From contig ONCG01000001.1 in the NCBI GenBank assembly GCA_900316285.1, forward strand, positions 124,001-188,000: a stretch of DNA of 64,000 bases, written 5' to 3'. The translations under genes were made by a program, and so were the position numbers. The DNA comes from an uncultured Prevotellaceae bacterium. Its GTDB lineage: Bacteria > Bacteroidota > Bacteroidia > Bacteroidales > Bacteroidaceae. Shown piece after piece: positions 1 through 64,000 of the stretch; the stretch's first letter is position 1; each line of letters starts with the position of its first letter. Below the pieces are notes generated by a model. The model had not been told where the DNA came from. It saw only the letters and a list, made by a program, of their open reading frames with translations, and searched no databases.

Positions 1-11
1 TACATTTGTTT

Positions 12-1274
12 CTATTCTGTTTCAAATACTACTTTCTTTATCAACTCATCAGCTCGCTTGATGGCTTCTTGTACCGTTGGCGCCGTCACGATGACATGAC
101 CGCTGCGGTCGAGGCTGGAACGAACTTCAGGAATCATGTCACCAACCTGATGATAGATTTCTGCATCGTAGACATGCGAATCGTTCAACAAATCCTGATT
201 GTTGATGGCAGTCAAACGTCCTGGCTGCGGCGTGAAATAGCGAATGCAAACACCTTTGGGCGCTTCTTTTGGGCTGAGGTCAGGCTCTATGCCCAATGCC
301 ACATCGATGGCTGCGGCCACCATGTCGACACCCGTGCTGAGATGTGTAAGCTCAGTAGAAATAAAATCGCCACCCAGTCGGGCGCCAATCTCCATCAGGT
401 AGGGTTCGCCATCCATCAGCTTTAGTTCGGCATGGGCAGCACAGTTGTCCAAGCCAAGAGCCTTCACTCCAGCTACGGCCGCATCCTTCAGTCTTTCCTG
501 CATTTCCTTGGGGAATACCGATGGCTGATTATGTCCTAACTCCACAAAATAAGGTGCCTCCGTGGTCTTCTTGTCGGTCACTGTCAGCACATGCGCCTCC
601 CCCTGCCAGACGATGATCTCCACAGAGAATTCCGGTCCTTCGATGAATTGTTCGATCATCACGCTTCGATCACGGCTTTCATTCATCGCACGTTCAAAGA
701 GCGCCACGAACTCCTCCTTTGCAGTATCTCCCTTCCCTTCAGGGCGCTCGGCCGAAGGACGCTTTCGTAGCGAAGCGGAGAAAGAACTGGGATGGGGGTA
801 GGCTATTTTTGCGACGCCCCGGCTTCCACTATTCCTTGATGGCTTCAATATAGCATCACCAGTGAACTCCTTGCGAAACAATTCCCAGGCTTCATCTGCA
901 TCGTTGGAACAGAAGCTCTTTGGGCTCGGTGCCCCACCCTGCTCAAACGCCTGTCGCATGAGATGCTTGTTCGTAGCTCGAATAGCCGTGTCGCGTGATA
1001 TACCCGACAAGCCAAGCTCGTCGTTGATGCGTCCCATCACATTCATTGACACTTCAGAACAAGGATGGATGACGCCATCGACCTGCTCTTCACGGGCAAT
1101 GCGCAGCATCACTTCTTCGTCGGTAATATTGGCCACAATAGCCTTATCGGCCAAAGGGAGCCCGACGGCCTCTGGATTTCCATCGGCAGCGATTACATAA
1201 TACCCCATCTCCCGTGCTTTCTTAATCACAGGAACCTGAAGGATACCAGCAGCAAGGACAAGAAGTTTCTTCAT
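12..1274 (-). CDS. ATP-grasp ligase of the polysaccharide locus, with an in-frame repeat insert
   Basis: 420 aa ATP-grasp family protein. The N-terminal pre-ATP-grasp fold begins KKLLVLAAGILQ, the ATP-binding core has ILKPSRNSGSRG (residues 142-153), and the metal-binding end has LMEIGARLGGDF. Family members join a carboxylate to an amine or thiol using ATP. The substrate cannot be read here; attachment of an amino acid or acyl group to a sugar or carrier is possible from context. It is the last visible gene of the minus-strand operon and overlaps the upstream glycosyltransferase by 4 bases (ATGA). Residues about 159-185 are a foreign repeat placed in a loop between the core strand and the KEEFVALF helix, so the rest of the fold looks intact. 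Confidence 0.85.
   Translation of the reverse strand: MKKLLVLAAGILQVPVIKKAREMGYYVIAADGNPEAVGLPLADKAIVANITDEEVMLRIAREEQVDGVIHPCSEVSMNVMGRINDELGLSGISRDTAIRATNKHLMRQAFEQGGAPSPKSFCSNDADEAWELFRKEFTGDAILKPSRNSGSRGVAKIAYPHPSSFSASLRKRPSAERPEGKGDTAKEEFVALFERAMNESRDRSVMIEQFIEGPEFSVEIIVWQGEAHVLTVTDKKTTEAPYFVELGHNQPSVFPKEMQERLKDAAVAGVKALGLDNCAAHAELKLMDGEPYLMEIGARLGGDFISTELTHLSTGVDMVAAAIDVALGIEPDLSPKEAPKGVCIRYFTPQPGRLTAINNQDLLNDSHVYDAEIYHQVGDMIPEVRSSLDRSGHVIVTAPTVQEAIKRADELIKKVVFETE
720..802 (-). repeat. In-frame copy of repeat family A inside the ATP-grasp gene
   Basis: The coding strand carries TTCTTTCTCCGCTTCGCTAC, then GAAAGCG, a short spacer and GGCCGAGCG. The same words occur between genes at about 18541, 18607, 20742 and 21013, and inside rsmA. 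Here the repeat is translated without a stop and adds about 27 residues rich in S, R, P and K. Confidence 0.75.
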
Positions 1275-2428
1275 ACTTTATTCCCTTCTATAATAGAATT
1301 AATCATCTTCTTATGCCCTTCAATTGCTGCATTAACCAAAGGGCTATTGTCAAAATAGTCAGACGTTGACTGAATTAGCTTATCAAACTCACTTTCGTCA
1401 AGCGATGCTAAATAATCCAACTTTTCCGCAAACACTTCTGGAGTTTTCAAAGATATCGAATAACCCGCTTTTCCATCTATTTCATCCCAAGGTGTTGTTC
1501 CTCTACTTATTACTACCGGACGAGAATTTGCTAATGATTCTGCGATTGTATGACTATAATTCTCGCCAGTAGTAGCAAATAGTAGACAATCATATTGCTG
1601 GACAACCTTTGGCATGTCCTCTCTTTTCAAATAGCCTTTATGCCGAATCTTGATATTATCGCCTATTTCTTTTGCCTTATCCATACATTTTTCCCAATAT
1701 TCACTATCTTCTATAGGTCCATATATATCATACTGAATATTGGCTTTACATAAACTCATTGCTTCGATTACAAAAAGAATATTTTTAACAGGATGAATCC
1801 GAGAGCAGAAATAGCATTTAAGGACATTCTTTTCTTTTATATGTTTTTCCATCTGCGGTTGCTTAATTAATGCGATATTAGGCACCATAAAGACATTATC
1901 TTTACTTGGCTTAAAATACTTGAGTATGCCATCATATTCTTCTGTTCCTGTAGCATGAAAAAAACAATTATTATAAATGCCGAACAAATGCAGCAATGCA
2001 AGCACAGGTCTTTTTTTCCATGATTTGATTTTCACATGGTCCTCATTTAGTTCTCCTCGAGGAGAGAAGAGAACTGGTATGTGCATTTTTTTTGCAATAA
2101 TAGTCCCTATAATCTTTTTCCTCGGCACCAATACGCCTGCAAACCAAATAATGCTCGGATTAACTGATTTTATAAAATGTTGCATGCCAGAGTAGGAATA
2201 ATCTAACTTTCCATCTGGAAGATATATCACATTTGCATGTCCAACTTTAACCCACTCATTGGTACTCACTTCAAAAGGTATATCTGAATTGAAATCATGG
2301 TTAAAACTTACCACATAAAAATCAAAAATATCATGGCAAGCATTGATTAAATTCTCTATACTTGTTAGAGGACCTCCATAATTCTTGGCTGGAATATAAT
2401 AGCCATTAAAAATGAGTACTTTTTTCAT
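1271..2428 (-). CDS. Glycosyltransferase family 4
   Basis: 385 aa GT-B retaining glycosyltransferase. The N-terminal acceptor domain has a glycine-rich KNYGGPLTSIENL segment. The C-terminal nucleotide-sugar domain carries the family 4 EX7E signature as ENYSHTIAE, followed by SRPVVIS. It should add one sugar from an NDP donor to the lipid-linked repeat unit at the cytoplasmic face of the inner membrane. It overlaps both neighbours by 4 bases, as in a translationally coupled operon. The gene is markedly AT-rich compared with the housekeeping half of the window, which suggests horizontal acquisition. Donor and linkage cannot be told from sequence. Confidence 0.85.
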   Translation of the reverse strand: MKKVLIFNGYYIPAKNYGGPLTSIENLINACHDIFDFYVVSFNHDFNSDIPFEVSTNEWVKVGHANVIYLPDGKLDYSYSGMQHFIKSVNPSIIWFAGVLVPRKKIIGTIIAKKMHIPVLFSPRGELNEDHVKIKSWKKRPVLALLHLFGIYNNCFFHATGTEEYDGILKYFKPSKDNVFMVPNIALIKQPQMEKHIKEKNVLKCYFCSRIHPVKNILFVIEAMSLCKANIQYDIYGPIEDSEYWEKCMDKAKEIGDNIKIRHKGYLKREDMPKVVQQYDCLLFATTGENYSHTIAESLANSRPVVISRGTTPWDEIDGKAGYSISLKTPEVFAEKLDYLASLDESEFDKLIQSTSDYFDNSPLVNAAIEGHKKMINSIIEGNKV

Positions 2429-3639
2429 AGACTAATTCTTTTATTTGAACCACCGACATAATATGCAGAACTTACAATAAGCCAAAAAAACACCCCATAT
2501 ATGCTTCTTGGAGCTATGATATAACCTTCTGAAATCATGTGTATGAAGTAAAAACACAAAAGAGAACTAATTAACGATGATGTAAAAACATCTTGATAAT
2601 TCCAAGCCTTTTTAAAAGATATTAAACAAATTATAAAAAAAGAGATGAATCCCAATAATCCTGTCATGGAAGCAATTGCAAGCCATGAAGAGCCTGGTTC
2701 TATTTGCCCTGTAGAGAACTCAACTTTATCAAGATCTGGGTCTATCGCGTAATAGCCAATCCCAATGATGGGACTCTTCTTGAATTCCGCTATTCTCGCA
2801 TTAAACTTTTTCTCTCTAGAATAAAACGCACTTTCTCCTAATTCAATATTTGCTTCATTCTTCACTAGAACAAATTCTGTTGCCCATCCCCAAAATGAAT
2901 ATGTAGATGCAGCCACACAAACAATTAGAAGCGACACTATAAAACCAGAAAAAAGTTTTTTGCGATAAAAACCTACAAATACTACTAGTGATGCGATTAG
3001 ACTGCTAATGACACCATTCCTTGAAGCTGAAAAAAGGCAGGCTCCATAACAACAAATGCTACCAATCGCAAATAATGCTTGCTTTACTCCTTTATTTGAT
3101 AACGTACGAGCTAGTAAATAAACGGCAGAGAGTCCTGCAAAGTGCCCCAAAGCAATTGAATGGTTCATAATACCTGAGAAATGTCCAATATCTGTGATTT
3201 CCATCTTCTTGCCATAGTGAACAAACAAATTAATACCTAAGAAATAGGCTATAAAAGAGCCTATCGAAAGTAAAACAAAACAATTAAGGAGATAATTAAG
3301 TAGCACAAATCTTGATTCATTTGCTCGCCTACTAACAATAAAAGGACTTACAACCAAAATCACCATAGAATATACAAAGAAACGACTCCATGGCTTAAAA
3401 AAGGATGGAGGGTCATTCACTATCAAACTCAAAAAGCAAACAAACAAGAATACGCCTACGTATTTCAGACCTGGACGCCAATTCTTTCCCGTTTTAGCAA
3501 TCATAAGCAGTGAAAAAATCACCAAAACAGGAAAATATGCATCACCTATGTGCATAAAGCCTGCTAACGAAGATAGTGCTAAAAGAACTGCCAATACTTT
3601 CAGCAAAAAATCTTTTCGTATGTCAAAAAAATCAATCAT
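2425..3639 (-). CDS. O-antigen/capsule polymerase-like membrane protein (Wzy type)
   Basis: 404 aa and strongly hydrophobic, with about ten or more predicted membrane spans and a larger periplasmic loop at about residues 250-310, as in the Wzy/WaaL O-antigen ligase superfamily. Wzy proteins polymerise lipid-linked repeat units on the periplasmic side after flipping. The family is too divergent for motif proof; the call rests on topology, length and position among glycosyltransferases with a Wzx flippase in the same operon. It overlaps the downstream gene by 4 bases and the upstream acetyltransferase by 8. A ligase role is the alternative. Confidence 0.75.
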   Translation of the reverse strand: MIDFFDIRKDFLLKVLAVLLALSSLAGFMHIGDAYFPVLVIFSLLMIAKTGKNWRPGLKYVGVFLFVCFLSLIVNDPPSFFKPWSRFFVYSMVILVVSPFIVSRRANESRFVLLNYLLNCFVLLSIGSFIAYFLGINLFVHYGKKMEITDIGHFSGIMNHSIALGHFAGLSAVYLLARTLSNKGVKQALFAIGSICCYGACLFSASRNGVISSLIASLVVFVGFYRKKLFSGFIVSLLIVCVAASTYSFWGWATEFVLVKNEANIELGESAFYSREKKFNARIAEFKKSPIIGIGYYAIDPDLDKVEFSTGQIEPGSSWLAIASMTGLLGFISFFIICLISFKKAWNYQDVFTSSLISSLLCFYFIHMISEGYIIAPRSIYGVFFWLIVSSAYYVGGSNKRISL

Positions 3640-4144
3640 AAGATTCTTTTTTTAAATCTTTTATTATTTTTGCCAGTATTCCACCTATCATCATTTTATC
3701 AGGTACAAATCCTTTCACAACCGCACCAGCTGCAACAATAACTATATTCCCAATATTACTACCTGCTAAAATCGTAGAGGACGCACAGATCCATGCGCCA
3801 TTTCCTATAAAGATAGGTATGGATTTTCCCTTTCCTGCAATACTATCACCTATTAAATCTATCTCATGAGTTCCCGTTCCGATATAACAACAAGGAGCTA
3901 TTTTTACGTCATATCCAATAGTCACGTCAGTGGAGCACATGACGAAACAACTATGGCCGACCCATATATTATCGCCAATCGATAAATGTCCATTACCATA
4001 AACCCTAACAGAAGAGCAGATTCTGACATTTCTCCCTATTTCGGCCCCAGCCAACCTTAGCAATCCTGCCTTAAGCTTAAAGCATCGTGTTTCAGGAAGT
4101 ATGCTAAAAAATGATATGGCTAAGATATAAAAACACGTATTCAT
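3632..4144 (-). CDS. Hexapeptide-repeat acetyltransferase
   Basis: 170 aa left-handed beta-helix acyltransferase. Imperfect hexapeptides of the form (I/V)GxNxx run from about residue 50 (LSIGDNIWVGHS, VTIGYDVKIAPC, IPIFIGNGAWI, NIVIVAAGAVV). The arrangement resembles WcaF/WcaB-type O-acetyltransferases of colanic-acid and capsule loci, which use acetyl-CoA to decorate a sugar. The hydrophobic first 15 residues are unusual for the family and could be a membrane-associating segment. It lies between the polymerase and a family 4 glycosyltransferase. The acceptor is unknown. Confidence 0.85.
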   Translation of the reverse strand: MNTCFYILAISFFSILPETRCFKLKAGLLRLAGAEIGRNVRICSSVRVYGNGHLSIGDNIWVGHSCFVMCSTDVTIGYDVKIAPCCYIGTGTHEIDLIGDSIAGKGKSIPIFIGNGAWICASSTILAGSNIGNIVIVAAGAVVKGFVPDKMMIGGILAKIIKDLKKESYD

Positions 4145-4150
4145 AAAATA

Positions 4151-5320
4151 TCAACATGGAATAGCTTTACTACATGGGCCAAGTTCTATATTGGTCTCTT
4201 CTCCATTCATTAAGCAATCTATCAGTTGCAACAATGACAATGCCGCATGTTCTGGAGTCCAAAATTTGGAAAAAACATCATAGGATTTCTCTCTGATTCT
4301 TGCCATTTCCTCACGATTATCAATCAGCCACAATATTTCCGATTCTAATGAATCTACATTTTCAGATTGGAAGACACAACCTGTAACCCGATGGTCAACA
4401 AGATAGGGAGTCGAACCAATGGCGTCACTTGCAACAAGAAGACAACCATTGCTCATTGCTTCATTGGCAACAGCACCCCAACCTTCATTCCGGTCAGATG
4501 TGAACAAAAAAATATCATGCTCGCGCATGGCTTTCAAAACCTGATCATTAGGAATCGCGCCATGGAAAGCAACTACATCCGAAACATCGACTTTCTTTGC
4601 CAATACTTTCATTTGTTCCAATACAGGACCATCCCCATACATATCTACAATAAAATGCACACCTCGTTTTTTTAACCTATCTGCCAATAAAACAACGATT
4701 TCTGGATGCTTAAGTTTCAAAAACCTTGCACACCACATCATTCGTACAACATCTTCAGCATGACTGTTATCGTTAGGAGAGAAGGACCTGTCTACTTTTG
4801 TAAAATAACCCCACTTATAACATCTTTTCTTAAATGAATGCATCAAATATTGGTCGTTTGCACTATATGCTCCAGCACAAAGCTTATATAACGGTTTGTT
4901 GTAAAAGCATGTATGATAATACCATTGATATCTTATTAAACGAGGAGATAATAGATTCAATAAGCCTCTCTTTAACCAACGTTCCGACATTTCAAACGCA
5001 AGTTTTTCAGAAGTTTTCATTCGCAAAACTTCATAGCTTAATGACTCTGCACCAAACACTGCGACATCAGATTCTACAGCAAGTTTTCTTGCCTTTAGGT
5101 GATTCTCTTCGTTCTTCCAAGCCTGAACCAAATAAGGTCGAGTGGAGAAGTCTTCATTACTACCTTTTGTGGATTGAATATTTGGAGGACATATTTCCAC
5201 GAAATGGAAATTTCCTTCTAATAGTTTGAACAATTCGTCCGCAACTGGGGCTTGATGGATATTTAGCCTATTAGAATAAAATGATAATACTATCTCTTTT
5301 GGCATTTTTTTATATAACAA
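4151..5320 (-). CDS. Glycosyltransferase family 4
   Basis: 389 aa GT-B enzyme. The N-terminal half has KEIVLSFYSNRLNIHQAPVA and the C-terminal donor domain has the EX7E motif EGWGAVANE followed by GCLLVASDAIGSTPYLV. It likely transfers a hexose from an NDP or GDP donor during assembly of the repeat unit. It is 6 bases upstream of the acetyltransferase and 39 bases downstream of the family 2 enzyme, consistent with one transcript. AT-rich like its neighbours. Nothing in it looks truncated. Confidence 0.87.
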   Translation of the reverse strand: MLYKKMPKEIVLSFYSNRLNIHQAPVADELFKLLEGNFHFVEICPPNIQSTKGSNEDFSTRPYLVQAWKNEENHLKARKLAVESDVAVFGAESLSYEVLRMKTSEKLAFEMSERWLKRGLLNLLSPRLIRYQWYYHTCFYNKPLYKLCAGAYSANDQYLMHSFKKRCYKWGYFTKVDRSFSPNDNSHAEDVVRMMWCARFLKLKHPEIVVLLADRLKKRGVHFIVDMYGDGPVLEQMKVLAKKVDVSDVVAFHGAIPNDQVLKAMREHDIFLFTSDRNEGWGAVANEAMSNGCLLVASDAIGSTPYLVDHRVTGCVFQSENVDSLESEILWLIDNREEMARIREKSYDVFSKFWTPEHAALSLLQLIDCLMNGEETNIELGPCSKAIPC

Positions 5321-5359
5321 TGTAACTTTTCCGTAACACGGTAAAAAGAATATCGTATT

Positions 5360-6415
5360 CTAATACTCTTTAATAAAGAACTTATAGATGAAGCCTACTT
5401 TTTTTCGAAGTAAAAAAGAGAAGATAATATACCATTTCTTAAACTGCTTATTGAAATATTTCATATTTCCGATTGCATCTATTGACGAAGAGCCAAACAT
5501 TGGTTTATAATTCTTGTCAAATAGTAAATATTTATAAACAGCCCTGTCATACTTCCCTTGAAAAAATTTTATATTTTCAAGATTGTCTCGTTTAGCAATG
5601 TATAATTGCATTTCTGCACATGATAAGGAGAATCTTAACGAACCTTTAAGATGTTGCCTAGAAGAAGAGCCTTCATGAACCCTATATACAGATGTCTTTT
5701 CTTTCATAAAGAATACTTTTCCTCTTTTTGCCATTTCATACCATGTTTGTGAATCTCCCATCTTAAAAACAGGACTAAATAGATAAGGATCTGCTTCAAC
5801 AATTTCAGTGAATAATTTTGTTCTATATAAAACTGTTAAAGTCATTATTCTATATCTATAAAACACTTCAGAAGGATGGCTTAGAGGATGATTAATCCTC
5901 ACATCTTTCGAATCTACAAGTCTTCCATTCCTTTCAAAGAACACAGAATAAGATGTGTGACATAAAGAATAATCCAAATGCTCATCCAAAAAAGCTACTT
6001 GCTTCTCTAATTTACCTGCATCAGTCCAATAATCATCCCCTTCACAAATAGCAACATAATTAGCTAATTGGGCATATTTCTTAAAATAAGGCATTTTCGA
6101 CTTCTTTATTTGATAATGATTATATTTCAAGAATAGCACGACGAAAAAACAATTTGTATTTGTCTTATGCCGAGCAAACATCGATATATACTCATCAGTT
6201 TCTTCAATTTGAATATTGCCACTTTCATCGTGGTCGAAATTGGCTTGCAGATAGTTTTTTATCACATTTTGCTCACCATCTGTACTAGCATCATCGACAA
6301 TTGTACATAAGAATGGGAAATCGGTTTGCTGGATACAGAAACCATTCATAGCTTCTTCTATATATTTCGAATGGTTATAGGTTATACACCTAACATTTAC
6401 TTTAAATTGTTCCAT
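5360..6415 (-). CDS. Glycosyltransferase family 2
   Basis: 351 aa GT-A inverting glycosyltransferase. The nucleotide-binding start is NVRCITYNHSKYI with the VDDASTDG motif at about residue 40. The metal-binding acidic motif appears as EGDDYWTDAGKLEKQ, typical of a Bacteroidota capsule family. The C-terminal 80 residues are basic and aromatic and could associate with the membrane. It lies between the flippase and a family 4 enzyme. Donor sugar unknown. Confidence 0.87.
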   Translation of the reverse strand: MEQFKVNVRCITYNHSKYIEEAMNGFCIQQTDFPFLCTIVDDASTDGEQNVIKNYLQANFDHDESGNIQIEETDEYISMFARHKTNTNCFFVVLFLKYNHYQIKKSKMPYFKKYAQLANYVAICEGDDYWTDAGKLEKQVAFLDEHLDYSLCHTSYSVFFERNGRLVDSKDVRINHPLSHPSEVFYRYRIMTLTVLYRTKLFTEIVEADPYLFSPVFKMGDSQTWYEMAKRGKVFFMKEKTSVYRVHEGSSSRQHLKGSLRFSLSCAEMQLYIAKRDNLENIKFFQGKYDRAVYKYLLFDKNYKPMFGSSSIDAIGNMKYFNKQFKKWYIIFSFLLRKKVGFIYKFFIKEY

Positions 6416-6424
6416 ACAAAATTT

Positions 6425-7873
6425 TTATCTGATTCTTTTAATCAAAGGCAGTAACATTTGCTTTAACTCTTGAAACTCTGAGAGTCGAAATGCATTAGAC
6501 GCTACAAAGACGACTACTAATCCTAAAACGATTTGAAGCGGAAGTACAATCCAATAAGATACAGGAAGATACTTCAAAAAATAGACACAAACAACAACAA
6601 GCATTGCTATGCCATAGGAAGGTGCAACATCTTTAATTTGCATCCAAGAACTATAGCCAAGCAACTTTCCTGAAAAATAGGAATTGAGAAAATAGCAAAT
6701 AATGCCCGTAATAAGGTTGACATACAGCATAGGCATGATGCCATAGAAGATGCACACAGCCAATGGAACCAGGCCTATTATCTTTTTCACAATCTCTAAG
6801 ACTAAGAACAAATCACTTCTACCTTGCACCTGAAGCATGTTGAGATTGATAGCATGAAGAGGATAAAGTGAACCGCTGATACAAATTAGAGGAAGGAAAG
6901 TTGCAGCCTCATGCCATTTGGGACCTATCAAGCAATAGAGAAGAGGTTCTGCTATGGCACCGAGGAAAAACATGCTGATGGCTGTTACAAACATCGTTGT
7001 TTTAATTATCCTACGATAACCAGAAATCATCCTCGACTTGTCGTCTTGAATATTACTTAAGACAGGAAAAGTAACGCGCTGTACAACAGATGACAGATTA
7101 CTCGAAAAAAGTTGTGAGAACTGTTTTGCGCGAGTATATTGACCTAGGGCAGCAGGACTATAGAACTTACCTACCACTACCTGATAGAGTTCCTTCCACA
7201 CCGTATCAAGGACACCACTCGCCATCATCTTCCAGCCAAAACCGAACAATTCATGAAAACTCTCAAAGGAAAAGCGTAGCCGCGGCATCCATTTATTATA
7301 GTACCAAAGGAAAATAGTCCTAAAGGATTGAAAAGATAGTGTTTGCGCCACCAATGCCCATACACCAAAATCCATCAGCGCCATACCTATTCCTATGACA
7401 CCACTCGAAAGGGAGGCTATGATTGTTATCTTGGTTTGTGTCTTAAAATCTATTCGCTTGGTCAGACGCGTCTGCTGTACCAATGCCAGTGCACCTATAA
7501 TCATTCCCAAAGATGCCACCCTTGTCAGAGCTACGAGCTCTTCCCGGCGGAAGAATTCTGCAATGAATGGGGAGCAGAGAAAGATAACCACATAAAGCAA
7601 GATGCTCAAGCCCATATTCACGATAAAGGCTGTATTGTAATCATCCTCCGTTGCTTCCTTCTTCCTTATCAGTGCATTCGTGAAACCACCATTGATAATG
7701 GTTGCACATACTGCTGTGAAGATGGTGACGATTCCGATAAGACCATAGTCATCTGGCGACAGGAGGCGTGCCAGCACGATACTGACCACGAAAGTCACGC
7801 CAAATTGAACGAAATTGTCTACAGCGGACCAACCTACGCCTCTTACTGTCTTGTTCTTTAATGATTCTGGCAT
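6425..7873 (-). CDS. Polysaccharide flippase (Wzx/MOP superfamily)
   Basis: 482 aa with about 12-14 hydrophobic spans. It starts with the typical RGVGWSAVDNFVQFGVTF segment and continues with LARLLSPDDYGLIGI, as in the Wzx/TuaB branch of the MOP exporter superfamily. Such proteins flip undecaprenyl-linked repeat units from the cytoplasmic to the periplasmic leaflet. Together with the Wzy-like gene at 2425-3639 it points to Wzx/Wzy-dependent assembly rather than an ABC-transporter route. It is 18 bases downstream of the thiolase gene. Confidence 0.88.
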   Translation of the reverse strand: MPESLKNKTVRGVGWSAVDNFVQFGVTFVVSIVLARLLSPDDYGLIGIVTIFTAVCATIINGGFTNALIRKKEATEDDYNTAFIVNMGLSILLYVVIFLCSPFIAEFFRREELVALTRVASLGMIIGALALVQQTRLTKRIDFKTQTKITIIASLSSGVIGIGMALMDFGVWALVAQTLSFQSFRTIFLWYYNKWMPRLRFSFESFHELFGFGWKMMASGVLDTVWKELYQVVVGKFYSPAALGQYTRAKQFSQLFSSNLSSVVQRVTFPVLSNIQDDKSRMISGYRRIIKTTMFVTAISMFFLGAIAEPLLYCLIGPKWHEAATFLPLICISGSLYPLHAINLNMLQVQGRSDLFLVLEIVKKIIGLVPLAVCIFYGIMPMLYVNLITGIICYFLNSYFSGKLLGYSSWMQIKDVAPSYGIAMLVVVCVYFLKYLPVSYWIVLPLQIVLGLVVVFVASNAFRLSEFQELKQMLLPLIKRIR

Positions 7874-7891
7874 GAAAACTGCTCTCCTTGC

Positions 7892-9151
7892 TTAGAAATT
7901 CTTTAATCTGCCAACAATAAATACATAATTCGTTGTAGCCGAGCCGCCGATATTCAGCATCAGGCCGTTCTTTGCACCATTTACCTGATAAGAGCCTGCC
8001 TTATCTGTCACCTGCTTATACAAATCAAGAAACATTCTTGCTCCAGATGCTCCCACAGGATGACCACAGCCAATCAGACCGCCAGAAGGATTGATCGGCT
8101 TCTTTCCGTCAAACGCAATCACTCCATTCTCCACAGCCTCATATTCCTTTCCTGGTTCAGTAATGCCAAATGCAGAAATTGCAGCATACTCACTGGATGT
8201 AAAGCAATCGTGCGTTTCAAAGACATCTATGTCATCCACCGAGAGGCCGCTACGTCGGTACGCATCCTGCACAGCCTGACGTGTCCAAGGAAGGATGTAC
8301 TCAGACTGAGCACTATCTGACATCTTTTTATCAAACAACATTGGTGCGACGCGATGACCATAGCCTTTCACGATTGGTTTCCCGTCTATCTGTCTTTCTT
8401 TGATATAGTTTTCTGAACACAAGATGACAACAGCAGCACCGTCGGTCACCTGAGAACAATCTGATACGGCAAGCAGTCCACCCACACAGGGATTGCTTTC
8501 TGTGCCCCTGTGAGTGGCCTCTTCGTAGTCCATAAACCATTTACGGGTCTGTGCCAAGGGATTTCGCTTTGCGTTTCCATAATTCGTCACGGAAATCTTT
8601 GCAAGAGCATTCAGATATCTCTCCTTGTCAAGTCCATATTTCTTGATGGTCTCGTCAGCCAGCCTTCCAAACAACTTCGGGAAAGGCATATCTATACCCC
8701 TGCCCTCTTTCTCATAATAGGCAGCCCGGCCAAGGATGTCACCACCAACCTTCGAATCGACAGACTTCATGATTTCCCAGCCGACAACGATGCATACATC
8801 ATACTCTCCAGCCATGATCTTGGCCATTGCTGCGTCTAATGCGACAGAACTCGATGCGCAGGCTGCCTCATAACGGGCAGCAGGCACTCCATAGAAGGAT
8901 TTGTCAACCTCTGTAAGAAACGCACCGAGATGCCCCTGACTGATATATTGTTCTGCGATGAAGTTTCCAACAAATGCGCCGACACGGTTTTCGCGGTTCA
9001 GCCTCTTCAATTCATCAAACGAGAAATCGGCATCACGGAAACCATCGACTATCACTTCTTTTAGAAGGGCTATCATTGTCTTGCCCTCCTTGGTCCAGTT
9101 GCGCTCAAAGTCTGTCTGAGCGCCACCCAATATATAAACTTTATCTTTCAC
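7892..9151 (-). CDS. Thiolase of the SCP2-like type
   Basis: 419 aa thiolase-fold protein. The nucleophile region is [10 protein letters not shown] (Cys98), the central motif is [10 protein letters not shown] (His314, Cys316), and the GHP motif is [12 protein letters not shown] (His364). The C-terminal cysteine of classical biosynthetic thiolases is replaced: the matching segment reads [15 protein letters not shown] plus loss of that cysteine is typical of the SCP2-thiolase subfamily. Known members make or cleave 3-ketoacyl-CoA; some relatives are not catalytic. A thiolase inside a capsule operon next to a 3-hydroxyacyl-CoA dehydrogenase is unusual and suggests local supply of a 3-oxo or 3-hydroxyacyl-CoA. 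Confidence 0.85.
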
Positions 9152-9161
9152 CTGTAATCTG

Positions 9162-10466
9162 CTATTTTGCCTTGAAATAGATTCGGTAGTCGTACTTCGA
9201 CTTAATCTGCTCTGAAATGATGTGGTCTATATCTACATTCTCCAGGATATCGGGTTTCAGACGTTGTTTCATCAATGCACCCAAATCGCACACACTTCCC
9301 AATGCCTCCATCATGGCAAAGGGAGGACACCACGTAAAACCAGTTGCCATCACATCATCTGCCACGCGAAGGTCATAGCCCACATGCTCTGCAGTATATA
9401 AGGCATAAACTATGTAACGCAACAGGAAGCGCAGGCAGATATCTGCCTCTTGCGAGCGGTTGTCTATCAGCGTCCTGAAGGCATGTTCGTAATCGCCGTC
9501 ACGCAGCGCAGACTTCATCTCCATGGCGAACGGAAACGAGTAGCGGATAACGTCCCTATACCTCTTTGTCTTGATATCGTAGACCAGCAAGCGTTTCTCA
9601 CCGCTGTCATTCCGCAATAACTGATAGAGTCCTTGACCAGCCTTCCTACCAAGTTTTCCCTCGCCAATCAGTTCCTTTACAAATTCCGGGAGCACGAACT
9701 TCTCGTGAACATAGTCGTTCGTGTTCTCATAGATATTATCCACGATAGCCTTATGCACATCTAGACCGACGAAATCGGAGGTTGTGAGAGGTGCCATCGT
9801 GCGCCCTGTAAAAGGACCAAGCAAAGAGTCAATGTAGTCTATACCGCCATTATCCTGATATTTCACTGCATATTGAAGCGCCTCATTCATCACATAGAAG
9901 CCGATTCTGTTGCCAAGAAAAGCAGGAAGATCCTTACTCTCTGCAATTGTTCGATGAAGCTTTTCCGACAGGTATTCTTTCAGACTTGCATAAAGCGACA
10001 TATCGCTATACGGAGATGCCGTCAGCTCACAGAGCGTCAGCTGATAAGGGGGATTAAACAGATGGACGCCAAAGAAATGGCTGCGGACATTATCTGGATA
10101 GCATTCTGCTAGGCGGGTAATAGAAAGGCCGGAAGAACCCGTGCAGGCAATGGCATCCTCACGAAGCGAACGGCCTATCTCTGTATGCAGTTGTATCTTC
10201 AGTTCCAGATTCTCAGCAGCGCTTTCGAAAACTAGATCCGACTCTGCCACGCAACTTGGGAGCATCGTATAGTCGGCAGGAATCAGATTACGCACGATGC
10301 TATCCGCCCTGACACTCTTTCCTGCACGCACCATTGCCTTCTTCGACTTTTCTATATCCCTGCTCACCATGTAGACGCGGGCATTACCAAAGGAGGCAAA
10401 TATCGCAGAGACATTCGCACCCATCGTGCCATTGGCACCGACTACAGTGATTGTTTTAATATCCAT
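9162..10466 (-). CDS. 3-hydroxyacyl-CoA dehydrogenase
   Basis: 434 aa from the chosen start at 10466. The NAD-binding Rossmann motif is [12 protein letters not shown] near the N-terminus. The catalytic His and the following Glu lie in [19 protein letters not shown]. The C-terminal helical domain (about residues 185-290) has [13 protein letters not shown] and [12 protein letters not shown], as in the FadB/Hbd family. The enzyme interconverts 3-oxoacyl-CoA and 3-hydroxyacyl-CoA with NAD(H). An in-frame start 12 codons upstream (10502) would overlap the previous gene by 26 bases, so MDIKTITVV is preferred. An extra C-terminal section of about 130 residues follows the usual domain. It is placed directly before the thiolase. 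Confidence 0.85.
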
Positions 10467-10476
10467 CAAGCAATAA

Positions 10477-11034
10477 TTACTGCCAATAATGATTTGTTTC
10501 AACTAACTCTCTATAATCAGAAGCAAGAATTCCAACGATTGTAAGATCACGCCAAACACCATGCTTATAAACACATTCTCTCTTAACACCTTCTGCTTTC
10601 CAACCACATTTTGTGTAAAGGCGTTTTGATGCGGTATTGCTATCGAACCAAGACCCATCCAAGCGATGTAATCCTAGTTCATCAAAAGCATAGCGCATAA
10701 TAGCCATCACAGTATCCGTTCCAATACCTTTAGTCCTTTTCTCTTTGTTTGCCAACTTAATACCATGTGTGGCAGTCCTGTTTTTCCAATCAATATTAGT
10801 AAGGGTTGCAATTCCTACGGCTCCATCTTCAGAAGTCTCAATCACAAAACGAAAATTCTTGCCATCAGAATTAATATTCCTATCAAACCAAGCATTTTGT
10901 TGCTCAATTGATAAGGGAAAAGACCAACCAACGACAACATCTTCAAGAAATGGGTCGTTGAACATATCACAAATCATTTGCATGTCACTACGAGTCATTG
11001 CTCTAAGCGTAACAACTTTACCCTTGATATTCAT
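10477..11034 (-). CDS. GNAT acyltransferase (RimJ/RimL/PseH-like)
   Basis: 185 aa GCN5-related N-acyltransferase. It begins KVVTLRAMTRSDMQM, has the acyl-CoA-binding region around EKRTKGIGTDTVMAIMRY (about residues 97-114), then LGLHRLDGSWFDSNTASKRLYTK as in the RimJ/PseH branch. Because it lies in a polysaccharide operon with a DegT aminotransferase, N-acylation of an amino sugar is the likely role. The dehydrogenase and thiolase downstream make a 3-hydroxyacyl donor conceivable (inference). It overlaps the upstream gene by 17 bases. Confidence 0.8.
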   Translation of the reverse strand: MNIKGKVVTLRAMTRSDMQMICDMFNDPFLEDVVVGWSFPLSIEQQNAWFDRNINSDGKNFRFVIETSEDGAVGIATLTNIDWKNRTATHGIKLANKEKRTKGIGTDTVMAIMRYAFDELGLHRLDGSWFDSNTASKRLYTKCGWKAEGVKRECVYKHGVWRDLTIVGILASDYRELVETNHYWQ

Positions 11035-11983
11035 TTCCTATACATTTTATTATTTGATTCATTTCTTCAATTTGATATCTCTGATCTATAGGGAGAGGTA
11101 CTAGTTTTGTTGCCAATAAAAAGTCAATGCTTTCCTTAGAACAGTATTCCTGAACATTTGGCCAATACTTTGCCACAAATACCTTGTTTTGGATAAGATA
11201 ATCGCGTAATCCCTCTTTACTAGCCTGGTATGGATATATCATGGGAACTGCATTATCGGCTAGAGTAGGATGGAGCTGGTTACTTCCTGCCAAATACTTA
11301 TGCAAATAATTGTAATTCATACGCCTTCTTGCTGCTACAGCATCGTAATCAACAGATTGCATAAGTCGTTCTGTCAACCTTGACATTCGCTTGATAGGTT
11401 GTCCAATCAGATTGTGGCTTTGCCGCCTGAAATCGGAGTAGCCTTCCTCTGGCGACAAGTCGATGCGCTTTGTGAGGAAATCCATCCGCTCCCATGAAAC
11501 ATCTTGTTCAAAGTCTTCATTTAATGGATGGTCTGTATATAGATAAGCGCCATCAGGAACTCCAAAGAACTTACGACAGGTGTAGAAGGTGTCAATTCCT
11601 TCGATGGGCTTGGCATAGAATGCTTGGGTATTGTCAACCACTAATTGGCTACCATATTTTTCAGCCAGGATTGTGACATATTCCTGCTTTAACCCGTAGT
11701 AATTGATGTACAAAAGAGCTTCACCTTTTTTTAGGGCAATATTCTCCGCTAATTCGAGTTCAAGATTGATGTGATAGTATGTGTACTCTATTCCAAGTTT
11801 GTGAAAGGGTTCAAGTATCACGTCACATGAATAATAGGGAATATAGACTTTTGAGTACTTTCGACTTCTCAAAATGTACTCTAGGCAATTACGACCTGTA
11901 TTGAGCTTGATAGCCTCCTTATGATATTCCTCGTGGAGAGGGAGTTCCAAAGAAAAGTATCCTCCGATGGGTTCCTTTAGCAT
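11018..11983 (-). CDS. PLP-dependent aminotransferase-like protein (DegT fold)
   Basis: 321 aa, shorter than the usual 370-400 aa of DegT/DnrJ enzymes. It has the fold-type I landmarks: LNTGRNCLEYIL near the N-terminus, VVDNTQAF with the PLP-binding Asp (about residue 117), and a candidate Schiff-base lysine in CRKFFGVPDGAYLY (about Lys138). Spacing matches the canonical D and K. The sequence is divergent and the N-terminal arm is short. Substrate unknown; a keto-sugar or an amino-acid-like precursor are both possible. It lies between an ATP-grasp ligase and the GNAT enzyme, with overlaps on both sides. Confidence 0.7.
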   Translation of the reverse strand: MLKEPIGGYFSLELPLHEEYHKEAIKLNTGRNCLEYILRSRKYSKVYIPYYSCDVILEPFHKLGIEYTYYHINLELELAENIALKKGEALLYINYYGLKQEYVTILAEKYGSQLVVDNTQAFYAKPIEGIDTFYTCRKFFGVPDGAYLYTDHPLNEDFEQDVSWERMDFLTKRIDLSPEEGYSDFRRQSHNLIGQPIKRMSRLTERLMQSVDYDAVAARRRMNYNYLHKYLAGSNQLHPTLADNAVPMIYPYQASKEGLRDYLIQNKVFVAKYWPNVQEYCSKESIDFLLATKLVPLPIDQRYQIEEMNQIIKCIGNEYQG

Positions 11984-13185
11984 ACTTCAACATGAACTAA
12001 ACTTGACATACGCGAAAGTACGTCATGCATTTCTGATAGGGTCTTAAACTTCAAAAAGATTGTGCCAATGGCTTGGTTGGCACCACTGAAAGCCTCTATA
12101 TGGGCTCCTTCTTCTACCCTGATTTCTTTCTCGATAACGTTTGATAGTTCAAAAGCGCTATCCAACTTTACACCTTTAAAGATTCCGGCATCCTGAGAAT
12201 GAAGAACATAAATAGCATAGCAATAGTCAAACGATGGCTCATGAATTTCAGTCACTTCACTTCCTATCGCCTTCAATACTTCTGCCTCAATGATGTTTAC
12301 GTCTGATGCATAGTTAAGAATTTCTGCAAGACGGTTGCCGCCAGCCCGCGGGCTTACCTCCATCAAATATACCTTTCCATTTTTGCAGACCCGCCATTCC
12401 ACATTGAACAGACCTGTCCTGACCTGAAGCAAAGTGCCCAACCGCTGAAGTTCCTTACGAACCGTTTCGAGTATGGATAAGGGTTTGTCTGCCGGCCAAC
12501 ATTCTGCAGAAGGAGTGAAAGGATTAGTTGCCTCATCATCAAAATACTGGTCGTAGAAGGCATTGTACTTCAATTCACCGCCAACGAAGAAACTTTCCGA
12601 GCCTGAGGAAAGGCCCTCTTTCTCAAGAAAGTCCTCAATGATGAAATGACCGTTGTGGGACTCGGCCAAGGCATGCTCAATGGCTTGTGGCAAGTCTTGA
12701 GGGGCATCAACCCGTGTCACGCCTTTGCTTCCAGCACTATCAACTGGCTTTACTATAACGGGCCAGTTGAAATAGTCAATATCCTTCATGGCATCTCCTG
12801 CATCGGTATAGCCCTTGGCATTAGGCACATTAAAACCGTTTTCTGCAAGGAATTGACGGAAACGTGCCTTGTCCTGAAGAATACAGGCTGATTCATAGGA
12901 ACAAGTGAAAGGCAATCCCATCTGCTCTGCCACATATGCTGCTGTCACAACGCCTGGATCTACTGCATAAGAAATAATGCCATCTATCTGAAGATCTTGT
13001 GCCAATTTTAGAACTGCCTCTTTATCAATGATGCTAACATTATGATACTCATCGGAATACTGATGGGCAATATTATCTGGAAGATAGTCAACAGTAATGA
13101 CATGACACCCATACTTGTGAGCAGCCTCAATGGCTGGCAACAAGTAGCGTATTCCCCCAAGGAGCATCAGTTTCTTTTGCCTCAT
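11977..13185 (-). CDS. ATP-grasp ligase (carbamoyl-phosphate-synthase-like)
   Basis: 402 aa from the start at 13185, which gives a 4-base ATGA overlap with the upstream aminotransferase and has CGGAGA just before it; a start 5 codons upstream is possible. N-terminal domain starts KKLMLLGGIRYLLPAI. The ATP-grasp core has WPVIVKPVDSAGSKGV (near residue 145) and the metal site has YLMEVSPRAGGNRLAEI. Similar enzymes ligate amino acids or make peptide-like bonds. It is distinct in sequence from the ATP-grasp gene at the operon end, so the locus encodes two ligations. No repeat insert is seen in it. Confidence 0.87.
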   Translation of the reverse strand: MRQKKLMLLGGIRYLLPAIEAAHKYGCHVITVDYLPDNIAHQYSDEYHNVSIIDKEAVLKLAQDLQIDGIISYAVDPGVVTAAYVAEQMGLPFTCSYESACILQDKARFRQFLAENGFNVPNAKGYTDAGDAMKDIDYFNWPVIVKPVDSAGSKGVTRVDAPQDLPQAIEHALAESHNGHFIIEDFLEKEGLSSGSESFFVGGELKYNAFYDQYFDDEATNPFTPSAECWPADKPLSILETVRKELQRLGTLLQVRTGLFNVEWRVCKNGKVYLMEVSPRAGGNRLAEILNYASDVNIIEAEVLKAIGSEVTEIHEPSFDYCYAIYVLHSQDAGIFKGVKLDSAFELSNVIEKEIRVEEGAHIEAFSGANQAIGTIFLKFKTLSEMHDVLSRMSSLVHVEVC

Positions 13186-14294
13186 TTCTCCGTGATGCAA
13201 TGAAGGATTCTTTCAATGTCCGTCTCACTCAACGCGTGATGCATCGGCAGACAGATAACACTATTAGCCATCTTGTGAGCAACGGGAAGATTCTCTGGCC
13301 GGGAACTCTCTAACCCACGATAGGTGGAGAACTCGCTGATGAGGGGGTAAAAATAGCGACGGCCAAGGATGCCCTGTTCCTTCATCTTGAAATAAAGTTC
13401 ATCGCGCGTCATTCCATACTCTTTTTCATGAACAAAGATTGGGAAATAGCTGTAGTTATGCTTCACACCAGGAAGGTCTTCCCAATATTCTATGCCGGCC
13501 ACATCCTTTAATGCTTCGCGATATTTAATAGCCACTTGATGGCGGGCCTCAATAGCTGCATCGACCTGATTCAAATTCAACAAGCCGTATGCACTACGCA
13601 TCTCATCCATCTTCGAGTTAATGCCAGGGCCGACAACTTCCGTCTCGCCAGCGAAACCGAAATTCTTCAGATAGTCGATGCGTTGCTTGGTCTTTGCATC
13701 GTGCATCACCATCGCACCACCTTCAATGGTATTATAAACCTTGGTTGCATGGAAACTGAGTGTACTCATGTCACCAGCATTCAGCACGCTCTCACCATTA
13801 ACTTCCACGCCAAAGGCATGGGCAGCATCGTAGATGATCTTCAGACCGTATTTATCTGCAATGTCCTGAATAGCCTTCATATCGCAGGGCTTTCCATAGA
13901 CATGCACTGGCATAATGGCAGTGGTCTTCGGGGTGATGGCTGCCTCTATCTTATTGGGATCCATACAACCTGTTTTCCAATCTATATCCACAAAAACAGG
14001 TTTGATACCATTCCACCATAGAGCGTGGGTGGTAGCCACGAAACTATAGGGGGTGGTAATGACCTCACCTGTGATACGAAGTGCCTGAAGGGCTGTTATC
14101 AACGGTAGTGTTCCATTCGTAAAAAGGCTAACATAAGGGACCTTGAGGTATTCTGCCAAGGCTGCCTCTAATCTTTTATGAAACGAACCATTATTCGTAA
14201 TCCATTTGCTATTCCAGATTTCCTTCAACAGACCATGGAACTCATCAAGGTCAGGAAGAAGTGGCGATGTTACAGTTATTTTAATCGTTGACAT
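13182..14294 (-). CDS. DegT/DnrJ/EryC1 sugar aminotransferase
   Basis: 370 aa PLP enzyme of fold type I. Landmarks are LFTNGTLPLITALQAL, TTPYSFVATTHA, IIYDAAHAFGVEVNG with the PLP-binding Asp, and the Schiff-base lysine in SFHATKVYNTIEGGAMV (about Lys185). The family converts NDP-keto-deoxysugars to amino sugars with glutamate as donor. It is the first gene of the compact 13-gene run and points to an amino sugar in the polysaccharide. The start at 14294 follows a gap of 192 bases that separates it from the short dehydrogenase. Confidence 0.9.
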   Translation of the reverse strand: MSTIKITVTSPLLPDLDEFHGLLKEIWNSKWITNNGSFHKRLEAALAEYLKVPYVSLFTNGTLPLITALQALRITGEVITTPYSFVATTHALWWNGIKPVFVDIDWKTGCMDPNKIEAAITPKTTAIMPVHVYGKPCDMKAIQDIADKYGLKIIYDAAHAFGVEVNGESVLNAGDMSTLSFHATKVYNTIEGGAMVMHDAKTKQRIDYLKNFGFAGETEVVGPGINSKMDEMRSAYGLLNLNQVDAAIEARHQVAIKYREALKDVAGIEYWEDLPGVKHNYSYFPIFVHEKEYGMTRDELYFKMKEQGILGRRYFYPLISEFSTYRGLESSRPENLPVAHKMANSVICLPMHHALSETDIERILHCITEK

Positions 14295-14420
14295 AGATTA
14301 ATTGGTATTTCCACATTGTGTTTACAGTTTTATAACTACGAGTCCAAGTTGTCTCCATATTCTAAATGCTGTTATGCCTCACTATTTGTTTTTCTCGGAG
14401 TAAACTCTTTAAACAATAAA

Positions 14421-14428
14421 CAAAAATA
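14421..14428 (-). promoter_or_regulatory. Possible promoter -7 element for the polysaccharide operon
   Basis: On the minus strand this reads TATTTTTG, a match to the Bacteroidota TAnnTTTG motif, about 125 bases before the aminotransferase start. No good -33 element is seen at the usual distance, so the call is weak. Confidence 0.3.
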
Positions 14429-14486
14429 CATTTATCCACATGGCAACATATCTGAGAAAAATATTATTTGCACGAAAAGGAAAAAT

Positions 14487-15242
14487 TTATATATGTTCTT
14501 CAACCCCACGGAAATGAACGTTCAGCTCGTGGAGGTGCTCCAACAGAGTTCCAAGAGGCGTGCCCTCCGTCATCTTAGCAAAAGCATTGACATCCTTAGG
14601 GAAGCACTTGCCACCATACCCAAACTTGCCATCAGGACCAGGGACGTAAGTGTGGGTGTCGTTGATGTAGCCGGAAAGGAGAATACCTGTATGCACCTTT
14701 CGCCAGTCGGCTCCCATCTGTTCACAGTACTCACGGCAGGCGTTGAAATATGTCACCTTGTAGGCACCGAACACATTGTGCATATACTTGGTCAGTTCTG
14801 CCTCCAACGGGGACATGACTGTGAACTTCTTACCAACAAAAATCTTGGTAAGCAACTCATGCGCACCAGTGAACACCATCGTCTGCTTACGGAAGTCCTC
14901 TATGTAAGTGCGTTCAGTCAAAAACTCGGGCATATAGCACACCTGATGACCAGTCTCCCGAGAAAGCATCTCGCTGGTGCCAGGTAAAATGGTGGTGCGC
15001 ACAAACACAGGCACATCCGGGAGGTTAGAGATGAGTTCTTTCATCAGCGTCAGATCCTGTGTACCGTCATCCTCGGTTGGTACGTGAATCTGCAGAAAAG
15101 CAATATCTATGTTGCTTAGGTCATCAAAATATCCTTTAGGAGGGTCGCTGATGAACAGTTTACACTCAGGATTGTTATGCTCTAACCAATCTTTCAGGGC
15201 TCCACCTACGAAGCCACATCCAATAATTCCAACGTTAATCAT
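14487..15242 (-). CDS. Short NDP-sugar dehydrogenase (UDP-glucose/GDP-mannose DH family)
   Basis: 251 aa from MINVGIIGCGFVGGAL. It has the NAD-binding domain and the central domain with the catalytic cysteine in GYGGKCFPKD. The C-terminal UDP-binding domain of normal 430-450 aa enzymes is missing: the protein ends about 35 residues after the catalytic motif. An upstream in-frame start adds 21 hydrophobic residues that do not belong to the fold and was not used. It may be a compact family variant or may have lost its last domain. It lies between the full-length ugd and the aminotransferase. Confidence 0.8.
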   Translation of the reverse strand: MINVGIIGCGFVGGALKDWLEHNNPECKLFISDPPKGYFDDLSNIDIAFLQIHVPTEDDGTQDLTLMKELISNLPDVPVFVRTTILPGTSEMLSRETGHQVCYMPEFLTERTYIEDFRKQTMVFTGAHELLTKIFVGKKFTVMSPLEAELTKYMHNVFGAYKVTYFNACREYCEQMGADWRKVHTGILLSGYINDTHTYVPGPDGKFGYGGKCFPKDVNAFAKMTEGTPLGTLLEHLHELNVHFRGVEEHI

Positions 15243-15504
15243 TTGTTTGTAAATAATTAATACTTTTACTAAATAAAATACTATTATTATGTGAGGATAA
15301 GTCACCGCCTCGTTATCATAATTATCTATATCAAAATATTGTGTAATAATTCTACGGAAAGATTAATAATACCCTTTGAGATTATAAATAGAAATGGCCC
15401 TTCTTTCTGTACTTAAGAATAATACCGTATGGTTTTTTCAAAAGTATCTCATTTTGGATACTTGCAGAAATCGTCATTAAAAGTAAAAAGATTTCATGAT
15501 TATG

Positions 15505-16845
15505 TCAGTCTCGCCTGAAAATATCTCTCGAATATACCTTTTCCTCGACATCATCAAGGATGGAGTCATAGCGATTGGCGATAATGGCCTGCGACTGCTG
15601 CTTGAAAGCATCTATGTCATTCACAACCAGTGAACCGAAGAAGGTTGTACCATCAGCAAGGGTGGGTTCATATATGATGACACGTGCGCCCTTAGCCTTG
15701 ATACGCTTCATGACGCCTTGGATACTACTCTGACGGAAGTTGTCGGAGTTGGACTTCATGGTCAGACGATAGACTCCGATGGTGGGAACGTTTGTTCCCT
15801 CACGGAAGGAATGGGAGGGTGCCTGTCCATACTGGTTGTTGGATGAATATGCGTAATAGCCTGCCATCTTCAATACCTGGTCAGCAATGAAGTCCTTACG
15901 AGTGCGATTGCTCTCAACAATGGCCTGGATGAGGTTTTCGGGCACGTCGTCATAGTTGGCGAGCAGCTGCTTCGTGTCCTTAGGCAGACAGTAACCACCA
16001 TAGCCGAATGAGGGATTGTTATAGTGGGTGCCGATACGTGGGTCGAGACCGATGCCGTCGATGATAGCCTTGGTATCGAGACCTTTTACTTCGGCATATG
16101 TGTCGAGTTCATTGAAGTAGCTCACACGAAGGGCGAGATAGGTGTTGGCAAAGAGTTTCACAGCCTCGGCCTCTTTCATGCCCATGAAGAGCGTAGGGAT
16201 ATCCTGCTTGATGGCTCCTTCTTTCAGAAGGTCAGCAAACTGGTGCGCCTTTTCCGTAAGCCAATCCAAGTCGGTGAGTTGTTGAATAGCAGAATTCTCT
16301 TCCTGATATTCTGGTGCATCAATCATCTTGGGACAGCCAACGATGATGCGACTGGGATAGAGGTTATCATAAAGGGCGCGGCTCTCGCGAAGGAATTCGG
16401 GAGAGAACAGCAGATTCAATTTCTGGGCTCCCTGACGGGCATACCTCACATAGAGGCTACGTGTATAGCCCACGGGAATAGTGGACTTGATGACCATCAC
16501 GGCATCGGGGTTGACACTCAAGACCAGGTCGATGACTTCCTCGACATGACTCGTGTCGAAGAAATTCTTCTGTGGGTCGTAGTTGGTGGGAGCAGCGATG
16601 ACGACGAAATCCGCATCACGATAGGCTGATACCCCATCGAGGGTGGCGGTAAGGCAGAGTTCTTTCGTGGAAAGAAACTCCTCTATTTCCTTATCTACTA
16701 TGGGTGACTTGCGATGGTTGATGAGTTCCACCTTTTCGGGAATCACATCGACAGCGGTTACCTGATGGTGTTGCGACAGCAATGTGGCAATAGACATGCC
16801 AACATAGCCAGTTCCTGCTACTGCAATTTTTATATTGTTTGTCAT
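15505..16845 (-). CDS. ugd: UDP-glucose 6-dehydrogenase
   Basis: 446 aa, full length. NAD-binding motif [20 protein letters not shown], and the catalytic cysteine in [10 protein letters not shown] (Cys286). The C-terminal domain has [21 protein letters not shown]. It oxidises UDP-glucose to UDP-glucuronate, a precursor for capsular sugars. Residues about 336-354, between the central and C-terminal domains, look like an insertion whose DNA has a short inverted repeat (GTGGGAAC and GTTCCCTCAC). A 5' remnant of a second copy lies at 18355-18438. A 262-base gap separates it from the short dehydrogenase. Confidence 0.92.
15784..15840 (-). repeat. Possible in-frame repeat insert in ugd
   Basis: About 57 bases coding for a polar linker containing PSHSFREG, placed between the central and C-terminal domains where I would expect only a few residues. 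It holds an imperfect inverted repeat. No second copy was found in the window, so repeat status is tentative. Confidence 0.35.
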
Positions 16846-16849
16846 AATG

Positions 16850-17062
16850 GGCGACGAGGTCGCAGTTTATAGTTTAAAGTTTATAGTTTCTGGTTTCAAG
16901 TTTCAAGAGGAGCTGAGCTGCAGAGCATGATTAAAGCAGCAGAGTTCGCCGCGCATCACGGGTACTTTTGCCCACAGATTACACAGATTGCACAGATAAA
17001 ACAATAGGGCCGCGGTTCTAGTTTCTAGTTTCAAGAATTCCTAAGTTACGTTCAAAGGTTCG
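16850..17062. repeat. Palindrome/low-complexity repeat array 1
   Basis: Intergenic stretch between the STAS gene and ugd. It has GCGACGAGGTCGC (5-bp stem, 3-base loop), GTTTATAGTTTAAAG runs, an ACAGATTACACAGATTGCACAGAT-like 8-9 base tandem and GTTTCAAG linkers. No gene is seen in it. Confidence 0.7.
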
Positions 17063-17067
17063 AATGG

Positions 17068-17421
17068 TTATGGGGCTGTTGCCAAGAAACTCAATAGTTC
17101 CTCGACATTGGCAAATGCTTTCTCTGGGACATTTGGAGGAATCACTTTTGCCCTAATTTGCGTGCGACTAACTGATTCCAACATTCTGCTGATATCTTCT
17201 GGCACATTGGTTATCTCCACTTGATATGGATGCAATGACTGATCCTTCAGGAATGTGTTATAAAACTCATCCATGAAACTCCTTGTTGCAAACTTGACGT
17301 TGCTAAAATCCAACTCCACATGGTCAACTTCCATGTTGGTTAAATAAAGCTCAAGATCATGTACTCGTAATCTTGACTTTAAATCTGGAGAAAGGATTTG
17401 GGTAATATCTATTCTTTCCAT
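17068..17421 (-). CDS. STAS-like protein (DUF4325 type)
   Basis: 117 aa, start ATG at 17421, one base after the stop of the upstream ATPase gene, so translation is probably coupled. It has the alternating strand-helix pattern of a STAS-like domain, with VELDFSNVKFATRSFMDEF at about residues 36-54, the position where anti-sigma antagonists carry their phosphorylation site. Family DUF4325 proteins pair with HATPase proteins and may act as the antagonist half of a partner switch. Output and stimulus unknown. Relatively AT-rich. Confidence 0.7.
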   Translation of the reverse strand: MERIDITQILSPDLKSRLRVHDLELYLTNMEVDHVELDFSNVKFATRSFMDEFYNTFLKDQSLHPYQVEITNVPEDISRMLESVSRTQIRAKVIPPNVPEKAFANVEELLSFLATAP

Positions 17422-17422
17422 A

Positions 17423-18325
17423 TTATTCTATATAATTTATGAAGTTAAAATCTGATACATTGTAGGGTATTCTTAAAGCTATGATGGTGCCTCCCCAACG
17501 CATGCTTTCCGGCAAACTATAAAAACTATCGAAACCAGGACGTTTTAAATAGAAACTGCCTCCAGAAATCATAAGGTATTGTCCTCCTAAGCCTTCTACC
17601 AACATTTGCTTAGAAGTAAAGATACCATATCCTCGATTTTCTGCATTTGGAAGATTCTTACTAGATATTCCTCTATTTGCTGCCTTAATAGCTTCTAAAT
17701 CAGAAGAAATCTCATTGTCAGCTAATTTCTTATAACTACCTAATAATGTAACACCCCTGTCCGCGATACACAAATCGAGATAATGCTTATGACGATAGGC
17801 CTGGGCAAATACAAATCCCCTGTCTGATTCTGAATGCTCTGTGATGTTATCAAGTGTTTCCTCCACTATATATTTCATACCTATTGCCACATTGGAAGGA
17901 ATACTAACTTGTCGGATAAGAATACTCTCTATCACAGAAGAAACAGTCTCCTTCTCATCACTATAGGAAGTTGCAGGAAATGAAACAATTGGAATATATG
18001 TTTTATTCGAATATTTCTCCATTGTAGCAATAAACTCGCTCTTTCGCATCTTATCTGGCTGAATACCACCTGATGACAGACCTATCACTGAAAGATAGTC
18101 TGGGATATTACAAATTGAGACTTTCTTCCCACATTGAGAAAGATATACTATCAAAGACAGAGCAAACACTGGAGAGATAAAATGAGTACGGGAAAAATCA
18201 ATCATGATTGAATCTTCCTTACTTTTCTCTACTAATGACATGATGCGTACTACTGGTATCAAACCATCCATCAATCTGTCGTCTCTTACATTAATTACCT
18301 CATTTATCACCATTGACTCACACAA
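17423..18325 (-). CDS. STAS-like plus HATPase_c protein (anti-sigma-kinase-like)
   Basis: 300 aa. The N-terminal third is a STAS-like domain (IMIDFSRTHFISPVFALSL). The C-terminal half is a GHKL ATPase: N box EETLDNITEHS, G1-like CIADRG, and G2-like NRGYGIFTSKQM. This resembles SpoIIAB/RsbW-type serine kinases fused to a STAS-like domain. With the DUF4325 gene one base downstream it forms a two-gene switch. No sigma factor is nearby. The upstream sequence holds a ugd remnant, so the pair may have been inserted behind a ugd promoter. Confidence 0.72.
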   Translation of the reverse strand: MCESMVINEVINVRDDRLMDGLIPVVRIMSLVEKSKEDSIMIDFSRTHFISPVFALSLIVYLSQCGKKVSICNIPDYLSVIGLSSGGIQPDKMRKSEFIATMEKYSNKTYIPIVSFPATSYSDEKETVSSVIESILIRQVSIPSNVAIGMKYIVEETLDNITEHSESDRGFVFAQAYRHKHYLDLCIADRGVTLLGSYKKLADNEISSDLEAIKAANRGISSKNLPNAENRGYGIFTSKQMLVEGLGGQYLMISGGSFYLKRPGFDSFYSLPESMRWGGTIIALRIPYNVSDFNFINYIE

Positions 18326-18354
18326 ATCTTAATGTCATTTGAATATTTCTATTA

Positions 18355-18438
18355 TTATAATGTTTTTTCTATTTCGCTTTCTATTCTTATACCAACATAT
18401 CCTGTTACTGCAACTGCAATTTTCATATCGTTTGTCAT
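18355..18438 (-). pseudogene. 5' remnant of a second ugd gene
   Basis: 27-codon open frame starting ATGACAAACG and coding MTNDMKIAVAVTGYVGI, against [17 protein letters not shown] at the start of the intact ugd. Similarity includes about 10 bases before the ATG and stops just after the glycine motif, where an unrelated tail runs to a stop. A duplicated or displaced gene start, not a functional protein. Confidence 0.75.
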
Positions 18439-18444
18439 AATGGG

Positions 18445-18668
18445 CAAGGCAGCAGAGTTGCGGTTCAAGAGGTAGAGCAATGCAATGCGCTAAGCGCAGT
18501 CAAGGCGACGAGGTCGCAGTTTCTAGTTTATAGATTAAAGTTCTTTCTCCACTCCGCTACGAAAGCGGCAAAGCCGAGCGTCTAGAGCAGCACAGCTGCG
18601 TTCAAGGTTCTTTCTCCACTCCGCTACGAAAGCGGCATAGCCGAGCGCAAAAGCACTATTTTCTACCC
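18445..18668. repeat. Palindrome repeat array 2, with two copies of repeat family A
   Basis: Intergenic. It has ATGCGCTAAGCGCAG and GCGACGAGGTCGC triloop palindromes, then two family A copies starting at about 18541 and 18607 (TTCTTTCTCCACTCCGCTAC, then GAAAGCGGC and GCCGAGCG). A 3' flank AGAGCAGCACAGCTGCG also forms a stem. Confidence 0.75.
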
Positions 18669-18670
18669 CT

Positions 18671-18880
18671 TTACAATTCCTCTTCCAACAAAGAATACAC
18701 ATAGCCGGCACTCTGATAATACAGTTGCGTATTGGGGTCGGACATCTTGGAGTAGGTGTTTGAATGATATAACTTTGCAAAAGCATCTTCTATCGACAAC
18801 CCCCTCTCTGCCACCAATATGGCGACAAGTTCCTCGGTCAGTTTGAGTTTCAGAAACTCTATACGCTTTTGTCTCGTCAT
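18671..18880 (-). CDS. DUF3791 family small protein
   Basis: 69 aa, begins MTRQKRIEFLKLKLTEELV and ends VYSLLEEEL. It matches my recollection of DUF3791, small helical proteins in Bacteroidota and Firmicutes found next to DUF3990 genes. It overlaps the DUF3990 gene by 4 bases. A role as antitoxin or chaperone for the DUF3990 protein is an inference from gene order and size. Confidence 0.65.
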   Translation of the reverse strand: MTRQKRIEFLKLKLTEELVAILVAERGLSIEDAFAKLYHSNTYSKMSDPNTQLYYQSAGYVYSLLEEEL

Positions 18881-19356
18881 AGCTTCTTTAGTTTACTGAT
18901 TGAGGCTTCGGTACAGAAGGCATACTGGAAGGTGATGCCACGCATATTCTTCAACTTTTGAAGGAAACGTTCCTTGCTGATATATCCTCCTTTGAACAAG
19001 GCGACCTGCTCGCCAACATTGTCGTTGGCAATGGGGCCATATACAATATCGTAGTCATGAACGAAGGGCGGTTTCTGACGCTTGCGGTTGGCAAAGATAA
19101 AATCAGCCCACTGTTCTGTATAGCCTTCAAAAAGGAGCACCTTCATTTCGCCAGACGTCATCAGCGTCTCGTCGAACTCATATTCGGTAACACTGGCATT
19201 ACCTCCCCATAGGGCCGTTGCCGCATAGGCACGCTCCCAAGCCTGCTGCTCGTCGGCAGAAAGGTAGAAGGCACGACCGAAATCCTTGAAAGGACGTGAC
19301 TTTGAAAGGTCGATACGGTCTATCTTCAAATAACTTCCATGATAAAGATTTATCAT
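18877..19356 (-). CDS. DUF3990 protein, ADP-ribosyltransferase-like
   Basis: 159 aa. The start MINLYHGSYLKIDRIDL and the segment FGRAFYLSADEQQAW give the H...Y arrangement of the ART fold (LYHGS, FYLS), with NDNVGEQVALFKGGYI further on, typical of DUF3990. Such proteins may ADP-ribosylate a host target. It sits between two DUF3791 genes with 4-base overlaps on both sides, so the three are co-translated. This is the layout expected of a toxin-antitoxin unit, but activity is not shown. Confidence 0.68.
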   Translation of the reverse strand: MINLYHGSYLKIDRIDLSKSRPFKDFGRAFYLSADEQQAWERAYAATALWGGNASVTEYEFDETLMTSGEMKVLLFEGYTEQWADFIFANRKRQKPPFVHDYDIVYGPIANDNVGEQVALFKGGYISKERFLQKLKNMRGITFQYAFCTEASISKLKKL

Positions 19357-19574
19357 AACCTACCTCCTTGGCGACGACAATAGTCACCTAAATCTTTTAC
19401 TACCTGGTCGAAGTCCTGTGTGTGCAGATAGCCGTAATGATCAACCAGCAGCTTATCGCCGCCATATTTACTGATGTACTGATATGCCACGGGCTCGCTA
19501 TAACGGTGACGCTTGGCAAACAGAGCCACTATCATGGCAACAAAGCTTATTTTATTTAAATCTATCTCGGACAT
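19353..19574 (-). CDS. DUF3791 family small protein (second copy)
   Basis: 73 aa, begins MSEIDLNKISFVAMIVALF and has YQYISKYGGDKLLVDHYG. Divergent from the copy at 18671 but of the same length and helical pattern. First gene of the three-gene unit; a TACTTTTG promoter element lies 17 bases before its start. Confidence 0.65.
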   Translation of the reverse strand: MSEIDLNKISFVAMIVALFAKRHRYSEPVAYQYISKYGGDKLLVDHYGYLHTQDFDQVVKDLGDYCRRQGGRL

Positions 19575-19590
19575 AACTCTTTACTTTTTA

Positions 19591-19598
19591 CAAAAGTA
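19591..19598 (-). promoter_or_regulatory. Promoter -7 element for the DUF3791/DUF3990 unit
   Basis: Minus strand reads TACTTTTG (TAnnTTTG). It lies just upstream of the start at 19574. Confidence 0.5.
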
Positions 19599-19604
19599 CA
19601 ATTA

Positions 19605-19832
19605 AAATCTCACATACGAGGGGCAGGGTAAGGCGACGGGGGCGCGGTCTATGCGCTAAGCGCTGTTTAAAGTGTAAAGCCCTGCGGGCGTGTAAAGAGC
19701 CAAAGGCTCGGGTAAAGCATCGGAGCTGCGGGTAAGGCGACGAGGTCGCTGTTTAAAGTGTAAAGCCCTGCGGGCGTGTAAAGAGCCAGAGGCTCGGGTA
19801 AGGCAACAAAGCAGCGGTTCTAGGGTTATCCT
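19605..19832. repeat. Triloop hairpin array 3
   Basis: A run of short palindromes with 3-base loops: GCGCTAAGCGC, GCCCTGCGGGC (twice), GAGCCAGAGGCTC and GAGCCAAAGGCTC, GCGACGAGGTCGC, joined by GTGTAAAG or GGGTAAAG linkers. The same words in the same order recur at 23637-23850. Its end is fused to the truncated HEPN gene. Confidence 0.8.
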
Positions 19833-19911
19833 TGTCTTCCTTTATGACTGAACACACATAAAGGCATTCGTCAAGAATGTGCTGAAGATATGGTATGTAA
19901 GACTTATACAT
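19753..19911 (-). pseudogene. HEPN-domain (HepT-like) remnant cut by the hairpin array
   Basis: Begins ATGTATAAG at 19911, overlapping the MNT gene by 8 bases as in HEPN-MNT operons. About the first 30 codons (YKSYIPYLQHILDECLYV) look like the first helix of HepT/DUF86 toxins. After about position 19825 the frame runs into the hairpin array and stops at 19753, giving 52 aa against about 110-130 in the family. The catalytic RX4-6H motif is absent, so the toxin should be inactive. Confidence 0.6.
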
Positions 19912-20197
19912 ATTCTACTTCTTTAAGGATAGCCTCACCAATATAGGGGTTTAGCCCCTTCTTAGTAACTACATCGAGTTTGACATTACCAAAAGCATTC
20001 TGAAGTATGCTACAGGCATCGATAAAATTAAGATATGTTTCCTGACCGGCATAAAAGTCAATCAGAATGTCAATATCGCTCTTATGAGTGTTCTCACCTC
20101 TCACTGTTGAGCCAAACAAACCCAACTGCGATACTCCCACTGACATCAGGGGAGCCTTCAGTGAGGAAAGACGATTTAATACAGACTTCTTGTTCAT
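19904..20197 (-). CDS. Minimal nucleotidyltransferase, antitoxin of a HEPN-MNT pair
   Basis: 97 aa. The nucleotidyltransferase motif is LGLFGSTVRGE followed by SDIDILIDF, i.e. GSx(9)DxD with the two metal-binding Asp, and a third acidic site in KLDVVTK. MntA-type antitoxins AMPylate HepT toxins. The partner downstream is truncated, so this appears to be an orphan antitoxin. A TATCTTTG promoter element lies 18 bases upstream. Confidence 0.85.
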   Translation of the reverse strand: MNKKSVLNRLSSLKAPLMSVGVSQLGLFGSTVRGENTHKSDIDILIDFYAGQETYLNFIDACSILQNAFGNVKLDVVTKKGLNPYIGEAILKEVEYV

Positions 20198-20214
20198 ATC
20201 TCAAATATTTACGG

Positions 20215-20222
20215 CAAAGATA
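20215..20222 (-). promoter_or_regulatory. Promoter -7 element of the MNT gene
   Basis: Minus strand TATCTTTG, 17 bases before the ATG at 20197. Confidence 0.55.
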
Positions 20223-20274
20223 AAGAAAGTTTCTGAGACTTATCATCTTTTGCCCAGATTTTTATATTTATTTG

Positions 20275-21290
20275 TGTTTAGCTGCTTGCAGCGGTTTAAA
20301 AGGCACTGCGTGCCGTTCAATACACCTGCGGTGCGGTTCAAAGCGACGAAGTCGCGGTTTCAAGTTTATAGTTTCAAGAGCAGCAAGCTGCGGTTTCTAG
20401 TTTCAGGTTTCTAGTTTCAGGAGCAGCGGAGCTGCGGGTAAAGCGACGGAGTCGCGGTTTCAAGTGGTAGAGTAGTGCTCTGTACCTTAAGGAGCAGTGC
20501 TCTGTATCTTAGGGAGCAGTGTTCCGTAACCATATAGAGCTATGCTCTGTAACCTCTAGAACAGTGCTCTGTAACCTCTAGAACAGTGCTCTGTGACAGC
20601 TAGAGCAATGCTTTTGGGATGCAAGAGCTATGCTTCTGGAGTCTGGAAGCAATGCTTTTGGATGCTGGAAGCAATGCTTCTGGATGCTGGAAGCAATGCT
20701 TCTGGAGTCTGAAAGCAATGCAAAGCGACAAGTCGCAGTTTCTAGTTCTTTCCCCGCTACACTCTGAAAGCGGCATAGCCGAGCGTCTGGTTTCTAGAGC
20801 AGCGGAGCTGCGGGTAAAGTGCTGCGCACGGGTAAGTGGGGTCGGCCTGAAGGCCTCAAAATCTCAAGAAAATCTAGCTGAAAATCTCTCAATTCTTATG
20901 TTTGAATGATTTTTTAATCAATTTTTGAATGATTTTGAGGAGCATCGCGACGACTTTTTTCTTAATGTCACACGGATATCACAGATCTCACAGATAAGGC
21001 GACAGGGTCGCGGTTCTAGTTCTTTCCCCGCTAACGCTAAAGAAAGCGGCATAGCCGAGCGTCTTGTTTCTAGTTTCAAGAGTTGCGTGTAAGTGGGGTC
21101 GGCCTGAAGGCCTCAAAATCTTTAGAAAATCTCCCAATTCTTATGTTTGAATGATTTTTTATTTGATTTTTGAATGATTTTGAGCGAAGCGACCACGAAC
21201 TTATAACTCTAAACTTTCAAACTGACTCTAAACGCTAAACCCGAAAGTAGCAGTTTCTAGTTTCTGGTTTCTAGAGCAGTGGAAAAATTT
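20275..21290. repeat. Large intergenic palindrome/repeat field (array 4)
   Basis: About 1 kb without a believable gene. Contents in order: triloop palindromes (CTGCTTGCAG, GGCACTGCGTGCC, CACCTGCGGTG, GCGACGAAGTCGC, GCAGCGGAGCTGC) with GGTTCAA or GGTTTCAAG linkers; the 22-bp array listed separately; two family A copies near 20742 and 21013; two copies of a 60-70 base segment with GGGGTCGGCCTGAAGGCCTC and AATTCTTATGTTTGAATGAT; and tandem GTTTCTAG/GTTTATAG words. Confidence 0.8.
20476..20721. repeat. 22-bp tandem array, about 11 units
   Basis: Units start TGCTCT or TGCTTC and end AGAGCAG, AGAACAG or GAAGCAA, so each unit junction forms a palindrome such as AGAGCAGTGCTCT or GAAGCAATGCTTC with a 3-base loop. 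The period is 22 bases with one 23-base unit. The sequence drifts along the array from GTAACCTCTAG centres to GGATGCTG centres. Confidence 0.8.
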
Positions 21291-21314
21291 TAACTACAAA
21301 ATTTTCTTTTACGA

Positions 21315-21470
21315 CTATTCACTATTCACATTTGCAGATAACTGACTGTAAACCAGGTGGTTATAAGGGTGAATAGCGGTTTGATTATTCACGGTGAATA
21401 ATTACGCGACTATTCACCTTTGTAACGCGATGATATACAATGAGTTAGGCATTGAGGTGAATAGTGAATA
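21315..21470. repeat. Iteron-like TATTCAC repeats downstream of the VapE-like gene
   Basis: Eight copies of ATTCAC/GTGAAT in both orientations within about 150 bases, including ACTATTCACTATTCAC, the palindrome ATTATTCACGGTGAATAAT and GGTGAATAGTGAATAGT. They lie directly after the stop of the VapE-like gene. They could be protein-binding sites or part of a former replication or excision region. Confidence 0.6.
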
Positions 21471-21476
21471 GTGTTT

Positions 21477-23636
21477 TCAATTTTCTTGCAGGGAAACTAC
21501 CCACACATTGCCTCGCCGAGCGTGACGGGTTTTGCAACCCATATTGCTAAGCACTCTTCCTATCTTGATGACGGTGGACTGGTTGGCTTGCACACCAGGG
21601 AAACGCTTGCTGATACGGGTGACCATTTCAGCGGGAGACAACTCGATGGTTTCATCGCCTGGCTCGGGACGACGGAAGAGGGCGTGCACCATTTCTTCGA
21701 TGCTATCGAGCTGGCGGAACGACTCATTGTGGAGCATGAGCTCGGCAGTCTCTTCATCGGTGAGCCAGTAGCGCTCGCCATCCTTCACCTCGGCGAGGAG
21801 TTGGGCATAGAGCTGGGGATAGTCGACGGGGGTGGTGGTATCGATGGTACCGGTGATGCGCACGCAGAGGAAGCGGCGCGAGCCGGTGGGATCGCTGAGG
21901 GGTTGCAGGTTGTTGGTGGTGGCGATGAAGCTGGCATAGCGGCGACGACGGGTGATGGTCTTGCCATAGGGCTGACGGAACTTCACGTCGCGCTTCGACA
22001 GGAGCTGCTTGAGCTGCGGCTGTCGGCTGAGGGTGACGGCATCGAACTCGTCGATGTTGACGAGGGCGAAGGAGCAGAGGGTATTCAAGAGGTCGAACTT
22101 CTTGGTGAAGTCGATGTCGTCGTTATAGTAGTCGAGGAGTTCCTCGGGGAGCACCATGCCACAGAAAGTGGTCTTGCCACATCCCTGGGGACCGATGAGC
22201 AGGGGCACAAGAGCGTTGCCGTGTTTGCGGTCGCGACCCATCCAGTGGGCAAACATCGAGCGCATCCACAAGGGGAAGAAGCGGGGCCAGAGGGCATCGT
22301 CGGTGGGCACACGGGCAGCGAACTCGGCAAGGCGGTCGCGGCCATCCCACTTCGGTAGCTGGAAGAGGAACTCGTCGAGGGGGTTGTAGAGGGGGATGTC
22401 GTTTGACTCTATATAGCGGCGGATGTCTTTATCCCACGTCTCCAGACCGGCATCATGGGCCCGACGGGTCATGGTGTTGCGATCTGCATCGGTGACATCG
22501 CGGAAGTCGCAGTAGGGCCAGGCGACGGGCCGGTACTGGGGGGAACCGGTGAGCTCGTTCTTGCGGAACTGGTAGTTCTGCTCCATGAACGTATTGGTGC
22601 GCAGCATCAGGAGCATGGAGGGTGGGATGTGACGGAGAACGGGCTGTCCTTTACTTTTCCGCAAAGCCTTGCGCAGGGCGTCGGGGGTGTAGGCGTTGTC
22701 GAAGATGGTGGCAGCAAGCATGCGCTGTTCGCTGAAACGGGGTTGGTAGAGGGTGAGCCGGAGGGCGAGCTCCTTGGGGATGCCTGACTCCATGCAGTAG
22801 TGGGCTTGCCGCGAGAGCACGGCGGTGAGCCACTCGCGCTCGTCGTCGATGGCGAGGGTGTCCTGATAGGCCTGGGAGAGGCAGGTCTGCACGGCAAGAG
22901 CCTGCGCGCTATACTGATCGAAGCCGGGGAAGGGGTCTTCAGGGGTGGCAGGACGCTGATAGGGTGTGGCGAGCTGCAACGGGAACTCGGTGCCTGCATA
23001 GAAGGGGATGGCGCCGGGGTTGTAGAACAGGGCGGCATCGGCACTCATATAGCAGATGCGGTCGAGACGGGGTTCGACGATGTCGACGGAGACGCCGAGC
23101 TGACCGGTGTAGAACTGCTGTGCCTTCATATAGGCGTTCTGATGGAAGTTGACTATGTCGCCGTCGTCGGTGGGCAGAAGCCCCGTCCCCTCACCAGCAG
23201 GGAGGGGATTGGCGCGACCGTCGCCGAGCAGCTCCGCCCGACAGACGATGACGATGGAGCGGCCGTCGGCACCAATGAAGGTGAGGAGGGTCTGCGGCAG
23301 CTGACCGGCATAGTAGCGGAGGGAGATAGCCTCATCGGTATCCTGGAGGTTGCTGACCTCGAGCATCACAAGGCCGTTGTAGGCCAGGCGCTGCATCTCA
23401 CCCTTGCGCTTTGCGTAGTCGGCAGCGAAACAGATGCGCGGCAGGCCCTGCTCCCAGTAGGCATCTACTTGGTAGGAGCCGTCGGCATCGCGATGGTTGG
23501 AGGATATGGAGCAGATGGAACGGAAAGGCTTCAGGGCCTCTTCGTACTCCTTGCTGCGAATGGCCTGCACGACCTGTTCGATGGTCATGCGCGTGGCCGT
23601 CAGCTGATTGTGAGTGTGTTTATAGATTGTGGGCAT
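21477..23636 (-). CDS. VapE/VirE-type P-loop protein with BT4734-like N-terminus
   Basis: 719 aa. The N-terminal part (about 1-230) resembles the VirE-N/BT4734-like domain, with ICFAADYAKRKGEMQRL and YMSADAALFYNP. The C-terminal part is a virulence-associated-E P-loop ATPase: Walker A GPQGCGKTTF (about 482-491), Walker B-like LVNIDEFD (about 528-535), an SRRFLCVRITG segment. Such proteins are carried on mobile elements and act as helicase or primase-like replication proteins; the exact role is unknown. Residues about 136-160 hold an in-frame G/P-rich repeat insert. GC-rich. An alternative start is 16 codons further in. Confidence 0.78.
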   Translation of the reverse strand: MPTIYKHTHNQLTATRMTIEQVVQAIRSKEYEEALKPFRSICSISSNHRDADGSYQVDAYWEQGLPRICFAADYAKRKGEMQRLAYNGLVMLEVSNLQDTDEAISLRYYAGQLPQTLLTFIGADGRSIVIVCRAELLGDGRANPLPAGEGTGLLPTDDGDIVNFHQNAYMKAQQFYTGQLGVSVDIVEPRLDRICYMSADAALFYNPGAIPFYAGTEFPLQLATPYQRPATPEDPFPGFDQYSAQALAVQTCLSQAYQDTLAIDDEREWLTAVLSRQAHYCMESGIPKELALRLTLYQPRFSEQRMLAATIFDNAYTPDALRKALRKSKGQPVLRHIPPSMLLMLRTNTFMEQNYQFRKNELTGSPQYRPVAWPYCDFRDVTDADRNTMTRRAHDAGLETWDKDIRRYIESNDIPLYNPLDEFLFQLPKWDGRDRLAEFAARVPTDDALWPRFFPLWMRSMFAHWMGRDRKHGNALVPLLIGPQGCGKTTFCGMVLPEELLDYYNDDIDFTKKFDLLNTLCSFALVNIDEFDAVTLSRQPQLKQLLSKRDVKFRQPYGKTITRRRRYASFIATTNNLQPLSDPTGSRRFLCVRITGTIDTTTPVDYPQLYAQLLAEVKDGERYWLTDEETAELMLHNESFRQLDSIEEMVHALFRRPEPGDETIELSPAEMVTRISKRFPGVQANQSTVIKIGRVLSNMGCKTRHARRGNVWVVSLQEN
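23157..23231 (-). repeat. In-frame G/C-rich repeat (family B) in the VapE-like gene
   Basis: Codes for a PLPAGEGTG-containing loop; the plus-strand DNA has CCCGTCCCCTCACCAGCAGG and GAGGGG. It resembles the G/C-rich repeats found between genes at 30309 and in rsmA and lpxB. Confidence 0.5.
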
Positions 23637-23850
23637 AAGGGGGCGACGGCGTCGCGGTCAAGGCGACTTGTCGCAGTTTCAAGTTTCAAGTTTAAAGTTT
23701 AAAGAGCAGCGGAGCTGCGGGTAAAGCGACGGAGTCGCGGGTAAAGCAGCAGAGCTGCAGGTAAGGCGACGGGGTCGCAGTTTAAAGTGTAAAGCCCTGC
23801 GGGCGTGTAAAGAGCCAGAGGCTCGGGCAAAACAATAGAGACAGTGTGAA
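23637..23850. repeat. Triloop hairpin array 5
   Basis: Contains GCGACGGCGTCGC, GCGACTTGTCGC, GCAGCGGAGCTGC, GCGACGGAGTCGC, GCGACGGGGTCGC, GCCCTGCGGGC and GAGCCAGAGGCTC with GGGTAAA and GTGTAAA linkers. The last five or so words repeat the order of array 3. It occupies the whole space between dinD and the VapE-like gene. Confidence 0.8.
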
Positions 23851-23875
23851 GCTCTGTTCGCTATAACAACTACTA

Positions 23876-24706
23876 CTATTTCTTTTTGTTTTTCAGCATC
23901 TTCTTTTCCTCACTTGCCAAGCGGCGCTCCACTTTCTTGACATCCTCAGCAGGAGGAAGGTTCTCTGGAACGATGCCCCGTTCGGTAAGCATCTTGCGAA
24001 CGGCAGCATTATTGTCAACATGTTCCTTTGTGATGGAAGCCTCGCCTTGCAAATTTTTTGTCTGCACATTCACGCTGGTCATCTCTGCTGCAAAGTCCTT
24101 CGCCTTGATGCTGATGGTAGGCAAAAAGTCGGCAAGAGGACGTGTCTGAGGCATTCCCATACGCTTCTTCATCATGTTGGTGCTGAGGCGGAACAGCGCT
24201 TGGTCTCCCTTTGAACGAATAACCGCAAATGTTTGGTCGTTCACACCTCGTTCATAAAGGATGCCAGAAAGCTTTTTCTCTGTTTCCTGAAGTTTGGCTC
24301 GCGCCTTGACACGCTCAACCTCCAGCAATCGTTGTTCCACCAGCTCAGCTCTGCGAGTCTGTACCGCAAAATATGTCTGCGCAAAAGCTATCTGAGGTTT
24401 CCGGGGATCACCATTCTGTGCTACGAGGTAACAGGCATAGCGAGTGAGCATGATGTCATCGATTTCTCGCTCAGAGCCAGAACCTAGACCAACCATTTTG
24501 CTGACGTCAGCAAAATGGTCAGAAACCGGCTGTCCCGCGTTGTAACAGGCCTCTTTGGCTTTGTCAATTACGTTGTTGAAGTTACGCCACTGCTGATAGC
24601 CAAACAAAGTGCATAGTTCTCTGGCACTCCAACACTCTGTATCGTCTATCATACAGACTGCATTTTCATAACATTCAAACAACAATCGTATCTCTTCTTT
24701 TTTCAT
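23876..24706 (-). CDS. dinD: DNA-damage-inducible protein D
   Basis: 276 aa. It matches Din[20 protein letters not shown] at the N-terminus (BRO-N-like fold), [34 protein letters not shown], and the C-terminal [19 protein letters not shown]. DinD is SOS-induced in E. coli and inhibits RecA-driven strand exchange; that function here is by family only. The C-terminus is a lysine-rich tail. No clear promoter is seen because a repeat array lies directly upstream. Confidence 0.88.
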
Positions 24707-24714
24707 GATTGCAA

Positions 24715-24825
24715 TCCTAATTGGCGACGGGGTCGCGGGGAAGGCGACGTAGTCGCGGTTTCAAAGTTCAAGGTTCAAAAGCGCTGAAGCGCGTTCAAAA
24801 GGCACTGCGTGCCGTTCAGACTGGA
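24715..24825. repeat. Triloop hairpin array 6
   Basis: GGCGACGGGGTCGC, GCGACGTAGTCGC, GCGCTGAAGCGC and GGCACTGCGTGCC with GGTTTCAAAG and GTTCAAAAG linkers. The right part is translated as the tail of the truncated antirepressor gene. Confidence 0.75.
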
Positions 24826-25111
24826 TGATGCGGAAGAGCTGCTCTGGGTCGGCGACATCGGTTTTATACCGTTTTCCATCTTTTGGTGAGACCAGTTTCA
24901 GTTGGTTACAATTTGTAACCGACTCATTTCCTTCCTTTAGTAAACGGAATTTCAGTACTTTCCAATAGTTTTTTGCATGATCGTAGTCGGGCTGGTCAGT
25001 AAGCACTCCACATACATCCACTATTGAGAAGTACCACTTCTCCTCCTGGTCGTCCCAAGCAGTACGTACCTTCTGATTCTCAAATATCTTCAACTGTTCT
25101 TTCTGTCCCAT
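24761..25111 (-). pseudogene. Truncated BRO-N/phage antirepressor-like gene
   Basis: 116 aa. The first 95 residues are a BRO-N domain (LKIFENQKVRTAWDDQEEKW, FSIVDVCGVLTDQPDY, TDVADPEQLFRIIQS). After IIQS the frame enters hairpin array 6 and continues as ERHAVPFERASALLNLEL, which is repeat-encoded, to a stop. Intact homologues continue with a C-terminal region. The truncation point equals the repeat boundary, as for the HEPN gene. The N-domain could still be made. Confidence 0.7.
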
Positions 25112-25129
25112 CTTCTTGATGATCGATTA

Positions 25130-25300
25130 ATATAGAGGAGCCCCAACGCAGCAAAGCTGCGGATAAAGTGCTGCGCACGGGCAAAGAGCCAAGGCTCGGG
25201 TAAGGTGCTTCGCACGGGTAAGTGGGGTCGGCCGCGACCATTAACTTCTAACTCTACACCCTCAAACTGACGCTAAACACTAAGCTCTAAACACTAAACA
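25130..25300. repeat. Repeat array 7
   Basis: Contains GCAGCAAAGCTGC, GTGCTGCGCAC, GAGCCAAGGCTC, a further GTGCT..GCAC word, GGGGTCGGCC as in array 4, and CTAAACACTAAGCTCTAAAC tandem words. No gene. Confidence 0.7.
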
Positions 25301-25317
25301 AACCCTTTCAGATAATA

Positions 25318-25531
25318 ATGAAATAAATGAAGTAGGTTGGATTATGCAGTCCTGCGAGAAACTGCCGTGTAATGAAACAGAGATTTGGATTGGGGCAATA
25401 GCTTCCTTCCCCGCATTTTTTGGAAAAAACACGGATGTTGCTGCCGGTTAACAATAACAGGCAGCACTACTGGAATACCGCCTTAGAGAGCCAATTAGGA
25501 ATCTCGCAGAATCCTACTTCTATTTCATTAC
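25318..25531 (-). ncRNA. Structured RNA with 6S-like architecture
   Basis: On the minus strand a TACCTTTG promoter element (25537-25544) is followed by about 210 nt whose ends pair: UGAAAUA, GAAGUAGG and CUGCGAGA at the 5' side find perfect complements UCUCGCAG, CCUACUUC and UAUUUCA at the 3' side, separated by small bulges. Inside are a GCUGCC/GGCAGC hairpin, a GUUUUUU/AAAAAAU hairpin and a GGGG/CCCC hairpin around a central unpaired region. No open frame of note. A long bulged closing stem with an open centre is the architecture of 6S RNA. It could instead belong to another Bacteroidales RNA family. A covariance-model search would decide. Confidence 0.55.
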
Positions 25532-25536
25532 GGGTG

Positions 25537-25544
25537 CAAAGGTA
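25537..25544 (-). promoter_or_regulatory. Promoter -7 element of the structured RNA
   Basis: Minus strand TACCTTTG; transcription should begin near 25530. A convincing -33 element is not visible. The rest of the gap up to 25942 holds only a G/C palindrome at 25821-25845 (AACGCGGCACGCCGCG) that matches the inverted repeat at 55638-55708. Confidence 0.5.
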
Positions 25545-25942
25545 CAAAGAAAAAACGGGATAAGCTACTTTTTTTGTGTTTTTTTTCTCGCACGCGTGTG
25601 CAAATTGTAAGAAAAACGTCACTGAAACATTGAAAAGTATTTGAAACTTTTTTACACAAATAATCAACAAAGAGACAAATATCAGAAAAAGAAGAGGCAT
25701 GGATGTATCATTTAAACCATACACCTTGTTATTATCAAGAATTAGAGAAATGGAGAATTTAGTTACTCCATGTATAGACACTGCGGGCCGCATTATGAGG
25801 TTAGCGATTCTTGCTCCAACAACGCGGCACGCCGCGTCCCTACATTATAAGCATCAAATTCTATACAGCTTCCTTACATTTAGGAATATTTTTTACAATC
25901 AAGTTAACAACAGAGCCCAATTGCAAAGTTTGGAACTACATA

Positions 25943-26980
25943 TCAAGGGGTTATGAGAGGGGCAATATGGTTGGTAAGGTCGACAAACTGCTGTATCGAT
26001 AGTTGTTCTGGGCGAAGCGTTAATAAAGTTGAGAGTTCTTTCTCCGCTTTACTATGAAAGCGCCCCTGAGGGTCGAGCGGAGAGTTGAGAGTTGAGAGTT
26101 CTTTCCCTGTTTCGCTCTGAAAGCGCCCAGTTTGGCCGAGCAAAAAGTTGAGATTTGAGAGCTGTCCCGACCTCTCTCCTATAGGGCTGGGAGTATTTAG
26201 GGATTGCTGGAGGGTGGCGATGGCATCTGCACTCAGTAGTTGGCGCAGGGAGACACGAAGCATCTTGCGACGCTGGTTGAAGACGGTCTTCACGATACGA
26301 CGGAAGAGCTGTTCGTCGCAGCCGAGATTGGTCACATCGTTGCGTGTCATGCGGATAACAGCCGATTGCACCTTGGGCGGCGGGTTGAAGACCGAGGGTT
26401 CAACGGTGAAGAGGTACTCAACATCGTACCACGCCTGGATGAGGACAGAGAGGATGCCATAGGTCTTCGAACCCGGCTGGGCAGCCATGCGCAAGGCCAC
26501 CTCACGCTGAATCATGCCCGTACAGCATGGGATGAGGTCGCGGTTGTCGAGCATTTTGAAGAAAATCTGCGATGAGATGTCGTAGGGGTAGTTGCCAGTA
26601 AGGACAAACTGGCGACCTCCAAAAAGTTCGCGAAGATCCATGCGAAGGAAGTCACCGGAAAAGAGAATCCTCTCGCCTGATTCCTCTCCATTAAGAGCCT
26701 CTCCCCCGACCCCTCCCCCATAGGGAGGGGTGGAAACTGATTGTGAAGCGAATTGTGGGAAGTGCTCGCGGAGATAGTCGATGGACTCGCGGTCGATTTC
26801 TACGGCACATACCTGACGAGGCTTCGTGATGAGATACTGCGTAAGTACGCCCATACCCGGGCCGATTTCGAGAACGGGGATGTCGGGACAAGCATCGACG
26901 GTGTCGGCGATGCGGCGGGCTATGGAAAGGTCAGTCAGGAAGTGCTGGCCAAGTTGTTTCTTAGGCTTTACTTGCTTCAT
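25943..26980 (-). CDS. rsmA: 16S rRNA dimethyladenosine transferase with repeat inserts
   Basis: 345 aa from MKQVKPKKQLGQHFLTD; the family is usually about 265-270 aa. SAM-binding motif LEIGPGMGVLT, catalytic NYPYDIS, and the C-terminal LTLRPEQLSIQQFVDLTN. It dimethylates two adjacent adenines near the 3' end of 16S rRNA during 30S maturation. The excess length is explained by two in-frame inserts: residues about 79-104 and about 261-318, both in repeat-like DNA. All catalytic motifs remain. An upstream in-frame start adds 15 residues outside the family. Confidence 0.92.
   Translation of the reverse strand: MKQVKPKKQLGQHFLTDLSIARRIADTVDACPDIPVLEIGPGMGVLTQYLITKPRQVCAVEIDRESIDYLREHFPQFASQSVSTPPYGGGVGGEALNGEESGERILFSGDFLRMDLRELFGGRQFVLTGNYPYDISSQIFFKMLDNRDLIPCCTGMIQREVALRMAAQPGSKTYGILSVLIQAWYDVEYLFTVEPSVFNPPPKVQSAVIRMTRNDVTNLGCDEQLFRRIVKTVFNQRRKMLRVSLRQLLSADAIATLQQSLNTPSPIGERSGQLSNLNFLLGQTGRFQSETGKELSTLNSPLDPQGRFHSKAEKELSTLLTLRPEQLSIQQFVDLTNHIAPLITP
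26027..26200. repeat. In-frame repeat block near the 3' end of rsmA
   Basis: On the plus strand two family A copies (from about 26037 and 26098: GTTCTTTCTCCGCTTTAC and GTTCTTTCCCTGTTTCGC, each followed by GAAAGCGCC and a GAGC end), linked by AGAGTTGAGAGTTGAGAG words, plus GACCTCTCTCCTATAGG. Translated in rsmA as KELSTLNSPLDPQGRFHS and similar. No stop in the rsmA frame. Confidence 0.8.
26669..26746. repeat. In-frame family B repeat inside rsmA
   Basis: Plus strand CCTCTCCCCCGACCCCTCCC followed by CCATAGGGAGGGGTGG, an imperfect palindrome. Adds a glycine-rich STPPYGGGVGGEAL loop between two strands of the methyltransferase fold. Confidence 0.75.
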
Positions 26981-27038
26981 GGGAGTGAAAGTTAGACTGC
27001 GACAAGCCGCAGCAAACGAAAACATCTTCTGTCGGGTG

Positions 27039-27046
27039 CAAAGTTA
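27039..27046 (-). promoter_or_regulatory. Promoter -7 element of rsmA
   Basis: Minus strand TAACTTTG, 58 bases before the start at 26980. Confidence 0.6.
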
Positions 27047-27128
27047 CGAAAAAAAGTTGAAAGAATGGAGGTTTATCGATGAAAGATGAAAGGCGAAAAC
27101 TTAAAGTAATAAAAAAAAACGGCAATCA

Positions 27129-27160
27129 TTTTGTGATTTGACTGATATTCCGTACCTTTG
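27129..27160 (+). promoter_or_regulatory. Promoter of the YbhN-like gene
   Basis: TTTTG at 27129-27133, 19-base spacer, TACCTTTG at 27153-27160. Leaves a leader of about 105 bases. Confidence 0.7.
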
Positions 27161-27189
27161 CGACAAAGTCGTGAAGGTACTACGTCTCG

Positions 27190-27222
27190 GCAATAAAAAT
27201 AAATTAATTTATTTTCTATTGC
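27190..27222. repeat. AT-rich palindrome in the YbhN leader
   Basis: GCAATAAAAATAAATT pairs with AATTTATTTTCTATTGC with one unpaired base and essentially no loop. It lies in the transcribed leader between the promoter and the start codon. It could be a terminator-like structure or a regulator site. Confidence 0.45.
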
Positions 27223-27272
27223 TCTCGACTTTACGTATCATTGTCGACAAATAAAACACAACAAGAAAGAAC

Positions 27273-28355
27273 GTGACAAAACAAGGCAAAAACACGCTGA
27301 ACGTGGTGGTATCGCTGGTACTTGGCGGTGCTATTCTATATTGGATGTACCGCGGCTTCGACTTCGGGCGAGTGCGCGAGGTGCTGCTCCATGAGATGTC
27401 GTGGACGTGGATGCTGCTTTCGTTCCCGTTCGGTGTGCTGGCACAAGCGTTCCGCGGTTGGCGCTGGCGCCAGACGCTGGAGCCGATTGGCGAACAGTCG
27501 CGTTCATCGGTACGTGTGCACAGCATCTTCCTGAGTTATGCGGCTAGCCTGGTGATTCCACGCGTTGGAGAGTTCGCACGATGTGGTGTGCTGCGGCAGA
27601 AGGACGGAGTGTCGTTTCCGAAGGCCCTGGGCACAGTGGTAACAGAACGCGCCATCGACTCGCTGTTGGTACTGGTGATAGCAGCATTGACATTTGTCAC
27701 ACAGTTCCGTGTGTTCATGACGTTCTTCGAGGAAACCGGCACTAGTCTCGACGCCATCTGGCACCGCTTCACCACGACCGGCTGGCTAGTGACAGGCATC
27801 TGCATCGTAGCCATCATCGTGCTGTTGTGGATACTGATGACGAAAACGGCAAGTGCAGAGCGCGGTACACCGAGCTCAGAGAAGTCGACGACCACCCTAC
27901 CCCAGCAGATATATATAAAGGTGAAGGAGTCATTGGCGGGAATCTGGCAGGGGGTGATGTCATTGAAGAACGTGCGCAACATACCGCTGTTCATCTTCTA
28001 CACACTCGCCATCTGGGGCAGCTACTTCCTGCACTACTACTTGACGTTCTTCTGCTTCGATGCCACAGCCGGTCTGGGGTTGTCGTGTGCACTGGTAACG
28101 TTCATCGTGGGCAGCATTGCCGTGATTGTGCCGACGCCCAACGGTGCCGGTCCCTGGCACTTCGCCGTGAAGACGATGCTCATCCTCTATGGTGTGCAGG
28201 AAACCGACGCCCTCTACTTCGTGCTCATCGTACACTCCGTACAAACACTGCTGGTGGTGGCACTGGGCGTATTCGCTTGGATCGCGCTGAGTTTTACTCA
28301 TTCTCGCGCAGAGTCTCAGAGTACACAGAGATTTTCGCAGAGTAATCCGTCTTAA
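27273..28355 (+). CDS. YbhN/UPF0104-type membrane protein (LPG synthase TM-region family)
   Basis: 360 aa, GTG start. About eight hydrophobic spans. Family marks are FRGWRWRQTLEPIG, LSYAASLVIPRVGEFARC, VTERAIDSLLVLVI and VPTPNGAGPWHFAVKTML. It belongs to the flippase-like domain family related to the membrane part of lysylphosphatidylglycerol synthase; substrate unknown. The last 20 or so residues (THSRAESQSTQRFSQS) are encoded by the left inverted repeat of the GxxExxY element, so the natural C-terminus has been replaced. Confidence 0.85.
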   Translation: MTKQGKNTLNVVVSLVLGGAILYWMYRGFDFGRVREVLLHEMSWTWMLLSFPFGVLAQAFRGWRWRQTLEPIGEQSRSSVRVHSIFLSYAASLVIPRVGEFARCGVLRQKDGVSFPKALGTVVTERAIDSLLVLVIAALTFVTQFRVFMTFFEETGTSLDAIWHRFTTTGWLVTGICIVAIIVLLWILMTKTASAERGTPSSEKSTTTLPQQIYIKVKESLAGIWQGVMSLKNVRNIPLFIFYTLAIWGSYFLHYYLTFFCFDATAGLGLSCALVTFIVGSIAVIVPTPNGAGPWHFAVKTMLILYGVQETDALYFVLIVHSVQTLLVVALGVFAWIALSFTHSRAESQSTQRFSQSNPS

Positions 28356-28815
28356 TTGGGAAGAGTTATGAGAGATTTTCTTGACAGAGACTACACGCAT
28401 AAATTATTAGGATGTGCTTACGCTGTTCACTCAGCATTGGGACCAGGATTACTTGAAAGCATCTACGAAAAAGCATTATGTTATGAGTTGCAATCTCAAG
28501 GCTTTGAAGTGCGAAACCAAGTTCCTGTCAAGGTAAAATATAGAGATATTTCTCTAGATATGAACCTACAATTAGATATCATTGTTGATAATAGTGTTAT
28601 TCTCGAACTTAAGTCTGTGACAGAACTGTTGCCCGTACATAAGAAACAATTGCTTACATACATGCGATTGACAGGCATCAAACTTGGATATATCATCAAC
28701 TTCAATGAATATTCCTTAAAAGATGGCATTGAGAGGATCGTAAATGATTTCTGGTAAAGAACATAAAGACTCTGCGTACGACTCTGATTACTCTGTGACT
28801 CTGCGCGAGAAATGA
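28298..28815. mobile_element. Candidate mobile unit: GxxExxY gene between inverted repeats
   Basis: The left end (28298-28330) TCATTCTCGCGCAGAGTC.. and the reverse complement of the right end (28782-28815) TCATTTCTCGCGCAGAGTC.. agree at most of 33 positions, including internal CAGAG words. The unit is about 518 bp and contains one gene. The left end interrupts the 3' end of the YbhN-like gene. No transposase is present. Confidence 0.55.
28368..28757 (+). CDS. GxxExxY protein (PD-(D/E)XK nuclease-like)
   Basis: 129 aa from the ATG at 28368, preceded by GGGAAGAG; a TTG four codons earlier is less likely. The name-giving motif is GLLESIY (27-33). The nuclease-like core is LDIIVDNSVILELKSV: Asp70, then Glu80 and Lys82, i.e. 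the D...ExK pattern. Ends with the typical IERIVNDF. The family is widespread in Bacteroidota and of unknown function. Here it sits between inverted repeats (28298-28815), which makes a role in its own mobility possible. Confidence 0.85.
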   Translation: MRDFLDRDYTHKLLGCAYAVHSALGPGLLESIYEKALCYELQSQGFEVRNQVPVKVKYRDISLDMNLQLDIIVDNSVILELKSVTELLPVHKKQLLTYMRLTGIKLGYIINFNEYSLKDGIERIVNDFW

Positions 28816-28850
28816 ATACAGTCTATCATACTTTAAAAAACTTAAAGAAA

Positions 28851-30308
28851 ATGAATGAAATTTGCAAATTGAATCCCGAGTGCATTTGGAAAAACTTCTA
28901 TGCACTTACGCAGGTACCGCGTCCGAGCGGACATCTGGAGAAAGTACAACAATTCCTGCTCGACTTCGCAAAGAAGGCAGGTGTGGAAGCATTCATCGAC
29001 GAAGGTCGCAATGTGGTGATGCGCAAGCCCGCCACACCCGGAATGGAAGACCGTAAGGGTGTGATCCTGCAGGCCCACATGGACATGGTTCCACAGAAAA
29101 CTCCCGAGTCGACGCACAACTTCGTGACTGATCCTATCCAGCCGTGGATTGACGGTGAGTGGGTGAAGGCAAAGGGCACTACGCTGGGTGCCGACAACGG
29201 CTTGGGCGTGGCAGCCATCCTCTCGGTCATGGAGGCAAAAGACCTGAAGCATGGCCCGGTGGAGGCACTGATTACTGCCGATGAGGAAACTGGTATGTTT
29301 GGAGCCAACGACCTTCCTGAGAACATGCTGCAGGGCGATATCCTGCTGAACCTAGATTCCGAGACCTGGGGTAAATTTGTGATTGGCTCGGCCGGTGGCA
29401 TCGACGTTACCGGTACACTCGACTACAAGGAAGTGGAAACCGACCCGGAGGATGCAGCCGTGCGCGTCACGCTGAAGGGTTTGCGCGGTGGTCATAGCGG
29501 TCTGGAGATTCACGAGGGCCGTGGCAATGCCAATAAGATGATGGTGCAGGTCGTGCGCGAGGCCATCGAGGAGTGCGAGGCCCGTCTGGCCAGCTGGCAT
29601 GGAGGCAACATGCGCAATGCCATCCCCTTCAAGGCCGAGGTGGTGCTGACATTACCGAAAGAGAACGTGGCTGCACTGAAGGAGTTGGCTGAGGACTATC
29701 TGGCAGACTTCACCGATCAATATAAGAACATTGAAAGTGGTATCGAACTGATTGTTGAGGAGGTAGAGACACCGAAGATGGAGGTGCCCGTTGAGATTCA
29801 GGACAACCTCATTGATGCCATCTATGGCTGTCACAATGGCGTCCTGCGCATGATTCCGAGTTATCCCGACGTTGTGGAGACCTCCAGCAACCTCGCCATC
29901 ATTGACATAGAAGACGGCAAGGCTTCGCTGAAGGTGCTGGCCCGTTCGAGCCGTGAGGACATGAAGATGGTGATTGTGAACACGCTGCAGAGTTGCTTCA
30001 ACATGGCTGGCATGAAGGTAGAGACTGCTGGTTCGTATGGTGGCTGGGATCCGAATCCCAACAGCGAGGTGCTGCACCTGCTAATGAAGATCTACAAGGA
30101 GCTGAACGGCGTGGATGGCATCATTCAGGTGGACCATGCCGGCCTGGAGTGCTCAGTCATCCTGGGCAAGTATCCGCATCTGGATGTGGTGAGCCTCGGC
30201 CCGACGATGAAGAGCCCGCACACCACGACGGAGCGTGCCCTCATCGCTACCGTGGAGCCTTTCTGGCAGCTGCTGAAGAAGACTCTGGAAGAGGTGCCGG
30301 TGAAGTAA
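28851..30308 (+). CDS. pepD: Aminoacyl-histidine dipeptidase (peptidase D)
   Basis: 485 aa from MNEICKLNPECIWKNFYALT, the same length as E. coli PepD; an upstream in-frame ATG adds 13 residues overlapping the inverted repeat and was not used. M20 metallopeptidase marks: LQAHMDMVPQK with the zinc His and Asp, TTLGADNGLGVA, ITADEETGMFGA with the catalytic Glu, and a late SLGPTMKSPHTTTERA zinc site. Cleaves Xaa-His and other dipeptides in the cytoplasm. A strong hairpin terminator follows. Confidence 0.95.
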   Translation: MNEICKLNPECIWKNFYALTQVPRPSGHLEKVQQFLLDFAKKAGVEAFIDEGRNVVMRKPATPGMEDRKGVILQAHMDMVPQKTPESTHNFVTDPIQPWIDGEWVKAKGTTLGADNGLGVAAILSVMEAKDLKHGPVEALITADEETGMFGANDLPENMLQGDILLNLDSETWGKFVIGSAGGIDVTGTLDYKEVETDPEDAAVRVTLKGLRGGHSGLEIHEGRGNANKMMVQVVREAIEECEARLASWHGGNMRNAIPFKAEVVLTLPKENVAALKELAEDYLADFTDQYKNIESGIELIVEEVETPKMEVPVEIQDNLIDAIYGCHNGVLRMIPSYPDVVETSSNLAIIDIEDGKASLKVLARSSREDMKMVIVNTLQSCFNMAGMKVETAGSYGGWDPNPNSEVLHLLMKIYKELNGVDGIIQVDHAGLECSVILGKYPHLDVVSLGPTMKSPHTTTERALIATVEPFWQLLKKTLEEVPVK

Positions 30309-30368
30309 GAGCCCACCCCCTACCCAAAGGGAAAGCCCACCCCCTACCCCTCCCCGAGGGAGGGGAGT
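30309..30368. repeat. G/C-rich repeat family B (intergenic copies)
   Basis: CCCACCCCCTACCCAAAGGG and CCCACCCCCTACCCCTCCCC followed by GAGGGAGGGGAG, the second an imperfect palindrome. Same family as inside rsmA and lpxB, but here between genes. Confidence 0.7.
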
Positions 30369-30370
30369 AT

Positions 30371-30420
30371 AAAAAGCCCCGCTGCTGTTCTTAGAGGACA
30401 GTGGCGGGGTTGTTGTTTTT
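30371..30420 (+). terminator. Terminator of pepD
   Basis: AGCCCCGC(T)GCTGTTCT pairs with AGGACAGTGGCGGGGTT, followed by GTTGTTTTT. Confidence 0.7.
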
Positions 30421-30507
30421 GTAGGGAAACTGATTTTAAGGGGAGAACTGCGACTGTGTCGCAGTAAAGAAGACGCAATGGGGAAAGGAGAGAGGGGAAG
30501 AGGAGGG

Positions 30508-31158
30508 CTAATCCAAAAGCTGGGCGAAGTCGTCGATGAGGACATCGGCACCGGCGGCACGGAGGTCGGTGGCAGAAGCATTGCCATAGGTGACGGCACA
30601 TGTGCGGGCACCAGCACGAGCACCCATGAGGATATCGACGGGCATGTCGCCGACGACGAGGGTCTCAGAGGCTGGAATCTTGAGTGTTCGGAGCGTCTGC
30701 AGGACTGGTTCCGGATCGGGTTTGGCACGTGCCACATCGTCAGCTCCGAGGATAAGGGAGATAAAGTTGATGACACCCATGTCGCTCAGGAACTCGCGCA
30801 GCGACGCCGATGAACGGGAGGATGCCACGGTGAGGATAAAGCCACGGGCATACAGCTCGGCCAGCATTTCCCGCACATGGGGAAACAAGGCTGGCACGAG
30901 TTGTTTCTTATTGATGTCGAAGATGCGCCTGTAGGTAGTGGCACACCGGTCGGCGAGTTCATCCGAGAGGTCGGGAAAAAGTTGCAAGAAGCAGTCGCGC
31001 AACGGCAGACCGATGGTGGCAGCACATTCTTCCTCACTGGCCACGGGCAGCGACAACTCCTCGAGCGTCTGCCGCATGGTGAGCAAGATGTTGCGACGGG
31101 TGTCACCAAGGGTTCCGTCGAAGTCGAAAATGATCAGTCGGATGCCATCCATTCCCAT
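30508..31158 (-). CDS. HAD-family phosphatase (phosphoglycolate phosphatase-like)
   Basis: 216 aa. HAD motif I IIFDFDGTLGDT (residues 9-20), motif II VASSRSS, motif III in AKPDPEPVL, motif IV VVGDMPVDILMG. The helical cap between motifs I and II is of the C1 type, as in phosphoglycolate phosphatase (Gph) and PpaX. It should remove phosphate from a small metabolite; the exact substrate cannot be told. Three bases separate it from the GH92 gene, so both may be on one transcript. Confidence 0.87.
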   Translation of the reverse strand: MGMDGIRLIIFDFDGTLGDTRRNILLTMRQTLEELSLPVASEEECAATIGLPLRDCFLQLFPDLSDELADRCATTYRRIFDINKKQLVPALFPHVREMLAELYARGFILTVASSRSSASLREFLSDMGVINFISLILGADDVARAKPDPEPVLQTLRTLKIPASETLVVGDMPVDILMGARAGARTCAVTYGNASATDLRAAGADVLIDDFAQLLD

Positions 31159-31161
31159 AGA

Positions 31162-33519
31162 CTACTTCTTACTGGTAGAGTACGAATACGGCAGGTCCGC
31201 CTGGTTGGTACCGCGCTGCTTGTTCGGTGTGGCCGACATGCGGTAGACCACTTCACCGCCCTGCTGCAGATCGGCACGACGCAGATAATTGCTGGTATAG
31301 TCGCTGCCATTCAGTGTCATGCGATCAATATAGCGATTTGCCGAGGAGTTTCCTTCTGCCTTGAAGGTCAGCGTGCGGCCGTTCTCAAGATGCATGGTGG
31401 CCTTATTAAAATAAGGTGTACCCAAGGCATACTCACCCGATGCCGGACAAACGGGATAGAAGCCCAGTGCCGAGAACACATACCAAGCCGATGTCTGACC
31501 ATTGTCCTCATCACCGCAATAGCCATCGGGGGCTGCAGAGTAAAGGCGGTCCATGGTCTCGCGCACCCAATACTGTGCCTTCCAAGGCTGGGCGGCATAG
31601 TCGTAGAGATAGATCATGTGCTGGATGGGCTGGTTGCCATGGGCATAGTTACCCATGCCTGCCACCTGCATCTCACGAATCTCGTGGATGATGCCACCAT
31701 AGTAGCTATCGTCGAAGACGGGCGGAACGATGAACACCGAGTCGAGCATGCTGACGAAAACATCCTGACCGCCCATGAGTGCGATGAGTCCTGCAGGATC
31801 GTGGAACACCGACCATGTGTAGTGCCAGGAGTTACCCTCGGTGAAGTCGCCACCCCACTTGAACGGGCTGAACGGCTCACTGAACTCACCATTCTCCTTG
31901 CGTCCCTGCATGAGGTTGTACTTAGGGTTGAAGAGATTGCGATAGTTCATGGCGTGGCGGGCGTAAGGCTCCAGTTCCTTTTTCTTCTTACCCAGCAGCT
32001 TACCGATTTGCAGAATGCACCAGTCGTCGTAGGCATACTCCAACGTGCGGGCAGCACTCTCGTTGATCTTCACATCGCAGGGCACATAGCCCAAGCGGTT
32101 GTAGTAGTCGAAACCACAACGGCCTGTTGACGAAATCTCCGGGTGTACGGCATTAGCACCATGGACGACAGCCTGCCAGAGGGTTTCTTTCAGAGGAGAG
32201 TGGAGAGAGGAGAGAGGAGAGGTAGCTGGCGCGGTGCTATTTGCTTGTTGACAGTTCATCAGCTCAGCGACAACGGCAGCCGAGTTGTTTCCCACCATGC
32301 AACCGCGGTGGCCAGGACTTGCCCACTCGGGCAGGAAGCCACTCTCGAGATAGGTATTGGCAAGGCCCTCGAGCATCTTCTCACCCATCGACGGATAGAG
32401 CAGATTGACCAGCGGGAACAACGAGCGGAACGTATCCCAGAAGCCCGTGTCGGTGAACATATAGCCCGGCAGCACCTTACCATTGTAAGGACTATAGTGG
32501 ACAACGTTTCCTTCGGCATCATACTCGTAGAACATACGGGGGAAGAGCGTGGCCCGGTAGAGGCAGGAATAGAACGTGCGCAGATGGTCGACATTCTCGT
32601 CCTCCACCTCGATGCGTCCAAGCACATCGTTCCAGCGCTGGCGACCCTTCTCCTTGATGGCATCGAACGACTCGTTGCCCACCTCCTGCAGGTTGCGCTC
32701 GGCCTGTTCGGGGGAGATGAACGACGAAGCCACACGAACCACCACCTGCTCGTTCTTCTTCGTCACGAAGCCGGCCATTGCGAGAACATGATTGCCTTCG
32801 GCCTCGTTTCCTGTAAATTGGTTGCCGTCCTTCTGGATTCCCCAGAATTCAAAGCCCTTGTCGATTTTCACGACGAAATAGTTGCGGAAGTTCTCTGGCA
32901 CACCGCTGCTGTTGCGAGTGGTATAACCCGAAATGGTGCGACGGTTCACATCATACTTGATGGCCGAGCCCTTGTCGAAGGCATCGACGACGATGCGGGC
33001 GATGCGTTTTTCGCTCATGCTGGTCTCAGGGAACGTAAACCGCAGTACGGCAGCACGCTCCGTGGGAGCAATTTCAGCCCAGATGTCGTACTCAGCCAAG
33101 TACACCTTATAATAATACGGGCGCGCGACCTCGGTGTTGTGAGAAAGCCACGAGGCACGCTTCTCCTCGTCGTAGATCAGGTCGGCCGTTGGACCCGACA
33201 CCCTGTCGACCTCGGGCATGATGGAGAACTGGCCGTAGTCATTGATCCACGGCGACGGCTGGTGGGTCTGCTTGAAGCCCCGTATCTTGTTTGCCGTGTA
33301 GGTATACTGCCAACCGTCGCCCATTTTACCGGTCTGCGGCACCCAGAAGTTCATGCCCCAAGGCATGGCGATGGCAGGATAGGTGTTGCCCGTTGAGAGG
33401 GCGAAAGAAGACATAGTGCCCACGAGCGGGCTGACGTAATCGACGGGTTGCTGCGCGCGGGCGGAGCCGGCCAGCAGGTTCATCAACAAGGTGATGAGAA
33501 TCGTTTTTGTGAGGTTCAT
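31162..33519 (-). CDS. GH92 alpha-mannosidase
   Basis: 785 aa with a signal peptide ending GSARAQQ, so exported to periplasm or surface. The N-terminal beta domain starts VDYVSPLVGTMSSFALSTGN. The (alpha/alpha)6 catalytic part has GFWDTFRSLFPLVNLL, YNRLGYVPCDV, GNSWHYTWSVFHD, HGNQPIQHMIYLYDYA and the general-acid/base region GDEDNGQTSAWYVFSALGF. GH92 enzymes are calcium-dependent exo-alpha-mannosidases acting on N-glycans or yeast mannan. A short S/L/P-rich insert (STAPATSPLSSLHSPLK) interrupts a helical segment and is repeat-derived. Confidence 0.93.
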   Translation of the reverse strand: MNLTKTILITLLMNLLAGSARAQQPVDYVSPLVGTMSSFALSTGNTYPAIAMPWGMNFWVPQTGKMGDGWQYTYTANKIRGFKQTHQPSPWINDYGQFSIMPEVDRVSGPTADLIYDEEKRASWLSHNTEVARPYYYKVYLAEYDIWAEIAPTERAAVLRFTFPETSMSEKRIARIVVDAFDKGSAIKYDVNRRTISGYTTRNSSGVPENFRNYFVVKIDKGFEFWGIQKDGNQFTGNEAEGNHVLAMAGFVTKKNEQVVVRVASSFISPEQAERNLQEVGNESFDAIKEKGRQRWNDVLGRIEVEDENVDHLRTFYSCLYRATLFPRMFYEYDAEGNVVHYSPYNGKVLPGYMFTDTGFWDTFRSLFPLVNLLYPSMGEKMLEGLANTYLESGFLPEWASPGHRGCMVGNNSAAVVAELMNCQQANSTAPATSPLSSLHSPLKETLWQAVVHGANAVHPEISSTGRCGFDYYNRLGYVPCDVKINESAARTLEYAYDDWCILQIGKLLGKKKKELEPYARHAMNYRNLFNPKYNLMQGRKENGEFSEPFSPFKWGGDFTEGNSWHYTWSVFHDPAGLIALMGGQDVFVSMLDSVFIVPPVFDDSYYGGIIHEIREMQVAGMGNYAHGNQPIQHMIYLYDYAAQPWKAQYWVRETMDRLYSAAPDGYCGDEDNGQTSAWYVFSALGFYPVCPASGEYALGTPYFNKATMHLENGRTLTFKAEGNSSANRYIDRMTLNGSDYTSNYLRRADLQQGGEVVYRMSATPNKQRGTNQADLPYSYSTSKK
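32190..32224. repeat. In-frame AGAGGAGAG repeat in the GH92 gene
   Basis: Plus strand GAGGAGAGTGGAGAGAGGAG continuing as GAGAGGAGAGG; on the coding strand CTCTCC words that add an SPLSSLHSPLK-like loop. Confidence 0.55.
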
Positions 33520-33545
33520 AATGATAGAATATTGCTAATTGTCTG

Positions 33546-33553
33546 CAAATTTA
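33546..33553 (-). promoter_or_regulatory. Promoter -7 element of the GH92 gene
   Basis: Minus strand TAAATTTG, 27 bases before the start at 33519. Confidence 0.55.
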
Positions 33554-33635
33554 CAAAAAAGATGAAAGATGAGAGATGAAACGTGAAAGTTTTTTTCAAA
33601 AAGGAAGAAATCTTTAAAACTTTTGAACATTAAAC

Positions 33636-33666
33636 TTGGTACTTTTAACTTTTTGTTGTACCTTTG
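33636..33666 (+). promoter_or_regulatory. Promoter of the corA leader transcript
   Basis: TTGG at 33636-33639, 19-base spacer, TACCTTTG at 33659-33666. Transcription from about 33673 leaves a 180-base leader before corA. Confidence 0.65.
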
Positions 33667-33731
33667 CATGCGATTTGAAACGTCGACGGGCATTTGCCTC
33701 CGACACAGTATTCACTTAAAACAGAAACATC

Positions 33732-33779
33732 ATGGACGATTATCCGGCGGACAGTTATAAACGTGTCGCCCGAGGATAA
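33732..33779 (+). CDS. 15-codon leader peptide upstream of corA
   Basis: ATG at 33732 to TAA at 33777-33779 codes MDDYPADSYKRVARG. Acidic residues and a proline lie close to the N-terminus (DDYPAD), the type of sequence that in mgtL of Salmonella makes translating ribosomes sensitive to low magnesium. The last four codons form one arm of a hairpin that competes with a stem covering the corA ribosome-binding site. Expression is not shown; the small size makes chance possible. Confidence 0.5.
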   Translation: MDDYPADSYKRVARG

Positions 33780-33850
33780 AGCCCACCGCGGCTAATCCTC
33801 TGGGCGTAAAGGAGTTTTTTTACTACGCTTAAAACCAGTGGAGGATTAGC
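33768..33850 (+). promoter_or_regulatory. Candidate leader attenuator with mutually exclusive stems
   Basis: Arm A GCCCGAGGAT (33768-33777, end of the leader ORF) can pair with arm B ATCCTCTGGGC (33795-33805) with one bulge. Arm B extended, GCTAATCCTC (33791-33800), pairs perfectly over 10 bp with arm C GAGGATTAGC (33841-33850). Arm C overlaps GGAGG at 33840-33844, which sits 9 bases before the corA ATG. So B:C hides the ribosome-binding site and A:B frees it. An inner GCGTA/TACGC stem lies inside B:C and a run of seven T lies at 33814-33820. Confidence 0.55.
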
Positions 33851-33853
33851 ATA

Positions 33854-34780
33854 ATGAAGACATACTGGAACACTACCGGCAATCTTTCCCACCTCACAGA
33901 GTGGGAGCCGAACTGTTGGATACAGGTGACGTGTCCAACTGAGGAAGACCAGCGCGAACTCGAGGAGCGCTTCAACATTCCCGACTATTTCATCAGCGAC
34001 ATCAGCGATACCGACGAGCGTGCCCGCTACGAGTACGACGACGGTTGGATGCTCATCATCCTGCGCATACCCTATGTAAAGGAGATACGCTCTCGCACAC
34101 CCTATACCACCGTGCCGTTGGGTATCATCCACAAGCGCGACGTCACCATCACCGTGTGCTTCTACGAAACGAATATGATGCTCGACTTCGTGTCGTTCCA
34201 CCAGAAGCGCGGCGTGGGCTTCATCGACCATGTCGACCTGACGTTCCGTTTGTTCCTCTCGTCGGCGGTGTGGTATCTGAAGCGACTGAAGCAGATCAAC
34301 ACCCTTATCGACAAGGCAAAGCACAACCTCGACCACACAGTGAACAACGAGAGCCTCATCGGCCTCTCGCGCTTGCAAGACTCGCTGACCTACTTCAACA
34401 CTTCCATCCGCGGCAACGAGAACCTGCTGCAGAAACTGAAGTTCAAGTTGCAGGTCGACGAGCTGGACGACGACCTTATCGAGGACGTAAACATTGAGAT
34501 GACGCAGGCCCGCGAGACCACCGCCATCTACTCGAACATCCTCGAGTCGACCATGGACACCTACTCCAGCATCATCAACAACAACATGAATACCGTGATG
34601 CGTACGCTCACGTCGGTGACTATCATCCTGATGATTCCTACGCTCGTCACCTCGATGTTCGGCATGAACCTCATCAACGGCATGGAGACAGCACCTTTCG
34701 GATTCATCATCGCCCTGATCATCTCTGTCGTCGTCTCCGGCATCACCTGGGCGTTCCTGCGCCACAAGCGACTGCTATAA
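33854..34780 (+). CDS. corA: CorA-type magnesium transporter
   Basis: 308 aa. Large soluble N-terminal domain, long helix around residues 150-250, and two C-terminal membrane spans. The pore signature is SMFGMNLING (GMN). Ends with basic FLRHKRLL as usual. Inner-membrane pentameric channel for Mg2+ (also Co2+ or Ni2+ in some members). It has a strong GGAGG ribosome-binding site, rare in this phylum, which the upstream hairpin can cover. A terminator follows. Confidence 0.93.
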   Translation: MKTYWNTTGNLSHLTEWEPNCWIQVTCPTEEDQRELEERFNIPDYFISDISDTDERARYEYDDGWMLIILRIPYVKEIRSRTPYTTVPLGIIHKRDVTITVCFYETNMMLDFVSFHQKRGVGFIDHVDLTFRLFLSSAVWYLKRLKQINTLIDKAKHNLDHTVNNESLIGLSRLQDSLTYFNTSIRGNENLLQKLKFKLQVDELDDDLIEDVNIEMTQARETTAIYSNILESTMDTYSSIINNNMNTVMRTLTSVTIILMIPTLVTSMFGMNLINGMETAPFGFIIALIISVVVSGITWAFLRHKRLL

Positions 34781-34875
34781 CAAGGTGACACGATGACAGA
34801 GTGACACAGTGTCGCATTTTTTCTAATCTGCACGTCGAAAATCACCATAATTAAGAAAATATTCGACAAAAAGTT

Positions 34876-34916
34876 GAAAAAACGGAATTTCTTTTGGAGA
34901 TTCCGTTTTTTTTGTT
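34876..34916 (+). terminator. Terminator of corA
   Basis: AAACGGAATTTC, loop, GAGATTCCGTTT followed by a run of T. Confidence 0.75.
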
Positions 34917-35018
34917 TAAGTTTGCAGGTTGAAGGAATATGGGTGGGGGAAATTGTGCCCCTCACCATTGTTTCGAAGTGTGTAAATAAAAACCGAATCA
35001 TCAACTTAAACCAGTGAA

Positions 35019-37079
35019 ATGATGAACTCTCAAGAGAATGCCCTGGAACAGGGACAGTTAGCAGAAGAGCAAGTTGCCGCCGAGGCCGCAGCTGAAGTAC
35101 AAAACGTGGTAGAAGAAGCCGTAGCACCTGCAGAGGAGCCCGCAGCTGAGGAAGCACCCGCTGAGGAGCCCGCAGCCGAGGAAGCACCCGCAGAGGAGCC
35201 CGCAGCTGAGGAAGCACCCGCTGAGGAGCCTGCAGCCGAGGAAGCACCCGCTGAGGAGCCCGCAGCTGAGGAAGCACCCGCTGAGGAGCCCGTTGCTGAG
35301 GAAACACCCGCTGAGGAGCCCGCAGCTGAGGAAGAGGCTGAAAAGAAAGTCTACACCACGAAGCAGGAAGTGCTCGACCGCGTGAAGGAAATTGCTCACA
35401 GTGAAGAAAACCCGCAAAAAGACGAAGTAGACCTGCTGAAGACGGTATTCTACAAGTTGCACATCGCCGAGCGCGAACAGCAGCTGAAGGAATACATCGA
35501 CGGTGGCGGCGACCCCGATAATTACGTCGTGCGCCCCGACGACCTTGAAGAAATGTTCAAGGCCGAAATGAACGTCATCAAGGAGAAACGCGCCAAGGTA
35601 TTCCAGGCTCAAGAAGCTGAGAAGCAGGAGAACCTGAAGAAGAAACTTGAGATCATCGAGAAGATAAAGGGCATGGCAACCTCGCCCGACGAGGCCAACC
35701 GCTCCTATCAGCAGTTCAAGGAGCTGCAGCAGCAGTGGCGCGACATCAAGGCCGTGCCTGCCGAGAAGGCCAACGAGCTGTGGCGCAACTATCAGCTCTA
35801 CGTTGAGCAGTTCTACGACCTGCTGAAACTCAACAACGAAGCCCGCGAATACGACTTCAAGAAGAACCTGGAACTGAAGACGAAGCTCTGCGAGGCTGCT
35901 GAGAAGCTCGCCGAGGAGACCGACGTCATCAGCGCCTTCCACCAGCTGCAGGAGCTCCACGCCCAGTATCGCGAGATCGGCCCTGTGGCCAAAGACCTGC
36001 GCGAAGAGGTGTGGGCACGCTTCAAGGCTGCCTCCACCATCATCAACAAGCGCCACCAGCAGCACTTCGAGAGCCTACGTGCCCGCGAGGAAGAGAACCT
36101 GCAGAAGAAAACCGAGCTCTGCGAGAAGGTGGAAGCCATTGCCAAGGAGGAGAACAAGGGCGCCAGCGACTGGGAGAAGCACACCAAGCAGATCATCGAG
36201 TTGCAGAACGAATGGAAGACCATCGGCTTTGCCCCGCAGAAGATGAACGTGAAGATCTTCGAGCGCTTCCGTGCCGCCTGCGACGACTTCTTCACCCGCA
36301 AGACAGAGTACTTCCGCGGCATGAAGGAGCGCTTCGCTGAGAACACCGAAAAGAAGCGCGCCCTCGTCGAGAAGGCACGCGCCCTGCAGGACAGCACCGA
36401 GTGGAAGTCCACCTCCGACAAGCTCATCGCTCTGCAGAAAGAGTGGAAGACCATTGGCATGGTACCCAAGAAGATTGGCGACCAGCTCTGGAACGACTTC
36501 CTCGCCGCTTGCAACAAGTTCTTCGAGGCTCGCAATGCCGCCACTGCCGGCACCCGCAACGAAGAGCGCGCAAACCTCGAGGCCAAGCGCGGCATCATTG
36601 CACAGCTGAAGGAGATTGCCGAGAACGTCACCGACGACGCACAGGAGAAGGTGCACGAGCTCATCGACCAGTACCAGCAGGTGGGACACGTGCCCTATCG
36701 CGAGAAGGACAAGTTGTATTCGGAGTACCGTGCCATCCTCGACAAGCTGTATAAGGACCTGAACATCTCAACTGCCCGCCGTCGTCTCGACAGCTTCAAG
36801 AGCAATCTGAAGAATGTGGCACGCCGTGGCGAGGACGCCCTCGACAACGAGCGCACACGTCTGATGCGCCGCTACGAGCAGATGAAGCAGGAGATTCAGA
36901 CCTACGAGAACAACCTCGGATTCCTCAATGCAGCATCGAAGAAGGGTAACTCGCTCATCGACGAGATGAACCGCAAGGTGCAGAAGCTGAAGGACGACCT
37001 GAAGCTCACCTACGACAAGATCAAGGCCATCGACGACGCCAACGCAGCTGCCGAGGCCGAAGAGAATGGCGAGGCATAA
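35019..37079 (+). CDS. DUF349 repeat protein with acidic N-terminal tandem repeats
   Basis: 686 aa. Residues 1-38 are acidic; about 39-108 are seven copies of EEPAAEEAPA; the rest is helical with repeated DUF349 modules recognisable by WKTIGFAPQKMNVKIFERF, WRDIKAVPAEKANELW, WKTIGMVPKKIGDQLWNDF and YREIGPVAKDLREEVWARF. No signal peptide, probably cytoplasmic. The biochemical role of DUF349 is not established. The adjacent ATG at 35022 is an equal start candidate. The gene is single, with terminators on both sides. Confidence 0.88.
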   Translation: MMNSQENALEQGQLAEEQVAAEAAAEVQNVVEEAVAPAEEPAAEEAPAEEPAAEEAPAEEPAAEEAPAEEPAAEEAPAEEPAAEEAPAEEPVAEETPAEEPAAEEEAEKKVYTTKQEVLDRVKEIAHSEENPQKDEVDLLKTVFYKLHIAEREQQLKEYIDGGGDPDNYVVRPDDLEEMFKAEMNVIKEKRAKVFQAQEAEKQENLKKKLEIIEKIKGMATSPDEANRSYQQFKELQQQWRDIKAVPAEKANELWRNYQLYVEQFYDLLKLNNEAREYDFKKNLELKTKLCEAAEKLAEETDVISAFHQLQELHAQYREIGPVAKDLREEVWARFKAASTIINKRHQQHFESLRAREEENLQKKTELCEKVEAIAKEENKGASDWEKHTKQIIELQNEWKTIGFAPQKMNVKIFERFRAACDDFFTRKTEYFRGMKERFAENTEKKRALVEKARALQDSTEWKSTSDKLIALQKEWKTIGMVPKKIGDQLWNDFLAACNKFFEARNAATAGTRNEERANLEAKRGIIAQLKEIAENVTDDAQEKVHELIDQYQQVGHVPYREKDKLYSEYRAILDKLYKDLNISTARRRLDSFKSNLKNVARRGEDALDNERTRLMRRYEQMKQEIQTYENNLGFLNAASKKGNSLIDEMNRKVQKLKDDLKLTYDKIKAIDDANAAAEAEENGEA
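35133..35340 (+). repeat. 30-bp tandem repeat in the DUF349 gene
   Basis: Seven near-identical 30-base units (GAGGAGCCCGCAGCTGAGGA followed by AGCACCCGCT) coding EEPAAEEAPA. Copies differ by few bases, so length variation between strains is likely. Confidence 0.85.
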
Positions 37080-37109
37080 TCAAAACGCATTCCCTCACAT
37101 TGAATACCA

Positions 37110-37145
37110 AAAGGATTGGAGCCACCTGGCTTCAATCCTTTTTTC
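37110..37145 (+). terminator. Terminator of the DUF349 gene
   Basis: AAAGGATTGGAGCCA, short loop, TGGCTTCAATCCTTTTTT. Confidence 0.8.
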
Positions 37146-37272
37146 ATCCGTCACAAAAAGGTAACAGAGAAATACGCTTCGCGTCCTAGTTTTCTTATGT
37201 CCGTCTTGGTTTTCTTATGTTTTCTTAAAGCCCGCTTTGCGGATCATCTTGCAAGAGGTCGAATATATCACA

Positions 37273-37305
37273 CAAAAAAAAGACTTCCTCATTTCTGAGG
37301 AAGCC
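37273..37305 (-). terminator. Terminator of tRNA-Gln
   Basis: On the minus strand GGCTTCCTC, loop AGAAAT, GAGGAAGTC, then a run of T. Confidence 0.75.
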
Positions 37306-37315
37306 TTCGTCAGCG

Positions 37316-37386
37316 TTGGGGTACCCGGACTCGAACCAGGAAAGGCAGGACCAGAATCTGCAGTGTTACCATTACACCATACCCCA
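37316..37386 (-). tRNA. tRNA-Gln (anticodon CTG)
   Basis: 71 bases without encoded CCA. Acceptor TGGGGTA pairs with TACCCCA. The D arm has GTGTAATGGTAACAC, the anticodon loop is TTCTGGT (anticodon CTG, Gln), and the T loop is TTCGAGT between CCTGG and CCGGG. The U1-A72 end is typical of tRNA-Gln. Promoter and terminator are visible on both sides. Confidence 0.92.
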
Positions 37387-37450
37387 ATCTGTTGTGCCGC
37401 AGATTCACCCTTGAATCGTTCTCGGCGTTGCAATTTTTGTTTTGCGTGTG

Positions 37451-37458
37451 CAAAGGTA
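37451..37458 (-). promoter_or_regulatory. Promoter -7 element of tRNA-Gln
   Basis: Minus strand TACCTTTG, 64 bases before the mature tRNA. Confidence 0.6.
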
Positions 37459-37531
37459 CTGCTTTTTTTTGAAATACCAAGCATTTTCCTAACTTTTTTT
37501 ATAAAAAAAACGAAAATACGCATTTTTCTCC

Positions 37532-37561
37532 TTGTTATTCGGCAAAAAGGCATTATCTTTG
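37532..37561 (+). promoter_or_regulatory. Promoter of rsfS-ftsH-cdsA
   Basis: TTG at 37532-37534, 19-base spacer, TATCTTTG at 37554-37561. Confidence 0.7.
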
Positions 37562-37646
37562 CAGGGAATAATGTGAGCATCCGTTGCTCATCAGATAAAA
37601 ACAGATTATCATACTCAACAGAACAAAAAACAGACAACAATACTGA

Positions 37647-38036
37647 ATGGAACAAACAAAACCCATCGGCACTGCCGCCACACCAGCTGAGAAACTGGTA
37701 GACACTATTATTAAAGGTATACAAGAGAAAAAAGGACAAGACATCACCGTCGTCGACCTGCGAGGCATCGACGGTGCCATCGCCAGCTTCTTCGTCATCT
37801 GCCAGGGCAACACGCCCACGCAGGTGGAAGCCATCACCGACTCCGTGGCCGAGACGGCCCGCATCGATGCCGGCGAGAAGCCTGCCCACGTCGTTGGTCT
37901 CGAGCTTGCCCACTGGGTAGCCATGGACTTCACCGATGTCATCGTCCACATCTTCGTGCCCGACATGCGCAGCTATTACAACATCGAGAACCTGTGGCAG
38001 GACGCCCAGCAAACCGAAATCCCCAACTTAGACTAA
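37647..38036 (+). CDS. rsfS: Ribosome silencing factor
   Basis: 129 aa Iojap/RsfS family. Core motifs are KKGQDITVVDLRGIDG, SFFVICQGNTPTQVEAI, ELAHWVAMDFTDVIVHIF and RSYYNIENLW. It binds ribosomal protein uL14 and blocks subunit joining when nutrients are low. It starts the rsfS-ftsH-cdsA block that is conserved in Bacteroidales; ftsH begins 8 bases after its stop. Confidence 0.94.
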   Translation: MEQTKPIGTAATPAEKLVDTIIKGIQEKKGQDITVVDLRGIDGAIASFFVICQGNTPTQVEAITDSVAETARIDAGEKPAHVVGLELAHWVAMDFTDVIVHIFVPDMRSYYNIENLWQDAQQTEIPNLD

Positions 38037-38044
38037 CACCCATC

Positions 38045-40159
38045 ATGGAACAACAGAACCAGAATAAGAACAACAATAACAACAACAATCAGCCGAAGAT
38101 GCCCAGGTTCAACATGGGCTGGATCTACGGTCTGATTATCTTCACGTTGCTCATGCTGTTCTTCACCGACGGCGGCAACTCGCTCACCTCTGCGGCAGCC
38201 GGCTCGGCTCGCCAGGAAGCCACCTACACGAAGTTCAAGGAATACGTGTCGAAAGGCTATGCACAGAAGGTAGAGGTGAACACGTCGGAGAAGAAGCTGA
38301 AGATGTTCGTGAAGTCAAAGAACATTCGCGACGTCTTCCAGCAGACTGCCCAGCAAACCGGCCCCGAGCCGTTCGTCAGCGTGCAGTATGGCTCACCCGA
38401 CGAGCTCGACAAGTATCTCACCGAGGTGCAGCAGAAAGGACTCCTCGTCGACTTCAGCTACAACAACAAGACTTCCAGCGTGCTCGAGAACTTCCTCTAT
38501 AGCGTTGGTCCGCTCCTGCTCTTCTTCGTCCTGATGTACTTCCTTTTCAACCGAATGGGAAGCGGCATGGGTGGCGGAGGAGGCATCTTCAACGTCGGCA
38601 AGTCGAAGGCGAAGATGTATGAGAAGGGCAACGACCTCGGCATCACCTTCAAGGACGTCGCCGGACAGGCCGGTGCTAAGCAGGAGGTGCAAGAGATTGT
38701 GGAGTTCCTGAAGAACCCGAAGAAATACACCGACCTTGGAGGAAAGATTCCCAAGGGAGCACTCCTCGTAGGACCTCCGGGAACAGGTAAGACGCTGCTT
38801 GCCAAGGCCGTTGCCGGCGAGGCTGGCGTGCCGTTCTTCTCTATGTCGGGTAGCGACTTCGTCGAGATGTTCGTCGGCGTCGGTGCCAGCCGCGTGCGCG
38901 ACGTGTTCCAGCAGGCAAAGGCGAAGGCACCGTGCATCATCTTCATCGACGAGATTGACGCCGTGGGCCGTGCCCGCTCGAAGAACCCCTCTATGGGTGG
39001 CAACGACGAGCGCGAGAACACCCTCAACGCCCTGCTCACCGAGATGGATGGCTTCGGCACCAATAGCGGTGTCATCGTGCTTGCTGCCACCAACCGTGTC
39101 GACATGCTCGACTCCGCCCTGCTGCGTGCCGGACGCTTCGACCGTGAGATCCACGTCGACCTCCCCGACCTCACCGAGCGCAAGGAGATCTTCCAGGTAC
39201 ACCTGAAGCCCATCAAGGTAGACTCCAGCCTCGACATCGACTTCCTCGCCCGACAGACTCCCGGTTTCTCCGGTGCCGACATCGCCAATGTCTGCAACGA
39301 GGCAGCCCTCATTGCTGCTCGCCGCGATGCCAAGACCGTCACCAAGCAAGACTTCCTCGACGCTGTAGATCGCATCATCGGCGGTCTGGAGAAGAAGACC
39401 AAGGTCATGACGGCCGCCGAGAAGCGCTCCATCGCCCTCCACGAGGCAGGCCATGCCACCGTGTCGTGGTTCTGCGAATTTGCCAATCCCCTCGTGAAAG
39501 TCTCCATCGTGCCGCGCGGCCAAGCCCTCGGCGCTGCCTGGTATCTGCCCGAGGAGCGACAGATCACCACGAAGGAGCAGATGCTCGACGAGATGTGTGC
39601 CCTGCTCGGCGGACGTGCTGCCGAGGAGCTCTTCACCGGACACATCTCCACCGGTGCCATGAACGACCTCGAGCGTGCCACGAAGAGTGCCTTCGGCATG
39701 ATTGCCTATGCCGGCATGAGCGACCGCCTGCCCAACATCTGCTATTACAACAACCAGGAATATCAGTTCCAGCGCCCCTACTCAGAGACCACCGCGAAGA
39801 CCATCGACGACGAAGTGCTGAAGATGATCAACTCGCAGTACGACCGCGCCAAGCAGATCCTCACCGAGCACCGCGAAGGCCACAACGAGCTTGCCGAGCT
39901 CCTCATCTCACGCGAGGTCATCTTCGCCGAGGACGTAGAGCGCATCTTCGGCAAGCGCCCGTGGGTGAGCCGCTCGCAGGAGATCATCGAAGAAAACGCC
40001 AGCCTCGAGGCTCCCGCTGAAGACACTGAGAAGACCTTGGCTGACACCGCGAAGGCAGAAGATAGCGATTCCGACGCTCCCCGCCTCGAGGACATGCCCG
40101 ATGTCGTGCGCCAGGCACAAGCCGACTACGAGCGCAACCAGCAGTCCACCGAGAGTTAA
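38045..40159 (+). CDS. ftsH: ATP-dependent zinc metalloprotease FtsH
   Basis: 704 aa from MEQQNQNKN; an earlier in-frame ATG lies inside rsfS and was not used. Asn-rich N-terminus, first membrane span at about 24-41, periplasmic domain, second span at about 150-168, AAA domain with Walker A GPPGTGKT (243-250), Walker [29 protein letters not shown], and zinc site HEAGH (466-470). The membrane-bound hexamer degrades misfolded and regulatory proteins. Cotranscribed with rsfS and probably cdsA. Confidence 0.96.
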
Positions 40160-40220
40160 CGCCGTGGAATCGGCAATCCGTAAATTCTAAATCAATCGTC
40201 AATCCGTAAATAGTAAATCG

Positions 40221-41093
40221 ATGAAGAATTTCATCACACGAACCATCACCGGCATCCTCTTTGTTGCCATCATGGTCACCGGCATCTGCCTGCGCGGCGA
40301 TGCCATGATCCTGTTGTTTGCCCTCATCACCGGCCTCACCCTCTGGGAGTTCACAGGCCTCGTCAACGAACACGTCGCCGACACCACCGTCAACCGGTTC
40401 ATCACCACTGTTGCCGGCGTCTATCTCTTCCTTGCCTTTGCCGGCTACTGCACCGGCATCGTGCCCCCGTCGGCCTTCATCCCCTATCTGCTCACGCTCA
40501 TCTACCTGTTCATCAGCGAGCTCTACCTGAAGCAGAAGAACCCCATCCAGGACTGGGCGTACACCATGCTCTCGCAGTTGTATATTGCCCTGCCCTTCTC
40601 CATGATCAACGTGCTCAGCTTCCAGGCCGACCCACTCACTGGACAAATCGCCTACCACTGGCTGCTACCCATGAGCGTGTTCATCTTCCTTTGGGCGAAC
40701 GACACCGGAGCCTACTGCGCCGGCTCCCTCTTCGGCCGACATAAGCTCTTCCCCCGCGTATCGCCCGGCAAGACGTGGGAAGGCAGCATCGGCGGAGCCG
40801 TCATCGTGCTCATCATTGCCGCTGTCATCAGCTACTTCGCTGGCTCTGACGCGTCACTCTCAACGCTCAACTCTCAACTATCAACGCTCAAATGGCTCGG
40901 CCTCGGCCTCGTTGTTGTGTTCTTCGGCACGTGGGGCGACCTCGTAGAAAGCCTCTTTAAGCGCACCCTTGGCATCAAGGACTCCGGAAACATCCTGCCC
41001 GGTCACGGTGGCATGCTCGACCGCTTCGACTCCTCCCTCATGGCCATCCCCGCCGCCGTCATCTACCTCTACACCCTGCAGTTCCTGGGATAA
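40221..41093 (+). CDS. cdsA: Phosphatidate cytidylyltransferase, with repeat insert
   Basis: 290 aa, about seven or eight membrane spans. The family signature near the C-terminus is intact: KRTLGIKDSGNILPGHGGMLDRFDS. It makes CDP-diacylglycerol from phosphatidate and CTP for phospholipid synthesis. Residues about 209-224 (SDASLSTLNSQLSTLK) are a repeat-derived insert between two membrane spans. It follows ftsH by 61 bases that contain ATCCGTAAAT repeats, and its stop overlaps the next start (TAATG). Confidence 0.93.
   Translation: MKNFITRTITGILFVAIMVTGICLRGDAMILLFALITGLTLWEFTGLVNEHVADTTVNRFITTVAGVYLFLAFAGYCTGIVPPSAFIPYLLTLIYLFISELYLKQKNPIQDWAYTMLSQLYIALPFSMINVLSFQADPLTGQIAYHWLLPMSVFIFLWANDTGAYCAGSLFGRHKLFPRVSPGKTWEGSIGGAVIVLIIAAVISYFAGSDASLSTLNSQLSTLKWLGLGLVVVFFGTWGDLVESLFKRTLGIKDSGNILPGHGGMLDRFDSSLMAIPAAVIYLYTLQFLG
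40845..40892. repeat. In-frame TCAACTCTCAAC repeat in cdsA
   Basis: CACTCTCAACGCTCAACTCT followed by CAACTATCAACGCTCAA. The same CTCAACT words fill intergenic repeats and the insert in rsmA. Encodes LSTLNSQLST in a loop between membrane spans. Confidence 0.7.
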
Positions 41094-41659
41094 TGGCCAT
41101 CATCATCACCTATCGCCGTACACGTCGCCTTTCCATGCGTATCGCACAGAATGGCGACGTGCGCGTTTCTGCCCCTATCGGCTTGGCGAAACGTGAGGTG
41201 GAAGCATTCATCGAGAAGAACTACGAGTGGATGGAAGCGGCCCGCAAGAAGGTCGCCAATCGCCAGCAGCAGCGCCATGACTTCTATGCCCAACTGCCAC
41301 TCGACACCCCTGCCCAGCGACGCGACGCCACCCAGCGCTTGCAGACTATCGTTGCCCCATTGTTGCAACGACATGCCAGCGAGATGGGTGTGCAGCCAGC
41401 AGCCGTCACCTTCCGCAGAACCATTTCCCGATGGGGTTCTTGCAATCACCGCACACGCCACATCTCCCTTTCTCTCTACCTCCTTTTGCTGCCCGACTGG
41501 TGCATTGAACACGTCGTCGTCCACGAGCTCGCCCATCTGCTCGTGCCCAACCACGGCCCCGCCTTCTATGCCGTCATGGACCGCCACTTCCCCCGTTGGC
41601 GCGAAGCACGTGCCGAGACCCACCGCCTCTGTAAGTCCCAACCTACTCATTCCCAGTAG
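41093..41659 (+). CDS. YgjP-like metallopeptidase-domain protein
   Basis: 188 aa, start overlaps the cdsA stop by one base. Begins with a beta-rich segment (YRRTRRLSMRIAQNGDVRVSA) and carries the zinc motif HVVVHELAHLLVPNHGPAF (HELAH plus a downstream His), with RRTISRWGSCN before it, as in the YgjP/DUF45 family related to SprT. A cytoplasmic zinc hydrolase of unknown substrate. Probably the last gene of the rsfS operon; a hairpin follows. Confidence 0.87.
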   Translation: MAIIITYRRTRRLSMRIAQNGDVRVSAPIGLAKREVEAFIEKNYEWMEAARKKVANRQQQRHDFYAQLPLDTPAQRRDATQRLQTIVAPLLQRHASEMGVQPAAVTFRRTISRWGSCNHRTRHISLSLYLLLLPDWCIEHVVVHELAHLLVPNHGPAFYAVMDRHFPRWREARAETHRLCKSQPTHSQ

Positions 41660-41696
41660 AGAGGGGCTCAAAAAGACACCCTTTTGTTCGCATAAA

Positions 41697-41724
41697 AACA
41701 TGCTCCTGTTCAACAGGAAGCATG
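41697..41724 (+). terminator. Hairpin after the ygjP-like gene
   Basis: ACATGCTCCTGTT, short loop, AACAGGAAGCATG with one bulge. No long T run, so termination is tentative. Confidence 0.45.
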
Positions 41725-41756
41725 CCTTCGTGTATCCATAGCATGAACCTAGTTCA

Positions 41757-41880
41757 GTAAATTAACTTAATTTGATGAGTAAATTAACTTAATTTGCAAT
41801 GTAAATTAACTTAATTTGCGCAGTAAAATAACTTAATTTACTGAATAAAATAAGTTAATTTACTGAACAATTCAAGTTAA
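41757..41880. repeat. 22-bp tandem array of AT-rich palindromes
   Basis: Units GTAAATTAACTTAATTT plus a variable 5-base tail (GATGA, GCAAT, GCGCA, ACTGA), exact 22-base period for five units and a degenerate sixth. The unit core AAATTAACTTAATTT is nearly palindromic. Lies in a 578-base gap between the ygjP-like gene and tRNA-Val; the gap otherwise has only the IS-end remnant and a tRNA promoter. Confidence 0.8.
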
Positions 41881-42025
41881 ATTACAAAACAGACTCAATT
41901 TATTTGCAAAACTGGAGTATTGCTTTGGTCCTTTAATCTCATTGCTTTAGCCACACAAAAGCATTGCGAATGGAAGTCTGGACCACGAATAGACAAGAAC
42001 ATTAAATGGTTACATGATTCTGATA

Positions 42026-42044
42026 TGACCCCAAAAAGTTGGAC
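42026..42044. mobile_element. Solo IS3-family-like terminal sequence
   Basis: TGACCCCAAAAAGTTGGAC resembles the terminal inverted repeat of IS150-type IS3-family elements as I remember it. No transposase or second end is visible. Confidence 0.35.
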
Positions 42045-42184
42045 GATTCATTAAATGTTAATGATTGATCGCTCTATAGTAGTGAGCTCGGAAAAATATT
42101 ATCTCTTTTTTTCTTGCTCTATGGAGCCTTCATGGACAAAACAAGATAGTTTTTTGTCTTTACGGAATGAAAGTTGCGAAAAAA

Positions 42185-42216
42185 TTTGGTGGTATCGGAA
42201 AAAGTTTGTAACTTTG
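42185..42216 (+). promoter_or_regulatory. Promoter of tRNA-Val
   Basis: TTTG at 42185-42188, 20-base spacer, TAACTTTG at 42209-42216. Confidence 0.7.
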
Positions 42217-42237
42217 CAGCCGCTAACTGAAAGAAAT

Positions 42238-42312
42238 AGGGGCGTAGCCCAGTTGGTTTAGAGCGCTGCAGTCACATTGCAGAGGTCCCCGGTTCGAGCC
42301 CGGGCGTCCCTA
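42238..42312 (+). tRNA. tRNA-Val (anticodon CAC)
   Basis: 75 bases without encoded CCA. Acceptor AGGGGCG pairs with CGTCCCT including one G-U. D arm GCCCAGTTGGTTTAGAGC, anticodon stem CTGCA/TGCAG with loop GTCACAT (anticodon CAC), T arm CCCGG TTCGAGC CCGGG. A G at position 32 of the loop is uncommon. A terminator lies 13 bases downstream. Confidence 0.9.
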
Positions 42313-42324
42313 CAACAGAAATGA

Positions 42325-42356
42325 AGAGAAGTCACACGTGGGCTTCTCTTTTTTTT
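42325..42356 (+). terminator. Terminator of tRNA-Val
   Basis: AAGAGAAGTC, loop ACACGTG, GGCTTCTCTT, then a run of T. Confidence 0.8.
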
Positions 42357-42389
42357 CAACAATACCCTATTAACAGTCACAAGAAGAAG

Positions 42390-42974
42390 ATGAAAACAAA
42401 GAATCTGTTCCTGATGTGCATCATGGCAGTGTTCATGGCCATCGGTGCTGAAGCGCAGACCAACATGGTGGGACGCGTATACCACAATGCAAACATACTG
42501 ACCGGCGAGTTCGACGAAAAGTTGAAAGAGCTGGACAAGGATGTTGCGAAAAAGAAGGCAGAAACCATTGCGAAAGCCGAGAAGAAGAAAGGCCGCAAGC
42601 TCACCGCCGCCGAGCTGGCAGTGCTGGACAAAGAGTTAGAAAAGGCCATGAAGCAGGCCCGAAGCGTGATGAACGGCATGAAAACTGCCGTGACCATTGA
42701 GTTCAAGACCGCTACGCAGGTGGTGATGAAGATGGACATGAAAATTGACGACGAAGCCCTGAAGATTGCTGGTGTGAGCTGGGTGAAGCGCAAGGCTTTG
42801 AAGGCTGCCCTCGCCATTGCTCCGTCGACGGAGAAGGACACCTACGTGGTGAAGGGCAACCAGGTGATCATAGGAACGGGAAAGGACCAGGACACGATGA
42901 CACTGAGTGCCGACGGCAAGACGCTGACAGGCACGATGGACGGAAAGAAGTTCACGCTGACGCGCACAAAGTAG
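42390..42974 (+). CDS. Exported protein of unknown function
   Basis: 194 aa from MKTKNLFLMC; an earlier in-frame ATG lies within the tRNA terminator and was not used. Signal peptide with likely cleavage after IGAEAQ. Residues about 40-95 are a charged, lysine-rich helix, probably coiled coil. The C-terminal 60 residues alternate short strands and glycine turns (VVKGNQVIIGTGKDQD, LSADGKTLTGTMDGKKFTL), like a small beta-barrel or lipocalin-like module. I do not recognise the family. It stands alone between a terminator and a converging gene. Confidence 0.75.
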   Translation: MKTKNLFLMCIMAVFMAIGAEAQTNMVGRVYHNANILTGEFDEKLKELDKDVAKKKAETIAKAEKKKGRKLTAAELAVLDKELEKAMKQARSVMNGMKTAVTIEFKTATQVVMKMDMKIDDEALKIAGVSWVKRKALKAALAIAPSTEKDTYVVKGNQVIIGTGKDQDTMTLSADGKTLTGTMDGKKFTLTRTK

Positions 42975-43000
42975 TGCACGCCAGCGTTTTTTCTATATTC

Positions 43001-44065
43001 CTATAGGATGGGGAGCAGGTATTCCCAGATGAGGTCGATGTACGGCTGATAGAGCGATGACGACGTGGTGAGCACGAGCACGGCATCGCGATCGGGGAAC
43101 ACCATGATATACTGGCCTGCATAGCCGTCGGCACGATAGGCGTTGTGGCGGCATATCCACATCTGGTAGCCGTAGCCCTGCACCCATTCGTTGTTATCTT
43201 TGGTGAGCCCAGCCTTCTCGAGGTCTTCGAAGCGTGTGCCCGACGGTGCCGACGGCACTTGGTAGCTGGACATCTCCTTCAGCCACTCGGCAGGCACGAG
43301 CTGCTTGCCATTCCACTTTCCTTGCTGCAGGAACAGCTGGCCCATCTTCGCCATGTCCTCGGTCGTGAGCGACAAGCCCCATCCACCGCAGTTGATTCCC
43401 TGCGGACTCTCTTCCCATTCCGGACGATTGATGTGCAGGGGTTGGAAGAGACGGGTGTCGAGATAGTCTAGAAGTTTCTCGCCGGTGACCTTCTGCACGA
43501 TGGCAGAGAGCATGTAGGTACCAACGGAATTATACAAATAGTACTCGCCGGGATTGTGCTTCACAGGCCACGAGAGGAATCCCTCCACCCAATCGATAGA
43601 GTCTCTGCGCATGCTGTTCGGCTCCTCGTCGTGACCACAGGTCATGGTGAGTAGGTCGCGAACGGTCATCGCCTTCAGATTGTCGCTCTGTTCCGCCGGC
43701 AGTTTGTCGGGGAAGAAGCTCACGACGGGATCGGTGAGCTGAAGCTTTCCTTCGCTGATGGCGAGACCCACGGCAGTGGCGGTGAACGTCTTGCTAACGG
43801 AGAACATCGGGTGCGGAGTCTCGGCGGAGTGCCCGTTGAACCACTTCTCGAATACCACCTGCCCATGTTTCAGAATCATGATGCTGTGCAAAGTGATGGA
43901 GTCAGGTGCTACGGGACGCGTCTGCGTGGCATTCACAAATGAGTCGACTGCTGCCACGACTTCAGCGGAAGCGGTTGTTCTCGGCAGGTTGATGATTTCT
44001 TTTTCTTGTCTGCAGCCCGACAACAGCAGCGTTGCCAATGCGCAGAGAACCATTGCTTTCTTCAT
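43001..44065 (-). CDS. Serine hydrolase, beta-lactamase class C-like lipoprotein
   Basis: 354 aa. Lipoprotein signal with lipobox LLLSGC. The serine-hydrolase fold has SxxK as SVSKTFTAT and the YxN-type motif in YLYNSVGTYML. AmpC-like folds of this group include esterases, D-aminopeptidases and penicillin-binding proteins, so antibiotic resistance should not be assumed. Anchored to a membrane, facing the periplasm. A TATATTTG promoter element lies 44 bases upstream. Converges with the exported protein at 42390. Confidence 0.88.
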   Translation of the reverse strand: MKKAMVLCALATLLLSGCRQEKEIINLPRTTASAEVVAAVDSFVNATQTRPVAPDSITLHSIMILKHGQVVFEKWFNGHSAETPHPMFSVSKTFTATAVGLAISEGKLQLTDPVVSFFPDKLPAEQSDNLKAMTVRDLLTMTCGHDEEPNSMRRDSIDWVEGFLSWPVKHNPGEYYLYNSVGTYMLSAIVQKVTGEKLLDYLDTRLFQPLHINRPEWEESPQGINCGGWGLSLTTEDMAKMGQLFLQQGKWNGKQLVPAEWLKEMSSYQVPSAPSGTRFEDLEKAGLTKDNNEWVQGYGYQMWICRHNAYRADGYAGQYIMVFPDRDAVLVLTTSSSLYQPYIDLIWEYLLPIL

Positions 44066-44108
44066 AAGGTAAAGATTGGATTGTTGATAAATCGTTGAAA
44101 AATTCGTA

Positions 44109-44116
44109 CAAATATA
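44109..44116 (-). promoter_or_regulatory. Promoter -7 element of the serine hydrolase
   Basis: Minus strand TATATTTG. Confidence 0.5.
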
Positions 44117-44169
44117 GTTATTTCTCCCTTTACTTCCAAATTTTCTGACGTGAAATAAACTTTTTTTTA

Positions 44170-44177
44170 TATCTTTG
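44170..44177 (+). promoter_or_regulatory. Promoter -7 element of the nhaC fragment
   Basis: TATCTTTG after a T run, 38 bases before the fragment start; a normal promoter in front of a broken gene. Confidence 0.55.
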
Positions 44178-44214
44178 CGCAGTGAAACTAAAGTAAAGAT
44201 TTAAAAGATAACAT

Positions 44215-44706
44215 TTGAAACATCTACCTCCCCCTCTTGTAGCCATCATTCCGATTGTGGTGCTCATAGGTCTGCTAGGCATAGTGATATCACTGTTTGG
44301 CAGTGACGCCCTCAGTGGTGGCAGCCAAGTGGCGCTGCTCATGGGGCTTGCCGTATGTGTGTTTATCTCGATGGTCTTCTATCGTATGCCGTGGCAAGCA
44401 TTCGAGCAGCAGATAGCGAAGACGCTGGGCGGTGTTGCAGTGACGATTCTCATTCTCTTAGCCGTGGGCATGCTGGCTGGTTCATGGATGGTGAGTGGCA
44501 TCGTTCCCACCTTAATATATTATGGTGTTCAGTTGCTGTCGCCACAACTATTCCTGTTGTGTGCCTGTGTCATCTGTGCATTGGTGTCGCTACTCTCAGG
44601 CAGTTCGTGGACAACCATTGCCACCATCGGCGTAGCCCTGTTGGGTATCAGCCACGCATTAGGCATCAACGAAGCTGTGGCGGCAGGTGCCATCATCTCT
44701 GGCCTC
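44215..44706 (+). pseudogene. 5' fragment of an NhaC-type Na+/H+ antiporter gene
   Basis: About 163 residues of an NhaC-family antiporter (450-480 aa when whole): VAIIPIVVLIGLLGIVISLFG, SLLSGSSWTTIATIGVALLG, EAVAAGAIISG. Family members continue from the last motif with a conserved FGDK segment; here the sequence switches to the reverse strand of an FAD oxidoreductase gene. The frame happens to stay open to 45015. TTG is the apparent start. Confidence 0.75.
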
Positions 44707-45504
44707 GGGTGTGGAATTGTCGGCAAGGGGAACATAGCAACCCGAGCCACCACCCTTGCGGATGAACCACGACATTCCAACATGCACGTCAGTAGGCAAC
44801 ATTTCGCCATTCGCCACAGCCTCTTTGAATGCACGATTGGCCTCATCAGCATCGAATTCCATACCTTCAGAAGATATCCAGAAGAAATACGATCCAGGCT
44901 GCCGTATGTCGTCGGGCGACTTCACACGCTCAGCTCCCGCCAATGCCGCCACTGTAGCATTTCCGGTTGCATCCACAATTTGTCGGCCGGCAATGGTTCC
45001 AACGATCCATCCTGAATCGGTTTTCTCAACGGCTGTCACCTCAGTGTTCATCACCAAATCAACACCGGCACTGCGCAGCGTTTCCTCTGCAACACGAGAA
45101 TAAACTTTTGGGTCGACATGCACACAACTCTTCATCCACTGATCCGGCTCCTGCTTGGAAAAATCCGGCAGACTGCCATTCGCTTCTTCTACCGCCTTTT
45201 TGACTAAATCCCAAACGGGCCCGGCGATAATCTGACGTCGCCAAGCATAGAAAAGGCCCATATCACAGACTTCAGCCTGCACAGTCGTGCCACCAATCCT
45301 GCTATCACGTTCAATAAGCGCAGTCCTCGCACCAGTCTTTACAGCCGCAAGTGCTGCCCCGATGCCTGCAGGACCACCACCTACAACAACGACGTCATAG
45401 GTAGCCGTTGCCTTCTCCAAGCAAGAGGTGTTCTTCCGCGGAGCCTGGGCAAAGGTCAACACGACACATACTATCAGGATGATGGTACCAACGATTCTTT
45501 TCAT
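44659..45504 (-). pseudogene. 3'-truncated FAD-dependent oxidoreductase gene
   Basis: 282 aa from MKRIVGTIILIV. Signal peptide, then the FAD-binding motif VVVVGGGPAGIGAALAAV, RDSRIGGTTVQAEVCDMG and VDATGNATVAALAGA, as in the exported FAD_oxidored group common in Bacteroidota. Relatives are considerably longer. The last real residues are near GGGSGCYVPLADN; beyond that it reads the antisense of nhaC. The join lies at about 44700-44740, so both genes lost their 3' ends at one point. Confidence 0.75.
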
Positions 45505-45582
45505 GTTATGTCTTGTGTTGGAACGAAGGATTTTGGGTACATTGCAGCATTCACCCTGCAAAGATAGAACAGTTAGACTATA

Positions 45583-46860
45583 CTACTGCCGCAGATAGCG
45601 TACCATGAGTTGTGCAGCATTGTCGGGAGCAACGTCGTCGCCAAGGCGCTTTGCCACTTCGCGGTAGTCGAAGAGCATTGCCGTACGGGCATCGTGGCCA
45701 GGCAACAGGCGGCGCAGCTCGTTGCGAATGTTCTCCACAGAGAAGCGGTCGGCCAGTAGCTCTTGTACAACCTCGCGGTCGGCAATGAGGTTGACGAGCG
45801 AGATGTACTTGCACTTAATGACGTGATTGAACGCAAAGCGGACGAGACGTGGCACGGGCGTCTTATAGCACACCACCTGCGGCACGTTGAAGAGGGCCGT
45901 CTCGAGGGTGGCGGTGCCGCTGGTGACGAGGGCGGCTGTGGCCTGCGAGAGTAGTTTGTAGGTTTGGTTCTTCACCAGCGTAACGGGCTTGCCTTCGATG
46001 AACGGTGCATAAAACGCGTCGTCGATAGCCGGGGCACCAGCCACAACAAGCTGATACTCAGTGGCATAAGGGGCTGCCGCCTCGATCATAGCAGGCAGGT
46101 TGTCCTTGATTTCTTGCTTGCGCGAACCAGCTAGGAGGGCAATGATGGGAGTCTCCCCCGACCCCTCCAACTGGAGGGGAGTCGCGCCAGCCTCGGAAGC
46201 TTCCTTCCCCTCAGTGGTGTTGAGGGAGGCTTTGTATTCTTTTACCTCATGAGCCGTGGGGTTGCCGACGTAGTGTATGGGATAGTGGTGCTTCTTTTCG
46301 TAGAAGTCTACTTCGAAGGGAAGGATGGAGAACAGCTTGTCGATGTCGCGCTTGATGCTGCGGATGCGCCACTCCTTCCACGCCCAGATTTTCGGGGAGA
46401 TGTAGTAGAAGATTAACCCACCCCCAACCCCTCCCAAAGGGAGTGGAGTTTGATTAGATTTACCTACAACATTATTAGAAAGGGAATTTTGCCCCCCCAC
46501 CCTTTGGGAGGGGTTGGGGGTGGGTTCCCTTTTCACCCGCTCTTTGTGCAGATGCTTCGCGATTTTCAGGTTGAAGCCAGGATAGTCGACAAGGATGACG
46601 GCATCGGGCTTCCACTGCGCAATGTCCTGCTTGCAGAATGCGAGGTTGCGGAAGATGGTGGGCAGGTGCATCAGCACGGGGATGAAGCCCATGTAGGCGA
46701 GTTCCTTATAGTGTCGCACGCGCGTGCCACCGACTTCAGACATGAGGTCGCCGCCGAAGAAGCGGAACTGCGCTTCGGGATCTTCTTTCTGGAGTGCCCG
46801 CATCAGATGTGAGGCATGCAGGTCGCCAGAGGCTTCGCCGACAATCAGGTAGTATTTCAT
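45583..46860 (-). CDS. lpxB: Lipid-A-disaccharide synthase with repeat inserts
   Basis: 425 aa; about 380 is usual. GT19 marks: YYLIVGEASGDLHASHLM, LVDYPGFNLKIAK, ISPKIWAWKEWRI, FEVDFYEKKH, YVGNPTAHEV, LLAGSRKQEI and SGTATLETAL. It joins UDP-diacylglucosamine and lipid X in lipid A synthesis at the inner membrane. Two inserts explain the extra length: residues about 109-148 and 213-237, both made of G/C-rich family B repeats and placed in loops. Active-site motifs are intact. Confidence 0.93.
   Translation of the reverse strand: MKYYLIVGEASGDLHASHLMRALQKEDPEAQFRFFGGDLMSEVGGTRVRHYKELAYMGFIPVLMHLPTIFRNLAFCKQDIAQWKPDAVILVDYPGFNLKIAKHLHKERVKREPTPNPSQRVGGQNSLSNNVVGKSNQTPLPLGGVGGGLIFYYISPKIWAWKEWRIRSIKRDIDKLFSILPFEVDFYEKKHHYPIHYVGNPTAHEVKEYKASLNTTEGKEASEAGATPLQLEGSGETPIIALLAGSRKQEIKDNLPAMIEAAAPYATEYQLVVAGAPAIDDAFYAPFIEGKPVTLVKNQTYKLLSQATAALVTSGTATLETALFNVPQVVCYKTPVPRLVRFAFNHVIKCKYISLVNLIADREVVQELLADRFSVENIRNELRRLLPGHDARTAMLFDYREVAKRLGDDVAPDNAAQLMVRYLRQ
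46150..46224. repeat. In-frame family B repeat in lpxB (second insert)
   Basis: CCCCCGACCCCTCCAACTGG followed by AGGGGAGTC, an imperfect palindrome. Adds a GATPLQLEGSGE-like loop. Confidence 0.7.
46417..46536. repeat. Paired family B repeats in lpxB (first insert)
   Basis: AACCCACCCCCAACCCCTCC with AAAGGGAG on the left and an inverted partner CCCTTTGGGAGGGGTTGGGG with GTGGG on the right, about 50 bases apart. The two halves can pair over 25 or more bases. Translated as PTPNPSQRVGGQ and TPLPLGGVGGG. Confidence 0.8.
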
Positions 46861-46899
46861 ATGAGGGGTTCAGAAGAGTTCTGAAGAGTTAAGAAGGGT

Positions 46900-46985
46900 T
46901 ATGTAACTTCGTTCCATGACTTTTGTCACGACTCGACATAGTTGATGCAAGCATCACTCTGCTCTCGCTGCTCCAAAAGTTGAGA
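46900..46985. repeat. Dispersed 80-bp repeat, copy 1
   Basis: Between lpxB and surE. Its reverse complement closely matches 63564-63650: both share AGCGAGAGC, TGATGCTTGCATC, GAGTCGTGACAAAAGTCATG and AACNAAGTTACAT. No coding potential. Confidence 0.75.
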
Positions 46986-47047
46986 AGGGTTGAATCCTAT
47001 CTGATGGTAATCATAATTATCAATTATCCATTGTCAATTATCAACTA

Positions 47048-47929
47048 TCACAGTTTCCACTCGCGCAGATGATCCATGAAGGCATAGGCGGTGACATCCA
47101 TGTGGGTGGGCGTGATGGCGACGAAGCCGTGGTTGAGCGCCCACTGATCGGTGTCCTCGGCATCGGGCTCGTCGTTGCGGTATTGGCCCACCATCCAATA
47201 GTAGTCGTAGCCACGCGGATGCGGACGGCGCACCACCTCGTTGACCCACTGGCCATAGGTCATACGGCAGACGCGCACACCCTCGAATACCTCGCGGGCA
47301 GGGAAGTTCACGTTCAGACAGATGCCCCTAGGCAGTCCTTCGTCGAGGACGCGGCGTACAATCTGTTGCACATAGGGGCGCAGCGGCTCAAGATTGGCAT
47401 CGTAGTTGTAATAGCACGTTGAGAATGCAATGGAGGGGATGTACTTCATGCAGCCTTCCATCGCCACACCCATGGTGCCGGAATAGTGATTGTTCACCGT
47501 GGAGTTGTCACCGTGGTTGATGCCGCCGAGGATGAGATCGGGCATGCGACCCAGACGAGCCTCAGGGAACGAGCAGTGCGAAGGGTCGTCGTGGTCGAGG
47601 CAGAACTGGTCGATGGCCAGTTTCACGGCATCGACGGGGGTACCGCTGCACGACCACACGGAGAGCGACGAATCGGGCTCTTCCTCACAGTCGGAATAGT
47701 CGTTTCTCAAGAATCGGGCATTGGGCACGCGCTGCAGCGTGAGTGGGTCGACGGCGGTGAAAGCACACGAGAATCCGGAGCGTGGTCCGTCGGGAGCACA
47801 CACCACCACATCGCCAAAGGGTCGCACCATGTCGACCAGTGCACGGATGCCATTTGCCTCGAAGCCATCATCGTTAGAGATGAGTATCAGCGGTCGGCGA
47901 CCGCCCTTATTATCAGTTGTTGAAATCAT
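47048..47929 (-). CDS. surE: 5'/3'-nucleotidase SurE
   Basis: 293 aa from MISTTDNKGGRRP; an upstream start adds 27 residues that overlap the promoter. The phosphatase signature LILISNDDGFEANGI carries the metal-binding Asp pair, and GINHGDNSTVNNHYSGTMGVA holds the second metal site. A stationary-phase survival nucleotidase acting on nucleoside monophosphates. Somewhat longer than the usual 250-260 aa. Divergent from parA. Confidence 0.94.
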   Translation of the reverse strand: MISTTDNKGGRRPLILISNDDGFEANGIRALVDMVRPFGDVVVCAPDGPRSGFSCAFTAVDPLTLQRVPNARFLRNDYSDCEEEPDSSLSVWSCSGTPVDAVKLAIDQFCLDHDDPSHCSFPEARLGRMPDLILGGINHGDNSTVNNHYSGTMGVAMEGCMKYIPSIAFSTCYYNYDANLEPLRPYVQQIVRRVLDEGLPRGICLNVNFPAREVFEGVRVCRMTYGQWVNEVVRRPHPRGYDYYWMVGQYRNDEPDAEDTDQWALNHGFVAITPTHMDVTAYAFMDHLREWKL

Positions 47930-47950
47930 ATAAAAGTATAATTTTGACTG

Positions 47951-47958
47951 CAAAAGTA
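47951..47958 (-). promoter_or_regulatory. Promoter -7 element of surE
   Basis: Minus strand TACTTTTG, 21 bases before the ATG at 47929. Confidence 0.55.
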
Positions 47959-47999
47959 CGAAAAAAGGTTTAAAATACAAGATTCTCGTATAAAATTCG

Positions 48000-48007
48000 T
48001 ACCTTTG
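48000..48007 (+). promoter_or_regulatory. Promoter -7 element of parA
   Basis: TACCTTTG, 65 bases before the parA start. No clear -33 element. Confidence 0.55.
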
Positions 48008-48072
48008 CACCTTAAAAAGAGCCCTAAATAGCTCTTGACGGTATTTTTAAAGGTATAAAGTTAGGAAAAGAT

Positions 48073-48834
48073 ATGGCAAAAATCATAGCATTAGCAAATC
48101 AGAAAGGTGGTGTCGGAAAGACGACGACAACGATGAATCTGGCTGCCTCGCTGGCCACGCTCGAGAAGTCGGTGCTCGTCATCGATGCCGACCCACAGGC
48201 AAACGCGTCGAGCGGTCTGGGCGTGAACATCCAGGAAGTGGATTGCTCGCTCTACGAGTGCATCATCGACCATGCCGACGTGCGCGATGCCATCTATACC
48301 ACCGACATCGACGGCCTCGATATCATCCCCAGCCACATCGATCTGGTGGGTGCGGAGATAGAGATGCTGAACCTCGACAACCGCGAACGTGTGCTGAAGA
48401 ACATCCTCGACCCGCTGCGCCCGGAGTACGACTATATACTCATCGACTGCGCACCATCGCTGGGACTGATCACCGTGAACGCGCTCACAGCTGCCGACTC
48501 TGTCATCATTCCCGTGCAGTGTGAATACTTCGCACTGGAAGGAATCTCGAAACTGCTCAACACCATCCGCATCATTAAGTCGAAGCTGAACACGAAACTT
48601 GAAATCGAAGGATTCCTGCTGACGATGTACGACTCGCGCCTCCGTCTGGCCAACCAGATCTATGACGAGGTGAAGCGCCACTTCCAGGAACTGGTGTTCA
48701 AGACGGTCATCCAGCGCAACGTGAAGCTGAGCGAGGCTCCGTCACACGGTCTGCCCGCTATCCTCTACGATGCCGACTCCACGGGTGCGAAGAACCATCT
48801 TGCCCTGGCAAAAGAGATTATCAGCAGGGAGTAA
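48073..48834 (+). CDS. parA: Chromosome-partitioning ATPase ParA (Soj)
   Basis: 253 aa, deviant Walker A KGGVGKTTTTMNLAA, Walker A' DADPQANASSGLG, Walker B YILIDCAPSLG, and SRLRLANQIYDEVK. It forms a DNA-bound ATP-dependent gradient that moves ParB-parS complexes. It starts the conserved parA-parB-DUF5683-mltD-relA/spoT block. The start has a GGAAAAG region 4-10 bases before the ATG. Confidence 0.96.
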   Translation: MAKIIALANQKGGVGKTTTTMNLAASLATLEKSVLVIDADPQANASSGLGVNIQEVDCSLYECIIDHADVRDAIYTTDIDGLDIIPSHIDLVGAEIEMLNLDNRERVLKNILDPLRPEYDYILIDCAPSLGLITVNALTAADSVIIPVQCEYFALEGISKLLNTIRIIKSKLNTKLEIEGFLLTMYDSRLRLANQIYDEVKRHFQELVFKTVIQRNVKLSEAPSHGLPAILYDADSTGAKNHLALAKEIISRE

Positions 48835-48916
48835 AAGAACCTCAGCGGGTAAGGTCAGACTAGTCCGACCTGTCTGACATGTCCGACATTATTAAAAAAA
48901 ACTGCAACATGAAATA

Positions 48917-49837
48917 ATGGCTGTAAAGAAGAAATTTGCAAATACGAAAAGTGCACTGGGAAGAGGTCTCGACGAGATTGAAGGCGGTCGCGGTCTCGAT
49001 GCACTCATCGATACCACCGGTGTGAAAACGCAGGGATCGTCGACCATCAACGAGATTCCCCTCAGCGACATCGATGCCAACCCCAACCAGCCGCGTCGGG
49101 AATTCGACGCCGCAGCACTGCAGGAACTGGCCGACAGTATCACACAAATTGGCATCATCCAGCCCATCACGCTGCGCCAGATGCCGAGTGGGCGCTATCA
49201 AATTGTAGCCGGCGAGCGCCGCTGGAGAGCATCGCAGCTGGCTGGTCTCAGCACCATTCCTGCCTACATACGCACCATCGCCGACGAGAACGTGATGGAG
49301 ATGGCCCTTGTGGAGAACATCCAGCGCGAGGATCTCAACGACATCGAAATTGCACTGGCCTACCAGCATCTGCTGGAGGGCGAGGGCATGACTCAGGACA
49401 AGGTGGCAAAGCGTGTGGGCAAGAGCCGCACCGCCGTGGCCAACTACCTACGCCTGCTGAAGCTGCCTGCCCAGGTGCAGATGGCGCTGCAGAACAACGA
49501 GGTGGACCAGGGCCATGCCCGCGCCTTGTTATCGCTCGACAGTCCGTCGGCACAGATCAAGCTCTTCAAGGAAATCCTGAAGAATGGCTACAGCGTTCGC
49601 AAGGTGGAAGAGCTGGTGAAGCAGCTGAAGGAAGGCGGCACGGGCAACAGTAAGGTGGTCGCCAAGACGCAGCTGCCCGAGGGCTTCGACCTGCTGCGCA
49701 AGCGTCTGTCGTCGTTCTTCAACACAAAGGTGCAGCTGAGCTGCTCGCCAAAAGGCAAGGGCAAAATCAGCATTCCCTTTGCCAACGAAGGCGAGTTGGA
49801 ACGCATCATGAACATGTTTGACAAGCTGAAGGCATAA
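48917..49837 (+). CDS. parB: Chromosome-partitioning protein ParB (Spo0J)
   Basis: 306 aa. N-terminal ALGRGLDEI-type ParA-contact segment, CTP-binding box with VAGERRWRASQLAGL and MALVENIQREDLN, and helix-turn-helix MTQDKVAKRVGKSRTAVANYLRLL split as TQDKVAKRVGKS and RTAVANYLRLL. Binds parS as a CTP-gated clamp. No parS-like GTTTCACGTGAAAC-type site was seen in the window. Confidence 0.95.
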   Translation: MAVKKKFANTKSALGRGLDEIEGGRGLDALIDTTGVKTQGSSTINEIPLSDIDANPNQPRREFDAAALQELADSITQIGIIQPITLRQMPSGRYQIVAGERRWRASQLAGLSTIPAYIRTIADENVMEMALVENIQREDLNDIEIALAYQHLLEGEGMTQDKVAKRVGKSRTAVANYLRLLKLPAQVQMALQNNEVDQGHARALLSLDSPSAQIKLFKEILKNGYSVRKVEELVKQLKEGGTGNSKVVAKTQLPEGFDLLRKRLSSFFNTKVQLSCSPKGKGKISIPFANEGELERIMNMFDKLKA

Positions 49838-49865
49838 ACGCATCAGCAAAAAGAGGAACTGTGGA

Positions 49866-50576
49866 GTGAACAAGCGAGTGAGAACATTCTTGATACTGGC
49901 CTTGAGTCTGCTGGCCACTACGATGCAGGCTCAGGTGAACCCCGACACGACGGCTGTGCAACCTGCCATCATGGACGAGCTGGGTGACAGTATCCTCATG
50001 GACGAATCGCTGATGCTCGACACCATCAGTTTCGAAAAGAAAATCAAAAAGCCGAAGCGCGACTGGGCAACATGGCGACCCAACCCGAAACGGGCCATGT
50101 GGCTCGCGCTGGCACTGCCGGGAGCAGGTCAGATCTATAACCGCAAATACTGGAAGCTGCCCATCATCTATGGTGGATTCGTGGGCTGCGCCTACGCCAT
50201 GCGTTGGAACAACCAGATGTACCACGACTACTCGCAGGCCTACCTCGACCTAATGGACGACGATCCGAAGACGGAGAGCTACAACCAGTTCATGCACCTC
50301 GGCGCACAAATCACGCCTGCCAACCTCAACCGTTACCAGACGCTCTTCAAGAAGCGCAAGGACCGCTTCCGCCGTTGGCGCGACATGAGTTTCTTTGTCA
50401 TGGTGGGCGTGTATGCACTCTCGGTGGTCGACGCCTATGTCGATGCATCGCTGTCGGAATTTGACATCTCCGACGATCTGAGCCTTCAAGTTGCACCGGC
50501 CGTCATCGACAGCCACTCGCAACGCAATCCCCTACACTCAGCAGGCTTGGGCCTGCAGTGCAGCCTCACCTTCTGA
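49866..50576 (+). CDS. DUF5683 membrane protein
   Basis: 236 aa, GTG start 28 bases after parB. Signal peptide ending MQAQ. A central hydrophobic segment, KRAMWLALALPGAGQIYNRKYWKLP, split by the GAGQIYN motif typical of DUF5683, is followed by IIYGGFVGCAYAMRWN. Function unknown; conserved position after parB in Bacteroidales suggests a cell-envelope or division link. Confidence 0.8.
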   Translation: MNKRVRTFLILALSLLATTMQAQVNPDTTAVQPAIMDELGDSILMDESLMLDTISFEKKIKKPKRDWATWRPNPKRAMWLALALPGAGQIYNRKYWKLPIIYGGFVGCAYAMRWNNQMYHDYSQAYLDLMDDDPKTESYNQFMHLGAQITPANLNRYQTLFKKRKDRFRRWRDMSFFVMVGVYALSVVDAYVDASLSEFDISDDLSLQVAPAVIDSHSQRNPLHSAGLGLQCSLTF

Positions 50577-50651
50577 ATGCAGGAGGCGTAAACACTTTAC
50601 GGCGGCTCGCCGGCCGCTCAACTTACAACGAAAAAAGAACAACCGATTGAT

Positions 50652-52193
50652 ATGAAGAAGACATTTTGGATATTTGCCCTGATGCTGCTATTTCCTTTCT
50701 GCATGCAGGCACAAGTAGTAGTCGACAACCCCGAAGAGACCGATGAGGACGATGTGGAGCTGGTCGATGAAGACGAAGAGGACGACGAGGATATCGACGA
50801 TGCCGATAACATCGACGACGAGGAAGATGCTGACGATGAGGAAGACATCGACGATGAAGAAGACGGCGTGATCAGCGATGAGGACATCGTGGTGATCAAC
50901 GACGACGATGACAACAAGGACGACGACCTGGAAATTGATGTGCCCGAGGGTCTGACCTTCGAGGTGGATAGTCTGCTCGACCTCTATCATACGCAGCACT
51001 TTCTGCAGCCCGATAGCTCGTGCAACATGCCGAACATCAACCCTGAATACACCAAGGAGGAGTTCATGGAGCGACTGAAGCGCCTGCCCACAGCCATCGA
51101 GATGCCGTGGAACGAAGTAGTGCAGAAGTTCATCGACCGCTATAGCGGACGTCTGCGCCGCTCCGTGGCAGTGATGCTGGGCACGCAGAATTTCTTCATG
51201 CCCATCTTCGAGCAGGCCCTCGAGACCTATGGCCTGCCGTTGGAACTGAAGTACCTGCCTGTGATTGAGTCGGCACTGAACCCGAAGGCTGTGTCGCGCG
51301 TCGGTGCAACTGGCCTGTGGCAGTTCATGCTCACCACGGGTAAGCAGTACGGACTGGAAGTGAACTCGCTCGTCGACGAGCGCCGCGACCCTATCAAGTC
51401 GTCGTATGCGGCTGCACGCTACCTGCGCGACCTCTATAAGATATTCCGCGACTGGCACCTCGTCATCGCAGCTTACAACTGCGGTCCGGAGAACATCAAC
51501 AAGGCCGTGCACCGCGCTGGCGGTGAGAAGGACTACTGGCAGATTTATCCCTACTTGCCAGCAGAGACACGTGGCTACGTGCCCGCCTTCATCGCAGCCA
51601 ACTACATCATGAACTACTACTGCGAGCACAACATCTGTCCGCTGCTCACCGACCTGCCCGCGAAGACCGATACCGTAATGGTCAATCGCGACATGCACTT
51701 CGAGCAGATTGCAGAGGTCATAGGCATTGACATCAACCAGCTGGCTGAGCTGAACCCGCAGTATCGCCGACAGATCATCAACGGCAACAACAAGCCCATG
51801 GCCGTGCGACTGCCCATGAACTATGTTGGTCCGTTCATCGACAACCTCGACTCCATCTATACACACCGTGCCGACGAATTACTCACAAAGCGCCTGGAGG
51901 TAGCCGTGAACGAGGCACAACCCACCTACACCCCCACACGTAAGACCTACAGTCGCAGCAAGAGCAAGCGCTATTCAAAGAGCAAGCGCTCCTCAAAGAG
52001 TAAGCGGTCGCGCTACACGAAGAGCAAGAGCCGCAAGAAGAGCAGCTCGGCAGGTCGTAGCATCACCGTTAGAAAGGGTGACACGCTTTCGTCGATCGCC
52101 AAGCGCAACCACACTACCGTGGCGGCTTTGAAGAAGAAGAACGGCATCCGTGGCAACAACATCCGCGCCGGCAAGAAACTGCGAGTCAAATAA
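50652..52193 (+). CDS. MltD-like lytic transglycosylase with LysM
   Basis: 513 aa. Signal peptide (FCMQAQ), then an extremely acidic stretch at about 27-95 of Asp and Glu, then a GH23 transglycosylase domain (YLPVIESALNPKAVSR with catalytic Glu206, GATGLWQFM, IAAYNCGPENINKAV), a degenerate LysM, a very basic K/S/R region at about 435-465, and a C-terminal LysM (RKGDTLSSIAKRN). It cleaves peptidoglycan glycan strands in the periplasm. The opposite charges at the two ends are unusual. Confidence 0.92.
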   Translation: MKKTFWIFALMLLFPFCMQAQVVVDNPEETDEDDVELVDEDEEDDEDIDDADNIDDEEDADDEEDIDDEEDGVISDEDIVVINDDDDNKDDDLEIDVPEGLTFEVDSLLDLYHTQHFLQPDSSCNMPNINPEYTKEEFMERLKRLPTAIEMPWNEVVQKFIDRYSGRLRRSVAVMLGTQNFFMPIFEQALETYGLPLELKYLPVIESALNPKAVSRVGATGLWQFMLTTGKQYGLEVNSLVDERRDPIKSSYAAARYLRDLYKIFRDWHLVIAAYNCGPENINKAVHRAGGEKDYWQIYPYLPAETRGYVPAFIAANYIMNYYCEHNICPLLTDLPAKTDTVMVNRDMHFEQIAEVIGIDINQLAELNPQYRRQIINGNNKPMAVRLPMNYVGPFIDNLDSIYTHRADELLTKRLEVAVNEAQPTYTPTRKTYSRSKSKRYSKSKRSSKSKRSRYTKSKSRKKSSSAGRSITVRKGDTLSSIAKRNHTTVAALKKKNGIRGNNIRAGKKLRVK

Positions 52194-52225
52194 GAACACC
52201 TATCTATATAAGGAGGATACAAGAT

Positions 52226-54511
52226 ATGGACGACCCTGACATTGACATGAAGGAGCTGGAGCAACAGCAAGCCGACGAACGACTCGTCGACGAAGCTTTT
52301 CAGCGACTGCTCGACAGCTATCTGGCCTCTACCCATCGTAAGAAGACCGATCTTATCACCAAAGCTTTCAACTTCGCCCGACAAGCCCACAAGGGAGTGA
52401 AGCGATTGTCGGGAGAACCGTACATCATGCACCCCATCGCCGTCGCTCAGATTGCCAGCGAGGAGATGGGACTGGGTTCCACGAGCATCTGCTCGGCCCT
52501 GCTTCACGATGTCGTTGAAGACACCGACTACACGGTGGAGGACATCGAGAACATGTTCGGGCCGAAGATTGCGCAGATTGTCGACGGACTCACCAAGATC
52601 TCTGGCGGCATCTTCGGCGAGCAAGCATCGGCACAGGCCGAGAACTTCAAGAAGCTGCTGCTCACCATGAGCGACGACATACGCGTCATCCTCATCAAGA
52701 TCTGCGACCGTCTGCACAACATGCGAACGCTGGACTCGCAGCCTGCCAACAAGCAGTATAAGATTGCTGGCGAGACGCTCTACATCTACGCCCCACTCGC
52801 CAACCGTCTGGGCCTCAACAAGATTAAGTCGGAACTCGAGAACCTAAGCTTCCGCTTCGAGCATCCCGAGGAATACGAGAACATCAGCCGCAAGCTTACG
52901 CTCACAAAGGAGCAACGCCAGCAGCTCTTCGATGATTTCACCACCCCCATCCGCAGCGCCCTCGACGAAATGGGCATCGAGTACGAACTGAAGGCACGTG
53001 TGAAATCGCCCTACTCCATTTGGACGAAGATGCAGAACAAGCACGTGACGTTCGATGAAATCTACGACATCCTCGCCGTGCGCATCATCTTCACACCCAA
53101 CAAGCGAGAGAACGAAATCAACGAGTGCTTCCAGATCTACGTCGCCATCTCGAAAATCTACAAGTCACACCCCGACCGCCTGCGCGACTGGCTCAACCAC
53201 CCGAAGGCCAACGGCTATCAGGCCCTGCATGTCACGCTGATGTCGCACTCCGGCCGATGGATTGAGGTGCAGATACGCTCCGACCGAATGGATGAGGTGG
53301 CCGAGCAGGGTTTTGCCGCCCATTGGAAGTACAAGGAAGGCAACGAAGCCGATCAGGAAGCTAGCAAGAACGATGGAGAACTGAACGACTGGCTGGGCAC
53401 CATCAAGGAGATCCTCGACGACCCGCAGCCTGATGCCATGGATTTCCTCGACACCATCAAGCTCAACCTCTTCGCTTCGGAGATTTTCGTCTTCACCCCA
53501 AAGGGTGAAATCAAGACGATGCCGGCGGGCTGTACGGCACTCGATTTCGCCTTCCAGATTCACACCTTCCTTGGCAGCCATTGCATCGGTGCCAAGGTAA
53601 ACCACAAGCTTGTACCACTGAGCCACCGCCTGCAGAGTGGCGACCAGGTAGAGATTCTCACCTCGCAGTCGCAACATGTGCAGCCGTCGTGGCTCGAATT
53701 TGTTTCTACTGCCAAGGCCAAGGGAAAGATACAGGCCAGCCTGCGCCGTGCCGATCGTGAGACACAAAAGAAGGGCGAGCAGACACTGAAGGACTGGCTC
53801 GAGAAGAACAGTCTGGAGTACACCTCGTCGGTCGTCGACAAGTTGTGCGACCTGCACGAGATACAGAAGCACGACAATTTCTTCCTCGCCCTCGGCAAGA
53901 AGACAATCATCCTCGGCGACCGCGACCGCGACCAGTTGCTGGGCAAAAAGGAGTCGAAGAAAGGCTGGAAGAAATACGTGCCCTTCATCAAGTCGGAGAA
54001 GAAGGCCGAGAAGACCATCAAAGCCGAGCGCGGACTCCTCGAAGTGGGCAAGGACTTCAACAAGAAGATTCCCTGCTACCTCACCGAGGAAACCATCCAG
54101 ATGTACATCTTCCGAAACTGCTGTCATCCCATCCCCGGCGACGATATCCTGGGATTCATCGACAACAAGAACCATGTGGAGATACACAAGCGCGACTGCC
54201 CTGTGGCCTCACGCCTGAAGTCGAGTTTCGGCAACCGAATCCTCGATGCCAAATGGGAGATGCACCAGCAGCTGCTCTTCGATGCCACCATTGAGATACG
54301 CGGCATTGATCGCAAGGGCATGATTCACGACCTGGGCGATCTCATCAGTGGAAAGCTCGATATCAACATTCGCCGCCTCACCATTGCCAGCGACCAAGAC
54401 ATCTTCGACGGCACCATCGAAGTGCGCGTCCATGACCGCGCCGTTGTGGCAGCCATCATGGAGGAACTGAAGAAGATTAGCGGCATTCTGGAGGTTTCGC
54501 AGATCATGTAG
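52226..54511 (+). CDS. RelA/SpoT bifunctional (p)ppGpp synthetase/hydrolase
   Basis: 761 aa. The HD hydrolase domain is intact (YIMHPIAVAQIA, ALLHDVVEDTDYT with His94-Asp95). The synthetase domain has SIWTKMQNKHVTFDEIYDILAVR and HPKANGYQALHVTL. TGS domain (FVFTPKGEIKTMPAGCTALDFAF) and C-terminal ACT domain (IEIRGIDRKGMIHDLGDL) follow. It makes and removes the stringent-response alarmone. It has a strong AAGGAGG site about 11 bases before the ATG. Confidence 0.95.
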   Translation: MDDPDIDMKELEQQQADERLVDEAFQRLLDSYLASTHRKKTDLITKAFNFARQAHKGVKRLSGEPYIMHPIAVAQIASEEMGLGSTSICSALLHDVVEDTDYTVEDIENMFGPKIAQIVDGLTKISGGIFGEQASAQAENFKKLLLTMSDDIRVILIKICDRLHNMRTLDSQPANKQYKIAGETLYIYAPLANRLGLNKIKSELENLSFRFEHPEEYENISRKLTLTKEQRQQLFDDFTTPIRSALDEMGIEYELKARVKSPYSIWTKMQNKHVTFDEIYDILAVRIIFTPNKRENEINECFQIYVAISKIYKSHPDRLRDWLNHPKANGYQALHVTLMSHSGRWIEVQIRSDRMDEVAEQGFAAHWKYKEGNEADQEASKNDGELNDWLGTIKEILDDPQPDAMDFLDTIKLNLFASEIFVFTPKGEIKTMPAGCTALDFAFQIHTFLGSHCIGAKVNHKLVPLSHRLQSGDQVEILTSQSQHVQPSWLEFVSTAKAKGKIQASLRRADRETQKKGEQTLKDWLEKNSLEYTSSVVDKLCDLHEIQKHDNFFLALGKKTIILGDRDRDQLLGKKESKKGWKKYVPFIKSEKKAEKTIKAERGLLEVGKDFNKKIPCYLTEETIQMYIFRNCCHPIPGDDILGFIDNKNHVEIHKRDCPVASRLKSSFGNRILDAKWEMHQQLLFDATIEIRGIDRKGMIHDLGDLISGKLDINIRRLTIASDQDIFDGTIEVRVHDRAVVAAIMEELKKISGILEVSQIM

Positions 54512-54626
54512 CCCCCCATACGGCCCCCGAGGGGGCTTCAATACCCTTAACTCTCCGCTCGGCCCAACGGACAATTACAGCACAAAACCGGAGAAAGAAC
54601 TCTAAACCCTAAACTCTCAACTTACA

Positions 54627-55631
54627 ATGCATTTTCTTACCACCCTTCTCCTCCTAACCAGTCTGGCCAATGTGTCCCCCTCGGGGGACGAAAGGGGGAC
54701 TTTCGACAACCCTGACACCATCGTTGTAGCTCGCGATGGCACAGGGCAGTTTCGCACCGTCGGCGAAGCCATCGAGGTGTGCCGTGCCTTTATGGACTAT
54801 CATAAAGTGATATTCGTAAAACGGGGTGTCTACAAGGAGAAGCTCATCATCCCCACGCATCTGGAGAACATCGAGATTCTCGGCGAGGACGTCGAGCGCA
54901 CCATTATCACCTATGACGACCACGCCAACATTCTCTTTGAAAACTCTCAACTATCAACCATCAACTCTCCACTAAAGATGGGTACCTTCCGCACCTACAC
55001 GCTGAAAGTGGAGGGTTCTGACATCACCTTGCGCAACATCACCATCGAGAACAATGCGGCACGGCTCGGACAAGCTGTGGCGCTGCACATCGAAGGCGAC
55101 CGCGTGCGCGTCATCGGCTGTCGCCTGCTTGGACATCAGGACACCGTCTATACTGGCAAAGCAAGTTCGCGCGTCTGGTTCCAGGACTGCTACATCTGCG
55201 GCACCACCGACTTCATCTTCGGTCCTGCCACCGCTTGGTTTGAGCGTTGCCAGATTCACAGCTGCGCCGACAGCTACATCACCGCAGCCTCCACACCTCA
55301 GGATGTTCCCTATGGCTACGTGTTCAGCCACTGTCGCCTCACTGCCGACGAAGGGGTTACGAAGGTCTATCTGGGTCGTCCCTGGCGCCCCTATGCCTAC
55401 ACCTTATTTATATATTGCGAGCTTGGCAACCACATCCGGCCCGAGGGCTGGGAGAACTGGCGCAACCCAGAGAACGAGCGCACCGTCCGCTACTATGAAT
55501 ATGGCAACACAGGCCCCGGTGCCGCCATTAATGGTCGCGTCTCTTGGAGCCATCAGCTCACGAAGCGCGAGGCACAAGCCATCACTCCCGCCACCATCTT
55601 CCACAGCGAGACCAACTGGCTGCCGGAATAA
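54627..55631 (+). CDS. Pectinesterase (CE8)
   Basis: 334 aa, exported by a hydrophobic N-terminus. Right-handed beta-helix with the family motifs GTGQFRTVGEAIE, ARLGQAVALHIEGD, LLGHQDTVY (Asp171), CGTTDFIFGPATAWFE (Asp195) and YLGRPWRPYAYT with the catalytic Arg. De-esterifies homogalacturonan. Two short inserts look repeat-derived: NVSPSGDERG just after the signal peptide and NSQLSTINSPLK at about 106-117. It is isolated from other pectin genes. Confidence 0.92.
   Translation: MHFLTTLLLLTSLANVSPSGDERGTFDNPDTIVVARDGTGQFRTVGEAIEVCRAFMDYHKVIFVKRGVYKEKLIIPTHLENIEILGEDVERTIITYDDHANILFENSQLSTINSPLKMGTFRTYTLKVEGSDITLRNITIENNAARLGQAVALHIEGDRVRVIGCRLLGHQDTVYTGKASSRVWFQDCYICGTTDFIFGPATAWFERCQIHSCADSYITAASTPQDVPYGYVFSHCRLTADEGVTKVYLGRPWRPYAYTLFIYCELGNHIRPEGWENWRNPENERTVRYYEYGNTGPGAAINGRVSWSHQLTKREAQAITPATIFHSETNWLPE
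54943..54978. repeat. In-frame TCTCAACTATCAACC repeat in the pectinesterase gene
   Basis: CTCTCAACTATCAACCATCA followed by ACTCTCCACTAAAG, close to the insert in cdsA. Just upstream of the gene (54513-54620) is an intergenic family A copy in reverse orientation with CCCCCGAGGGGGC. Confidence 0.6.
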
Positions 55632-55637
55632 AATAGT

Positions 55638-55708
55638 GTAGGGACGCGGCGTGCCGCGTTATTGGATTTAGCTTTCTTCGCCAGTAACGCGGCACGCCGC
55701 GTCCCTAC
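55638..55708. repeat. Perfect 24-bp inverted repeat
   Basis: GTAGGGACGCGGCGTGCCGC plus GTTA at 55638-55661 is exactly complementary to 55685-55708; the spacer is 23 bases. A single arm of the same sequence lies at 25821-25845. Looks like a small palindromic mobile unit. Confidence 0.75.
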
Positions 55709-55729
55709 ATGATAGATTGAGGTTCAACA

Positions 55730-55772
55730 ATATGCCCAGATGCAAATCAGCATCTGGGCATATTATTTTAAT
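55730..55772. terminator. Bidirectional terminator between pectinesterase and merR
   Basis: Perfect 14-bp stem ATATGCCCAGATGC / GCATCTGGGCATAT with a 6-base loop, T-rich downstream. Placed between two converging genes. Confidence 0.8.
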
Positions 55773-55829
55773 GTGTCTTTGCCTCAGCAAAGGATAACAT
55801 TTTCAAATTGAGAACAATTAGGAAAGCCG

Positions 55830-56183
55830 TCAGACGATGGCGGCATCGAGATGGCGCTTCAAGTCCACCAACTGATCACGAAGCGAGATAAGCGTATCCA
55901 GTACGTCGTTGGAACGGTCGACACCTTCGCGGTTCTCTTTCAGGTACTTACGAGCGGCAGCGATTTTGAAGCCGCGCACCTTCACGAGATTATAGATGAG
56001 GCGTATCTGCTCGATGTCCTTGTCCACATACTGGCGCACACCGGTTGAACTCACAGTCTTCGGGTGCAAGTGGGGGAATTCCTTCTCCCAATAGCGCAAC
56101 ATGCTCTCACTCACTCCCATCATCTGTGCGACCTCTTTGATGCTGTAGTAGAGCTTCAGATTCTTGTTTCGATTCAGTGCCAT
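55830..56183 (-). CDS. MerR-family transcriptional regulator
   Basis: 117 aa. Winged helix-turn-helix YYSIKEVAQMMGVSESMLRYWEKEFP split as YYSIKEVAQMMGVS and ESMLRYWEKEF, then STGVRQYVDKDIEQIRLIY and a C-terminal helix for dimerisation. The effector domain is only a short coiled coil with no cysteines for metal sensing, so a metal-sensor role is unlikely. Divergent from alaS, with its own TATCTTTG promoter element. Confidence 0.9.
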   Translation of the reverse strand: MALNRNKNLKLYYSIKEVAQMMGVSESMLRYWEKEFPHLHPKTVSSTGVRQYVDKDIEQIRLIYNLVKVRGFKIAAARKYLKENREGVDRSNDVLDTLISLRDQLVDLKRHLDAAIV

Positions 56184-56223
56184 CTGATTTATTTACAATT
56201 TACGGATTTACATTTCTACGATG

Positions 56224-56231
56224 CAAAGATA
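56224..56231 (-). promoter_or_regulatory. Promoter -7 element of merR
   Basis: Minus strand TATCTTTG, 41 bases before the merR start. Confidence 0.6.
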
Positions 56232-56347
56232 CAAAAAAATGAAAAATGAAAGACGAAAGATGAAAGTTTTTTTGAAAAAACATGTGTCCTTTAACTTCTT
56301 TAACAGAAAAACACTCCACTCTAAACCATTAACTCTAAACTTTTTAT

Positions 56348-56355
56348 TACCTTTG
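56348..56355 (+). promoter_or_regulatory. Promoter -7 element of alaS
   Basis: TACCTTTG, 48 bases before the alaS start. Confidence 0.6.
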
Positions 56356-56402
56356 CACTCAAATTCTATAAATGGTAATTTCGTAAATCGTAAATATAAG
56401 TC

Positions 56403-59057
56403 ATGACAGCAAAAGAGATTCGTGAATCTTTCAAGAAGTTTTTCGAGCAGAAAGGCCATGTGATCGTGCCTTCGGCTCCGATGGTAATCAAGGACGATCC
56501 CACGCTGATGTTCACCAATGCCGGTATGAACCAGTGGAAGGACATCATATTAGGCACGCGCCAACCCGAGCCGCGCCGCCGTGCCGACACGCAGAAGTGC
56601 CTGCGCGTCTCAGGTAAGCACAACGACCTGGAAGAGGTAGGCCACGACACCTACCACCACACCATGTTCGAGATGTTGGGCAACTGGTCGTTTGGCGACT
56701 ATTTCAAAGAAGGTGCCATCGACATGGCATGGGAATATCTCGTCGACGTATTGAAGCTCAACCCCGAGGACCTGTACGTAACCGTCTTCGAGGGCGATCC
56801 CACGGAGGGACTCGAGCGCGACGACGAGGCCGCAGGCTACTGGTTGAAGCACGTTCCCGCTGATCACATCATTAACGGCAACAAGCACGATAACTTCTGG
56901 GAGATGGGCGACACAGGTCCCTGCGGTCCCTGCTCAGAGATTCATGTAGACTCGCGTCCCGCCGAGGAGAAGAAGAATGGCAAACCCGGTCGTGAGCTGG
57001 TGAACCAAGACGACCCGCAGGTCATTGAGATCTGGAACCTCGTGTTCATGCAGTATAACCGCAAGGCCGATGGCTCGCTGGAGAAGCTGGCGATGAACGT
57101 CATCGACACGGGTATGGGCTTCGAGCGCCTGGTGCGCATGCTGCAGGGCAAGCATTCCAATTACGATACCGATATCTTCCAGCCCATCATCAAGGAGGAA
57201 GAGCGACTCACGGGCCTGAAATACACCACCTATGAGGAGGAGGTCAGCCTGGGAACTCATACAAAGCAACAGGAAGACACGAACGTCGCCATGCGCGTCT
57301 GCGCCGACCACTTGCGTGCCGTGGCCTTCTCGATTGCCGATGGCCAGCTGCCGTCGAATGCCAAGGCCGGCTACGTCATCCGCCGCATCCTGCGGCGTGC
57401 CGTGCGCTATGCCTATACGTTCCTTGGCCAGCGCGAAGCATTCCTCTATAAGCTGCTGCCCGTGCTCGTTGAGGAGATGGGCGATGCCTTCCCCGAACTG
57501 AAGGCCCAGCAGCAGCTCATCGGCCGTGTCATGAAGGAAGAAGAAGATTCCTTCCTGCGCACCCTGGAGCGTGGTATCAACCTGCTCAACGGTGCCATGG
57601 ACGAGCTGAAGGCTCACCAGCAGACCGTCCTCGACGGTGCATCGGCCTTCCGTCTGTTCGATACCTACGGCTTCCCACTCGACCTGACGGAACTCATCTG
57701 CCGTGAGAACGGCCTGACGGTGAACGTCGACGAGTTCGATGCCGAGATGCAGAAGCAGAAGGAGCGCGCCCGCAATGCCGCTCAGGTGGAGAGCACCGAC
57801 TGGGTGGAGATTGCCGATGGCGAGCAGCAGTTCGTGGGCTACGACTACACCGAATACACCTGTCACATCCTTCGCTATCGCAAGGTGACGCAGAAGAAGA
57901 ACACGTTCTATGAACTCGTGCTCGACCAAACCCCGTTCTATGGAGAGATGGGCGGTGAGGTCGGTGACCGCGGAGTACTTGTCAGCGAATACGAAACCAT
58001 CGACGTCATCGACACCAAGCGTGAGAACAACCAGAGCGTACACATCGTGAAGGAGCTGCCGAAGAACCCCGAGGCAGAATTCATGGCATGTGTCGACGTT
58101 GAAGCCCGTCGTGCCATTGAGTCGAACCACACCTGCACACACCTGCTCGACGCTGCCCTGCGCGAGGTGCTGGGCACACATGTGGAGCAGCGCGGATCGC
58201 TCGTCACGGCTGACGGACTGCGCTTCGACTTCTCTCACTTCGAGAAGGTCACACCCGAGCAGCTGCGCGAGGTGGAACACATCGTCAACGAGAAGATTCG
58301 CGCCAACATCCCATTGGAGGAATTCCGCGACTGTCCCATCGACGAAGCCAAGGAGATGGGTGCCATCGCCCTGTTTGGCGAGAAGTATGGCGACAAGGTG
58401 CGCGTGGTGAAGTTCGGCGACTCCGTTGAGTTCTGCGGTGGCTGCCACGCCAAGGCAACAGGCCAGCTCGGCATGGTCCGCATCACGAGTGAGAGCAGCA
58501 TTGCTGCCGGCATTCGCCGCATCGAGGCCATCACGGGTAAGGAAGTGGAAGAAATGTGCGACATGATGCAGGACTTCATGACCGACCTGCGCATCCTTCT
58601 GAACAACGCCCCCGACCTGATGGCAACCGTTCGCAAGGCCATTGCCGAGAACAAGGAGCTGCAAGGACAGGTCGATGAGTTCCGCGCCATGAAGGCACAG
58701 GAGCTGAAGAAGAAACTGGTGGAAACAGCCAAGGAAGTGGATGGCGTGAAGGTCATCAAGGGCGTGATGCCTCTGGATGCCCAGAGCGTGAAGGACATCG
58801 TGTTCCAGCTGCGTAATCAGTTCCCCGAGAACCTGCTCGTGGCCATCGGCTGTGCCGAGAATGGCAAACCCACTCTCACTGTCTCGCTGAGCGACGACAT
58901 CGTTGCTGCCGGCAAGAATGCCGGACAGATTGTCCGCGAGGCTGCCAAGCTCATGCAGGGTGGCGGCGGCGGTCAGCCTCATTTCGCCACTGCTGGCGGC
59001 AAGAACCCCGACGGACTGGCAGCAGCCATCGACAAAGTTATTGAATTAGCATTCTAA
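56403..59057 (+). CDS. alaS: Alanyl-tRNA synthetase
   Basis: 884 aa, full length. Class II catalytic core with motif 1 around [17 protein letters not shown], motif 2 [16 protein letters not shown], motif 3 region [15 protein letters not shown]. The editing domain has the zinc ligands in [15 protein letters not shown] and [13 protein letters not shown]. The C-terminal C-Ala domain ends [16 protein letters not shown]. It charges tRNA-Ala and clears Ser/Gly errors. No insert of the repeat families is seen. Confidence 0.97.
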
Positions 59058-59082
59058 AATCAACATCAAATAACTGGGCAAT

Positions 59083-59382
59083 ATGGAAATCAACATCATC
59101 AATGGAGAAACAACTATCGTAGAACTGATAGGCCGTCTCGACACCGCTGCAACGCCCGAAGCAAAGGCAGCGCTTTACGACATCATTCATGCAAAAAACG
59201 ATGTCGTGATGGATTGTAAAGAACTCGAATACATCTCCAGTTCCGGACTTCGCATCCTGCTGGAAGCTCAGAAGTCGCTGAAGGCAGCTGGTGGTACGTT
59301 GAAGCTCATCAACCTTCAGGAAGCCGTACAAAACGTGCTCGACATGACGGGCTTCTCGCTCATCCTCGATCTCAACGCATAA
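59083..59382 (+). CDS. STAS-domain anti-sigma-factor antagonist
   Basis: 99 aa single STAS domain. VELIGRLDTAATPEAKAAL and the conserved phosphorylation loop DCKELEYISSSGLRILLEA (SSSG) are intact, then LINLQEAVQNVLDMTGF. Such proteins are phosphorylated by GHKL kinases to switch partner binding. It lies 25 bases after alaS. The nearest GHKL protein in the window is at 17423; a functional link is not implied. Confidence 0.87.
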   Translation: MEINIINGETTIVELIGRLDTAATPEAKAALYDIIHAKNDVVMDCKELEYISSSGLRILLEAQKSLKAAGGTLKLINLQEAVQNVLDMTGFSLILDLNA

Positions 59383-59423
59383 ATCAGACAGTAAGAGTAA
59401 AAAAGGTAAAAAAGCAGAAGAAC

Positions 59424-60713
59424 ATGAATAATTGTCTTGACAACATCAACGTAAAAGGTTTAGAGAAATGGATCTTATCCTTTTGCCTCTTTGCCTTTTT
59501 GCCCTTCCATGCCTCGGCCATCGACGTCAAGGGAAAGAAGAACAGTGCGGTGGTCGATGGTATCAGCTATCAGCTGAATGCCAAGAAGGAAACGGCCATC
59601 GTCGTGAAAAGCCCGGATATTTATTCCGGCGATATCGTCATCCCTGAGAAAATCGAAGTCGACAGCCTGACTTTCTATGTTGAAGAGATTGCTGCGAGTG
59701 CTTTCGAGAAAGCAACGGGCGTGACCTCGATATCTATTCCCAAAGGCATCAGCAAGATTGGTCCACGTGCCTTCTCGGGCTGTTCCAGTCTTACCGCCAT
59801 CGAATTGCCGAAAAGCATCGAGGAACTTCCCACGGAACTCTTCTCTGAGTGTTCAAGCCTCGTCGACGTGACGTTGCCGAAGAGCATTCGCAAGATGAGC
59901 AACGATGTGTTCAAAGGCTGCAAGTCGCTGGCAGAGATCGTCATCCCGGCCAGCATCACCTCGCTGCCTCACGGCACTTTCGAGGAATGCAGCAACCTGA
60001 AGGAGGTAGAACTGCCCACAGGCATGACATCGATTGCCAGCAACGCCTTCGAGAACTGCTCGAGCCTGGAACAGATTGTCATTCCCACGGGCGTGAAGAG
60101 CATCGGCTCGGAAGCCTTCATGGGATGCAGTAGCCTCCGCGAGTTCACGTTCCCCAGCAGCTTGTCGAAAATCAGCAACAGCGTGCTGAAGAACTGCTCG
60201 TCGCTCGAAGAGGTACACTTGCCGAACTCCGTCAGCGAGATTGCCAGCGAGGCATTCCGTTCCTGCTCGTCGCTCGACAGCCTCTATCTGCCCAATTCCG
60301 TGGTGAAGATTGGCTCCGGTGCGTTCCGCGACTGCAGCAACATGCGACACCTGACGCTGCCCAACGGCCTCGTCAGCATCTCGAGCGACTTGTTCCGAGG
60401 TTGCACAAACCTTGAGAACATCGCCTTCCCCAACGGACTGAAGCAGATTGGCAGCTCGGCCTTCGAGGGCTGCACGAGTCTGGCCAAGATCACCCTGCCT
60501 TCATCGCTGAAGGAGATCGACGGCTCGGCCTTCGACAAGTGCAACAATCTCATGACGGTGAACGTGCTGGGTGCCACTCCGCCGAAAATCAGCAGCAACT
60601 CGTTCAGCAAGACTACTTTCCGCGAGGCTGCCGTACACATCCGCAAGGGCACGCTCGGCAACTTCCAGATCAATAAGCAGTGGGCGAAATTCCTCGACCT
60701 CATTGAGAGATAG
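59424..60713 (+). CDS. BspA-like leucine-rich-repeat protein
   Basis: 429 aa. Signal peptide ending FHASA, a short beta region, then about 12 tandem LRR_5 repeats of 23 residues (pattern IGSSAFEGCTSLAKITLPSS), ending with a cap FRITK-like segment AAVHIRKGTLGNFQ. Exported, probably surface or periplasmic; BspA-type repeats in related species bind host proteins or other bacteria. No C-terminal sorting domain is seen. Start has an AAGAAC region. Confidence 0.88.
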   Translation: MNNCLDNINVKGLEKWILSFCLFAFLPFHASAIDVKGKKNSAVVDGISYQLNAKKETAIVVKSPDIYSGDIVIPEKIEVDSLTFYVEEIAASAFEKATGVTSISIPKGISKIGPRAFSGCSSLTAIELPKSIEELPTELFSECSSLVDVTLPKSIRKMSNDVFKGCKSLAEIVIPASITSLPHGTFEECSNLKEVELPTGMTSIASNAFENCSSLEQIVIPTGVKSIGSEAFMGCSSLREFTFPSSLSKISNSVLKNCSSLEEVHLPNSVSEIASEAFRSCSSLDSLYLPNSVVKIGSGAFRDCSNMRHLTLPNGLVSISSDLFRGCTNLENIAFPNGLKQIGSSAFEGCTSLAKITLPSSLKEIDGSAFDKCNNLMTVNVLGATPPKISSNSFSKTTFREAAVHIRKGTLGNFQINKQWAKFLDLIER

Positions 60714-60717
60714 CCTT

Positions 60718-60912
60718 TGACCTTTGAACGCGGCTCTGCCGCATTGAACGGCCGTAGGCCATTGAACCGCTGCGAAGCAGCATTGAACCTTGAGCGAAGC
60801 TCTTGAACCGCGGCTCTGCCGCATTGAACGGCCGTAGGCCTTTGAACCGCTGCGAAGCAGCATTGAACCGCGGCTCTGCCGCTTTGAACCGCGCCGCAGG
60901 CGCCTTGAATTC
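60718..60912. repeat. Triloop hairpin array 8 with TTGAAC linkers
   Basis: Nine modules, each TTGAAC(C) plus a palindrome with a 3-base loop: GCGGCTCTGCCGC (three times), GGCCGTAGGCC (twice), GCTGCGAAGCAGC (twice), GAGCGAAGCTC, GCGCCGCAGGCGC. Module length 18-21 bases. Stem sequences differ completely while linker and loop size stay fixed. Confidence 0.85.
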
Positions 60913-60934
60913 CCATTAAACAAAAAAGAAAACA

Positions 60935-61696
60935 ATGACTCATCATATCGTGAAAACCATCGTGCTGATGGCAGCCTTGTGGCTGACGGCAGGTCAGGTG
61001 CAGGCACAAAGTCAGCCTCAGGCCGAAGTAGAGGCCGATCTCGTCAGCAAATACCTCTGGCGTGGCATGGAGAAAGGAGGCATCAGCCTGCAGCCCATGG
61101 CAAAGGTGTCATGGCAGGGTGCCTACGTGAAAATGTTTGGAAGTGCGGGCTTCGACAAGAGCGATGAGGAGGAAATTGATCTCTCGCTGGGCTATGAGTT
61201 CCCGTTTGGCCTGAACATCGGTGTCACCGACTACTGGCAGACGGGCATTGAGCCTAACGACCTATACTTCGCCTACAACAAGGAGACCACGGCGCATCGG
61301 CTGGAGGGAAACATTGGCTACACCTGCCGCTATGGCAGCGTGCAGGCCTACTGCATGTTCTACGGCCACGATACGAAGATCGATGGCAGCCAGGCATACT
61401 CCACTTACATCGAGCTGACTGTTCCCTTCCGTCTCGGTGGACTCGACTGGACGGCGAAGGCGGGCTTCACACCTATGGAGAGTGCCGGCTGGACTGTTCC
61501 CGACTATGCCACTCTCTCCGAATCGCTTCACTACTTCTATGCCGATGGCCCAACCTGTGTCATGGCATCGGTGCGTGCAACGAAGAATCTGAAGTTGCGC
61601 GGAGTCACCCTTCCCATCTTCGCCGAGCTTCACACCAATCCTTACATGCAGACTGCCCACATCATGGGAGGCATAGGGGTCAAAGTAACAAAGTAA
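60935..61696 (+). CDS. Outer-membrane beta-barrel candidate (TorF-like)
   Basis: 253 aa. Signal peptide ending GQVQAQ. The mature part alternates short amphipathic strands (VEADLVSKYLWRGMEKGG, GYTCRYGSVQAYCMF, YIELTVPFRL, IFAELHTNPYM) and ends with a strand GGIGVKVTK, suggesting a barrel of 10-12 strands. The SKYLWRG start is like the TIGR02001/TorF putative porin group. Ligand unknown. Placed between two hairpin arrays. Confidence 0.7.
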   Translation: MTHHIVKTIVLMAALWLTAGQVQAQSQPQAEVEADLVSKYLWRGMEKGGISLQPMAKVSWQGAYVKMFGSAGFDKSDEEEIDLSLGYEFPFGLNIGVTDYWQTGIEPNDLYFAYNKETTAHRLEGNIGYTCRYGSVQAYCMFYGHDTKIDGSQAYSTYIELTVPFRLGGLDWTAKAGFTPMESAGWTVPDYATLSESLHYFYADGPTCVMASVRATKNLKLRGVTLPIFAELHTNPYMQTAHIMGGIGVKVTK

Positions 61697-61704
61697 CAAG
61701 GTAA

Positions 61705-61812
61705 CAAAGTAACGGCCGTAGGCCCACCTTGAACGCGACGCAGTCGCTTTGAACGCGGCTCTGCCGCTTTGAACGCTGCGAAGCAGCTCTTGAACCGCGG
61801 CTCTGCCGCCTA
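61705..61812. repeat. Triloop hairpin array 9
   Basis: TTGAAC-linked modules GCGACGCAGTCGC, GCGGCTCTGCCGC (twice), GCTGCGAAGCAGC, after a short AACAAAGTAACAAGG tandem. The array edge supplies the last codon and stop of the helicase gene on the minus strand. Confidence 0.8.
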
Positions 61813-63309
61813 CGGCCAATTCACGAGAAACACACACTCCGTGGCACGTGTAAAGGCGGTATAGAGCCAATGCACGTAGTCGGCATCCAGCATTTCTGAT
61901 GTCACATATCCCTGATCGATATACACATGTGCCCACTGGCCGCCTTGTGCCTTGTGGCAGGTGACGGCATAGGCAAACTTCACCTGCAAGGCATTATAGT
62001 GTTCGTCTTCCTTCAACTTCTTCAGGCGCTCGCTTTTCGGACGTACGTCGGCATAGTCTTCCATCACCTTATTAAATAATTGCTCGCTCTGCTCACGCGT
62101 CAGGGCAGGAGCCTCCGTGGTCAGCGTGTCGAGCATCACCAGCGACTGCAATTCATAGTCGTCGTAGTCGGGGAACTGCAGCCACACGTTGGCAAAGCGG
62201 AAGCCGTAGAGCTCATGCACATTCCGCACGCGCTGCACAACGGCTTGGTCGCCATTGGCAATGAAGTCCAATACTTCGGAACCAACCGCGCCTCCTCCTA
62301 ATGAAGAGCTGTCAGCAGCGCCACTGCTCCCCTCTCCTTGAAGGGGTTGGGGGAGGCCATACTTATTCTTCACCACCATCAGCCGATCACCGGTGGTGAG
62401 TTCCTCCTCACGACCGAGAATGCTATTGCGAATGCCCATGTTATAGATGTTTGCCCGCTTATTGCTGCGCGTCACCACAATGGTCTCGTCGGTGCCCACA
62501 TGGCTATAACTGGTGTTCAGCGACTCGATGAGTTCATCGCCGGGAACCCTTCGCACATCGGCAAACATCTTGATGCGCAGGGCAATATCGAGCGGTGAGA
62601 GGCGAGGCTCCTGCAATTCTTCCAGTCCATTTGGCTCAGGAAGGAAACTGCGAATCTGCGTAGCATTCCAAAGGATGCCACTCTCTTCCTCTTGGCGCAC
62701 CACCTCGTTGAGCGTGCTCTCAAAAACGCGAAGCCCATAGTTGCGCAGCACCTCTGCCTCTAGGGCCGGGGCTTCCTCCTCGCCCACGGGTGGCAACTGT
62801 GCAGGATCGCCGATGAGAATCATCCGGCAATCGCCCGGACCACCATAGACGAACTGCACGAGGTCGTCGAGCAGACTGCTTCCCAACAGACTGCCATCGC
62901 CAAACAGCGACGAGCTGCCAGTGCTGATCATCGAGGCCTCATCGACGAAGAACAACGCATTGCGCAAACTGTTAAAGCCCAGGCTGAATCCTCCTTCCAG
63001 ACTTTTCTGCCGATAGATGCGGCGGTGAATGGTGGAAGCCTGCTCACCGCTGTTCAGCGAGAACACCTTCGCCGCACGACCCGTGGGAGCCAGCAGCACC
63101 AGCTTCTGCCCGAGTCGTTTCAGCGTGCGCACCATCGCACTGGCCAGCGTGGTCTTACCCGTACCTGCCGACCCACGCAGAATCATCACCGGCTGTCCTT
63201 CGCGACAAGCTAGAAACCGCGTGAAGCAATCCACCGCCAGGTGTTGCTCGCGTGTCGGCGGGAATCCCACCTCTTGTTCTACCCGAAATATAAATTCATC
63301 TATCGTCAT
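61810..63309 (-). CDS. RecD/Pif1-like AAA helicase
   Basis: 499 aa superfamily 1B helicase. Walker A LRGSAGTGKTTLASAM (about 45-60), motif Ia LLAPTGRAAKVF, Walker B FFVDEASMIS, GDPAQLPPVGEEE, VVTRSNKRANIYN, and the C-terminal YAVTCHKAQGGQWAHVYID and YTAFTRATECVFLV. Related to the conserved Bacteroidota exonuclease-V-alpha-like helicase next to DUF3822. DNA repair role inferred. Residues about 318-344 are a G/S/A-rich insert derived from a family B repeat. Confidence 0.9.
   Translation of the reverse strand: MTIDEFIFRVEQEVGFPPTREQHLAVDCFTRFLACREGQPVMILRGSAGTGKTTLASAMVRTLKRLGQKLVLLAPTGRAAKVFSLNSGEQASTIHRRIYRQKSLEGGFSLGFNSLRNALFFVDEASMISTGSSSLFGDGSLLGSSLLDDLVQFVYGGPGDCRMILIGDPAQLPPVGEEEAPALEAEVLRNYGLRVFESTLNEVVRQEEESGILWNATQIRSFLPEPNGLEELQEPRLSPLDIALRIKMFADVRRVPGDELIESLNTSYSHVGTDETIVVTRSNKRANIYNMGIRNSILGREEELTTGDRLMVVKNKYGLPQPLQGEGSSGAADSSSLGGGAVGSEVLDFIANGDQAVVQRVRNVHELYGFRFANVWLQFPDYDDYELQSLVMLDTLTTEAPALTREQSEQLFNKVMEDYADVRPKSERLKKLKEDEHYNALQVKFAYAVTCHKAQGGQWAHVYIDQGYVTSEMLDADYVHWLYTAFTRATECVFLVNWP
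62278..62358. repeat. In-frame family B repeat in the helicase gene
   Basis: CTCCCCTCTCCTTGAAGGGG followed by TTGGGGGAGG; adds PLQGEGSSGAADSSSLGGGA-type residues between a beta strand (DRLMVVKNKYGL) and SEVLDFIANGD. Confidence 0.6.
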
Positions 63310-63414
63310 GCTTTGTTTACAATCTTTACAGCATTTAGCTCACAAATTTGTATCTTTCCACGAAAGAAAAACAGATTTCTTCAAACGACTGGCAAATAAT
63401 TCGATTTTTTTATC

Positions 63415-63422
63415 TAAATTTG
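63415..63422 (+). promoter_or_regulatory. Promoter -7 element upstream of the small membrane ORF
   Basis: TAAATTTG, 50 bases before the ATG at 63472. Confidence 0.45.
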
Positions 63423-63471
63423 TAGCCGACATCTGAGTAATCAGCTGCAAAGGTAGCAAAAAATCTCGAGA

Positions 63472-63558
63472 ATGAAATATAAAATCAACCATAATTACCT
63501 GCTGTTGCTGTGTGCCATCATCCTGATGGTGCTCTGTGTGCTCAGCGTCCTATCATAA
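63472..63558 (+). CDS. 28-residue single-span membrane peptide, possibly truncated
   Basis: ATG at 63472, MKYKINHNYLLLLCAIILM then VLCVLSVLS and a stop. One membrane span with a basic N-terminus. The stop comes 5 bases before the dispersed repeat at 63564, so it may be the surviving start of a longer gene. A promoter-like TAAATTTG supports expression. Function unknown. Confidence 0.45.
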   Translation: MKYKINHNYLLLLCAIILMVLCVLSVLS

Positions 63559-63563
63559 ACTAG

Positions 63564-63650
63564 AACTTTTGGAACAGCGAGAGCCAATGATGCTTGCATC
63601 TATTTGGCCGAGTCGTGACAAAAGTCATGGAACAAAGTTACATAACATCG
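63564..63650. repeat. Dispersed 80-bp repeat, copy 2
   Basis: Inverted relative to 46900-46985; shares TGATGCTTGCATC and GAGTCGTGACAAAAGTCATG. Followed by ATCTCAACTTCTCAACTTCT tandem words up to the next start. Confidence 0.75.
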
Positions 63651-63686
63651 CAACATCTCAACTTCTCAACTTCTCAACATCGCAAC

Positions 63687-64000
63687 ATGAACAACCGACT
63701 CATCATACGCGTCACCAAGAGCTCGCTGCTCTTCGCCGTTGCCGACCCTGCAGAACAAAACAAGGTGGCCTTCGAGCCATACATCATGAAGAGTGGCATC
63801 TCCCTGGCTGCAAACCTGCGCGAGGCATTCCGCACCAGCGACCTCCTGAACAGAGACTACGAGCGAGCCATGCTCGAGGTGAACACCCCCACCATGCTCG
63901 TTCCCATCCAGGAATTCGACGAGCAGAGCCTCCGCGAACTCTATAACGCCACCTTCTCCGGCTACGAGAGCTATGCGCTCATCCGCCAGGTGCTGCCGCA
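63687..64000 (+). CDS. DUF3822 family protein, cut by the window end
   Basis: At least 104 codons, open at the right edge. Starts MNNRLIIRVTKSSLLFAVAD and has FEPYIMKSGISLAANLREAF, which matches the DUF3822 family as I recall it. The fold is related to actin-like/ASKHA ATPases by prediction only. In other Bacteroidales it lies beside the RecD-like helicase and before rsmD, as here for the helicase. Function not known. Confidence 0.75.
   Translation, partial: MNNRLIIRVTKSSLLFAVADPAEQNKVAFEPYIMKSGISLAANLREAFRTSDLLNRDYERAMLEVNTPTMLVPIQEFDEQSLRELYNATFSGYESYALIRQVLP

Follow-up and report, generated by a model that had tools for sequence, protein, structure and literature searches.

When small palindromes are strung together by linkers that hardly change, and the palindromes themselves differ from one unit to the next, a basic question arises: what keeps the two arms of each palindrome alike if their letters are not kept? 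The array that raises this question is located on the minus strand at 60730-60903 of the window (here, the whole 64,000-nucleotide stretch that was analysed, C22:124001-188000 in the 3.89-Mb host genome). In keeping with the original prediction of a hairpin array at 60718..60912, this intergenic tract, which is bordered by ORF 59424-60713 (+), resembling by eye the BspA-type leucine-rich proteins, and ORF 60935-61696 (+), contains nine hairpins, every one with a loop of 3 nt and with TTGAAC linkers between them; the successive stems are GCGGC, GGCC, GCTGC, GAGC, GCGGC, GGCC, GCTGC, GCGGC and GCGCC. On the strand from which the linkers are read, a module consists of a linker followed by G-N(2-3)-C, three loop bases and G-N(2-3)-C. 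Among 127 forward linkers, GTTCAA is found 67 times, GTGTAA 31, GGGTAA 9, GTTTAA 8, GTTGAG 8 and GTTAAG 4 times. The linkers had been described as constant, which is true inasmuch as all of them form one family with a single reading direction, but not to the letter: there are several variants, and TTGAAC is merely GTTCAA reversed.

Modules of the same kind are found at ten more places in the window. On the minus strand, a five-module array (61714..61809; GGCC, GCGAC, GCGGC, GCTGC, GCGGC) begins where the minus-strand ORF 61810-63309 ends, at its stop codon; the other places are on the plus strand. At 16851..16907, a lone GCGAC module is followed by hairpin-free heptad repeats of the AGTTTAT / AGTTTCA type, and at 18486..18643 sparse hairpins with the stems TGCGC, GCGAC and GCAGC are intermixed with another repeat element. 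Arrays are located at 19653..19795 (GCGC, GCCC, GAGCC, a GCATC/GCTGC stem with one mismatch, GCGAC, GCCC, GAGCC; linkers GTGTAAA/GGGTAAA), 20302..20455 (GGCAC, CACC, GCGAC, GCAGC, GCGAC), 23643..23824 (GCGAC, GCAGC, GCGAC, GCAGC, GCGAC, GCCC, GAGCC) and 24724..24813 (GCGAC, GCGAC, GGCAC), with short ones at 20771..20829 (CGGC, GCAGC, GTGC) and 25147..25215 (CGCAGC, GTGC, GTGC) and another lone GCGAC module at 20999..21011. Each of the eight other places that had been named does contain hairpins of this type, sparsely so near 16850 (one) and 18445 (five, two of which belong to another repeat).

Other repeats occur in the same surroundings. At window 20474-20721 and L041:1885-1984, GC hairpin arrays are adjoined by tandem arrays in which units of ~22 bp contain hairpins richer in AT (AGAGCANTGCTCT, GAAGCAATGCTTC); perhaps, these represent a further palindrome family that has a linker of its own. 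The 22-bp tandem repeat at window 41756-41885, with AATTAACTTAATT palindromes, is an AT-rich version of the hairpin-plus-linker plan, and a 30-bp tandem repeat (7.1 copies; window 35123-35334) is contained within ORF 35019-37079. A dispersed element, roughly TTCTTTCTCCACTNCGCTACGAAAGCGGCAAAGCCGAGCGC, is seen in or beside arrays (window 18550-18650; L028 ~14190; L033 ~660), and window 26027-26161 may hold a related form.

Arm pairing, distribution and loop class

Could the pairing of the arms be due to chance? The host sample of 369.5 kb comprises the window and 17 further stretches; since 15 of these 17 were picked for a GCGAC hairpin hit, module density in the sample is not a genome-wide value. 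When linkers alone were called, with no palindrome required, and all gaps of 11-17 nt between neighbouring linkers were taken, the 141 host gaps were found to contain 74 perfect 5-bp and 43 perfect 4-bp triloop hairpins and 10 hairpins with one mismatch, leaving 14 with none; shuffling of each gap yields an expectation of 4.8 perfect triloop hairpins instead of 117. The claim that both arms always change together is, then, nearly but not strictly correct, there being one mismatch in 10 of 127 hairpin-like gaps. The host 5-bp arms pair to 98.3%, as compared to 63.3% (maximum of 200 swaps, 67.2%) upon swapping the 3' arms between modules. Duplication of a few modules does not account for the arrays: 31 distinct stems are found across the 24 arrays of the host sample. 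Orientation is uniform within arrays, with one mixed case among the 24, and 21 of the 24 arrays of at least three modules are extragenic, though the sample is 82% coding.

In the window itself, such hairpins are indeed more frequent than in shuffled sequence: 5-bp stems with 3-nt loops number 124 versus 63.5 (maximum 79) in 20 dinucleotide shuffles. The count of 5-bp stems with 5-nt loops is above the shuffles, too (106 versus 68.4, maximum 83), and, for 4-bp stems, the excess is larger with 5-nt loops (384 versus 260.1) than with 3-nt loops (345 versus 254.2), part of the 5-nt excess being nested counting because each 5-bp triloop hairpin also scores as a 4-bp/5-nt one. The genome-wide pattern search that had been proposed for this locus, performed with a linker-hairpin-linker pattern (GTTCAAN{0,2}GNNNCNNNGNNNCN{0,2}GTTCAA), yields 103 matches in the whole host genome and 0 with the reversed pattern as control. 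The single stem GCGACNNNGTCGC is a poor probe because, with 43 hits versus 11 in the control in the host, the counts in relatives are near the control (the top one of 60, G022, has 22 versus 19).

How widely are the arrays distributed? In a set with one genome per species, the pattern is matched in 23 of the 299 genomes of the genus; as judged by eye, the matches are palindromic in 12 of these, the host included, and 11 have one chance-like match each. Next to the host, the most numerous matches are in G196 (81), followed by G224 (37), G106 (26), G228 (18), G118 (11), G284 (6), G158 and G197 (4 each), G249 and G071 (3 each) and G248 (2). By their depositors' names, G196 and G284 are Prevotella sp. 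RGIG7592 and RGIG1522, and G106 and G228 are uncultured Prevotellaceae RUG431 and RUG12005, the handles having been tied to records through identical match coordinates and counts. In a sample of 395 genomes of the phylum, 20 have a pattern match, host included, and in the other 19 no 4-5 bp triloop palindrome was seen by eye. A scan of named genomes produced at least 114 loci; among the matches listed, five have two or more linker-flanked hairpins, namely L100, L124, L131 and L140 in Prevotella/Prevotellaceae records (L124 and L140 share one contig) and L157. Since the named-genome loci are known as at least 114 only, the taxonomic spread is a lower bound. L157 (JAQVTF010000045.1) belongs to a metagenome-assembled genome labelled by its depositor as Desulfobacteraceae (G323), with 62 matches and 0 in the control, and contains seven hairpins that directly follow the stop codon of a putative aconitase ORF (judged by eye). 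The stems in that genome are essentially two, GCGCC and GCCGC, and the stem repertoire differs between array-bearing genomes. The same contig contains a pure 7-bp tandem repeat, (GACCTCT)n, at L157:7684-7766. A pattern scan of IMG/VR gave at least 120 stretches, with no case of two or more linker-flanked hairpins among the 120 listed loci; the 195-bp array, queried by blastn under low-complexity filtering, has 0 matches among 50,697 records of phages and 72,556 of plasmids; and Rfam, at gathering score, detects two tRNAs only in the window, with no family covering the arrays.

In most of the other array-bearing genomes for which arms were swapped, real pairing also exceeds the best swap: 97.6% versus 73.9% in G196, 100 versus 89.1 in G224, 93.8 versus 80.0 in G228, 95.6 versus 88.9 in G106 and 99.3 versus 93.6 in G323. 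Because swaps can equal the real pairing in G118 and G284, these two genomes are uninformative on this point; in G118, 16 of the 32 linker gaps are without a hairpin.

The loops, unlike the stems, keep largely to one class. Of the 117 host loops, 82 read TNC in the linker direction, that is, GNA on the opposite strand, and 6 read GNA, together 75%. Counted on either strand, GNA is found in 88 of 117 loops in the host, 35 of 42 in G196 and 20 of 28 in the Desulfobacteraceae genome, as compared to 12.5% under equal use. The share of GNA-type loops is 86% in G284, 83% in G196, 71% in G323, 67% in G228 and 50% in G224; they are a minority in G106 (8/17, 47%) and G118 (3/12, 25%). Most loops thus belong to the C(GNA)G kind that is stable in DNA. 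According to passages of PMC4686876, GNA loops with two or more G-C pairs form DNA mini-hairpins that are extraordinarily stable and resist nucleases and that, at a 3' end, shield from 3' exonucleases. The DNA folding energies of ViennaRNA do not separate the 64 triloops and give GNA no bonus, so that the stability of these hairpins rests on the literature. The loop class suggests that single-stranded DNA may be the state in which the fold matters. Taken together, the arm swaps, the shuffles, the common loop class and the finding of such arrays in a second phylum indicate that it is a hairpin that is preserved, in line with the original prediction of selection on, or generation by, a hairpin.

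Turnover, insertion into genes and growth

Comparison with the closest relative found, G196 (one contig, 75 kb aligned at 86% identity), indicates a rapid turnover of the arrays. Of 14 host clusters with at least two modules each, 7 are without an aligned flank, 6 have no called module in G196 and 1 has other modules there, so that 6 of 7 judgeable arrays lack called modules in this relative; in G224, 3 of the 14 are judgeable and 0 have modules. A 14-module array at C22:188522-188882 corresponds to spacers of 35 bp in G196 and 23 bp in G224. The array of the 60718 spacer is absent from G224 and G071, and its counterpart in G196 contains, by eye, heptads (GTTGAGA, GTAAAGA) and one GCCC-type hairpin. 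For the array at 61714, G196 retains both end modules, and the interior modules differ (by eye). Since the G196 counterparts hold other repeats or modules, these spacers are sites at which one repeat is replaced by another.

Several arrays are found inside conserved genes, in frame. The rsmD gene (L033:891-1694; PF03602 scores above its cut-off, and TIGR00095, with 104.8 bits, falls short of the 117.5 required) contains a ten-module array. The resulting insert, between residues 113 and 202, is absent from 10 of 11 relatives, in which the proteins have 176-181 aa; the matches in the 11 relatives start at residue 1, break off at 108-137, resume at 169-203 and run to 266-268. RsmD of G196 has a different, shorter insert there, with one linker-less hairpin. 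The host insert stops a few residues ahead of the DPPY motif. In rsgA (L035:798-1979, minus strand; PF03193), there are two inserts, at residues ~52-97 and ~266-309, which are both skipped by the matches of G118, G016, G106 and G003; in G224, G228, G196 and G071, one or both sites are occupied by another palindromic repeat with a SPTPNPSPVGRG-like peptide. Different palindromes thus use the same permissive RsgA sites. The palindrome encoding that peptide (L386-L389) is longer, of the CCCTCCCCGAAGGGGAGGG type, often with GAA or GTA loops, and similar ones are seen by eye at window 30348 and 46431. In topB (L041:6792-9032), the matches in 9 of the 11 relatives leave out residues ~418-450, and those in G224 and G196 align through, G196 with one stop. 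An agmatine deiminase gene of the host (L028:14927-16057, minus strand) also has two modules in frame, and clusters are found inside predicted ORFs in G196 (4) and G323 (1). Annotators should be warned that the extra RsmD, RsgA and TopB segments are repeat-derived and not domains.

Within arrays, the same stem recurs at lag 3 in 13 of 44 cases versus 5.3 expected (within-array permutation, P 0.0025), and not at lag 1. At L035:9288-9472, the unit GACC-GAGCC-GACGC occurs repeatedly, in one copy as GGCC-GAGCC-GACGC, with both arms changed and the GTGTAA linkers intact. Directly adjacent modules hardly ever share a stem in the host: 1 of 114 pairs, by a module caller with no linker requirement per module, versus 10.6 expected, with 0 of 3000 permutations as low. 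The sole exception within 14 nt in the host sample is the first pair of GCGAC modules at window 24724-24756. With gaps up to 22 nt allowed, there are 2 same-stem neighbours in 141; with a linker-requiring caller and each ordered pair taken once per array, 0 in 97 versus 9.4 expected. A weak tendency in the same direction is seen in G323 (5/20 versus 7.3 expected at 14 nt; 8/27 versus 11.6 at 22 nt), and there is no avoidance at 22 nt in G224 (5/15 versus 3.8 expected) or G106 (3/7 versus 3.1), so the avoidance is strong only in the host. Since identical neighbours make up direct repeats of ~20 bp together with a longer inverted repeat, the simple reading is that they are lost through slippage or through processing of the hairpin; assembly collapse of two 20-bp units seems unlikely. 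Cross-pairing was considered as a cause and rejected, inverse-stem neighbours in the host being as common as expected (2 versus 2.05, a comparison of low power).

The arrays also show polarity with respect to coding sequence. In the linker direction, coding sequence is no more than 20 bp away from the 5' edge in 35 of 58 flanks and from the 3' edge in 9 of 55 (P=2e-6 over four genomes), as judged from our own, uncalibrated ORF calls, the two flanks of one array not being independent. The respective numbers are 17/29 and 4/28 in the host and 5/7 and 0/7 in G224; in G323 (5/6 and 1/6, P 0.08) and G196 (8/16 and 4/14, P 0.28) the difference is not significant singly. Where the 5' edge faces a stop codon in sense orientation, it often touches this codon (host median, 1 bp). 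One-way extension until coding sequence is met would produce such an edge effect without any orientation preference.

Possible origins of the arrays

What process could give rise to such arrays? The explanation that we put forward, with about even confidence, is that they are a mosaic of very small selfish palindromic DNA, the arms of which are kept alike by template switching or hairpin swapping. The module, a linker of ~7 bases (GTTCAAN or a related one) joined to a hairpin of 4-5 bp with a mostly C(GNA)G-type triloop, would fold when DNA becomes single-stranded at replication forks or in repair. Template switching across the hairpin could then keep the arms complementary; alternatively, whole hairpins might be exchanged between arrays via the shared linkers, and such cassette exchange would yield the same paired arm changes. 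By either route, stems would drift and the pairing would stay nearly perfect. Identical neighbours would be lost as unstable direct or inverted repeats, leaving heterogeneous arrays, and the nuclease-resistant hairpin might help fragments to persist and to be copied into new sites. Template switching is described in part of PMC8794818 as creating and maintaining perfect hairpins, and passages of PMC6649704 discuss it for the coding palindromes of hairworm mitochondria.

Alternatively, a Y1/RAYT-type HUH transposase could recognise the hairpin in single-stranded form and mobilise the modules in trans, as non-autonomous REP-like elements, an explanation that we consider unlikely. The hairpin units, the extragenic bias, the intragenic copies as in REPs and the in-frame ones as in RPEs (from passages of PMC3733652) are compatible with this possibility; moreover, the host has three PF01797 genes, one of which, in L049 (182 aa), adjoins the array-rich region C15:110-130 kb, and PF01797 is found in 8 of 12 array-bearing versus 5 of 18 other genomes. 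However, PF01797 is absent from 4 of the 12 bearers, including G118 (99% complete, 11 pattern matches), neither GTAG nor CGTC nor a complement is found within 6 nt of any of the 117 perfect host hairpins, and REP sequences are characterised in parts of PMC3116915 as highly conserved, which these stems are not. This agrees with the original claim that these arrays are not a standard REP/BIME element. A gene co-occurring with the arrays had been called for, and neither candidate tracks them cleanly: the Y1 transposase was rejected as the sole mobiliser (PF01797 in 13 of 30 genomes), and so was a reverse transcriptase (PF00078), which is found in 21 of 31 genomes, 10 of 13 bearing and 11 of 18 non-bearing (with G323, bearing, and G141, non-bearing, below the cut-off), and is absent from the bearer G228 (96% complete). 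Separately, palindromes of the GTAGGGACG... type, with the look of ordinary GTAG REPs, occur in the host genome at L049 (G000:C15:131182-134466), the locus of the 182-aa Y1/RAYT-like gene, and also at L028 ~6750 and L032 ~7040.

It is improbable, in our view, that the arrays are a pure by-product of replication, with heptamer slippage producing the arrays and foldback template switching making hairpins de novo, with no mobile element involved. The linker length of ~7 nt, the heptads beside or instead of hairpins (window 16864-16903 and the G196 spacer) and the sporadic distribution, with no clean tie to reverse transcriptase or Y1 genes, would fit, and heptameric repeats are, in passages of PMC4692102, over-represented and little studied in bacteria. 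Yet the GTTCAA linker and the loop class are common to two phyla and there are many dispersed sites in one genome, both of which are hard to obtain by independent local slippage, and palindromic matches are found in just 12 of 299 genus members.

A role as functional structured RNA, that is, 3'-UTR hairpins that guard mRNA ends or bind a protein, with selected compensatory substitutions, is very doubtful. The stems are compensated, and sense stop-side flanks lie within 20 bp in 13 of 17 cases in the host and in 3 of 3 in the Desulfobacteraceae genome, as such a role would have it. Against it, sense and antisense flanks number 31 and 26 in the host and 47 and 66 over four genomes (5 and 7 in G323), with an antisense lean in G196 (10 versus 20) and G224 (1 versus 13); an RNA role appears unlikely because the gene orientation is mixed, with no sense preference. 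Orthologous spacers with different arrays or none, copies inside coding sequence, linkers without a terminator T run and the lack of an Rfam family over the arrays also argue against it. Generation or selfish spread agrees better than an RNA function with the mixed orientation and the in-frame insertions. Finally, a dedicated hairpin-writing process that adds 20-bp modules with fresh complementary stems toward the 5' coding boundary and avoids the neighbour's stem, in Prevotella as well as in Desulfobacteraceae, is hardly probable; if real, it would mean that the host has a mechanism generating shape-only DNA free of fixed sequence.

Relation to known repeat systems

In searches of the open-licence literature, no description of such arrays in Prevotella was found. 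The arrays are not a CRISPR, as originally stated: a CRISPR has a constant repeat and unique, non-palindromic spacers, whereas here the variable part is itself palindromic in 117 of 141 gaps and is found again in other arrays. Intrinsic terminators are sense GC hairpins with a T run; here, GTTCAA-type linkers follow the hairpins, and the orientation is mixed. The nearest precedent may be the cyanobacterial SDRs, reportedly described by Elhai in 2008 as very small mobile hairpin repeats, linked to heptamer tandem repeats and of fixed sequence per family; compared with these, the palindrome here varies and the linker is fixed.

The heptamer tandem repeats GGGAATC (PMC4692102) and TAACTGA (PMC4679880; in several groups including Bacteroidetes) are presented in passages of these papers as 7-bp units, mostly intergenic and patchy, as here, but no hairpin module between the units is described in those passages. 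The RHE of sponge mitochondria, according to parts of PMC2800124, are similar small hairpins that invade spacers and are GC-rich in some sponges; their stems are conserved and their loops vary, whereas here the loop class is steadier and the stems vary.

The REP/BIME/REPIN elements, in the passages of PMC3733652 and PMC3116915 that describe them, are, like these, short, many-copy palindromes, mostly extragenic with some intragenic copies, in species-specific families, and compensatory changes are noted for the REPIN hairpin in part of the REPIN paper; unlike in REPs, the linkers here are constant, the stems variable, the tag lacking and the link to Y1 not clean. The Rickettsia palindromic elements (RPEs), compared by their description in parts of PMC3733652 and PMC6649704, are likewise in-frame palindromes in conserved protein genes, but they have a terminal CGTC, and their arms cease to be identical with time; in the present arrays, the arms stay paired, there is no CGTC, and modules of ~20 bp form tandem mosaics. 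The carriers are some gut Prevotella and one unrelated Desulfobacteraceae genome, with fast-changing chains that keep their shape and vary their letters. For REPs, RPEs and the hairpin elements of mitochondria, it has long been asked how such tiny palindromes spread and remain palindromic. Given that stems vary within a genome, that a relative of 86% identity is already without called modules at most of the judgeable arrays and that copies lie in frame in conserved genes, compensation, insertion and loss could be counted here from few strains. In behaviour, these arrays are closest to REPs and RPEs with the constant and variable parts reversed: the linker and the loop class are kept, and the stem is free.
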